Positions 1 to 38,749 of a stretch of 38,749 bases of DNA are shown here, in pieces (within the stretch, counting starts at the first letter, position 1; every line of letters starts with the position of its first letter). The translations under genes and the position numbers were made by a program. Below the pieces are notes generated by a model that saw only the letters and a list, made by a program, of their open reading frames with translations, did no database searches and was not told the DNA's origin. The stretch lies in contig JAPLFH010000008.1 in the NCBI GenBank assembly GCA_026390815.1, forward strand, positions 1 to 38,749, read 5' to 3'. This DNA is from Ignavibacteriales bacterium. Lineage in GTDB: Bacteria > Bacteroidota > Ignavibacteria > Ignavibacteriales > SURF-24.

Positions 1-69
1 ATTGTTTTCAAGAAGTTCTCTTAGAATAATTACTTTTTGTTCAGCCGAGTAGTGTTTTCTTTCTCTCAT
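1..69 (-). CDS. IS3-family transposase OrfA, N-terminal fragment (runs off the window)
   Basis: Reading from 69 down to 1 gives 23 codons starting MRERKHYSAEQKVIILRE, a pattern typical of the first helix of the helix-turn-helix OrfA subunit of IS3-family transposases (basic start, then Y-S/T-x-E-x-K-x-x-I-L-R-E). The protein would bind the IS ends as part of the OrfAB transposase. An in-frame ATG lies five codons upstream at 84-82, but the second ATG (69-67) is preferred because GGAG sits nine bases before it on the minus strand, while no Shine-Dalgarno sequence precedes the first. The downstream part, including any OrfB with the DDE catalytic core, is not in the window, so activity cannot be judged. 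Confidence 0.72.
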   Translation of the reverse strand, partial: MRERKHYSAEQKVIILRELLENN

Positions 70-140
70 TGTTGGAATCTCCATTTTTTATTTTACAAAT
101 ATTATAATTTGAAAATTCCTTTTCCACTTGAAGCATTACA
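1..140 (-). mobile_element. End of an IS3-like insertion sequence (rest lies outside the window)
   Basis: The minus strand encodes the N-terminus of an IS3-type OrfA. The element's outer end can be placed because the sequence from 141 onward is a near-copy of 4611-4697, whereas 1-140 is not matched there. Read on the minus strand the element begins with TG (TGTAATGCTTCAAGTGG), the dinucleotide usual for IS3-family termini. About 55-70 nt separate this end from the start codon. The other terminus and any target duplication are outside the window, so the subgroup is not known. Confidence 0.7.
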
Positions 141-179
141 GATCAGTCATACTCGAAGAAAATGATTTTAGTACGGTAA
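141..179 (+). pseudogene. 3' remnant of a T9SS cargo gene cut by the insertion sequence
   Basis: Twelve codons plus stop encode DQSYSKKMILVR, identical to the last residues of the YCF48-like cargo protein that ends at 4649. An in-frame TGA at 129-131 and the IS end at 140 cut it off from any upstream coding sequence. The last strand of a T9SS sorting domain (KKMILVR) is recognisable. The simplest reading is that a paralogue or tandem copy of the 3297-4649 gene once ended here and was broken by the IS insertion. The rest of the gene may lie beyond the left window edge. Confidence 0.65.
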
Positions 180-227
180 ACACGTTCAGTAGGTCGGACT
201 CCACCACAGTGGACTGTTCGACCTACA
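141..227 (+). repeat. 87-bp direct repeat, copy A (cargo gene 3' end plus hairpin)
   Basis: This segment matches 4611-4697 with four differences (positions 176, 197, 200 and 208). It holds the last 12 codons and stop of a T9SS cargo gene and then a long hairpin at 189-226: the arm GTAGGTCGGAC pairs with GTTCGACCTAC (one G-T pair), and an inner TCCAC/GTGGA closes on a CACA loop. The hairpin is followed four bases later by a short T run (231-235), so it could act as a terminator in this copy. Confidence 0.8.
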
Positions 228-295
228 TAGTTTTTACCAATTGGATTTACATATTTCTCATTGGATTATTAACTACTCAAATAATATACAACTAA

Positions 296-562
296 CTTAA
301 GAAAGTGTGCAACAACCAAAAAGGGATTCATCGGGAAGGTGATCAACTACTGCAAACAACCGAAAGTGGTGCAATTGAAACTGATGAAGATATTTTAAAT
401 ATCGGACCAACTTCCGGTGTTGTAGAAATAAAGTTAAAGCAAATTATTCTTGACAAAAAAATTATATCGGAAGCGGTTAAGGGGGATGAAGTTACTTTTG
501 AATGTAGCCAACGGGTTAGACCACATGATATGGTTTATAAGGTAGTTTCAATTACTTCCTAA
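296..562 (+). pseudogene. Orphan beta-barrel domain ORF, probable gene fragment (EF-Tu domain-2 / U32-peptidase C-terminal type)
   Basis: The frame is open from 296 to the stop at 560-562; the first possible start is GTG at 305, giving 85 residues. It has no convincing ribosome binding site and an N-terminus of unlikely composition. Residues about 29-82 contain I-G-P-T-S-G-V-V-E, G-D-E-V-T-F and V-R-P-H-D-M-V-Y-K-V-V. This resembles the small beta-barrel found as EF-Tu-like domain 2 in stand-alone proteins of about 80 residues and at the C-terminus of U32-type peptidases. I read it as a C-terminal fragment left by rearrangement next to the IS element, though a short genuine protein is possible. 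Function is unknown. Confidence 0.4.
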
Positions 563-794
563 TTAAATAAGAGCACAGATGAAGAAACAACAAAATATTT
601 TTATACAAGAAAAATTGGGGAAAATTTTCTCCTTAAAAAATTCTTGATATCATTGTTTTTTTTTTCGCATATTAATAACGGATTTAAGCAGGTTACTTTT
701 GTAATCTAAGTTTCTTCAATAAGTCAGTTATTTTTTAATAAATATACGTTCTAAATAGTTGTGTTCTATAAATTAATTTTGGGAGGAAGTACAT

Positions 795-839
795 ATGACT
801 AGTACAAGCCAAAACAAAAACATACCTGCATTTATCTAA
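795..839 (+). CDS. Possible 14-codon leader peptide or gene remnant
   Basis: ATG at 795 is preceded at good spacing by a strong Shine-Dalgarno sequence (GGGAGGAAG, 781-789). Translation gives MTSTSQNKNIPAFI and then TAA at 837. It has no run of regulatory codons and no hydrophobic stretch. It could be a leader upstream of the protease gene, the start of a decayed gene, or chance. Confidence 0.25.
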   Translation: MTSTSQNKNIPAFI

Positions 840-877
840 AAAGATAAACGAATAATTTCTATCATCCAGGGGAACCA

Positions 878-934
878 ATGATATCAAATAAAACAAAAAT
901 ATTATTTTTTCCTTGCCTCGATTCCAAAAGTTAA
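878..934 (+). CDS. Possible 18-codon ORF with ribosome binding site
   Basis: ATG at 878 follows AGGGGA at close spacing, and the frame runs to TAA at 932 (MISNKTKILFFPCLDSKS). It lies between the 14-codon ORF and the metalloprotease gene. A hydrophobic patch (ILFFPCL) is present but the peptide is too short to assign. Chance occurrence is quite possible. Confidence 0.2.
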   Translation: MISNKTKILFFPCLDSKS

Positions 935-1031
935 GAATGAATAACGGAAAGCAATGGTTTTAATGAATGGTCCATAATGACCAGATAAATTTACTAATTA
1001 AATTAGCAATTATAATTAAAAGGAGTACGTT

Positions 1032-3236
1032 ATGAGTCTCAAAAATGTTCTAAAATTTTCCTGCTTTGTTTTGGCGATTTTTTTATTAAACGCTAATACC
1101 GGGATAGCTCAGAAATTCAAATCTGATACATATGAGTTTAGAGATAACCTGCGTATTAATTCAAAAACTAAGATCGCTGAAATTATGTATTCTACAGATA
1201 AAACAATTTATAAAGGAACACCGGAACAAATTGCACGTCAATTTCTTCACGAGAACAAAACTGTTTTTGGTATAGACAATATTTCAGATTTGCAATTGCT
1301 TGAAGTAATAGAAAGTCCCGGCGGAAAACATGTTGGTTTCATCCAGACTTATAAAGGAATACCTGTATATGGTTCAGAAACAGTTGTTAGTATAAATGAT
1401 AAAAACCAGGTAACAACTGTTGCAAACGGTTGTGTTCCATTGAAAGGTTTTAACAATACTTCTGTGAATGTTGGTAAGGAAAAAGCACTGAGTAACGCAA
1501 AAATAAAAGCAAAGATTATAGATGATAAACAACTTATTGCTGAACCCAAGCAAAAGCTATATATATACGCGGATTCATTATACAATCTTACTTTAGTTTG
1601 GAAAGTAAATATAACCGCTGATTCACCTGTAGGTAGTTGGGATATTCTGATAGACGTAAATACGGGTGATATAGTAAAGTTTGATGATGTTAGAGCATTA
1701 GTAAATGGACAAGGGAAAGTTTTTATTCCGGATCCAGTTACATATCTAAACAATACAAACCTTACTGATCAAAATAATACAGATTATACCGCAATTCAAA
1801 GCGCATATAGTACAGTAACTCTACCTAATTTATCTGCAGCCGACCAAAATGGTTGGTATTGGATATCCGGGACTTATGCCCGATCTTTTCAAATTTCAGC
1901 TCCAAATTATCCACAAGTAAGTAATACAACAGCCTCGTTTTTGCTAGACCGCAGCCAGCCTGGCTTTGAGGAAGTAAATGCCTATTATTTTATTGATGCC
2001 CAAAGGCAATACATTGGCTCTTTAGGTTTTTCACCCAAGTGGGATGGACATGATTATATTTATTTTGATGCACACGGAATAGAAGATGATAATTCCGCGT
2101 ATATTCCAGACTATAAATGGATACTTTTTGGTGATGGCGGTGTTGATGGAGCTGAAGACCATAATACAATAATACATGAATATACACATGCAGTTCATGA
2201 TGCTCTTATGACAGGAACAGGATTGGGGAATGGAGATGAAAAAACGATAGGCGAAGGTTCTGCTGATTACATGGCAGTTAGTTACAGAAGAACTCTTTCA
2301 TCATTCCAACCGGATGTATGTTTCCCCTGGGATTTAAATGGAATGCCCGACCAGCGTTATTTAAGTTCTACCGTACAGTATCCTGATAATTGGACAGACT
2401 GGTATGCTGGTGGCACAGTTTGGGCTTCTACGCTGATGGATATACAAAACTATGGAGATATTGGGAGAGATGTCGCCCATAAACTATTACTTAAATCATT
2501 CAGTTATGCAAACAGTTCTATTATTGCTCCAGATCATGTTTTTTATGTAATGAGAGCTGATCAGGATATATATGGAGAGGCTCATTTAAGTTCTTTGGGA
2601 AAAGGTTTTTATAATAGAGGTTTTTTCAATCCTCGAAATAATCCAACACCAGCACACCCAAGCAATTTATTAAATGGAAACATTACATCAAGCACAACCT
2701 GGAATGGCATAAAATGGGTAAATGGTTATGTGTATATTAAACCCGGTGTATATGTTAGAAGCTATGCGTTTCTTTTTATTGGTGATAATCAAAGAATTGT
2801 TGTTGAAAATGGGGCAACTCTTGAAATTACAGGACCGTTAGTAAAATATTTTAGAGCTGATATACAGGTTAATCCTGGTGGGAATTTGATCTTTTCAAAG
2901 AGAGTCGGTGATAATGAATTAACAGAATCGGAATTACCTTCAGAATATAGCCTTCTTGGCAATTATCCCAACCCATTCAATCCAACTACAACAATAAAAT
3001 ATTCACTTCCAAAGGAATCTTCTGTTGAATTAAATATTTATGATATGCTTGGAAGAGAATTAAAAACTTATAATGTCAGTTCACAACAAGCCGGTTATAA
3101 TGAAATAACCTGGGATGGACGAAACGAGAATGGAGAGTCAGTATCAAGCGGTGTTTATATTTATAAGATAAAATTCAAAACAAGAGGTAATTATAACACA
3201 GTTGAAAAATCAGCAAAATTAGTTTTGACTAAATAA
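1032..3236 (+). CDS. Secreted fungalysin/thermolysin-like zinc metalloprotease with T9SS sorting domain
   Basis: The predicted protein has 734 residues. Residues 1-26 form a signal peptide ending ...TGIAQ. Residues about 60-135 look like an FTP (fungalysin/thermolysin) inhibitory propeptide (GIPVYGSETVVSIN), followed by a PepSY-like segment to about 218. The catalytic domain contains HEYTH at 382-386 and E-G-S-A-D at 408-412, giving presumed zinc ligands H382, H386 and E408 and catalytic E383. This layout fits MEROPS M36 or a close M4 relative. Residues about 641-734 form a type A T9SS sorting domain starting YPNPFNP (645-651) and ending in a basic KSAKLVLTK strand. The enzyme would be exported by Sec, carried across the outer membrane by T9SS, and degrade extracellular protein. 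AAGGAG lies six bases before the ATG. A terminator follows the stop. Confidence 0.87.
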   Translation: MSLKNVLKFSCFVLAIFLLNANTGIAQKFKSDTYEFRDNLRINSKTKIAEIMYSTDKTIYKGTPEQIARQFLHENKTVFGIDNISDLQLLEVIESPGGKHVGFIQTYKGIPVYGSETVVSINDKNQVTTVANGCVPLKGFNNTSVNVGKEKALSNAKIKAKIIDDKQLIAEPKQKLYIYADSLYNLTLVWKVNITADSPVGSWDILIDVNTGDIVKFDDVRALVNGQGKVFIPDPVTYLNNTNLTDQNNTDYTAIQSAYSTVTLPNLSAADQNGWYWISGTYARSFQISAPNYPQVSNTTASFLLDRSQPGFEEVNAYYFIDAQRQYIGSLGFSPKWDGHDYIYFDAHGIEDDNSAYIPDYKWILFGDGGVDGAEDHNTIIHEYTHAVHDALMTGTGLGNGDEKTIGEGSADYMAVSYRRTLSSFQPDVCFPWDLNGMPDQRYLSSTVQYPDNWTDWYAGGTVWASTLMDIQNYGDIGRDVAHKLLLKSFSYANSSIIAPDHVFYVMRADQDIYGEAHLSSLGKGFYNRGFFNPRNNPTPAHPSNLLNGNITSSTTWNGIKWVNGYVYIKPGVYVRSYAFLFIGDNQRIVVENGATLEITGPLVKYFRADIQVNPGGNLIFSKRVGDNELTESELPSEYSLLGNYPNPFNPTTTIKYSLPKESSVELNIYDMLGRELKTYNVSSQQAGYNEITWDGRNENGESVSSGVYIYKIKFKTRGNYNTVEKSAKLVLTK

Positions 3237-3248
3237 TCAAAAACCAAT

Positions 3249-3277
3249 AGCGGGATATTTAGCTATCCCGCTTTTGT
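3249..3277 (+). terminator. Rho-independent terminator after the metalloprotease gene
   Basis: A perfect 9-bp stem AGCGGGATA (3249-3257) pairs with TATCCCGCT (3264-3272) across a six-base loop, followed by TTTTG. It sits 12 bases after the protease stop codon and separates that gene from the cargo gene at 3297. Confidence 0.8.
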
Positions 3278-3296
3278 TATAAATTGGGCAGGTATT

Positions 3297-4649
3297 ATGA
3301 AAAAAAAAATCCACTCTAAAATTTTTCTAATTTTTATATTGATAACAATATTTTTATGTAATAGTATTTTTCCACAAATATTGGAAAGGATAATTCCAGT
3401 ATTTCCTTCGGCTGCCGACACTTTAGGAGAATATGCAAATGTCGTTTTTACAAATAAAGATACTGGATGGATTTATACGACTTTACGATTAATAAAACCT
3501 TATGGGGATTGTTATAATAAACTATTTCGAACTACTGATGGAGGCAAAAGCTGGGAGAAAAAAATATTAGAAATAGGTGTTTTTGATATTTATAGAATGT
3601 ATACTAAAGAACCTGATTTTTTATTCGTAGTATATCATGGTAATAATATTTTAATAACACCAAACGGTGGTAGTAGTTGGGATTCATCAAAGATTGATGA
3701 GATGCAAAGCGGTATTAATAAAATACATTTTTTTAACGAGAGAGATGCAATTGCATTCAGTAATAACCGTTGGTTTACATCGGACGGCGGATATTCATGG
3801 AAAAAGGGAAATGTTACACAAAAAGAATTTCTATCACCATCAGATGTGTGTTTTGTGAATGATAGTCTCGGATGGATGCTAAGCGGTCACTATTTGATTA
3901 CTGATGTAGGCATTATAGCCAACACAACAAACGGCGGCAGAACCTGGGCATATCAGGATTCCATAACTAGTTTATTATATGGCGTTGAATTTATTGATTC
4001 ATTAAAAGGATTTGCAGTTGGTACAAATCGCAGTTTTAGCAATGGTTATATTTATAAAACAAAAGATGGTGGTAAAAACTGGGAAATAGAGAGATATGAA
4101 AATGTAGGTCCTTTCTGGGATGTGAGCTTTTTAGATAGTTTATATGGATGGATAAGTGGAACAGGAAGAATACTTAGAACAACAGATGGAGGGGAAACGT
4201 GGGAAACACAAGTAGAAGGATATACCGCATCATTTAAGCAGTTAATAATGCTTAAGAAAGATAAGACTGCTTATGTTTTTGGTGATGATTGGAATGGTAA
4301 AACGCATACGTTATTAAGAGCAGATTTAAGTAACCTAACTGAAGTAGAAGCTAAAAAGGAAACTAAGCCAAAGGAATTTCTATTATTCAATAATTATCCA
4401 AACCCATTTAACCCGACGACAACAATAAGCTACAACTTACCATCAGATGGAAGAGTTACAATTAAAGTTTATGATATGCTTGGAAGAGAAGTAAAAACGT
4501 TGGTTAATGATTATAAAAATGCAGGCAGCTATTCAGTTGTTTGGAATAGTAAGGATATTTATGACAATGAAGTTTCTTCAGGAATATATTTCTATAATAT
4601 CAGGTTCAAGGATCAGTCATACTCGAAGAAAATGATTTTAGTACGATAA
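3297..4649 (+). CDS. YCF48-like beta-propeller protein with T9SS sorting domain
   Basis: The protein has 450 residues with an N-terminal signal peptide (1 to about 26, ...NSIFPQ). Blades are marked by T-x-G-G-x-x-W motifs at about 79-86, 121-128, 161-168, 210-217, 255-262 and 295-302 (such as TTDGGKSW and TTDGGETW), the pattern of YCF48/BNR-type propellers. Residues 363-450 are a T9SS type A sorting domain (NYPNPFNP at 366-373, VSSGIYFYNI, final KKMILVR). It is expected to be exported and exposed at the cell surface; no enzymatic site is visible. The start has only a weak ribosome binding site (CAGG). Its 3' end and the following hairpin are nearly duplicated at 141-227. Confidence 0.82.
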   Translation: MKKKIHSKIFLIFILITIFLCNSIFPQILERIIPVFPSAADTLGEYANVVFTNKDTGWIYTTLRLIKPYGDCYNKLFRTTDGGKSWEKKILEIGVFDIYRMYTKEPDFLFVVYHGNNILITPNGGSSWDSSKIDEMQSGINKIHFFNERDAIAFSNNRWFTSDGGYSWKKGNVTQKEFLSPSDVCFVNDSLGWMLSGHYLITDVGIIANTTNGGRTWAYQDSITSLLYGVEFIDSLKGFAVGTNRSFSNGYIYKTKDGGKNWEIERYENVGPFWDVSFLDSLYGWISGTGRILRTTDGGETWETQVEGYTASFKQLIMLKKDKTAYVFGDDWNGKTHTLLRADLSNLTEVEAKKETKPKEFLLFNNYPNPFNPTTTISYNLPSDGRVTIKVYDMLGREVKTLVNDYKNAGSYSVVWNSKDIYDNEVSSGIYFYNIRFKDQSYSKKMILVR

Positions 4650-4697
4650 ACACGTTCAGTAGGTCGAACACCACCACGGTGGACTGTTCGACCTACA
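4611..4697 (+). repeat. 87-bp direct repeat, copy B, with hairpin
   Basis: This is the counterpart of 141-227 (83 of 87 positions identical). It spans the last codons of the propeller gene and the hairpin at 4659-4696: GTAGGTCGAAC pairs perfectly with GTTCGACCTAC, with an inner CCAC/GTGG pairing. Unlike copy A no T run follows at once, so it is less like an intrinsic terminator. It may be a dispersed palindromic element. Confidence 0.8.
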
Positions 4698-4818
4698 GCT
4701 ATTTAGCTACTTACAGGAAAGGATTCCCGCCAACCTGGGGACAATAACAATATCCATTCACTTCCGTTTTATAAGAAAATCCAAATAAAAAATCTCTCTG
4801 AATAATATTTTCAAAATC

Positions 4819-4839
4819 TTTTAGGAAATTTTCCTAAAA
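4819..4839. promoter_or_regulatory. Perfect 10-bp inverted repeat, possible operator
   Basis: TTTTAGGAAA (4819-4828) is followed by one central T and then its exact complement TTTCCTAAAA (4830-4839). The near-continuous dyad lies 51 bases before the start of the SpmAB-like gene. With a one-base centre it is better suited to binding a dimeric protein than to forming a terminator hairpin. No regulator is identified. Confidence 0.4.
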
Positions 4840-4890
4840 CTATCATAAATTGCAGACAAAATTTTATTCCTCAAACTAAGGGAGAAATTA

Positions 4891-6522
4891 ATGCTGAATT
4901 ATGTGTGGCTCGGACTTATTGTTTTGGGAATTGGTGTTGCTTTATCGGTAGATGTTATTGATAAAAGCGAAAACAAATATCAAAACAAAACTCCCATTCC
5001 GGTTATGGTTCAATTTAACCAACCTTTTAACCAGGATTCTTCAAAAACGTTTGATGTAAAAATAAAAGTCGGAGCAAAGACTTTTAATTCATACTATCAG
5101 GCAAATTTAAAAAATGATTTTGAACAGCCAGCCAGGTTAACCTTCGACAAAATTAAAAAAAGTATAACTCTCTTTTTAAAAGTAAATGATAATACTCCGG
5201 CAATCTGGAAACAGATGGCAAAAGTTACTGGAAAGGAGGATGATCTTAACGGCACATTCTTGGTAAATAATTTTCTTTCTCCAACCGATGTTGAAGGTAA
5301 AATTATTTTGGAAGAAATATCATTTGCAAAAATGCGGGAAGTTACAAACTCCGCTCTGGAATATGCCGGCACCGCTGTAAACATTGCGCTCGGATTAATT
5401 GGTATAATGGCATTGTGGCTTGGAATTATGAAGATAGCAGAAGAAGCTGGCTTAATTAAAATTATGGCGAATGCACTAAAACCAATAACCAGATTTTTAT
5501 TTCCGGATGTGCCATCAGATCACCCGGCAGTTGGCGCAATGATAATGAATATCTCTGCAAATATGCTTGGGCTTTCTAATGCAGCTACTCCTTTTGGATT
5601 GAAAGCCATGGAGGAATTAGATAAAATAAATCCAGAAAAAGGAACTGCAACAAATGCAATGTGCACATTCCTGGCAATAAATACCGCTGGATTAACTTTT
5701 ATTCCAGCCTCGGCAATTGCAATTAGAGCCTCGATGGGAAGCTCTGATCCAGCAATTATAATTGGTACATCTATTTTTGGAGCAACCTGCGCAACAATAG
5801 TTGGAGTAACATCCGCAAAAATTTTAGAGAAATTTCCGATTAAGAAAAGTGAATTTGGGAATTGGGTTAAATCAAATTTGCGTCCGTTAGCTTTTTTGCT
5901 TGTAGCCATTGCTTTAATTTCTGGTCTGATTGCTACCGGAGTTGGAGCCTTAATTGGTTCGGCGTTAAGTTTTATTAATCCTGATCTTTTCAAAAATATT
6001 ATTCAGGTCGTTTCTGCTTTAGCTATACCATTAATAATTTTCACATTTGTAACCTACGGTATTTTTAAGAAGGTTAAAATTTATGAGAAGTTTATCGAAG
6101 GTGCCAAAGAAGGATTTAATGTTGCTATAAGAATTATTCCTTACTTAGTTGCAATGCTTGTGGCAATAGGAATTTTTAGAGCTGGCGGAGCAATGGATTT
6201 TTTGATACTTCTACTTCGTCCGGCTACAGATTTAATTGGAATGCCTGCCGAAGCGCTTCCAATGGCTTTAATGCGCCCATTATCCGGTAGCGGATCACTT
6301 GGAATTATGGCAGAGATAATGAAAGTTCATGGGACTGATTCTTTTATCGGAATACTTGTATCAACATTTTTTGGTAGTTCTGAAACCACATTTTATGTGT
6401 TAGCAGTTTATTTTGGTTCTGTAAGTGTTGTTAGAACGCGTCACGCATTGGCTGCAGGTTTATTGGCGGATATAGCCGGAGCACTTGGTGCCTTGTTTAT
6501 CGTGAAAATGTTGTTTGGATAA
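4891..6522 (+). CDS. Fused SpmA-SpmB-like nucleoside-recognition (Gate) domain membrane protein
   Basis: The protein has 543 residues. One membrane segment (about 4-21) precedes a soluble stretch of about 125 residues (23-148) that I do not recognise. The rest is polytopic: residues about 150-315 match the SpmA pattern (NMLGLSNAATPFGLKAM at 224-240, TNAMCTFLAINTAGLTFIP at 254-272). Residues about 405-543 match SpmB (MRPLSGSGSLGIMAEIM at 461-477, FFGSSETTFYVLAVYFGS at 493-510). In Bacillus these are two spore-maturation proteins; fused versions occur in non-sporulating Bacteroidota, where the transported substrate is not settled. GGGAG precedes the ATG. The next gene starts 13 bases after the stop, so the two are probably cotranscribed. 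The inverted repeat at 4819-4839 may control them. Confidence 0.82.
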   Translation: MLNYVWLGLIVLGIGVALSVDVIDKSENKYQNKTPIPVMVQFNQPFNQDSSKTFDVKIKVGAKTFNSYYQANLKNDFEQPARLTFDKIKKSITLFLKVNDNTPAIWKQMAKVTGKEDDLNGTFLVNNFLSPTDVEGKIILEEISFAKMREVTNSALEYAGTAVNIALGLIGIMALWLGIMKIAEEAGLIKIMANALKPITRFLFPDVPSDHPAVGAMIMNISANMLGLSNAATPFGLKAMEELDKINPEKGTATNAMCTFLAINTAGLTFIPASAIAIRASMGSSDPAIIIGTSIFGATCATIVGVTSAKILEKFPIKKSEFGNWVKSNLRPLAFLLVAIALISGLIATGVGALIGSALSFINPDLFKNIIQVVSALAIPLIIFTFVTYGIFKKVKIYEKFIEGAKEGFNVAIRIIPYLVAMLVAIGIFRAGGAMDFLILLLRPATDLIGMPAEALPMALMRPLSGSGSLGIMAEIMKVHGTDSFIGILVSTFFGSSETTFYVLAVYFGSVSVVRTRHALAAGLLADIAGALGALFIVKMLFG

Positions 6523-6535
6523 AATAGGTTTGTAA

Positions 6536-7489
6536 ATGAAAGTTTTTATTACCCGGAAAATTCCTGATATAGCAGTTGAATTATTAATACAAAATGGAAT
6601 TGATGTAGTTGTTTATGGAAAAGATAAACCAATTTCTAAAAATGAATTAATTAAATATTCCAAAGATGCTGATGGTATTATTGCATTGCTAACAGATAAT
6701 TTTGATGCAACAGTAATTAATGAACTTAAGAATTGTAAAATAATTGCTAACTATGCTGTTGGGTACAACAACATTGATTTAATATCAGCTAAAAGGAAAA
6801 ATATAATAATTACAAATACACCGGATATTCTTACAGATGCCACGGCTGATTTAACGATTGCACTGGTTTTATGTTGTGCAAGAAACATCATCGCAGGGCA
6901 TCAGTTTGTTAGTAAAAATAATTTTACTGGTTGGAAACCGGAGTTGTTGCTGGGTGTTGAATTAAAAGGAAAAACATTTGGGATTATTGGCGCTGGTAGA
7001 ATTGGGACTGCAGTGGCAATCCGGGCTAAAGCATTTGGAACCAACATTGTTTATTTCAGTAAAACCCAAAATCTGGGGTTGGAAAAATCATCCGGGGCAA
7101 AAAAAGTTTCTTTAACTCAACTTCTTAAAAATTCAGATATCATTTCTGTTCACTTACCGCTTACCAAAGAAACATATCATCTTTTAGATAAAGAAAAATT
7201 AAATCTAATGAAGGAAAAAGTTATTTTTATTAATACAGCACGAGGTGAAATTGCAGATGAAAAGGAATTGATAAATATGTTAAAAGCTGGAAAAATCTTT
7301 TCTGCTGGCTTTGATGTTTATGAAAATGAGCCGGAACTGAACAAAGAATTATTTAAACTTCCAAATGTTGTTTTACTTCCGCATTTAGGAAGTGCAACAT
7401 TCGAAGCGAGAAGTGGAATGGCAAAACTGGCAGCAATGAATATCATCAACGTATTAAAAGGCAAGAAACCGGTTACGATTGTGGATTGA
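6536..7489 (+). CDS. D-2-hydroxyacid dehydrogenase (glyoxylate/hydroxypyruvate reductase-like)
   Basis: The protein has 317 residues, normal for the family. The NAD(P)-binding loop is GAGRIG at 152-157. Family catalytic residues fit R236 (NTARGE), E265 (DVYENEP) and H283 (LPHLGSA). The substrate-domain signature ANYAVGYNNID at 71-81 is typical of the glyoxylate/hydroxypyruvate reductase and related group. It would interconvert a 2-keto acid and a D-2-hydroxy acid in the cytoplasm. Exact substrate cannot be read from sequence. It sits 13 bases downstream of the SpmAB-like gene. Confidence 0.85.
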   Translation: MKVFITRKIPDIAVELLIQNGIDVVVYGKDKPISKNELIKYSKDADGIIALLTDNFDATVINELKNCKIIANYAVGYNNIDLISAKRKNIIITNTPDILTDATADLTIALVLCCARNIIAGHQFVSKNNFTGWKPELLLGVELKGKTFGIIGAGRIGTAVAIRAKAFGTNIVYFSKTQNLGLEKSSGAKKVSLTQLLKNSDIISVHLPLTKETYHLLDKEKLNLMKEKVIFINTARGEIADEKELINMLKAGKIFSAGFDVYENEPELNKELFKLPNVVLLPHLGSATFEARSGMAKLAAMNIINVLKGKKPVTIVD

Positions 7490-7835
7490 TGATTGCGGAT
7501 TTCAGAGTAATGATTATGGACTGAAGATTAAATCTGGGATTTTGCAAACCATTGGATGGAGTCGTCATTATCTGATTGTATATTTGGACTGTAAATGAAT
7601 TGATTAACGGCTAAACTACACTTGAAATAAATTGGTTATTGGTTTCTTTAATGAGTCTGCTTTATTGAGTCGTTTGGTATAGAGGTATAAAGTGCAAAGT
7701 GTGGAAATATACCTTATCCCATTATATCTATTTAAGGAAAACTATTTTCCATTTAGTATATCTATTGACTAATGACCTACTGATAATTAACTTGCAATAG
7801 TAAAAACATATTTTTTCAATCAACTAAAGTATAAT
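7490..7835. other. 346-bp gap, no gene seen
   Basis: No coding region is apparent. The sequence is AT-rich and contains degenerate GGTATAAAG-like words near 7686 that resemble the minisatellite unit at 23691. A small inverted repeat GGAAAA-CTA-TTTTCC lies at 7736-7750. No clear terminator follows the dehydrogenase gene and no clear promoter or ribosome binding site precedes ald. Confidence 0.5.
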
Positions 7836-8957
7836 ATGAGAATAGGCATACCAAAAGAAACCAGGTTGGAAGAGAAAAGAGTTGCTCTGGCACCTGCTGG
7901 AGTAGATTCACTTATCACTAATGGACATAGTGTTTTTATTGAAGCCGGTGCAGGTGCTGGTTGCCATTTTACTGATGAAGAATACAGAAAAGTTGGGGCT
8001 AATGTTGTTTACCGTGCAGAAGAAGTTTATCAACGGGCTGAGGTTATTACCAAAATTGCCCCACTTTCTGAAAATGAAACAGAGCTTTTGCAGGAAGAGC
8101 AAACAATTTTTGCATTCCATCATTTGGAAATTTCTAAAAAGAAAGTTCTTGATAGCTTACTTGCAAAAAAAATAACTTCAATTAGTTATGAACTTATTGA
8201 AGCTGATGGAAACTTAAATGTGCTGCAAACTATGAGTGAAATAGCCGGACAGGTTGCAGTTGAAATTGGCGAAAGATATTTACAAGCTGGACTTAATGTT
8301 AGCCGGGGAATATTGATGGGAGGAATTACTGGGGTAGCTCCGTCAGCGGTTGTAATTTTGGGTGCAGGTGTAGTTGGAAGAAATGCCGCACGTTCTGCTC
8401 TTGGAAGAGGTGCACAAGTTATCATTCTGGATAAAGATGTGAACAGATTAAAAAATATTGATTTCCTGTTTAACAAAAGAGTTACAACTGTTGTTGCAAA
8501 TCCTTACACGGTGGCAAGAGGTGCAAAGTTTGCGGATGTTCTAATCGGCGCAGTTCTTATTAAAGGAGAAAAATCCCCACACGTTGTTACTGAAGAAATG
8601 GTAAAGTCGATGAAGAAAGGAGCGGTTATAGTTGATGTATCTATCGATCAGGGTGGATGTATTGCAACCAGTCATCCAACTTCTATTTCTGATCCAATAT
8701 TTATTCAGCATGATGTAATTCATTATTGCGTTCCTAACTTACCAGCCTTAGTTCCAAGAACTGCAAGCTTTGGGTTAACAAATGCCTCAATCGAATATTT
8801 AATTAATATTGCTGATAATGGATTAGGTAATGCGCTTTTAAGTGATGCCGGGTTAGCTAAAGGTGTTTGTACCTTTAACGGTTTTTGTTCTAACGAACAT
8901 ATTGCAGAAATTTTTAATTTTGAATATAGAAGACTCCATATTTTTTCAACTAACTAA
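7836..8957 (+). CDS. ald: Alanine dehydrogenase
   Basis: The protein has 373 residues. It begins MRIGIPKE with the alanine dehydrogenase/PNT signature R-V-A-L-A-P (R15 binds substrate). Other expected residues are K73, H95 or H96 and D271, and the NAD loop is GAGVVG at 176-181. It would catalyse reversible NAD-dependent oxidative deamination of L-alanine to pyruvate and ammonia in the cytoplasm. Family length is usually about 370, so it is complete. No Shine-Dalgarno sequence is obvious before the ATG. The CoA-transferase gene follows after 14 bases, suggesting one transcript. My recollection is that ald is often near porX and tsaE in Bacteroidota; here they are about 10 kb away. Confidence 0.9.
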   Translation: MRIGIPKETRLEEKRVALAPAGVDSLITNGHSVFIEAGAGAGCHFTDEEYRKVGANVVYRAEEVYQRAEVITKIAPLSENETELLQEEQTIFAFHHLEISKKKVLDSLLAKKITSISYELIEADGNLNVLQTMSEIAGQVAVEIGERYLQAGLNVSRGILMGGITGVAPSAVVILGAGVVGRNAARSALGRGAQVIILDKDVNRLKNIDFLFNKRVTTVVANPYTVARGAKFADVLIGAVLIKGEKSPHVVTEEMVKSMKKGAVIVDVSIDQGGCIATSHPTSISDPIFIQHDVIHYCVPNLPALVPRTASFGLTNASIEYLINIADNGLGNALLSDAGLAKGVCTFNGFCSNEHIAEIFNFEYRRLHIFSTN

Positions 8958-8971
8958 AAACGAGTGCAAGC

Positions 8972-10324
8972 ATGATAATTGAAGGTGTTGGAGTGAATAA
9001 ACCAAGAGGCGCTGCCTGGGTTAAAAATTATATGTCCAAGGTGGTATCTTCCGATGAAGCAGTTAAAGTAATAAAATCATATGATAATATTGTAGTACAA
9101 CCTGGTTGCGCTGTTCCAATGGAATTGGTTAGAGCTATGGTTAGGAGAAAAGATGAGTTAGCAAATGTAAACCTCTATCATATCTTAACGGTTGGACCGC
9201 TTCCGTATACAGATCCTGGTATGGAAAAACATTTTAGACACACTGCATTTTTTATCGGAGGAAATACAAGAAAAGCTATAAATGAAGGGCGGGCTGATTT
9301 TGTTCCAATCTTTCTTTCTGAAGTTCCATTATTGTTTAAGAATGGAATCATTAAATCGGATGTTGCATTAATTAATGTATCTCCACCGGATGAACATGGT
9401 TTTTGCAGTTACGGTGTTGATGTTGGAACAATTAAAACACCAGCAGAAAAATCTAAAGTAATTATCGCTCAGATCAACAAGAATATGCCGCGCACATTGG
9501 GTGATAGTTTTATCCACGTAAGCAAAATAAAACATATTGTAGAGTACGATGAAGCAATTCAGGAACTTGCCCAGGTTGATCCTGATCTTACTGAAGAAAC
9601 AAAAGATATTTTTAATAAAATTGGCAGCCACATTGCGGACCTGATTGAGGATGGTTCTACTTTGCAAATGGGTATTGGTGCTATTCCGGATGCGGTTCTT
9701 CAATTCCTAAAACACAAAAAGGATCTGGGGATACACACTGAAATGTTTTCTGATGGAATTGTTGAACTTATAGAAGATGGTATTGTAAATAATGAAAAGA
9801 AAACACTTCATCCCGGTAAAATTGTTGCAGGATTTATTTTAGGTACAAAAAAAAGCTACAATTTTATAGACAATAATCCTATTGCAGAATTCCATCCACA
9901 GGAATATGTAAACGATCCTTTTATTATTGCTAAAAACAACAAAATGGTTGCAATTAATTCTGCAATTGAAGTGGACCTAACGGGACAAGTTTGTGCAGAT
10001 TCAATTGGAACGAAGTTTTATAGCGGGATTGGCGGTCAGGTAGATTTTGTTCGCGGAGCCGCACATTCTGATGGAGGTAAACCAATTATTGCGCTCCCAT
10101 CAACTACAAAAGATTTTAAAATTTCACGCATCGTTACAACCTTAAAACCAGGGGCTGGGGTGGTTACATCGCGCGGCGATGTTCATTATGTAGTTACCGA
10201 ATATGGGGTAGCTCATCTTTATGGAAAATCTGTCCGTGAAAGAGCCAAAGCATTAATTAATATTTCTCATCCAGCTTTTAAAGATGGGTTAACTGAATTT
10301 GCAAAAGCCAATTATAAAATCTGA
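8972..10324 (+). CDS. Acetyl-CoA hydrolase/transferase family CoA-transferase
   Basis: The protein has 450 residues and matches class I CoA-transferases of the 4-hydroxybutyrate/butyryl-CoA:acetate type. Visible motifs are SPPDEHGFCSYGVD (137-150), GIGAIPDA (234-241), HTEMFSDG (255-262, with E257 as likely thioester-forming glutamate) and GIGGQVDFVRGA (352-363). It would move CoA between short acyl-CoAs and acetate. Which acids are used cannot be read. The start at 8972 is supported by spacing from ald, although the family core begins near residue 22 (M21, at 9032, is an alternative). Together with ald it points to amino-acid or fermentative carbon metabolism. Confidence 0.85.
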   Translation: MIIEGVGVNKPRGAAWVKNYMSKVVSSDEAVKVIKSYDNIVVQPGCAVPMELVRAMVRRKDELANVNLYHILTVGPLPYTDPGMEKHFRHTAFFIGGNTRKAINEGRADFVPIFLSEVPLLFKNGIIKSDVALINVSPPDEHGFCSYGVDVGTIKTPAEKSKVIIAQINKNMPRTLGDSFIHVSKIKHIVEYDEAIQELAQVDPDLTEETKDIFNKIGSHIADLIEDGSTLQMGIGAIPDAVLQFLKHKKDLGIHTEMFSDGIVELIEDGIVNNEKKTLHPGKIVAGFILGTKKSYNFIDNNPIAEFHPQEYVNDPFIIAKNNKMVAINSAIEVDLTGQVCADSIGTKFYSGIGGQVDFVRGAAHSDGGKPIIALPSTTKDFKISRIVTTLKPGAGVVTSRGDVHYVVTEYGVAHLYGKSVRERAKALINISHPAFKDGLTEFAKANYKI

Positions 10325-10343
10325 CAAATATCCGTGTAATTTA

Positions 10344-10469
10344 ATGAGTAGAAAAAAAATGGTTGCCGGATTCTATAACCTGGTTATTGAATACCCAAAA
10401 CTGGCGAAGCTAAACTGGTCTGAATTCGACAAGAAAAAAAGGGGAATTCCATTTTCGATTATAACCTAA
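10344..10469 (+). CDS. Possible 41-residue ORF of unknown function
   Basis: The ATG at 10344 opens 41 codons ending at TAA 10467-10469, giving a mixed-composition peptide with a basic centre (EFDKKKRG) and the end IPFSIIT. A second ATG is at codon 6. There is no clear ribosome binding site, and I recognise no family. It lies in the 223-bp gap between the CoA-transferase and phosphatase genes and may be a remnant. Confidence 0.25.
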   Translation: MSRKKMVAGFYNLVIEYPKLAKLNWSEFDKKKRGIPFSIIT

Positions 10470-10547
10470 AGTATGTATTTTCATTTTTCAATTTCTGGGT
10501 TGTAGAATTTATTTAATTTTAATACAGCCCAAGTAGAATGGATTAAA

Positions 10548-11240
10548 ATGGTTGCAGTTATTGGTGATGTACACGGTTGTTATTTTACTCTGGAAACACT
10601 GTACACTAAAGTTGTTACAAAATACAATAACATCCCGGTATTATCTGTAGGTGATTTGGTTGACCGCGGAAATTATAGCTTTGAAGTTGTTAATTTTTTT
10701 ATTGATAATGTAATTAGATTTACTCCTGGCAATCACGATTATATGTTTTACGATTTTTTTAAGAAACCAGAAAGTTTATTTGCACGGGCTTGGATTTACA
10801 ATGGAAACGAAGCTACTATGCGTTCATATTCTAGCAAGGTTGATATGATTTCTTCGCATTTAAATTTTATTCGTTCTGCTCCATTATTTTACGATTTGCC
10901 GGATTGTTTTATTTCTCATGCAGGTATAGCAGATAAATACAAATCAAAACTTCCGAAAAATTTTCGGGAAGATTTGCGATCTGTTGCACCCTTAATCGAA
11001 TCTATTTGGGAAGAAGAGGATGGTATTTTATGGTCCAGACAAAAACTGCTAAACATGGGAAAACTGCAACTGGTTGGTCATTCCAAACAGTCAGAGGTTC
11101 GCATCGATACAAGAGCTAACGCTGTGTATATTGATACAGGTGCCTGTGCAGGTAATAAACTAAGTTGTGCAATTGTAGAGAATAACAAAATTGTTGAAGT
11201 AATTTCTGAAAAAACAAATGCCAAAGATATCGCCAGGTAA
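10548..11240 (+). CDS. PPP-family metallophosphoesterase (serine/threonine phosphatase-like)
   Basis: The protein has 230 residues with the full metal-binding set: GDVHG (6-10), GDLVDRG (35-41), GNHD (61-64), SHAG (123-126), VGHS (176-179) and DTGA (196-199). This is the order found in bacterial PrpA/lambda-type protein phosphatases and diadenosine tetraphosphatases. It would use two divalent metals to hydrolyse a phosphate ester in the cytoplasm. Protein phosphatase and Ap4A hydrolase cannot be separated by eye. It stands alone, with gaps of more than 150 bases on both sides. Confidence 0.83.
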   Translation: MVAVIGDVHGCYFTLETLYTKVVTKYNNIPVLSVGDLVDRGNYSFEVVNFFIDNVIRFTPGNHDYMFYDFFKKPESLFARAWIYNGNEATMRSYSSKVDMISSHLNFIRSAPLFYDLPDCFISHAGIADKYKSKLPKNFREDLRSVAPLIESIWEEEDGILWSRQKLLNMGKLQLVGHSKQSEVRIDTRANAVYIDTGACAGNKLSCAIVENNKIVEVISEKTNAKDIAR

Positions 11241-11408
11241 TTATGGTGTAGTTCACTTTTTATGAAGCAAAAATTTTTCCCTAAAATAAATTTGAATTTA
11301 TAGTTGAAAATAAATAGATTTTCAAACAAAAAAGGAGAGTTTTAGCGAATTAAATTTACAATACGTTTTTTTAAACTTCTTTAGGTAGATAGAATAAAAA
11401 CATATTTA

Positions 11409-14400
11409 ATGAAAGCTCTCCATGAGAGTATTAAAGTAGCTGTATTTATCGTTTGCGTAACTTACGGTTTACTTTCCGTCGGATTCACTTCTCAACCATC
11501 TCAGGTCGATGATTCCACTTTTTTTAATATATACTTTGCTTATTTAAATTCTTATTCGGATTCTAATCCGATAAAAATTCTTTCCGAACAAAATTCAAAT
11601 GAAATTTCTGAATTACTACAAGCCAGTGAAAAAGGTTCTAATGTAAACCCAATTCCTCAAGACAATTCAGTTGATCTGCTAAATGGTAAATTTAATCAAT
11701 CACTTGGCAAACCTGATTCATTGGAAACTCCCAGGAAGCGTGATGCGGATACTTTATCTCCTGCTGATACTTCAATTAAATTATCAGATAGTTTAATAGC
11801 TAAAAGTAAGATTGACACAACTCTAAAACCTAAAACACTTTTTTTGGATTCTACAGCCAGAATGGAGCAATTCCGTTACCATAGAAAGGATAATGTTTAC
11901 ACTGACTTTACTCCACCAAAACGATCTAAGTTTTTCGCCTATCCTTCTTCCTCACAATCTACAAGAACTGTAACTTTAGACTCAACCGGAAATTTTGTTG
12001 AAATAAAAGAAAAAATTGCCGGGCAAGAAACAAAAGTTTTGTTAAGAATTCCACTTGATGAATATATTAATCTTAGATTAAAAGCCAACAACAGAAATAT
12101 TTGGGAAGACATTGCTTATAAATATGAACTAAAAGCTGCCAATAAAGATTTAAGTCAGCTATTAACCGATATAACTAACATTGATATACCACTCCCCAGT
12201 GTTGGATTCCTTAGCATTTTTGGTCCACCGGTAATTAATTTAAGAATTGGTGGAGCCGTAGATATTCATGGTGCATGGCGTAGTGAAAAGACGGAAGGTG
12301 TTACTGCCTCATTACTCGGCAATACAAGGAACGAACCGGACTTTAAACAGCAGGTGCAAATAAATGTTAACGGAACAATTGGAGATAAATTAACGATTGG
12401 CGCTGATTGGAATACGGAAAGAACATTTGAGTATGAGAATCAACTTAAGCTTAAGTATAAAGGTTATGCAGATGAAATTGTTCAAAGTGTAGAGGCTGGA
12501 AATGTTTCTCTTCAAACTTCACCCCTTGTTGGCGGAGGTGAAGCATTGTTCGGTATTAAAGCTCAATTCCAAATGGGACCTTTGAATTTAACTGCGTTAG
12601 CTTCCCAGAAAAAAGGAGAAGTAAAAGAAGTTTCAATTAGCGGCGGTTCTACTTCGCAGGACTTTCAAATACATGCATACCAATATTCTAAAAATCATTA
12701 TTTCCTAGACTATAGTTATGCTGATACTTCATTGGGAAAAGATTACTTCAGACGTTATTATGCTAATGCAACTCCGGAAATTGTACCAGAGGTACGAGTA
12801 AAAGATATTGAAGTGTGGAAAACAAAAACAGGACAAAGAGATAATGGAACAGAAAGGCAAGCAAATGCTTATTTAAATTTACCCTCTGTTACCAAAACAA
12901 ATCTTGTGTACGATGAAAAATATCGAAAAGATTCCACTGCTGCTGGTTTAATTGAAAATGGAAGATTTGTTAAGTTAAGCCAGGGGATTGATTACGAATT
13001 ACATCCAGAGACAGGCTATATAACATTAAAAACACAGGTGCAGGAAAATGATGTAATTGCTGTAGCCTACCGAACTGAAGGACCGAATACTAACAGTAAT
13101 GAAGATGATTTGTTTTATGGTGAATTGGTTGGAAATGAAATTGCAGCGGACACAACAAAAAAATTAGTTCTTAAATTAGTAAAACCATCAAACCTGCAGC
13201 CACAATATGCAGAAGCCTGGGCTTTGCAATTGAAAAATATTTATCCAATTGGTGGGCGCAGTGTAAACCAGGAAGGTTTTGTGCTTGATATTGTTTACAA
13301 TGAACCTACTGGCGATCCGGTCAATCAAAAAAATGGAAAACCATTGCTTAATGCCTTTGGTCTCGATCTGGTTAGCGATGGTAATGTTGCAGGTCCAGAT
13401 AGCAAATTCGACTTTTTACCAAACAGGACAATTTTTGTTGAAACAGGAGAAATTATTTTTCCGGTTCTTCAACCGTTCGGTGCGCAATTCCCAAAAAATC
13501 TTACAGATTCTTTACGTTATGATGCAGTCTACAGTATGACAACAACTTTTGCGCAGAGAGAGGGTACAAAAGATAGATTTTTAATTACAGGAAAATATTC
13601 TGCTGCTTCATCATCCACTTTTAATCTTGGTTTTACAGGAATTGTAGAAAATTCTGTTAAAGTCCGGTTAGGTGGATTAGACTTAAAAGAAGGAACCGAC
13701 TTTGTTGTTGATTATAATGTTGGGCAGGTGACAGTTAAAAATCCTGCCGCACTTGTACCTGGCGCCGATCTTAAAATTTCTTACGAACAAAATGATCTTT
13801 TCCAGCTTGCCTCTAAAACACTAATTGGTTTGCGCGGTGAGTTTAATTTTTCGCAAAAGACGATTCTCGGTTTTTCTGCATTGAATTTAAATCAACAAAC
13901 TCTAAGTGATAAAGTAAGAATTGGTGAAGAACCTTTGAACAATTCAATATATGGTCTTGATTTCAAGACAGCAGTCGATTTACCATTTATCACAAAAGGA
14001 ATTAGTTACCTAATACCAACAAGAACGATGTCTTCATTTTCTGTTCAGGGAGAATTTGCCTACATAAATCCAGACCCTAATACAAAGAAAAGTACAATTT
14101 CCGGCGATCTGGGAAAGAGCATTGCTTACATTGATGATTTTGAAGGCACCAAAAAAACAATTCCAATTGGATTATCTTATACTGCCTGGCATGAACCAAG
14201 CGTTCCAAATAGTTTACCATTTATAAAAGATTCAGCAAAATCTGTCCAAATGTTTTATAAAGGAAAAAGCTGGTGGTACACAAGAATTCCATCTGATGTG
14301 AGCGTGCAATCAATATGGGGCAAAAGAAAACAGGTAGCTAAAGGTGATGAATTAGTTACGGTACTTGATTATGTCTTCGATCCAAAACAAAAAGGAACAT

Positions 14401-17400
14401 ATAATTATAAACCAAGATTAGAAGATCCTCAGAAATCGTGGGGCGGAATAATGAAAATATTATCCTCCACAGCAAACAACCTTGTTGAAGAAAATATTGA
14501 GTTCATTGAATTTTGGCTTAACCTAAGTGCAAGTAGTTTAAATAAACCATTACACGGTGCGCCATCAACTGCAAAATTATATTTAGATCTTGGAAAAATT
14601 TCTGAAGATGCAATTCCAAACGGTAAGCTTGATACTGAAGATAAAAATGAAAATGACTTGATTGATAATGGAGAAGATACCGGTTTAGACGGCTTATTTG
14701 ATCCGCAGGAAAATGAAAAGTATAATACTACTGAAGCGGACCCAAGTGGAGACAATTACTCATTAGCGTTATCTGGTGATAATACAGACTATTCGCATAT
14801 CAATGGAACTGAAGGAAATGCTATATCAATTGATGCAGGAAGATTTCCGGATACAGAAGATTTAAACCGCAATTTAACATTAGATCAGCTTGATAGTTAT
14901 TTCAGGTACGAAATTCCTCTCGATACAAGCAAAGTTACTAATCCATATATTACTGGTGGTGGTGGCGGAACTAACGCAAACTGGTTCCAATTCAGAATTC
15001 CGCTTAAAGATTTTAAAACCAAAATTGGCGATCCAAGTTTTTCTATCATCGAGTATATTCGTCTTTGGGTTGATGGTGTAAGTGAACCGGTTCATATTCG
15101 TTTAGCTGAATTTAACCTTGCGGGTAACCAGTGGCAAAAAGTTGTTCCTCAAAATATTCCTGAAGATTCCGTACTAACTCTGTCCGTTGCTAACTATGAA
15201 GATAATTATCCAACTTATTATTTACCACCTGGCGTAGCACAGGAAAGAGACAGAAGTAAACCGGATGAACAGGTATTTAGAAATGAACAATCATTGTCGT
15301 TAATTCTAAATGATCTGAAAGATGGAGATGAAAGACAAGTTGTTAAATATCTTAGACCAATGGATCTTTTCAATTATAAGGAAATGAAACTTTTTATCCA
15401 TGGTGATGAAAGAGGTGGTTACAATATTTCTGATTATGTTAATAAGGATTCGTTAGCCGCAGAAACATATTTTAGATTTGGCTCAGATACATCAAACTAT
15501 TATGAATACCGTCTTCCGGTTCAAAAAGGATGGCAGGATTTAAGCATTAAGTTTGATGAACTTACTACGCTAAAACAGCTTAGAGATACAAGCAAGAATA
15601 AAGAACCACAGTTGGAAGTTCCTGGAATGCCCGGACACTATTACAGAATTAAGGGAAGTCCGGCTTTAACAAAAATATCTTTCTTTATGGCTGGAGTACT
15701 AAATCCCAAAGGCAAAGGAATAATTGGACCTATATCCGGTGATGTTTGGGTGAATGAACTAAGAGTAATTGGTGCCGATGATCAATCTGGTTGGGCGTAT
15801 AGCGCATCCGCTAAATTTAATATTGGTGATATTGCAACAGTTAATTTTAATACAAGTCAAACAAATCCTAACTTTCATAAATTGTCAGATAGATTTGGTA
15901 ACCGGTTGGATTCGCGCAGTTGGGGAGTAAATGTAGACCTGGATATTTTAAAACTTTTGCCATTTAACCTGCCTGGCAGCAATCTTAAAATTAATTATGC
16001 AAGAACTGAACAGCTTTCCAAACCAATATATCAACCTGGTACTGATGTAAAAGTTGCTAAAGCTGCTGAACAATTAACAAGAAATGGAGTTTCGGCAGAT
16101 AGCGTTGCTTCTTTTATTGAATCAACCAGATCAATAAATACTTCAGAAACTTGGACACTTGCAGGGATCAAATTAAAAATCCCATCGCAGTTTTGGCTGG
16201 CAAAAGATTTCTTCAATAATTTGCAGTGGGGATTTAACTATAATAAAACTTTCGGAAGAAGTCCCACAATTATTATGTCTAATAGTTGGCAGTGGAGTGC
16301 AAATATGGGTTACCAGCTAAATCTTAGCCAGAATAATTTTTTCTATCCTGCCAACATTCCCGTATTTGGAACTGTAGTTGAAATATTTTCTGATTACCGA
16401 AATGTAAAATTTTATTTTACACCGCAATCATTTACCTGGAATATGACTGCTTCCAGAAATTATAATTTTAGTTTACAGCGTGGAATTAATACTAAACCTG
16501 CATATGCACGCGATTTTAAATCTACACGAAACTTTTCATTACAATGGAAACTTTCTGAAGGTGGCTTCTTTAATTTAGGCATTAATTATAGTTTCGATTT
16601 TTCTTCATCTCTTGCCCATCTTTTAACTATTACTGATCCAAATAGTCCCGAAATCCAAATAGGCAGACCAGAAGGTCAAATATGGAAAGATATATTTAGT
16701 AAGGAATTCTTTGGAAGAGATTTTCAGTTCCAGCAGAATTTTGATCTTCGTTCAACTCCAAAGCTTCCTTCGCTTTGGGATATAAATAAATTCTTTACAT
16801 TAACATGGGGTTATGGTGCTTCTTACTCGTGGCAAAATAATTTTCAGCAGTTAGAGCTTGGAAGAGCTGCAGGATTTAACAATAAAGTTAATGCTTCAAT
16901 TCAATTAAAATTAAAATCCTTAGTTGCCCCATTGTTCAAAGAAGAAGAGAAAAAAGTTGCACCACCTGTAAAACAACCAACTACAAGAACAAGAGAAAAA
17001 ACTCCGACTGGTGAAAACAGGGTAAGGCAGGAAAGAGGTCAACGGCAGCCAGATCAGGGATTAAAACAAGATGTAAATATAAATGCTGATTCACTTGGAA
17101 AGTTAAAGGATAAAATTATTCCAGATTCTCTCAATAAAATTAATGGCGGGGTTATAGCTGATTCGATTGCAAAAATAAAAACTGGAGTTAAGACTGATTC
17201 CCTTGCGAAAATTAAGAGCGGTATTAAACCGGATTCTTTAGCAAAAGTAAACACAAAGATTATAGATTCTCTTGCTGTTACTAAAACTCCAATAGATTCG
17301 TCAGAACTTGTTCCTTCAGAATCTCCTATTAAAATTGGTTTGCAGGCATTTAAATCCGCAATACGTTATTTGTTTTTCGATTATGAAACTATCCAGATTA

Positions 17401-18557
17401 ATTTTTCCAACGATAACTCAGTACAAAAATCTGGAATTCAAGGAACCGGATCTGGAATTGCAAACTTCTTTGGATATAATCAGAAAAATAGAAATGGTCC
17501 TTCCAGAGCCTTTATGCTTGGTTTTTCTAATGACGTTGGTGCGCGGGCACCAAACGGTAATTTATCGGATAATCTTTCTCAGCGAAACAATATTGATTTC
17601 AGAACTTCACGTCCACTGTGGGAAGGTGCTAATATTGAATTAAAGTGGAAAGTTAATTGGCAGGTAAGCAAAGCTACAACAATAAAAACCGATACTTTTG
17701 GCGTTGCTTCTATTTCAAGCATTAATTCAACAGGAAGTATATCAAGATCGTTTGTTTCATTTCCTCCTATTCTTTTCTTTAAAAGTGGAATTAAGAAGGT
17801 GAACGAACTTTATAATCCGGAATCAGATAATCTTTCTGACGCATTTGTATCCGGCTTCGAAACTTTTCCAATTGTATCCAAGCTTCCGTTTCTAAAAGAA
17901 TTTATGAAATATATACCAAGACCAAATTGGAGTTTTACCTGGGATGGACTTGAGAAGTATACTGTTTTTAAATCGTGGGCAAAGAAAGTTTCTTTAACTC
18001 ATGCATATTCATCAGATTATTCAGAAGGCTGGAAAATCGATCCTGATGGCAGACAAGTTGTTCAAACACAAAAAGTTAGTTATGGTTTTGCTCCATTGAT
18101 TGGCCTGAATTTAACTTTTAATTCTTTATGGAATGGTAACCTGACCGGCAATATTAAATATGGAACTAAGACCGGTTATGATCTTGGAGCGTCAACAAGG
18201 AATATAACTGAGTCATTCTCTAAAGATATTGGCATTTCTGCAAGTTATTCAAAAACTGGATTTGAAGTTCCATTGTTTGGTGTATCATTAAAGAACGATA
18301 TTGAAATTTCTTTTTCATATACAACAAGTACAAATTCAGTTGTAGTTTATAATATGAGTCAGTTTACAGAAGCAGGAACACCACAGGATGGAACCTTACG
18401 AACAACCATTGAACCAAGAATTAAATACGTAATAAGTGCAAAGGTCACTCTATCAGTATTCTATAAAAATTCTTCTGTAAAACCACAGGGAGCAGCAAGA
18501 ATAACCCCCTCTTCAACTAATGAAGCTGGTTTAGATGTTCATATATCGATTCAATAA
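11409..18557 (+). CDS. sprA: T9SS outer-membrane translocon SprA/Sov
   Basis: The predicted protein has 2382 residues, in the range of SprA/Sov channels (about 2300-2500). A hydrophobic signal sequence covers about residues 9-28. The characteristic N-terminal region FGPPVINLRIGGAVDIHGAW lies near 271-290, followed by TIGADWNTERTFEYENQLKL. An I-D-D-F-E-G motif known from SprA falls near 908-913, and beta-strand-rich sequence continues to the C-terminus. SprA forms the giant outer-membrane barrel through which T9SS cargo passes. An unusual hydrophilic section at about 1860-1965 contains a basic linker and 12-residue D-S-L-A-K-I-K-type repeats. No in-frame upstream start exists because TAG lies at 11382. 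The start has no strong ribosome binding site. Confidence 0.93.
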   Translation: MKALHESIKVAVFIVCVTYGLLSVGFTSQPSQVDDSTFFNIYFAYLNSYSDSNPIKILSEQNSNEISELLQASEKGSNVNPIPQDNSVDLLNGKFNQSLGKPDSLETPRKRDADTLSPADTSIKLSDSLIAKSKIDTTLKPKTLFLDSTARMEQFRYHRKDNVYTDFTPPKRSKFFAYPSSSQSTRTVTLDSTGNFVEIKEKIAGQETKVLLRIPLDEYINLRLKANNRNIWEDIAYKYELKAANKDLSQLLTDITNIDIPLPSVGFLSIFGPPVINLRIGGAVDIHGAWRSEKTEGVTASLLGNTRNEPDFKQQVQINVNGTIGDKLTIGADWNTERTFEYENQLKLKYKGYADEIVQSVEAGNVSLQTSPLVGGGEALFGIKAQFQMGPLNLTALASQKKGEVKEVSISGGSTSQDFQIHAYQYSKNHYFLDYSYADTSLGKDYFRRYYANATPEIVPEVRVKDIEVWKTKTGQRDNGTERQANAYLNLPSVTKTNLVYDEKYRKDSTAAGLIENGRFVKLSQGIDYELHPETGYITLKTQVQENDVIAVAYRTEGPNTNSNEDDLFYGELVGNEIAADTTKKLVLKLVKPSNLQPQYAEAWALQLKNIYPIGGRSVNQEGFVLDIVYNEPTGDPVNQKNGKPLLNAFGLDLVSDGNVAGPDSKFDFLPNRTIFVETGEIIFPVLQPFGAQFPKNLTDSLRYDAVYSMTTTFAQREGTKDRFLITGKYSAASSSTFNLGFTGIVENSVKVRLGGLDLKEGTDFVVDYNVGQVTVKNPAALVPGADLKISYEQNDLFQLASKTLIGLRGEFNFSQKTILGFSALNLNQQTLSDKVRIGEEPLNNSIYGLDFKTAVDLPFITKGISYLIPTRTMSSFSVQGEFAYINPDPNTKKSTISGDLGKSIAYIDDFEGTKKTIPIGLSYTAWHEPSVPNSLPFIKDSAKSVQMFYKGKSWWYTRIPSDVSVQSIWGKRKQVAKGDELVTVLDYVFDPKQKGTYNYKPRLEDPQKSWGGIMKILSSTANNLVEENIEFIEFWLNLSASSLNKPLHGAPSTAKLYLDLGKISEDAIPNGKLDTEDKNENDLIDNGEDTGLDGLFDPQENEKYNTTEADPSGDNYSLALSGDNTDYSHINGTEGNAISIDAGRFPDTEDLNRNLTLDQLDSYFRYEIPLDTSKVTNPYITGGGGGTNANWFQFRIPLKDFKTKIGDPSFSIIEYIRLWVDGVSEPVHIRLAEFNLAGNQWQKVVPQNIPEDSVLTLSVANYEDNYPTYYLPPGVAQERDRSKPDEQVFRNEQSLSLILNDLKDGDERQVVKYLRPMDLFNYKEMKLFIHGDERGGYNISDYVNKDSLAAETYFRFGSDTSNYYEYRLPVQKGWQDLSIKFDELTTLKQLRDTSKNKEPQLEVPGMPGHYYRIKGSPALTKISFFMAGVLNPKGKGIIGPISGDVWVNELRVIGADDQSGWAYSASAKFNIGDIATVNFNTSQTNPNFHKLSDRFGNRLDSRSWGVNVDLDILKLLPFNLPGSNLKINYARTEQLSKPIYQPGTDVKVAKAAEQLTRNGVSADSVASFIESTRSINTSETWTLAGIKLKIPSQFWLAKDFFNNLQWGFNYNKTFGRSPTIIMSNSWQWSANMGYQLNLSQNNFFYPANIPVFGTVVEIFSDYRNVKFYFTPQSFTWNMTASRNYNFSLQRGINTKPAYARDFKSTRNFSLQWKLSEGGFFNLGINYSFDFSSSLAHLLTITDPNSPEIQIGRPEGQIWKDIFSKEFFGRDFQFQQNFDLRSTPKLPSLWDINKFFTLTWGYGASYSWQNNFQQLELGRAAGFNNKVNASIQLKLKSLVAPLFKEEEKKVAPPVKQPTTRTREKTPTGENRVRQERGQRQPDQGLKQDVNINADSLGKLKDKIIPDSLNKINGGVIADSIAKIKTGVKTDSLAKIKSGIKPDSLAKVNTKIIDSLAVTKTPIDSSELVPSESPIKIGLQAFKSAIRYLFFDYETIQINFSNDNSVQKSGIQGTGSGIANFFGYNQKNRNGPSRAFMLGFSNDVGARAPNGNLSDNLSQRNNIDFRTSRPLWEGANIELKWKVNWQVSKATTIKTDTFGVASISSINSTGSISRSFVSFPPILFFKSGIKKVNELYNPESDNLSDAFVSGFETFPIVSKLPFLKEFMKYIPRPNWSFTWDGLEKYTVFKSWAKKVSLTHAYSSDYSEGWKIDPDGRQVVQTQKVSYGFAPLIGLNLTFNSLWNGNLTGNIKYGTKTGYDLGASTRNITESFSKDIGISASYSKTGFEVPLFGVSLKNDIEISFSYTTSTNSVVVYNMSQFTEAGTPQDGTLRTTIEPRIKYVISAKVTLSVFYKNSSVKPQGAARITPSSTNEAGLDVHISIQ
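17088..17303 (+). repeat. Tandem 12-residue D-S-L-x-K-I-K repeats inside sprA
   Basis: Residues about 1894-1965 of SprA read as successive units such as DSLNKINGGVIA, DSIAKIKTGVKT, DSLAKIKSGIKP and DSLAKVNTKII, then degenerate copies. Each unit starts with Asp-Ser and has alternating hydrophobic and Lys residues. They follow a basic, Pro/Arg/Gln-rich linker. The DNA copies are diverged, so this is not a recent slippage expansion. The segment is expected to form a loop or flexible insertion between barrel strands. Confidence 0.75.
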
Positions 18558-18674
18558 TTTGGGAATTAACAAAATAAAAACATATAATGATAAAAACATT
18601 CAAATGAGCAGAGGTAAATTATAGTTCAAATTATACGACCTGAATATTTCATTAACAAAATATGGAGGTCTGTA

Positions 18675-19307
18675 ATGTTTAAATCATTATTCCTTTCAGT
18701 TTTCTTTTTATCTCTTTTTGTGAGCCACTATGCTCAGAATAAATTTGCAATTGAAGCTAACGCTGGTTTTCTTTCTCCATTCGATTCTCAAAAAGGATTA
18801 CTCGGGAGTGTTAAAGTTTTATACAAAACCTCTGATGATTTTAATCTTTATGTTTATTCTGGATATGGATTTTGGGACAAAAATCACGTAAGATATTATG
18901 ATGAAGGAAATAAACTTCATTTTGAAAGTGACGAAAATGAACATCAGCTAATACCTTTTTATGCTGGAAGCAGGTATTACTTCAATCGGAATAAATATCT
19001 TGATGCTTTTATTGAATCGGAAATTGGAATGAATATTTTAAAATTTAATAGTTTTGATTTTACAACACAGATAGATCCGGAAAATGGCAAGGCAATCTTG
19101 GTGAAAGATAATAATTCTAAAAAAGCTAATAACGAATTCCTGGTTGGGCTTGGGTTTGGAATTGGATTTAACCATCAATTAAATAGTGCAGCAAATTTAA
19201 CTTTAGCAATTAAATTAAATACAATGGGCAATAATTCTTATAGATCATTATTTAGCTCAACTACCACACATTTTAGCTTTTTGGCAGGTTTTCAATTTAT
19301 GATTTAG
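18675..19307 (+). CDS. Small outer-membrane beta-barrel protein
   Basis: The protein has 210 residues, with a signal peptide to about residue 20 (FLSLFVSHYAQ). The rest alternates polar and aromatic/hydrophobic residues and ends in an aromatic strand (THFSFLAGFQFMI), as in eight-stranded OmpW/OmpX-like barrels. TGGAGG stands before the ATG. It lies between sprA (117 bases away) and porX (104 bases away). A T9SS accessory role is conceivable from position, but no known Por/Gld component is recognised. Confidence 0.65.
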   Translation: MFKSLFLSVFFLSLFVSHYAQNKFAIEANAGFLSPFDSQKGLLGSVKVLYKTSDDFNLYVYSGYGFWDKNHVRYYDEGNKLHFESDENEHQLIPFYAGSRYYFNRNKYLDAFIESEIGMNILKFNSFDFTTQIDPENGKAILVKDNNSKKANNEFLVGLGFGIGFNHQLNSAANLTLAIKLNTMGNNSYRSLFSSTTTHFSFLAGFQFMI

Positions 19308-19411
19308 TATTTTTAAGTTGTTAACTAAAATAATCTATTAAAATTATTTTGATTTTTTCAAATGATTAGCACAAAATTTTTATTAATGAATTTAAACTTA
19401 AGCTGGGAAAA

Positions 19412-20983
19412 ATGAAAAAAGGTAAAATTCTTTGGGTTGATGATGAAATAGAATTACTCCGCTCACACATATTCTTTTTAACTGAGAAAGGTTACGAAGT
19501 TGAAACAGTAACAAATGGCGAAGACGCAATATCGGAAGTGAAGGATAAAAATTTCGATTTGATTTTTCTTGATGAAATGATGGCTGGAATTGGCGGACTT
19601 CAAACTTTGGCTGAGATAAAAGAAATAAAGCCGAACATCCCGGTAATAATGATTACCAAGAATGAAGCGGAATCTTTGATGTATGATGCAATTGGCAGTA
19701 AAATTACAGATTACTTGATTAAGCCCGTTCATCCAAGCCAGGTACTGCTTGTTTGTAAAAAAGTTTTGGAAGGAAAGAAAATTTCCGGTGAATATGTAGC
19801 TAAGGATTATCTTCAGGACTTCAACGAAATTTCCCGCGCAGTAATGATGGGACCTGATTTTGACGAATGGATAGAGATTTATTTAAAGTTGGTTAATTGG
19901 GATCTGGAGTTGGATGTTCATCCCGAAGTCGATTTGCGCCAAACGCTTACAGATCAAAAGAAAGAATGCAACCAGGAGTTTAGTAAGTATGTGGAGAAAA
20001 ATTATTTGAAATGGATCAGCTCTGAAAAGAGTATTGATATTCCACCGCTTACAACATCAGTTGTTAGCGATCATCTCCTTAAACATTTAAAAGATGAAAA
20101 GCAGGTAGTTTTCTTTTTTGTCCTGGATTGCCTGCGTCTCGATCAATGGCTTGTAATGGAAAAACATTTAATCGATCTTTTTAACATTGATAAAAGTTAT
20201 TATTATGCAATTCTTCCAACAGCAACTCCTTATGCAAGGAATGCTTTGTTCGCCGGATTGTATCCATCAGAAATTGAAAAACAATATCCTACTCTTTGGC
20301 AGGGTGGCGATGATGACGAACGAAGCCAAAATAAATACGAAAAAGAATTACTTCAGCTTTTACTTGATAGAAGAAAAATTAAACTAAGAAATGATTTAAA
20401 GTATATTAAAATTATTGATCCGGAAGTCGGCAGAAATTTCGAACAGAATATTCTTTCATATCAGAATACTCAGCTTACCGCTGTTGTTGTAAATTTTCTG
20501 GATATGATTGCACACGGCAGATCAGATTCGGACATCCTTAAAGAAATTGCACCGGACGAACCTGCTTATCGTTCGCTTACAAATAGTTGGTTTATGCATT
20601 CATCTTTACTTTCTACATTCCGAACCATTGCTCGAATAAAAAACGCAAAAGTAGTTATAACTACAGACCACGGCAGCATAAGAACTCTACGCGGTGCAAA
20701 AGTTCTTGGCGATAGGGAAGCATCTACAAACCTTCGGTTTAAATTTGGTAGAAATTTAAAGGTGGATGAAAAACATGCAATTTATATTACAAATCCAACC
20801 GAATATAAATTACCGAAAAGAGGAGTTACAATAAATTACATCATTGCAAAGGAAGATTATTATTTTGTTTACCCGACTGATTACCACAAATATTTAAGTT
20901 ATTATAAAGATACATTTCAGCACGGAGGAATTTCTCTGGAGGAAATGATTTTGCCAATTATTACAATGGAGAGCAAAGGTTAA
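19412..20983 (+). CDS. porX: PorX-type response regulator with PglZ (alkaline-phosphatase-fold) domain
   Basis: The protein has 523 residues. The receiver domain (about 4-120) has acidic D10/D11, phospho-acceptor D54 (FLDEMM), T82 and K104. No DNA-binding domain follows. Residues about 210-520 form a PglZ/alkaline-phosphatase-superfamily domain with probable metal or catalytic residues D239, T272, D364, H368, D419, H420 and H504. This domain order defines PorX, which with the sensor PorY regulates T9SS genes and is needed for secretion. It is in the same region as sprA, which supports the call. No PorY-type kinase is in the window. tsaE begins one base after its stop. Confidence 0.9.
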   Translation: MKKGKILWVDDEIELLRSHIFFLTEKGYEVETVTNGEDAISEVKDKNFDLIFLDEMMAGIGGLQTLAEIKEIKPNIPVIMITKNEAESLMYDAIGSKITDYLIKPVHPSQVLLVCKKVLEGKKISGEYVAKDYLQDFNEISRAVMMGPDFDEWIEIYLKLVNWDLELDVHPEVDLRQTLTDQKKECNQEFSKYVEKNYLKWISSEKSIDIPPLTTSVVSDHLLKHLKDEKQVVFFFVLDCLRLDQWLVMEKHLIDLFNIDKSYYYAILPTATPYARNALFAGLYPSEIEKQYPTLWQGGDDDERSQNKYEKELLQLLLDRRKIKLRNDLKYIKIIDPEVGRNFEQNILSYQNTQLTAVVVNFLDMIAHGRSDSDILKEIAPDEPAYRSLTNSWFMHSSLLSTFRTIARIKNAKVVITTDHGSIRTLRGAKVLGDREASTNLRFKFGRNLKVDEKHAIYITNPTEYKLPKRGVTINYIIAKEDYYFVYPTDYHKYLSYYKDTFQHGGISLEEMILPIITMESKG

Positions 20984-20984
20984 G

Positions 20985-21413
20985 GTGCATCTTCCTTATT
21001 CAAAAACTGTTTATTCAGAAGAAGAAACAATTTCACTTGCAGCTAAGTTTTCTCTTCTGCTAAAACCGGGGAATGTTGTAGCCTTAAATGGAAACCTTGG
21101 TGCAGGTAAAACTTTTTTCATCAAGCATCTTTTAAAAGAATTTGGGATTGAAGGAGTTAGCAGTCCTACTTTTGCAATTGTAAATCAGTTTGTAGGAATA
21201 ATAAAAGTAAATCATTTTGATTTTTACCGTATAAACAGAATAAATGAACTGTATGATATTGGCTTTGAAGATTATTTGAATATGGATGACTCGGTAACAA
21301 TGATTGAATGGGCGAATTTGGTTCCAGAAATATTACCTAAACGATTAATTGAAATTAACATAGAAATTTTAGGTGATACAGAAAGAAAATTTACAATTAA
21401 AAAAATGGAATGA
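20985..21413 (+). CDS. tsaE: tRNA threonylcarbamoyladenosine biosynthesis ATPase TsaE
   Basis: The protein has 142 residues. The Walker A motif is GNLGAGKT at 36-43. SSPTF (59-63), HFDFYR (77-82) and IEWA (107-110) are all TsaE hallmarks. TsaE works with TsaB and TsaD to make t6A37 on ANN-decoding tRNAs. The start is GTG at 20985, one base after the porX stop and preceded by AAAGG, so translation is probably coupled to porX. tsaB follows 31 bases after the stop. tsaD is not in the window. Confidence 0.92.
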   Translation: MHLPYSKTVYSEEETISLAAKFSLLLKPGNVVALNGNLGAGKTFFIKHLLKEFGIEGVSSPTFAIVNQFVGIIKVNHFDFYRINRINELYDIGFEDYLNMDDSVTMIEWANLVPEILPKRLIEINIEILGDTERKFTIKKME

Positions 21414-21444
21414 TGAATAAATCCTTTCATCAGAATAAAAATAA

Positions 21445-22110
21445 ATGACAGAAAAGTTTGTAAAACCAATTTTATCCATTGAAACTTCCGGCGAAATCTG
21501 TGGAGCTTCGGTTTTTTTTGATGAGAAAAAATCCTTTGAATTGAATATCCACGAAAAGAATATTCATTCCGAAAAATTGCTTGAAGTTGTTGATAATGTT
21601 TTAACGATAAGCCAAACTAAGTTAAATGAAGTTGCTGCAATTGCTGTTTCAGCAGGTCCAGGATCATTCACTGGTTTACGGATTGGATTTTCCGCAGCAA
21701 AAGGATTAGCATTCGGTGCAAACCTACCAATAATTCCAGTTCCTACATTCGAGGCATTAGCACTGCAAATTAGCAGTTCAATCCCAGATAAAACAAAATT
21801 TATTATTTGCAATAAAGTTAATAATGAAGAAGTATATTTTGGCAAATTTGTTATCAATGAAAATAAATATTCATTACTTGAAAAAATAAAAGTAATAGGA
21901 TTAACAGAATTATCCATTAACCAGGATTCAATTAATCTGATATATGGTAATTGCAAAATGGAAGAAAGTTTAGGAGTAATTTCCAAACCAATCTCTGCAC
22001 CGGATGCAGCCTTTGTTGCAAAATGGGCTTATATTTATGGGAAAGATTTATTAACTTTTAACTACGATTTTTTAGAACCAAATTATCTTAAAAACTTTAT
22101 CATAAGGTAA
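21445..22110 (+). CDS. tsaB: tRNA threonylcarbamoyladenosine biosynthesis protein TsaB
   Basis: The protein has 221 residues. The N-terminus IETSGEICGASV (12-23) and the motif GPGSFTGLRIG (71-81) are diagnostic of TsaB, the non-catalytic partner in the ASKHA fold that forms the TsaBD dimer. Length is normal. No strong ribosome binding site is seen, but the position directly after tsaE supports the call. The DUF1573 gene starts four bases after the stop. Confidence 0.92.
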   Translation: MTEKFVKPILSIETSGEICGASVFFDEKKSFELNIHEKNIHSEKLLEVVDNVLTISQTKLNEVAAIAVSAGPGSFTGLRIGFSAAKGLAFGANLPIIPVPTFEALALQISSSIPDKTKFIICNKVNNEEVYFGKFVINENKYSLLEKIKVIGLTELSINQDSINLIYGNCKMEESLGVISKPISAPDAAFVAKWAYIYGKDLLTFNYDFLEPNYLKNFIIR

Positions 22111-22114
22111 AACT

Positions 22115-22837
22115 ATGAAAAAGATGTTTACTTTAATATTGATGTTTTCCTCACTCTGTTGTTCGCAAATTGTGGGACCGAAGATATCTACTCATCAAAT
22201 GCAATTTGATTTTGGTAAAATAAAAAATAATGAAAAAGTAACCCACGATTTTATTATTTACAATACTGGCGGAGACACGCTTGAAATTAAAGATGTTCGT
22301 GCTGGCTGCGGTTGTACTGCTGCTAAACCGGATAAGAATAAACTTATTCCAGGAGAATCCGCCAACATAAATGTTAAGTTTGATCCTTTTGGAAGGAAAG
22401 GACATCAACAAAAATATGTTTATATATCTTCTAATGATAAAGACACGCCAGAATTAAGATTAACTTTTACTGCCGATATAGAAGAAGAAATTCCAGGAGT
22501 GGTCAAATCAAGTGGAGCCAAATTGCAATTAGAATATGCGACTCATGATTTTGGAATTATTCAAGAAGGTAAGGTTGTTGAGTGGACGGTAAGTTTTAAA
22601 AATGTTGGTGATGCAATTTTAGAAATTAAGGATGTTAAAACTTCTTGCGGATGCACAGCAGCGGTTGTAAGCGGAAAATCAATTAAACCTGGTGAAAGCG
22701 GCAGCCTAAAAATTGAATTTGACTCTAACAATAAATCAGGTAAAATTAGTAAGACAGTTTCAATCGTGAGTAATGATGTAATCAATTCAAGTCAAACCGT
22801 TGTAATTACGGCTGATATACAAAAGAAAGTAGACTAA
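22115..22837 (+). CDS. Exported protein with two DUF1573 domains
   Basis: The protein has 240 residues and an N-terminal signal sequence (about 1-18, with adjacent Cys15-Cys16 but no canonical lipobox). Two tandem DUF1573 repeats follow, each with F-D/H-F-G near its start and a C-G-C-T-A motif (64-69 and 177-182), in Ig-like beta-sandwich layout. DUF1573 proteins are common in Bacteroidota and their role is unknown. The stop overlaps the accD start in the sequence TAATG, so translation is likely coupled. Confidence 0.83.
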
Positions 22838-23676
22838 TGGCTTGGTTCAGTAGATCAAAAGAAAAGATAGCTGCGGATAGTGTTAAAAAAGATCTGCCGG
22901 ATGGCTTGTGGGAAAAGTGCCCAACCTGCGGAGAAATAATTCATAAAAAACAATTTGAAATAAATCTTTGGACGTGTTCTAAATGCGATCATCATTTTAG
23001 AATTGGCAGTGCGGGTTACATTTCTCTTCTTTTTGATACGAATAGTTTTAAGGAAGCTGATAAAAAAATGCGTTCTGCCGATCCTCTTCAATTTGAAGAT
23101 ACAAAAAAATATTCTGATAGAATTACAACCACCATAAAAAAAACGGGGTTGAATGATGCAGTGAAAACCGGCGTTGGTAAGATTGATGGAATTGAAGTTT
23201 CATTTGCGTGTATGGATTTTGGTTTTATTGGTGGTAGTATGGGTTCTGTAGTTGGAGAAAAAATTTCTCGGGCGATTGAAAGAGCTTACAAATATAAAAT
23301 TCCAATGATAATTATTTCGCAAAGTGGCGGAGCAAGAATGATGGAAGGAGCTTATTCTTTAATGCAGATGGCTAAAACCAGCGCTCATCTTGCCAGACTC
23401 GCAGAAGAAAAAATTCCGTACATATCAGTTTTAACTGATCCTACAACCGGAGGTATTACTGCCAGCTATGCTATGCTTGGCGATGTTATAATTGCTGAAC
23501 CAAAAGCGCTGATTGGATTTGCAGGTCCGCGCGTAATAAAACAAACAATCGGAAAAGATTTACCGGAGGGATTTCAAACCTCAGAATTTTTACTGGAAAA
23601 TGGTTTTGTGGATTTTATTGTTCACCGGAAAGAAATGAAGAGTAAGATTACAACTATGCTTGAATTAATGAATTAG
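22837..23676 (+). CDS. accD: Acetyl-CoA carboxylase carboxyltransferase subunit beta
   Basis: The protein has 279 residues. The four-cysteine zinc finger is C28-P-T-C31 and C47-S-K-C50. The carboxyltransferase core contains [35 protein letters not shown] and [15 protein letters not shown]. With AccA it forms the carboxyltransferase that makes malonyl-CoA for fatty acid synthesis. accA is not in the window. Start ATG overlaps the preceding stop by one base. A minisatellite begins 14 bases after the stop. Confidence 0.94.
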
Positions 23677-23690
23677 GGATATAGTTATAA

Positions 23691-23850
23691 GGCTATAAAG
23701 GTATAAGGTTATAAAGGTATAAGGCTATAAAGGTATAAGGTTATAAAGGTATAAGGTTATAAAGGTATAAGGTTATAAAGGTATAAGGTTATAAAGGTAT
23801 AAGGTTATAAAGGTATAAGGTTATAAAGGTATAAGGTTATAAAGGTATAA
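23691..23850 (+). repeat. Minisatellite, ten 16-bp units
   Basis: The unit is GGTTATAAAGGTATAA, which can also be read as alternating GGTTATAAA and GGTATAA. Ten units fill 160 bp with only C-for-T changes in units 1 and 3. Degenerate copies continue to about 23880 and reach the start of the next gene. There are no spacers, so it is not a CRISPR array. Slippage could change the copy number. Confidence 0.95.
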
Positions 23851-23890
23851 AGTATATCGGTATAAATGTAAATAGGTATAAGGTGGAAAA

Positions 23891-24349
23891 ATGGTAACTT
23901 CGCAGGAAGTTTATAACGATGTCGGGATTGGAAATATGATTATAAACGAACCTCACGACTTGTATAACGCGAATAAGGACTTTACTACATTAAGCGCTTG
24001 GATTAAATGCCGTGAAGTAAAATTATTTTTTTATAAAAAGATTTTAATTTGCTTACTGAAAGAAGAGAAGTTTAATTTAGATAATCAAATCAGAAAGGCT
24101 TCAGTTAGTATCACAGCTAATGTAGCTGAAGGTTATGGAAGATATCATTACCAGGAAGGAATTCAGTTTTATAGAATCGCAAGAGGTTCACTTTATGAAC
24201 TTAAAGATCATTTAATAAGCTGTTTTGACTTTGGTTATGTTGATACTGACCTTAAGCTGGAAGGCGAAAAATTAATTGAAGATGCTAAAGTTACATTAAA
24301 TGGATTTATTAATTTTATTAGGAATAGGATTAAAGAAGGCAAAGGTTGA
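23891..24349 (+). CDS. Four-helix-bundle protein of the 23S rRNA IVP (S23) family
   Basis: The protein has 152 residues. The family core is residues about 34-147: QIRKASVS (66-73), NVAEGYGR (77-84), IQFYRIARGSLYEL (91-104) and C-terminal helix GFINFIRN. The first 33 residues are longer than the usual form of about 120. Relatives are encoded within 23S rRNA intervening sequences or free-standing, and Avd of diversity-generating retroelements has the same fold; the cellular role of free-standing ones is unknown. The protein is basic in part and may bind nucleic acid. Its ribosome binding site GGTGG comes from the degenerate tail of the minisatellite. An inverted array of related sequence lies downstream. 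Confidence 0.82.
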   Translation: MVTSQEVYNDVGIGNMIINEPHDLYNANKDFTTLSAWIKCREVKLFFYKKILICLLKEEKFNLDNQIRKASVSITANVAEGYGRYHYQEGIQFYRIARGSLYELKDHLISCFDFGYVDTDLKLEGEKLIEDAKVTLNGFINFIRNRIKEGKG

Positions 24350-24442
24350 AGTATATGAGAATATGGTATAAAGTGATAGGGTAGGATAAAAAGGTATTGG
24401 GAATAAAATATAAGGTACCTAATGTATTTTCATGTTGTTTGC

Positions 24443-24505
24443 CTATACCCCTATACCCCTATACCCCTATACCTTTATAACCTTATACCCCTATAACCTT
24501 AACGC
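24443..24505 (-). repeat. Inverted array related to the upstream minisatellite
   Basis: On the plus strand there are three exact copies and one partial copy of CTATACCC (24443-24473), then TTTATAACC-TTATACCCC-TATAACC. On the minus strand this reads as GGGGTATA units mixed with the GGTATAAGGTTATAAA unit. Positions 24468-24489 are the exact reverse complement of 22 nt of the 23691-23850 array. The two arrays therefore bracket the four-helix-bundle gene in opposite orientation. Confidence 0.85.
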
Positions 24506-24518
24506 ACCAAGAGCAACA

Positions 24519-25370
24519 ATGAAGATCATTAACACCATAAAAGAAATGCATTCCTTTTCTAAAAAAACGAAAAGAGAAGGGAAGACTTTAGCTCTGGTTC
24601 CAACAATGGGATTTCTGCACGAAGGACATTTATCCCTTGTAAGAAAGGCAAAGGAAATAGCGGATATAGTTGTTGTTTCTCTTTTCGTTAATCCAACACA
24701 GTTTGCTCCCAATGAGGATTTTACTAAATATCCTCGGGATGAGGAAAGAGATAAAAAGCTTTTAGAAGATTTAGATGTTGATGTACTTTTTATTCCATCT
24801 GAACAGGAAATTTATCCGAAAGAATTTCAAACCTACGTAGATGTTTGGGAAATTACTAAGAAGCAAGAAGGAGAATTCAGACCTGCACATTTTAAAGGTG
24901 TTACAACTGTGGTTTCAATTCTTTTTAATTGTGTTTATCCGGACTATGCTATCTTCGGACAAAAAGATGCACAACAAGTTGCTGTTGTCAAACAAATGGT
25001 AAGAGACTTAAAATTCGATATACAAATTGTTGTTTCTCCAATTGTTCGCGAATTTGATGGATTAGCGATGAGTTCCAGAAATGTATATTTATCTGTGGAA
25101 GAAAGAAAAGATGCTTTAGTTTTATATGAATCTCTTAAGTACGCTATAAGCAAGGTTAAAGAAGGTGAAAGGAATATTAGAGAAATAGTTAGTCAAATGA
25201 TTAAAAAAATAAATTCAGTTAAAACATCCAATCTGGAATACATAAGAATTGTTTTATCATCCAATTTTTCCGAATCTGAAATTCTGATTGAGGGTAATGA
25301 ATATTATGTTTTAATAGCTTGCAGGATTGGCGCAACAAGGTTGATAGATAATGTACTGGTGAATGTCTAA
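24519..25370 (+). CDS. panC: Pantothenate synthetase
   Basis: From the ATG at 24519 the protein has 283 residues, normal for PanC. Motifs are VPTMGFLHEGHLSLV (27-41, with the HIGH-like H-E-G-H), NPTQF (58-62), RPAHFKGV (121-128), FGQKD (146-150) and MSSRN (184-188). It condenses pantoate and beta-alanine using ATP. The open frame extends upstream to an ATG at 24432, but those 29 codons translate the repeat array into a Pro/Tyr-rich string unlike any PanC N-terminus, so 24519 is chosen. Only a weak GAG precedes it. panB and panD are not in the window. Confidence 0.93.
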   Translation: MKIINTIKEMHSFSKKTKREGKTLALVPTMGFLHEGHLSLVRKAKEIADIVVVSLFVNPTQFAPNEDFTKYPRDEERDKKLLEDLDVDVLFIPSEQEIYPKEFQTYVDVWEITKKQEGEFRPAHFKGVTTVVSILFNCVYPDYAIFGQKDAQQVAVVKQMVRDLKFDIQIVVSPIVREFDGLAMSSRNVYLSVEERKDALVLYESLKYAISKVKEGERNIREIVSQMIKKINSVKTSNLEYIRIVLSSNFSESEILIEGNEYYVLIACRIGATRLIDNVLVNV

Positions 25371-25373
25371 CCT

Positions 25374-25405
25374 TTTGTATTTAAGTCAATCCTTTGGTAA
25401 ATTTG
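25374..25405 (+). promoter_or_regulatory. Bacteroidota-type promoter for the exopolysaccharide operon
   Basis: TTTG at 25374-25377 and TAAATTTG at 25398-25405 (matching TAnnTTTG) are separated by 20 bases. This agrees with the -33/-7 elements recognised by the Bacteroidota primary sigma factor. The predicted transcription start is near 25412, giving a leader of about 37 bases before the SLBB gene. Confidence 0.5.
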
Positions 25406-25448
25406 CCAGCACTTTATTTAATGTATAAAATTTAAAAATATAATAAAT

Positions 25449-26831
25449 ATGAAAAAAAATATTTTAGTATTAGTTCTGCTTTTTATCCTTTCCAGCGGGA
25501 TATTTGGGCAAACCGACAAGTCCGAAACGTCATCAACATTAATGCTTTCTTCCAGTACAATCAGTATAACAATTGGTGGAGCATTTCTGGTAAACGGGAC
25601 ATTTCCTGCACTGCCAACTGAAAGAGTTGATCAATTTGTAACAAGAATTTTTATGGAAGCTAAGAAAGATGCTTTAAAAAATAAAGATGAATATCAAAAC
25701 ACTGCTGAAGTTATAAAAAAAATTGATAACTACGCACGCCGTAATATTAAATTAAAAAGAGTAACTGGCGAAGAATTTTCGTTAGATTTAGAAAAGTTCA
25801 GGATTACTGGAGACTTTGTAAATAATCCATACTTAAAAAGTGATGATGTTTTAATTTTTCCTGATATAGATAATTCAAGAAATTATATATCAGTTTTTGG
25901 GGCTGTAAACAACCCAGTTACTTTTCAATTTGTGGATGGGGATAAACTTTCTGACGCAATTGCATTTTCCCGGGGAATTAACCCGGCTTATGAAAATGTT
26001 AATACAATTCAAATAATCCGGTTAAGTTACGACGGAAATAAAGAACACACTTTTGTTTACAAATTGTCAGAAAATCCATCATTGCAGCGTGGCGATAGAA
26101 TATTTGTTCTTGCAGATGAAACACAAAAGAAAGATTTTAGAATTTATATTGCCGGTGAAGTAAACAGACCGGGTTTTATTCCAATCACAAAAAATAATAC
26201 CCAACTTATAGACGTAATAAAAAAAGCAGGTGGAATAAAAGAAACTGCTGATTTAAATAGAGCAGAATTAATCCGGGGTGCAAATGTGTTTAAGTCGATT
26301 CTCTTTACGCAGGAATTTGAAGCACTGCTAATGCAGAGAATGTCCAACATAACTTCTGAAGACTCACTTTCATTTAGTGTGGATAACAAATTGAGATTTT
26401 CCAGAGGAAACGGAACAATTGATTTTAATAAATTAAGTGATACATCATCAACAGAAAGCAAATTTATTCTTAGAGATGGAGATTATGTATTTATTCCAGA
26501 AAAAATAAATTTAGTTTATGTCTTCGGACAAGTAAACGTTCCTGGATATGTTCAGTATGTCCAAGGTGAGGATTATCAGTATTATATTAACAAGGCTGGT
26601 GGAATTGGTCAAACTGCCAAAGGGGATGTATATCTGATTAAAGGAAAAACAAGAAGTTGGATCCAGGTAAATGAGGATAATAAAAGTTCAGTTGAAGCCG
26701 GGGATTATCTATGGTTACCAAAAGAAAATCCAAGAACTTTTCAATGGTACCTTGATCGTGTGTTAACAGTATCCAGCGTAGTTGGTACTCTTGCAACAAT
26801 TTTATTGCTAATTACACAATTGACAAAATAA
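25449..26831 (+). CDS. Polysaccharide export protein with SLBB domains (Wza-like)
   Basis: The protein has 460 residues, with a signal peptide to about residue 20 (LSSGIFGQ). At least three SLBB-type beta-grasp units begin near 146 (YISVFGAVNNPVTF), 232 (IYIAGEVNRPGFI) and 355 (LVYVFGQVNVPGYV), each preceded by a DDV/GDR/GDY-I-F-V/I-P strand. A hydrophobic C-terminal helix at about 438-457 could span the outer membrane as in Wza. It would form the exit channel of the polysaccharide export machinery. The Wzz-like gene follows after 36 bases. Confidence 0.8.
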   Translation: MKKNILVLVLLFILSSGIFGQTDKSETSSTLMLSSSTISITIGGAFLVNGTFPALPTERVDQFVTRIFMEAKKDALKNKDEYQNTAEVIKKIDNYARRNIKLKRVTGEEFSLDLEKFRITGDFVNNPYLKSDDVLIFPDIDNSRNYISVFGAVNNPVTFQFVDGDKLSDAIAFSRGINPAYENVNTIQIIRLSYDGNKEHTFVYKLSENPSLQRGDRIFVLADETQKKDFRIYIAGEVNRPGFIPITKNNTQLIDVIKKAGGIKETADLNRAELIRGANVFKSILFTQEFEALLMQRMSNITSEDSLSFSVDNKLRFSRGNGTIDFNKLSDTSSTESKFILRDGDYVFIPEKINLVYVFGQVNVPGYVQYVQGEDYQYYINKAGGIGQTAKGDVYLIKGKTRSWIQVNEDNKSSVEAGDYLWLPKENPRTFQWYLDRVLTVSSVVGTLATILLLITQLTK

Positions 26832-26867
26832 TAAAATTTTCATCCGACAATTTAATTTAGGGCAATA

Positions 26868-28088
26868 ATGGAAAAAGAATTTGATAATAAAAAATCTGCT
26901 AAAATTTCGGACTATCTGTACATTCTTTTTAAATGGAAGAAATTTTTAATTATAAATATGTTCATAGTTATAATAGCTGCAACCATTTATGCATTTTTAA
27001 TTCAACAGGAATATAAAGCAACCGCAGTAGTAATGATTCCCCAAGAAAGCTCAATGGGATTAGGTGGTTTGACAGGATTATTATCAAATAAATCAACAGC
27101 AAACATTGGATCAAAACTACTTGGAGTTTCTAGAACTGATGAAGATGTGCTATTAGGAATTTTAAATAGCCGTACTTCATTAACAAATGCTATAAAAAAA
27201 TTTAATTTAATGAAATACTATGAGATAGATGACAAAAATATGGACAAAGCACTTAAAGCCTTTTCTGGTAATCTTTCGTTCGGTCCAAATGAATATAGTA
27301 TGATTGAAATTAGTGTTACTAATAAAAGTCCTGAGCTAAGTGCTGCAATTGCAAATTATTTTACAGATATCCTTGATAGTATTAATATTTTCATTAATAT
27401 AGAGCAAGCTAAAAATAACCGGAAATTTGTAGAACAAAGATATTTTAAAAATCTAATTGATATAAGAAATGCAGAAGATTCAATGTATCGTTTTCAAAAA
27501 AAGTATGGAATATTTGCTGTACCAGAGCAATTGGAAGTTGCTGTTAAAGCAGCTGGTGAAATTGAAGCCCAGCTTACTTCAAAGGAAATGGAACAGTATT
27601 TTATGAAACAATTGTATGGTGAAAAATCCCCGCAAAGTTTAGGGATGCAAACACAAATTGATATGCTAAAAACCAAAGTTTTGGAATTAAAGAATGGCGA
27701 TAAATTATCTTCAGTATCAAATGTTTTATTTCCCTTTAAAGGAATACCAAACATAACAATGCAATATCTTAGGCATTTTAGGGAAGTAGAAATACAAAGT
27801 AAAATTTTAGAAGTCATTCTTCCATTATATGAACAAGCTAAAGTTGAAGAACAGAAAAGTGTTCCTACCATTATTCGACTTGATAAAGCTGTTCCACCTC
27901 AATTGAAAGACTCACCGAAAAAGGGATTTATTATAATTTCAATTTCTTTTTTAGGATTATTCTTTTTTGCTTTAGTTGTATTTAAAGGAGAATCGTCAAT
28001 TACCCGGAAAGAGTTTAGGAATCCTCTTCAGGAAAAAGAAACAAAAATATATCTACGACTTGTAAAAATTTACAGGTTAAAGATTTAA
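26868..28088 (+). CDS. Wzz-like chain-length determinant / polysaccharide co-polymerase
   Basis: The protein has 406 residues, with transmembrane segments at about 28-45 and 353-372 flanking a mostly helical periplasmic region. The stretch before the second helix (DKAVPPQLKDSPKK) is the Pro-rich motif common to the Wzz family. No C-terminal tyrosine kinase (Walker) domain is present, so it resembles the Wzz/PCP-1 or kinase-less PCP-2 type. It would set polymer length with the Wzy protein encoded 8 bases downstream. The C-terminal tail after TM2 (about 34 residues) is longer than in most Wzz proteins. Confidence 0.78.
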   Translation: MEKEFDNKKSAKISDYLYILFKWKKFLIINMFIVIIAATIYAFLIQQEYKATAVVMIPQESSMGLGGLTGLLSNKSTANIGSKLLGVSRTDEDVLLGILNSRTSLTNAIKKFNLMKYYEIDDKNMDKALKAFSGNLSFGPNEYSMIEISVTNKSPELSAAIANYFTDILDSINIFINIEQAKNNRKFVEQRYFKNLIDIRNAEDSMYRFQKKYGIFAVPEQLEVAVKAAGEIEAQLTSKEMEQYFMKQLYGEKSPQSLGMQTQIDMLKTKVLELKNGDKLSSVSNVLFPFKGIPNITMQYLRHFREVEIQSKILEVILPLYEQAKVEEQKSVPTIIRLDKAVPPQLKDSPKKGFIIISISFLGLFFFALVVFKGESSITRKEFRNPLQEKETKIYLRLVKIYRLKI

Positions 28089-28096
28089 TCTATTAA

Positions 28097-29428
28097 ATGA
28101 CTATTATATTTCTTACAACAATTTCATTTCTTACTATATTAATTAGTAAAATTATTTTTCAAAAGTGGTTCAACCACATCGCACTTTATACAGGTGCCTG
28201 GTATTTAATGTTATTGTTATATGAATTGCGAATGATGAGATATATTGATTTGAGTGCGACGACTTGGATCGCAATAATTGGAGCTTTTTTATCATTTATT
28301 TTTGGCTCTGTTATGGTTGTTGCAGCGCGGAACGTCTTTATAAAGGATGATAATGTTTTTCAGGAGACTAAAGATTTAGGAATATTTGCAGATGATGGAA
28401 GAATAATAAGGATTGCTATTCTTATCTCTTCAATTATTGGTATTCTATCTGCTATCCAGCATTGGATGGTATTGATTAAGAAATTTGGAAGCATAGCATC
28501 TGCGATCATACAAGCAAATTTAGTGTATAGATTGAGAACATCGGGTGAGTTAGAAGGAGTGATTCCCTATGTATATATTATAGCTTATGTTGGTGTTTTT
28601 TTAAGTGGAATTTATATTGCTTATAAAAACAAAGTGACAATACTTTCTGCATTACCTTTTATTGCTGTTATAATGAAAGAAATTGGTAATGCTAGCAGAG
28701 CGGGAATGTTGATTTCAATTTTCCTTTTTGTTTCATCGTACTTTTTAACAAAACATTTAATTGTTGCTAATAAAAATGTTAAAATTAAAAAGAATAAAAC
28801 TAGATTAGTTATTTCTGTTGCAGTTTTGATAAGCTTATTTATATTGGCAGCAGGATTAGTAAGAACTTCTAGAGGTGCTATAGAAAATTACTCTGCTGCG
28901 TCAAGATCTCTTAGTCAGTATAAAGGTGGATTTTTTATAACACCGTCATTGTATTTATATTTCAGTAGTCATGTTGGAGTACTTAGTCAATATTTGGAAA
29001 AGGATTTCTACTATACTGCTATGTTTGGAGAAACTACTTTTCAGCCAATATATAATTTTCTGTCTAAATTCGAAATTGTAAAACATCCTTTGTTCTATGA
29101 AAAAGGTTACTTTATGCCGATGTGGAGTAATACAGCTACATATATTAGACCTCTACATGCAGATTTTGGTATAGTGGGGATTTATATAGTGCCCTTTATA
29201 TTAGGATTTTCAGCTTCATTTTATTGGTTTAAATTTTTTGAGAAAAGAAAAACCATTTACCTTGTAATTTTATCTTACCTCTATGTAGTTATAATGTTTT
29301 CATTCCTTACTATGATTACAAGATCTGCAACCTGGTTAGTTAGTTTTGTACTACTTCTTTTAGTTATACCATTTATGGAAAAACGGGCTATCGCTAGTTC
29401 CAAAATGAATCTTCAAAAGAATATCTAA
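28097..29428 (+). CDS. Wzy-like O-antigen/exopolysaccharide polymerase
   Basis: The protein has 443 residues and is strongly hydrophobic, with roughly ten or more predicted membrane helices. A larger polar loop lies at about 255-350 (ASRSLSQYKGGFF... PLHADFGIVGIYIVPFILG). This resembles the periplasmic loop and following motif of oligosaccharide repeat-unit polymerases. Wzy proteins have little conserved sequence, so the call leans on topology and on its place between the Wzz-like and Wzx-like genes. Confidence 0.7.
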   Translation: MTIIFLTTISFLTILISKIIFQKWFNHIALYTGAWYLMLLLYELRMMRYIDLSATTWIAIIGAFLSFIFGSVMVVAARNVFIKDDNVFQETKDLGIFADDGRIIRIAILISSIIGILSAIQHWMVLIKKFGSIASAIIQANLVYRLRTSGELEGVIPYVYIIAYVGVFLSGIYIAYKNKVTILSALPFIAVIMKEIGNASRAGMLISIFLFVSSYFLTKHLIVANKNVKIKKNKTRLVISVAVLISLFILAAGLVRTSRGAIENYSAASRSLSQYKGGFFITPSLYLYFSSHVGVLSQYLEKDFYYTAMFGETTFQPIYNFLSKFEIVKHPLFYEKGYFMPMWSNTATYIRPLHADFGIVGIYIVPFILGFSASFYWFKFFEKRKTIYLVILSYLYVVIMFSFLTMITRSATWLVSFVLLLLVIPFMEKRAIASSKMNLQKNI

Positions 29429-29474
29429 TTATCTACCTGTTGATTTAGTTAATGTTGATTATGGAAATGATTTA

Positions 29475-30899
29475 TTGAAAAAGTTTGTTAAAAATTGGTC
29501 GATACTTACCTTATCTAATTTTCTTTACCAGGGATTTCTATTCTTCTCATTTGTACGAATTGCCAGAGGACTAAAACCAGAACTTTATGGCAAATTTACA
29601 ATAATTATTACCGCGGTTGCTATTGCTCAGGTTTTTACTTCTCTTGGATTACAAAAAATTGTTATCCGTGAGATTGCGAGAGAAAATTCTATAATTTCAT
29701 ACATTGCAAAAATTTCAATTAAACCGATACTAATTGCAACTTGTATTAGCGCTGTCATTCTTTCCATCTACTTATTCCAATTTGAAAAAATCAATGATTT
29801 AATATTACTTTCACTCAGTTTAGTTTTACTTCTTGCCTTAACAATCTGGAACTATGCTGAACCTATTGCATTTGGAATTCAGCAGATGAATATTTCTGCA
29901 TATCTGAATGTAATCAGTTCTCTCGTATTTGTAATAGTGTTATTTATTATACCCACCAACTCTTATACTATAATTATTGTTACCATTGTTTATGTTTTAA
30001 TTTTTTTTCTGAGAGCACTTATTTATTTATTTGTTGAATGGAAGAAAAACTATTTTTCAGTAAAGAATCAATCAGTGGAAGTAATTGACTTGAAAACTTT
30101 GCTTAACCAAAGTCTTCCCTACTGGGGAACGAATCTATTAGCTATTCCAACACTTCAACTGCCAATTTTATTTCTCGGGCAATTCTCAGGACAACAGGAA
30201 GTTGGCTACTATGGAATTTGTACCAAACTATCTATGCCCCTTACCTTAATTGCTAATAATCTTTTAATTGCTGTCTATCCTGTCTTAGCAAAATATTATG
30301 TAGAGAACAAATCTACTTTCTTAGACAGAACAAAAAAAATATTCATTTTTCTTACTGTAACTGGTATAATTTTTACACTTGCTTTAGGTTTATTCAGTAA
30401 GGAGATTGTTGCGATATTTTTAGGAAAGCAATATGAATTGGCGCGCCCAGCTTTCTCTATTCAAGTTTGGGTAACATTAAATTTAATTCTTCATTCTTTC
30501 ATTGCCACTATTTTTCTCGCGACTGATAAAGAAAAAATTTTAGTGAAACTTTCAGTTTTTAATTCTGTTGTTATTGGGTTAGCAGGTTATATAGGTTCTT
30601 ATTATGGAGCAGTTGGACTTTCAATTGGTGCCTGGTTTGGATTATTAGTTGGATTTAGTTTCCATTGGTATTTTGTAATTAAAAAAGTCGGATTAAAATT
30701 AAAATTATCTCTTAGTGCTTTATTAATGATTTATTTTATTGGGTTCAGCTTGGTTTCATTCTTTTTTGTTGATGAAATTATTTTGATAAGAATTATTTTA
30801 TTTGTTATTCTATCTTCGATGTCTTTTCTTTCATTAAAGAGCTATTTTAATAGTGACCTGAAAAATTTATTACTTACTTTAAGGTATTATGGCAGATAG
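29475..30899 (+). CDS. Wzx-like oligosaccharide flippase
   Basis: The protein has 474 residues with about 12-14 predicted membrane helices. The N-terminal pattern FVKNWSILTLSNFLYQGFLF and ARGLKPELYGKFTI is typical of the polysaccharide_synt/Wzx branch of the MOP exporter superfamily. It would flip lipid-linked repeat units across the inner membrane. The start is TTG at 29475, since no in-frame ATG lies nearby. A five-codon ATG...TGA ORF (29461-29478) overlaps the TTG. The methyltransferase gene overlaps the 3' end by 11 bases. Confidence 0.78.
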   Translation: MKKFVKNWSILTLSNFLYQGFLFFSFVRIARGLKPELYGKFTIIITAVAIAQVFTSLGLQKIVIREIARENSIISYIAKISIKPILIATCISAVILSIYLFQFEKINDLILLSLSLVLLLALTIWNYAEPIAFGIQQMNISAYLNVISSLVFVIVLFIIPTNSYTIIIVTIVYVLIFFLRALIYLFVEWKKNYFSVKNQSVEVIDLKTLLNQSLPYWGTNLLAIPTLQLPILFLGQFSGQQEVGYYGICTKLSMPLTLIANNLLIAVYPVLAKYYVENKSTFLDRTKKIFIFLTVTGIIFTLALGLFSKEIVAIFLGKQYELARPAFSIQVWVTLNLILHSFIATIFLATDKEKILVKLSVFNSVVIGLAGYIGSYYGAVGLSIGAWFGLLVGFSFHWYFVIKKVGLKLKLSLSALLMIYFIGFSLVSFFFVDEIILIRIILFVILSSMSFLSLKSYFNSDLKNLLLTLRYYGR

Positions 30900-31518
30900 A
30901 TATTATAATTATTCGCGCAGTGAAATGTTGGAGTTTATTCCCAAGGAATGCAAACGAATTTTGGAAATAGGATGCGGAGCCGGCAATTTTGGCAGACAGT
31001 TAATTGAACAACGACAAGCAGAAGTTTGGGGAGTTGAGCCGATTACTGAAGCGGCTAATGCAGCAGCAAAAGTTCTAAACAAAGTTTTGAATAATTTTTA
31101 TGAAGAGGATATAAATCTTCCTGAACATTATTTCGATTGTATTGTTTTTAACGATGTACTTGAACATATGGTTAATCCTTGGAATGTTCTAAAATTTTCT
31201 AAAAAATTTCTTCGTCAGGATTCTCCCTCTTTCATCGTTACTTCAATTCCAAATTTTAGATACATACGCAATATGTACGAAATTGTTATTCAAAAAGATT
31301 TTGAATACAAAGGTGAATTAACTCTGGACCGCACCCACCTTCGTTTTTTTACCTACAAAAGTATTCTACGTTTATTTGATGAAGCAGGAATGAAAATAAT
31401 AAAGATACAGGGTATAAGTCCTTCTATACATCCCATTTTCAGGATTGTTAATTGCATACTTTTTAATAAACTTAAAGATATGAAGTTCCTGCAATATGCG
31501 GTTATAGCAAAGTTTTAA
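30889..31518 (+). CDS. Class I SAM-dependent methyltransferase
   Basis: The protein has 209 residues. Motif I is ILEIGCGAGNFG (24-35), the acidic residue after strand 2 is E50, and FDCIVFNDVLEHM (82-94) is the usual fourth-strand region. HLRFFTYKSILRLFDEAGM is typical of Methyltransf_23/11 proteins in glycan clusters. The likely target is a sugar or lipid intermediate of the locus, but this is inferred only from context. AAGG precedes the ATG, inside the flippase coding sequence. Confidence 0.82.
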   Translation: MADRYYNYSRSEMLEFIPKECKRILEIGCGAGNFGRQLIEQRQAEVWGVEPITEAANAAAKVLNKVLNNFYEEDINLPEHYFDCIVFNDVLEHMVNPWNVLKFSKKFLRQDSPSFIVTSIPNFRYIRNMYEIVIQKDFEYKGELTLDRTHLRFFTYKSILRLFDEAGMKIIKIQGISPSIHPIFRIVNCILFNKLKDMKFLQYAVIAKF

Positions 31519-31552
31519 ACAATAATAATTTTAGAATTTATTTGGGGTAAAA

Positions 31553-34252
31553 ATGAAAAATATTCTTTTTTCGACCATTTGCTTAGTTCTCTTTTATCAT
31601 TCTTCTTTTACTCAGCAAAATTTTTGGGAACAAACTAATGGACCTAGTGGTGCCGCGATTTATGCATTAGCGGTAAATCAACAAGGACATATATTCGCTT
31701 CAGAATCTCATGGGGGTATATTCCGTTCCACTGATAGCGGGCAAAATTGGATAAAAATAAAACAGTTAGAACCAGAGACATACGCAAGAATGATATGTAT
31801 CAATCAGCAAGGTTATGTTTTTATAGTTCTTGTAACTAATTGGGCATGGCAAGGTCCAGGTATATATCGTTCAACCGATAATGGTTCAAGCTGGTCAAAT
31901 ATAAATAATGGAATAAATAACGGATTAGCAAATTTTGGTTGTATGATTGTTATAGATAAAAGCGGGAATATTTATGCTGGAACTACTGGAAATGGATTAT
32001 TTCGTTCTTCTGACAATGGAGATAATTGGCTAAATATTGGAAAGCCATCCAGTACTATCAATAATATCGCATTAAACTCAAAAGGAGATATTTTTATTAT
32101 AGCAGATTGGGGTGGATTCTATCGTTCTACAGATGGCGGTAAAAATTGGACTCAAGTTTCAAGTGCAACAATAGGTGTTAGTCTGTGTTTTTGTATAGAT
32201 AATAACGATGACATTTATTTTAGTGGTGCCAAGATGAATATATATCGTTCTAAAGATAATGGTGATAATTGGGAAGAAGTTTTTCATTATTCTTCTGATT
32301 CTGAAATTAATCAGTTATATGTAAGTCCAAATGGAAGTATTTTTGGTTTTGATGGAAATGGTTTAATGTTTCGTTCAATATATAATGGCAATAGCTGGAC
32401 CAATATAGTCTATTATATAATTAAGGTTATGATTTCGTCAATTTGTTTTGATTCAAAGAATAATACATTTATTGGAACCAGAATAGGAATTTTTCGATCT
32501 TCTAATGGAGGAGATGATTGGAATTTGCAAAATAATGGTTTAGTTTTTTCAGATGTAACTGCACTATCCATTTCTAAAAATGGTAATATCATTGCCGGTG
32601 CTAGTGGATTTGGCGTATTTCGTTCACCCGATAATGGTAATTCCTGGATTTCAATTAATAAAGACCTGCCTAATGGAGTTTCTTATATATACTGCACTAA
32701 AAATGGGAATATTTTTTGTTTAGCTCGTGAATCTGGGATATATCGTTCTACAAATAATGGTGAAAATTGGATTCAAATAAATAAAGGGCTAAAGGAATTA
32801 TATGTTACAAGTTTTTGTGAAGGTAAAGAGGGATTAGTTTTTGTTGGAAGTGATCTCGGCGGAGTATACCGGTCTACAGATAATGGAAATAGCTGGATAC
32901 AAATCAATAATGGATTGACTAACATAACTGTGAAGGCACTTTCAGGCAATCAAAGTGGAAATATTTTTGCAGGTACATTGGGGGGTGGAATGTATCGATC
33001 ATCTGATAATGGTAATACTTGGGTTCAGATTAATACTGGTATTGATAATCCTTATGTAGAAAAAATTGCTATTAATCAAAAAGGGATTATCTTTATCGGT
33101 ACATACATTCATACAAAGTATATAGATGTAAGAAAAATGTATCGTTCTTCGGATAATGGAGACAGTTGGAAAACATTAAATACTGGATCAGAGTATAATA
33201 GGGTTGAGGCTTTAGCAATATCTCCAAAAGATAATATTTATGCATATTTCTTGTCTATTAATAGTAGTGTCTTTTATTCATTTGATAATGGGGATAACTG
33301 GTATCCATTCAATAATGGTTTACCGAAATATGGAATTACTTCTTTAGTTTCAAATTCTGAAGGCTGTATCTTTGCCGGAACTAATGGTTATGGTGTATTT
33401 AGAACTATTGATACTTCAAGTATAGACACAACTGAATTCCCCCTGAAAGTTGGGAATAAATGGTTTTATAAATATTCTGAAAGTAAAGAACCTTATATTT
33501 TATTTGCTACTTTAGGTAGAATTAGAGAAGCTACTGAGATTAATAACGATGGGGATTTGGTTATGAAGGTTTTAACTTTTTATGACGATAGTACCACAAT
33601 TGGGAAAGAAATTTGGAGATATATTAATGGTAAATTAATATTAAATCCTGATTCACCTAATAAAGAAATTCTCTACAATTCTGCATTCTTAAAAGATACA
33701 ATTATTATTCCTTACTCTGGAAATCGAACTGAATATAGAGTTTTTAATGAAGCTATATTTGGGAAAATGCGAAAGTGTCAAGAATTTTATTTTAATGGAA
33801 ATGATGGACATAGTGAACCAAGTTGGAAAAGTATTAAAGCAGCTGTTGGTATTGGTATGTATTTCTTTAATTCAAAAATAAAATATGATCCGATATTATT
33901 TGAAGAAACATTAATAGGTGCAAATATAAATGGTGTATTTTATGGCGATTCACTTAGCATTCCAAAAGATTCAATCATAATAATTCCACTAGATTTTCAT
34001 TTGTGCCAAAATTATCCTAATCCTTTCAATCCAACAACTAAAATAAAATATTCAATTCCTCAAAATTATTTTATTACAATCAAAGTTTATGATTTAATTG
34101 GCAACCTTATTAAGACTTTGGTTAACCAGGAAAAACCTGCTGGAAATTATGAAGTTGAATTTAATGGAGCAGATTTATCAAGCGGAGTTTATTTTTACAC
34201 AATACAAGCCGGCAGTTTTAGAGATACAAAGAAATTAATTTTAATGAAATAG
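31553..34252 (+). CDS. BNR-type beta-propeller protein with T9SS sorting domain
   Basis: The protein has 899 residues and a signal peptide to about residue 21. About 14 blades carry the repeat G-I/V-Y/F-R-S-T/S-D-N-G-x-x-W (for example GIYRSTDNGSSW, GVYRSTDNGNSW, GMYRSSDNGNTW) over residues about 60-625. An unassigned domain of about 180 residues begins FPLKVGNKWFYKYSES. Residues 815-899 form a T9SS type A sorting domain (QNYPNPFNP, SSGVYFYTI, KKLILMK). It is a presumed surface-exposed or released protein with no visible catalytic site. TTGGGG precedes the ATG. It lies 34 bases after the methyltransferase gene. Confidence 0.82.
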   Translation: MKNILFSTICLVLFYHSSFTQQNFWEQTNGPSGAAIYALAVNQQGHIFASESHGGIFRSTDSGQNWIKIKQLEPETYARMICINQQGYVFIVLVTNWAWQGPGIYRSTDNGSSWSNINNGINNGLANFGCMIVIDKSGNIYAGTTGNGLFRSSDNGDNWLNIGKPSSTINNIALNSKGDIFIIADWGGFYRSTDGGKNWTQVSSATIGVSLCFCIDNNDDIYFSGAKMNIYRSKDNGDNWEEVFHYSSDSEINQLYVSPNGSIFGFDGNGLMFRSIYNGNSWTNIVYYIIKVMISSICFDSKNNTFIGTRIGIFRSSNGGDDWNLQNNGLVFSDVTALSISKNGNIIAGASGFGVFRSPDNGNSWISINKDLPNGVSYIYCTKNGNIFCLARESGIYRSTNNGENWIQINKGLKELYVTSFCEGKEGLVFVGSDLGGVYRSTDNGNSWIQINNGLTNITVKALSGNQSGNIFAGTLGGGMYRSSDNGNTWVQINTGIDNPYVEKIAINQKGIIFIGTYIHTKYIDVRKMYRSSDNGDSWKTLNTGSEYNRVEALAISPKDNIYAYFLSINSSVFYSFDNGDNWYPFNNGLPKYGITSLVSNSEGCIFAGTNGYGVFRTIDTSSIDTTEFPLKVGNKWFYKYSESKEPYILFATLGRIREATEINNDGDLVMKVLTFYDDSTTIGKEIWRYINGKLILNPDSPNKEILYNSAFLKDTIIIPYSGNRTEYRVFNEAIFGKMRKCQEFYFNGNDGHSEPSWKSIKAAVGIGMYFFNSKIKYDPILFEETLIGANINGVFYGDSLSIPKDSIIIIPLDFHLCQNYPNPFNPTTKIKYSIPQNYFITIKVYDLIGNLIKTLVNQEKPAGNYEVEFNGADLSSGVYFYTIQAGSFRDTKKLILMK

Positions 34253-34277
34253 AAGTAAATTAAAATTGGGGAAAACG

Positions 34278-36629
34278 ATGAAGAATGCATTAGCTTTTTT
34301 CCTTTTATATTTTTTCATAATAGTCAATCAAAACTTTGCTCAATGTCCTGTTTCCTTTTCAAAATGGATTGATATTGATAATGCAGTTGTAAACAAAAAA
34401 ATAATTATTGGTGATTACAACGGTGATAGAATTAGTGATTTTTGTTTTTACGACGATAATTCCTGGAAAATAATATTCTCAGGTGGGAAAAACCTCGATA
34501 ACAGAAATATTTTTTCAGGAAGCAGCGGACTAAATGATACGAGTAATATTTATACTGGAGATTTTAATGGTGACGGTGTTGATGATAAAGTTACTAGTTA
34601 CGACTTAATTGGTAAAAAAGGCTGGGCAGTTTCTTTCTGCAGCAGAATTACCTCCGATTCAATTTACAAATTCTTTGATGAAAAATTCTTCACCAACATT
34701 GTTGGGAATTCCAATTATGAATTAAATTGTCCGGGGGACATTAATGGCGATGGAATAGCTGATATTGTTTTTTTAGACAGCAACAAAGTTGATGTTTTAC
34801 TTTCCACCTACGCATTACCTACTTTGGATTACAAGGAAGGATTTAAACATCAGACATGGTTAAATAATATTGATAGCGGAATTGTAAAAATAATAGCGGG
34901 TAATTTTTTAACCAAAGACGAGAACGGCTGGGATAAAGGTTATGAGGATTTAATTATTATAATAAAACTCAGCGCAGGTTATAAATTAAATTTATACAAA
35001 TCCAATGGCACCTCCTTTAAGTTTGAAAAAGATTATGAAATAAAAGACAGCAACTTTGATCCAAAGAAAATTTTAACCGGGGATTTTAATGGTGACGGTT
35101 CAACGGATATCATTTACTACTTCAGCACACAAAATGGACAAACCGAATGCGATCTGATTCTTTCTGATGGTTATGGTTTAAATATCAATAAAAATTGTTT
35201 TGGAAAAATAGATTTACACATACAAAAAATATGGGCAGGGGATTTTGATGGTGACGGAATTACTGATCTTTTGTATTTGAACAACGGCATCTGGGTAGGA
35301 CTTTCGCCAGTGCCTAAAGATGAAGATCACCTTGTTGGTGCTGGAATTTATTTAGCCTATAGAAATGATAAGTGGGGAACAAACAGCTGGGAAAAAAGGG
35401 ATCCCGATAAAACTCCAGTTGTTGGCTGGGGGGATAAAGATACAGCGGTAGGAATTTATTCTTCAAATGATGTAAATATTTTACGTAAACAACTTAGAGC
35501 ATTAAAAAAAGCAGGGATTGATTTCATAATCTCCAACAACTCTGATGGATTATTTAAATTAAATCCTGTTTTCGGAAACTGGCAATCCTTTCAAAGTAAA
35601 AATGGGTGGCCTGGAGATTATGCTTGTCAATCCGCTCTGGATTCATTATTTAAAGCCGCGAAGCTTGAAAAGATGAAAGTTGCAATTATGCTGGGATTTG
35701 AATTTTGGGGACCTTATAGTATTCCCGAAAGTTGGGGTAAATGGGATGGCTGGGAAAATCAGTATTTGCGAATAAAAAATTCTGTTGATGCAGTAAAAAA
35801 ATATGTAGAAAAATATCCTGATACCTATTTTAAATATCGTGGTAAACCTTTACTGTTAGCTTACCTTGATCAGGGATTTTATTATCCTCCAGGTTTTTAT
35901 GAAGGTAAGATAATTCCACGCTGGTATATTCCGGAATTTACAGTCCGTTATAATGTTGGGTTTGCTTCTACTTACAGCGTTTTAGCAGATCTGCCGGAGA
36001 AAAATGGAGTTGATCCGCCATTTGCTTTTTACGAGGGAATTGATAAACAAAAGTTTTGGGGATGGGGAATGGGCTCTTATGATAAATACGACCCTTCACA
36101 TCTACGTCTACTACCCTGGAATGCTGAATGTATGTCAATTTTTCCTGGAAATAATATATGGTGGTATAAAACTCCGCAGGAAGATGTAAAGCGGCAGGGA
36201 GGCGAATTCTACTTAAAGTCCTGGGAACAGGTAATTGAAGAAAATCCTAAAATGGTAATTTTACCGGAAATAAATAATTGGAATGAAGAGTATGGAATAG
36301 AGGGTTGCATCGGAAAATATGGCTGGACGGATAGGCATGGTAATAAGAATTATGACTGGTATTTAAAAATAACAAAGAAATATTCATACATCTACAAGAA
36401 CAAACTATTACCGGAAAATGAAATTACCTGGGTTAGAGAAGCTGGAAGTAAATTGCTTTATCAATATATTGGTGATGGTAAAAGAATATTGAATAATAAA
36501 AAGCAAATTGACATTTTATGGGAAACGCCTGACGACCAGATTTTAAAACCTAAAGGTTATCCTGTAAATGAACCTGATATATTACTTCCTTTTGGTTGGT
36601 TGGAAGCTAAAAAATATTTAATGAAATAA
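34278..36629 (+). CDS. Exported VCBS/FG-GAP repeat protein with GH99/WbsX-like domain
   Basis: From ATG 34278 the protein has 783 residues; GGGG lies six bases before it, so the in-frame TTG at 34266 (overlapping that Shine-Dalgarno sequence) is not used. A signal peptide ends near residue 22 (NQNFAQ). Five D-x-D/N-G-D-G calcium-binding loops (GDYNGDRISD, GDFNGDGVDD, GDINGDGIAD, GDFNGDGSTD, GDFDGDGITD) span about 45-315. Residues about 330-780 resemble GH99-like or WbsX-type proteins: ALKKAGIDFIISNNS, KVAIMLGFEFWG, GKPLLLAYLD and, near 655-668, ILPEINNWNEEYG. It may act on a mannose-containing or other surface glycan. No T9SS sorting domain is present. Confidence 0.68.
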   Translation: MKNALAFFLLYFFIIVNQNFAQCPVSFSKWIDIDNAVVNKKIIIGDYNGDRISDFCFYDDNSWKIIFSGGKNLDNRNIFSGSSGLNDTSNIYTGDFNGDGVDDKVTSYDLIGKKGWAVSFCSRITSDSIYKFFDEKFFTNIVGNSNYELNCPGDINGDGIADIVFLDSNKVDVLLSTYALPTLDYKEGFKHQTWLNNIDSGIVKIIAGNFLTKDENGWDKGYEDLIIIIKLSAGYKLNLYKSNGTSFKFEKDYEIKDSNFDPKKILTGDFNGDGSTDIIYYFSTQNGQTECDLILSDGYGLNINKNCFGKIDLHIQKIWAGDFDGDGITDLLYLNNGIWVGLSPVPKDEDHLVGAGIYLAYRNDKWGTNSWEKRDPDKTPVVGWGDKDTAVGIYSSNDVNILRKQLRALKKAGIDFIISNNSDGLFKLNPVFGNWQSFQSKNGWPGDYACQSALDSLFKAAKLEKMKVAIMLGFEFWGPYSIPESWGKWDGWENQYLRIKNSVDAVKKYVEKYPDTYFKYRGKPLLLAYLDQGFYYPPGFYEGKIIPRWYIPEFTVRYNVGFASTYSVLADLPEKNGVDPPFAFYEGIDKQKFWGWGMGSYDKYDPSHLRLLPWNAECMSIFPGNNIWWYKTPQEDVKRQGGEFYLKSWEQVIEENPKMVILPEINNWNEEYGIEGCIGKYGWTDRHGNKNYDWYLKITKKYSYIYKNKLLPENEITWVREAGSKLLYQYIGDGKRILNNKKQIDILWETPDDQILKPKGYPVNEPDILLPFGWLEAKKYLMK

Positions 36630-36682
36630 AACAAAAACCATAAAGAAAATTAAAATGAAAAACACATCTACAGAGTGTACTT

Positions 36683-38656
36683 ATGAAAAGAATATTTTTA
36701 TTGATCACTTTATTAAACTGTTATAGTATTACAAACGCACAATGGTTTTGGCAAAATCCATTACCACAAGGTAATACACTTAACAATGTAAAATTTATTT
36801 CTTCAACAGTTGGCTGGGCTGTTGGTTTCCGTGGCATAATACTTAGAACAACAAACGGAGGTACAACCTGGATTTTACAACCAAGTAGAACAATGAACGA
36901 TTTATATGGTGTATCATTTATCGATGTAAATAATGGGACGGCTGTTGGTGAGGGTGGTATAGTTCTCAGGACTACAAATGGCGGAATAACTTGGACTCCA
37001 CAATCAAGCGGAATAACAACCGGTTTAACAAGTGTCTCCTTTATCGATATAAGTAATGGGGCAGCTGTTGGTGATAACGGCACAATCCTAAGAACCACAA
37101 ATGGGGGAAATACCTGGACTTCACAATCGAGCGGAACAATAGCCAGGTTAACAGGTGTCTCCTTTACTGATACAAGTGATGGGACGGCTGTTGGAGATAA
37201 CGGCACAATCCTAAGAACCACAAATGGGGGAACGACCTGGACTTCACAATCAAGCGGAATGACAGAATATGAATATTTCGGTGTCTCCTTTATCGATGCT
37301 AATAACTGGACGGCTGTTGGTGGTGGTTGGACTGGCACAAAATACGAGGGAATTATTATCAGAACTACAAATGGTGGAACAACCTGGCGGGTACAAGCAA
37401 CCGGAACAACAAACTATTTGAAGTGTGTCGTTTTTATCGATGCAAATATTGGAATGGCTGTTGGAGATAACGGCACAATCATAAGAACCACAAATGGGGG
37501 AACGACCTGGACTGAACAATCAAGCGGAACAACAAACTGGTTATACGGTGTCTCCTTTACCGATACGAATAATGGAACGGCTGTTGGTGTTGCCGGTACA
37601 ATCCTCAGAACTACAAATGGAGGAGCTACCTGGACTGAACAATCAAGCGGAACAACAATGGATTTGAACGGTATCTCCTTTACCGATGCAAATAATGGGA
37701 CGGCTGTTGGTAGAAATGGCACAATCCTAAGAACCACAAACGGTGGAGTAACTTGGACTGAACAATCAAGCGGAACAACAATGGATTTGTACGATGTCTC
37801 CTTTACCGATGCAAATAACGGGACTGCCGTTGGTTTTAATGGTACAATTTTAAGAACTACAAACAGCGGAACAACCTGGACTTCACAAACAAGTGGAACA
37901 ACAGAATCATTATCAGGTGTTTTCTTTATCGATGTAAATATTGGGACGGCAGTTGGTGATTTTGGCATAATCCTTAAAACAACAAATGGTGGAATAACCT
38001 GGACTTCACAATTAAGTGATAAAATATATTTATTAAATGGTGTCTTCTTTACCGATGCAAATAATGGGACGGCAGTTGGTTGCCTACAAATCCTTAGAAC
38101 TACGGACGGCGGAACAACCTGGACTGAACAATCGAGTGGAACATCTGACTATTTGACTAGTGTCTCATTTACCGATGCCAATAATGGGACGGTTGTTGGT
38201 TTGGGCGGCATAATCCTCAGAACCACAAATGGAGGAGTAATCTGGAATTTACAATCAAAAAATCCCGGCTTATTTGATGTTTCCTTTACCGATTCAAATA
38301 ACGGAACCGCTGTTGGTATGAATGGTACAATTCTCAGAACCACAAACGGAGGCGTTACTTTTATAGGAGAAGAAAATGGCAGAACTAAACCACAAGAGTT
38401 TATTCTTGCACAGAACTATCCCAATCCGTTTAATCCGAGTACAAAAATAAAGTACACAGTAGCCCCATCTAATCTCCCCCAAGGGGAGGCTTTAGTTACA
38501 CTAAAAGTATTTGACTTACTAGGGAACGAAGTAGCAACTCTTGTTAACGAAGAAAAAACAGTAGGAAATTATGAAGTGGAATTTGCTGGTAATAATCTTG
38601 CAAGCGGAATTTATTGTCCCTTACTGGGATTGGCGGGCAAAAACCCTCGCCTTTAG
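36683..38656 (+). CDS. 13-repeat YCF48-like propeller protein with disrupted T9SS sorting domain
   Basis: The protein has 657 residues and a signal peptide ending near residue 19 (SITNAQ). Thirteen units of about 41 residues carry V-S-F-x-D-x-N-N-G-T-A-V-G and I-L-R-T-T-N-G-G-x-T-W, up to residue about 560. A T9SS sorting domain starts at about 570 (AQNYPNPFNPSTKIKYTV), is interrupted at 594-603 by APSNLPQGEA, resumes with LVTLKVFDLLGNEVATLV, and after SGIY (641-644) changes into CPLLGLAGKNPRL before a stop. The last conserved strand (usually ...KKMILLK) is missing, so export by T9SS may fail. It may be a recently damaged gene. Confidence 0.75.
   Translation: MKRIFLLITLLNCYSITNAQWFWQNPLPQGNTLNNVKFISSTVGWAVGFRGIILRTTNGGTTWILQPSRTMNDLYGVSFIDVNNGTAVGEGGIVLRTTNGGITWTPQSSGITTGLTSVSFIDISNGAAVGDNGTILRTTNGGNTWTSQSSGTIARLTGVSFTDTSDGTAVGDNGTILRTTNGGTTWTSQSSGMTEYEYFGVSFIDANNWTAVGGGWTGTKYEGIIIRTTNGGTTWRVQATGTTNYLKCVVFIDANIGMAVGDNGTIIRTTNGGTTWTEQSSGTTNWLYGVSFTDTNNGTAVGVAGTILRTTNGGATWTEQSSGTTMDLNGISFTDANNGTAVGRNGTILRTTNGGVTWTEQSSGTTMDLYDVSFTDANNGTAVGFNGTILRTTNSGTTWTSQTSGTTESLSGVFFIDVNIGTAVGDFGIILKTTNGGITWTSQLSDKIYLLNGVFFTDANNGTAVGCLQILRTTDGGTTWTEQSSGTSDYLTSVSFTDANNGTVVGLGGIILRTTNGGVIWNLQSKNPGLFDVSFTDSNNGTAVGMNGTILRTTNGGVTFIGEENGRTKPQEFILAQNYPNPFNPSTKIKYTVAPSNLPQGEALVTLKVFDLLGNEVATLVNEEKTVGNYEVEFAGNNLASGIYCPLLGLAGKNPRL
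36840..38360 (+). repeat. Tandem ~123-bp repeats within the YCF48-like gene
   Basis: Units of about 123 bp (41 codons) are repeated about 13 times, with long runs conserved at the DNA level, such as GGCACAATCCTAAGAACCAC in three units (37079, 37202, 37472). This suggests recent duplication or gene conversion. The repeats also create long open frames on the minus strand that I do not consider genes. Confidence 0.85.
38462..38491 (+). repeat. Palindromic in-frame insertion within the sorting domain
   Basis: These ten codons encode APSNLPQGEA, absent from the other three complete sorting domains in the window, and contain the palindrome CTCCCC-CAA-GGGGAG (38474-38488), which is GC-rich against AT-rich surroundings. 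Reading frame is kept on both sides. It looks like a small palindromic element of the in-frame type. Confidence 0.6.
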
Positions 38657-38672
38657 GCGAAGACTTTAGTAA
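38615..38672 (+). repeat. Foreign sequence replacing the end of the sorting domain
   Basis: From 38615 the reading departs from the sorting-domain consensus. The segment contains the hairpin TCGCC-TTTA-GGCGA (38647-38660), which holds the TAG stop (38654-38656). It is more GC-rich than its flanks. The missing final strand is not found in the remaining bases in any plus-strand frame. The right boundary is approximate. Confidence 0.45.
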
Positions 38673-38749
38673 ATTCGCTCAATGGAAAATTACAGAAAGT
38701 CATCACATACAGTATACGATATAAAATATCATCTAGTTTGGATAACCAA

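What the first reader, a model, noticed from the sequence alone, without database searches (positions are those of the whole stretch)
23691..24505. Four-helix-bundle gene bracketed by inverted minisatellite arrays
The S23-type gene sits between a 10 x 16-bp array and an array of the reverse-complement sequence (a 22-nt exact inverted match), inserted between accD and panC. Related degenerate words also occur near 7686. This looks like a repeat-delimited cassette and could be a mobile or repeat-associated unit that uses the bundle protein, which is related in fold to Avd. No reverse transcriptase or transposase is in the window.
Basis: partly seen in the sequence, partly recalled or inferred. 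Interest (0 to 1): 0.57.

Follow-up and report, generated by a model that had tools for sequence, protein, structure and literature searches.

The report
Helix-bundle gene with own repeat ends
A small bacterial gene of unknown function turns out, in many groups of bacteria, to sit between two mirror-image runs of a seven-letter DNA word that is particular to that gene, which suggests an overlooked kind of selfish DNA and a source for repeats that have gone unexplained.

Summary
An S23 gene (PF05635) at 23891-24349 lies between a 12.5 x 16-bp array and an inverted 8-bp array. Gene and arrays are one insertion: in 4 of 4 family relatives accD and panC are adjacent, with neither.

It is no local oddity. 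Of 145 S23 loci, 96 carry complementary flanking arms, against 2.1% of mismatched flank pairs and 2.5-2.7% of controls in the same loci. The unit is usually 7 nt. The word differs between genes but is shared by close proteins at unrelated sites, even across phyla.

In the GTDB family of Luteimonas, arms are mostly four heptads each, and gene-less inverted pairs have the same ends. The unexplained Xanthomonas heptamer GGGAATC is abundant in 24 of 44 S23-bearing genomes against 3 of 55 without.

Best reading: S23 is the word-reading protein of a repeat-ended selfish element with gene-less derivatives, as in REPIN/RAYT. Recognition and movement are inferred. Contrary results: no S23 near TAACTGA arrays, and no general spread of S23 words in this genome.

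The parts
23686..23884 (+). upstream arm: tandem array, 12.5 copies of a 16-bp (2 x 8) unit TATAAGGTTATAAAGG; G-rich strand is the coding strand
   Evidence: TRF; inverted arms
23891..24349 (+). S23 / 23S_rRNA_IVP / 'four helix bundle protein' ORF, 152 aa (PF05635 domain 23987-24301)
   Evidence: AF2 model pLDDT 88.3
24442..24501 (-). downstream arm: about 6.8 copies of an 8-bp unit, reverse complement of the upstream word
7674..7760 (-). gene-less relative: degenerate copy of a family of 170-200-bp elements with conserved outer ends and inner inverted GGTATA arrays
   Evidence: whether it depends on the S23 gene is inferred
22837..23676 (+). accD, left neighbour of the insertion
   Evidence: adjacent to panC in 4 of 4 family relatives
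24519..25370 (+). panC, right neighbour of the insertion

Best explanation
The S23 gene and its two arrays form one insertion unit of a general kind: an S23 ORF between two inverted arms, each made of tandem copies of a word of about 7 nt (8 in this window; mostly four copies per arm in Xanthomonadaceae) that is particular to that S23 lineage. SHOWN: the anatomy, its generality, the joint presence and absence of gene and arms at two sites, the linkage of word to protein lineage, and gene-less pairs with the same ends. INFERRED: S23, whose relatives form pentameric rings, binds the word array (perhaps one subunit per heptad, which would explain a constant period with varying sequence) and brings the two arms together; the unit spreads as a selfish element; gene-less pairs are short derivatives served in trans, as REPINs are by RAYTs. 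The S23-coding intervening sequences of 23S rRNA would be the rRNA-located case. The enzyme that cuts and joins is unknown; no catalytic motif of S23 is known to me, so host functions or an enzyme in trans are assumed.
For: Arms: 96 of 145 S23 loci score >=28, against 2.1% of 2175 GC-matched mismatched flank pairs, 8 of 319 windows and 6 of 223 ORFs in the same loci. Own genome: 8 of 15 at >=32 against 1 of 254 genes. Loci with arms come from about 16 phylum-level groups by record title. Period 7 is best in 133 of 182 arms, 8 in 32. Word follows protein at sites without homologous neighbours: 0 of 500 permutations; excess 16.9 at protein similarity >=0.8 (n=7) against about 1.3 below 0.4; GTDB loci alone 4 of 500. 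Unit presence/absence: accD-panC empty in 4 of 4; a second site occupied in 7 genomes, lacking the gene in 3. Luteimonas's family: 28 of 30 S23 loci have arms; four heptads per arm in 17 of 22 on each side, and gene-less pairs share arm size and an inner end of the type G-nn-AAAGC. GGGAATC abundant in 24/44 S23+ against 3/55 S23- genomes, Fisher 3.7e-8. Fold: 2gsc Z 19.4, 2rld 15.6, Avd 4dwl 14.3.
Against: No transposition, target duplication or enzyme was seen. 49 of 145 loci miss the threshold for inverted arms and 37 share no word in either orientation. In a 400-kb sample of this genome S23 words are no commoner than shuffled ones. TAACTGA arrays in 8 of 118 Bacteroidota genomes lie beside no S23 gene in the 12 loci read, and two of the 8 genomes (G092, G108) have no S23 match listed. 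Three S23-less genomes of the Luteimonas family still carry >=10 GGGAATC matches. The co-occurrence test is not corrected for phylogeny. The overall protein-word rank correlation is weak (rho 0.08); the signal sits in close pairs. The gene-less family in this genome has outer ends that the S23 locus lacks, so it may belong to another element.
Confidence: 0.6

Rival explanations
1. RNA-level intervening sequence: the two arms pair in the transcript of the host operon, the S23 segment is cut out by RNase III as in rRNA, and selection keeps the RNA stem rather than a protein-binding word.
For: Same layout as the Coxiella IVS, which has 28-bp complementary ends, RNase III excision and GACAGAT heptamers before the S23p ORF (PMC4990558 passages). 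Arms are kept complementary while words diverge.
Against: Transitions between the arms break G-U pairing in the sense transcript more often than they keep it (133 against 90, p=0.005; 43 loci against 20). Arms differ in copy number (12.5 x 16 against 6.8 x 8 here). 12 of 145 loci share the word only in direct orientation. A strict 7-nt period is not needed for a stem.
Confidence: 0.2
2. Regulatory system: S23 is a repressor or RNA-binding regulator; heptad arrays are its operators, at its own gene (autoregulation) and across the genome, as was proposed for heptamers near start codons.
For: Arms lie close to the ORF (median 40 nt before and 46.5 nt after the domain); many gene-less arrays in the Luteimonas family; PMC4679880 proposes translational regulation for TAACTGA (abstract and passages).
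Against: Does not explain inverted arms on both sides, insertion and loss of gene plus arms as a unit, gene-less copies with the same ends inside what looks like a gene (L299), or the patchy distribution.
Confidence: 0.15
3. Coincidence: small, fast-evolving ORFs lie in intergenic regions where minisatellites grow by slippage.
For: Tandem arrays do occur without S23 in this genome.
Against: Controls in the same loci at 2.5-2.7% against 66%; strand polarity 91 of 96 and period 7; word-protein linkage.
Confidence: 0.03

Closest known systems
23S rRNA intervening sequences (IVS) with S23p ORF (Leptospira, Coxiella)
   Same: S23 ORF between complementary ends; Coxiella IVS has heptameric repeats before the ORF (PMC4990558 passages)
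   Different: Here the sites are regions between protein genes; arms are gene-specific heptad arrays; many per genome; gene-less derivatives
REP/REPIN-RAYT systems (recalled, no call)
   Same: A gene between inverted short repeats, with gene-less inverted pairs of the same repeat elsewhere in the genome
   Different: The protein is a four-helix bundle without a catalytic motif known to me, not a Y1 transposase; ends are tandem heptads, not one REP hairpin
GGGAATC / GGGGA(C/T)T heptamer repeats of Xanthomonas and Nostoc (PMC4692102)
   Same: Same word and mostly four-unit arrays; 70 and 75 convergent inverted pairs reported in two Xanthomonas genomes
   Different: A search of that paper's main text for S23, four helix and intervening found no hit; here the word is tied to an S23 gene
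Avd of diversity-generating retroelements
   Same: Same fold (4dwl Z 14.3, 1.6 A over 109 residues)
TAACTGA repeats of Beggiatoaceae, Cyanobacteria, Bacteroidetes (PMC4679880)
   Same: Intergenic 7-nt tandem repeats of unknown origin
   Different: No S23 gene beside them in 12 loci of Bacteroidota

Membership tests
S23 / PF05635 / TIGR02436 | profile match over cut-off | tested here: met
   83 bits against 33.8; 78.4 against 24
S23 / PF05635 / TIGR02436 | four-helix bundle fold | tested here: met
   AF2 pLDDT 88.3; 2gsc Z 19.4, 1.0 A over 115 residues
S23 / PF05635 / TIGR02436 | homopentameric ring | not testable with these tools
   reported for the X. campestris protein (PMC4990558 passage); not modelled here
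23S rRNA IVS | lies inside a 23S rRNA gene | tested here: not met
   between accD and panC; no Rfam hit in L018 and 19 other loci
23S rRNA IVS | complementary ends around an S23 ORF | tested here: met
23S rRNA IVS | excision by RNase III | not testable with these tools
   needs RNA; one search shows no selection for a sense stem
REPIN/RAYT | gene-less inverted pairs with the same ends as the gene-bearing element | tested here: met
   Luteimonas; in the window's own genome only a related family
REPIN/RAYT | Y1 transposase in the element | tested here: not met
   the only Pfam match of the ORF is PF05635
Diversity-generating retroelement | reverse transcriptase, template repeat and variable repeat | not tested

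The most novel reading that the evidence does not exclude
S23 proteins are the dedicated word-readers of a hitherto unrecognised class of selfish element found in about 16 bacterial phyla: each S23 lineage reads its own heptamer, one ring subunit per heptad, in inverted arms that are the element's ends; gene-less pairs are its parasites. Orphan heptamer repeats such as GGGAATC of Xanthomonas are its traces, and rRNA intervening sequences are its rRNA-located form.
Probability: 0.45. Interest if true: 0.93.

Novelty: new variant of a known kind. Interest (0 to 1): 0.84.

Why it matters
S23 ('four helix bundle') proteins are common (90 of 118 sampled genomes of the window's phylum), have crystal structures and no known function. 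Heptamer repeats in Xanthomonas and Nostoc have been described without an origin. If the two belong together, both questions become testable with one binding assay: each S23 protein comes with its own predicted target written beside its gene. It would also add a class of selfish element whose recognition protein is not a known transposase, with a natural set of protein-word pairs for studying how specificity changes.

Tried and rejected
Dispersed own words: the words of 11 of the 15 own S23 loci were sought in 400 kb of the own genome (20 stretches holding none of the S23 places); the mean number of 1-kb windows at >=30 was 1.0, shuffled 1.02, foreign S23 words 0.48. So general dispersal in this genome is rejected; the window's word is the exception.

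TAACTGA as an S23 word: not supported.

Sense-RNA stem under selection: not supported.

An inner AAAG motif common to all S23 elements: weak only, 16 against 9 of 75; clear only in the Luteimonas family.

Single-sequence structure: pLDDT 40.6, unusable. Rfam on 20 loci (a part of those held): no match. Literature on S23 with heptamers or mobile elements: searches show no paper making this link; the library is open-access only, so it may exist elsewhere.

Dropped rows: one search left out 8 of 153 loci for short flanks; one search left out 3 of 96 with stops in the domain and 100 of 4278 pairs (homologous neighbours, or both from the own genome); one search used 22 of 30 loci (eight with other words or no arms left out). 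One search's unit pattern was chosen after seeing the words, so the count of four is descriptive. The threshold of 28 was likewise chosen.

Full report
The observation. At 23686-23884 lies an array of 12.5 copies of TATAAGGTTATAAAGG; at 24442-24501 an array of the complementary word; between them an ORF of 152 aa. The ORF is PF05635 and TIGR02436, the 'S23' or 'four helix bundle' family. The score of one flank against the reverse complement of the other is 76, against at most 28 in 100 shuffles and at most 33 in 254 other genes of the same genome. The neighbours are accD and panC.

One insertion. In all 4 relatives of the same family held, accD and panC are adjacent with 46-102 bp between the two matches, with no S23 gene and no array. 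At a second site, in another bacterial family (query L091), gene and arms are present in 7 genomes (G042 itself and six matched over most or all of the query) and the gene is missing in 3, one of the same genus; one of these three keeps a remnant array. Gene and arms thus come and go together.

A general pattern. The genome has 15 S23 places. Reading their flanks showed that nearly all have short repeated words, inverted across the gene, and that each gene has its own word. I then collected S23 loci from the family, the phylum (118 genomes), plasmids and 80 named genomes, 153 loci in all. Of the 145 with enough flank, 96 score >=28 for inverted arms; GC-matched mismatched flanks reach this in 2.1% of 2175 pairs, and windows and ORFs elsewhere in the same loci in 8 of 319 and 6 of 223. 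Counting either orientation, 108 of 145 share a word and 37 do not. By record title and plasmid host the loci with arms come from about 16 phylum-level groups, among them Pseudomonadota, Desulfobacterota, Nitrospirota, Bacteroidota, Acidobacteriota, Planctomycetota, Bacillota, Patescibacteria and Cyanobacteria (the phylum names are my reading of the titles).

Anatomy of the arms. Of 182 arms of at least 21 nt, 133 match themselves best at a shift of 7 and 32 at 8; the mean self-match at 7 is 0.63 against 0.34 shuffled. In 91 of 96 loci the upstream arm has more G than C on the coding strand (1 reversed, 4 equal). The window's word, with period 8, is of the less common kind.

Word and protein. 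Among 93 loci with arms and an open domain, pairs with homologous neighbours and pairs both within the own genome were left out. Word similarity rises with protein similarity: excess score 16.9 for similarity >=0.8 (7 pairs, all cyanobacterial plasmid loci), 3.4 for 0.6-0.8 (93 pairs), about 1.3 below 0.4; 0 of 500 permutations reach the observed correlation, which is weak overall, rho 0.08. With the GTDB loci alone it is 4 of 500. Examples across phyla: TAGTGG in a Clostridia and a Thiohalocapsa locus; AAGGCACAAAG in Nitrospirae and KSB1 loci and a like word in a Bacteroidota locus.

A link to a known puzzle. PMC4692102 (passages and one section read) describes 186 and 183 GGGAATC arrays in two Xanthomonas genomes, mostly of four units, with 70 and 75 convergent pairs, without an origin. 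The S23 gene of Luteimonas salinisoli, 72% identical to the Xanthomonas campestris S23 of known structure, lies between accB and accC (my reading of the sequence) within GGGAATC arms. In 99 genomes of its GTDB family, 44 have S23; 28 of the 30 loci read have arms, with words GGGAATC, GGGATTC, GGGACTC, GGGACCC, GTGAATC and others. GGGAATCGGGAATCGGGA with at most one mismatch occurs 10 times or more in 24 of 44 genomes with S23 and 3 of 55 without (Fisher 3.7e-8; 2707 against 106 matches; on the counts); the reversed control pattern gave 5 matches in all. Of 12 S23-bearing genomes reached by locus, only Luteimonas (214) and Dokdonella (24) had many; one more had 4 and nine had none. Phylogeny is not corrected for.

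Gene-less copies. Eight inverted pairs of the Luteimonas genome were read (L295-L302), plus two single arrays (L303, L304). The pairs have arms of 3 to 5 heptads, mostly four, a loop of 21-107 nt, and inside the arm an end of the type G-nn-AAAGC; the S23 loci of the family have four heptads in 17 of 22 cases on each side and similar inner ends. Gene-bearing and gene-less forms thus look like one kind of element. In the window's own genome the window's word recurs in a family of about eight gene-less elements with their own conserved outer ends, one of them at 7674-7760 of the window; the other S23 words are not dispersed in a 9% sample.

Protein. The model built with 61 S23 sequences has mean pLDDT 88.3 and matches 2gsc (Z 19.4), 2rld (15.6) and Avd (14.3). 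For X. campestris S23 a homopentameric ring is reported (PMC4990558 passage).

Mechanism. Shown: anatomy, joint insertion, linkage of word and protein, shared ends of gene-less forms. Inferred: S23 binds its word; the arms are the ends of a selfish element; gene-less forms are served in trans. A ring with one heptad per subunit would explain why the period is constant and the sequence is not; four heptads in a pentamer is not an exact fit and this step is a guess. The RNA-stem reading is disfavoured because transitions between arms do not keep G-U pairing in the sense transcript (90 keep, 133 break).

Against. No movement, no enzyme and no target duplication were seen. TAACTGA, a published heptamer, was found in 8 of 118 genomes of the phylum with no S23 within 1.5 kb in the 12 loci read. 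Three S23-less genomes of the Luteimonas family have many GGGAATC matches. In print: eight searches showed no paper joining S23 genes and heptamer arrays; the library is partial.

Verdict. I call it a new variant of a known kind, because the rRNA intervening sequences already show an S23 ORF between complementary ends; the wider class, with gene-specific words and gene-less derivatives, would be new if the inferred steps hold.

Noticed in passing
L114, L115 (plasmid loci): S23 genes lie directly after cas2 and between cas6 and cas4 in two cyanobacterial plasmids. PMC10910872 names 23S rRNA IVP in the key of a figure on CRISPR-linked genes (one passage read); heptad arrays could confuse CRISPR-array finders.
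   Followed up: no
window 7674-7760 and G000 C32, C7, C54, C48, C9: Family of gene-less 170-200-bp elements with outer ends TATACTAAATAGAAAGTGGTTTT / AAAACCAATTTATTTCAAGTATA around inverted GGTATA arrays.
   Followed up: partly
G000 C21: A 7-kb contig holds four S23 places, one with a stop inside and one a fragment.
   Followed up: no
window 36833-38258: 11.4 copies of a 123-bp repeat within the ORF 36683-38656.
   Followed up: no
L299: A gene-less GGGAATC pair lies inside what looks like dnaE (my reading of the sequence); PMC4692102 also marks dnaE as repeat-associated.
   Followed up: no
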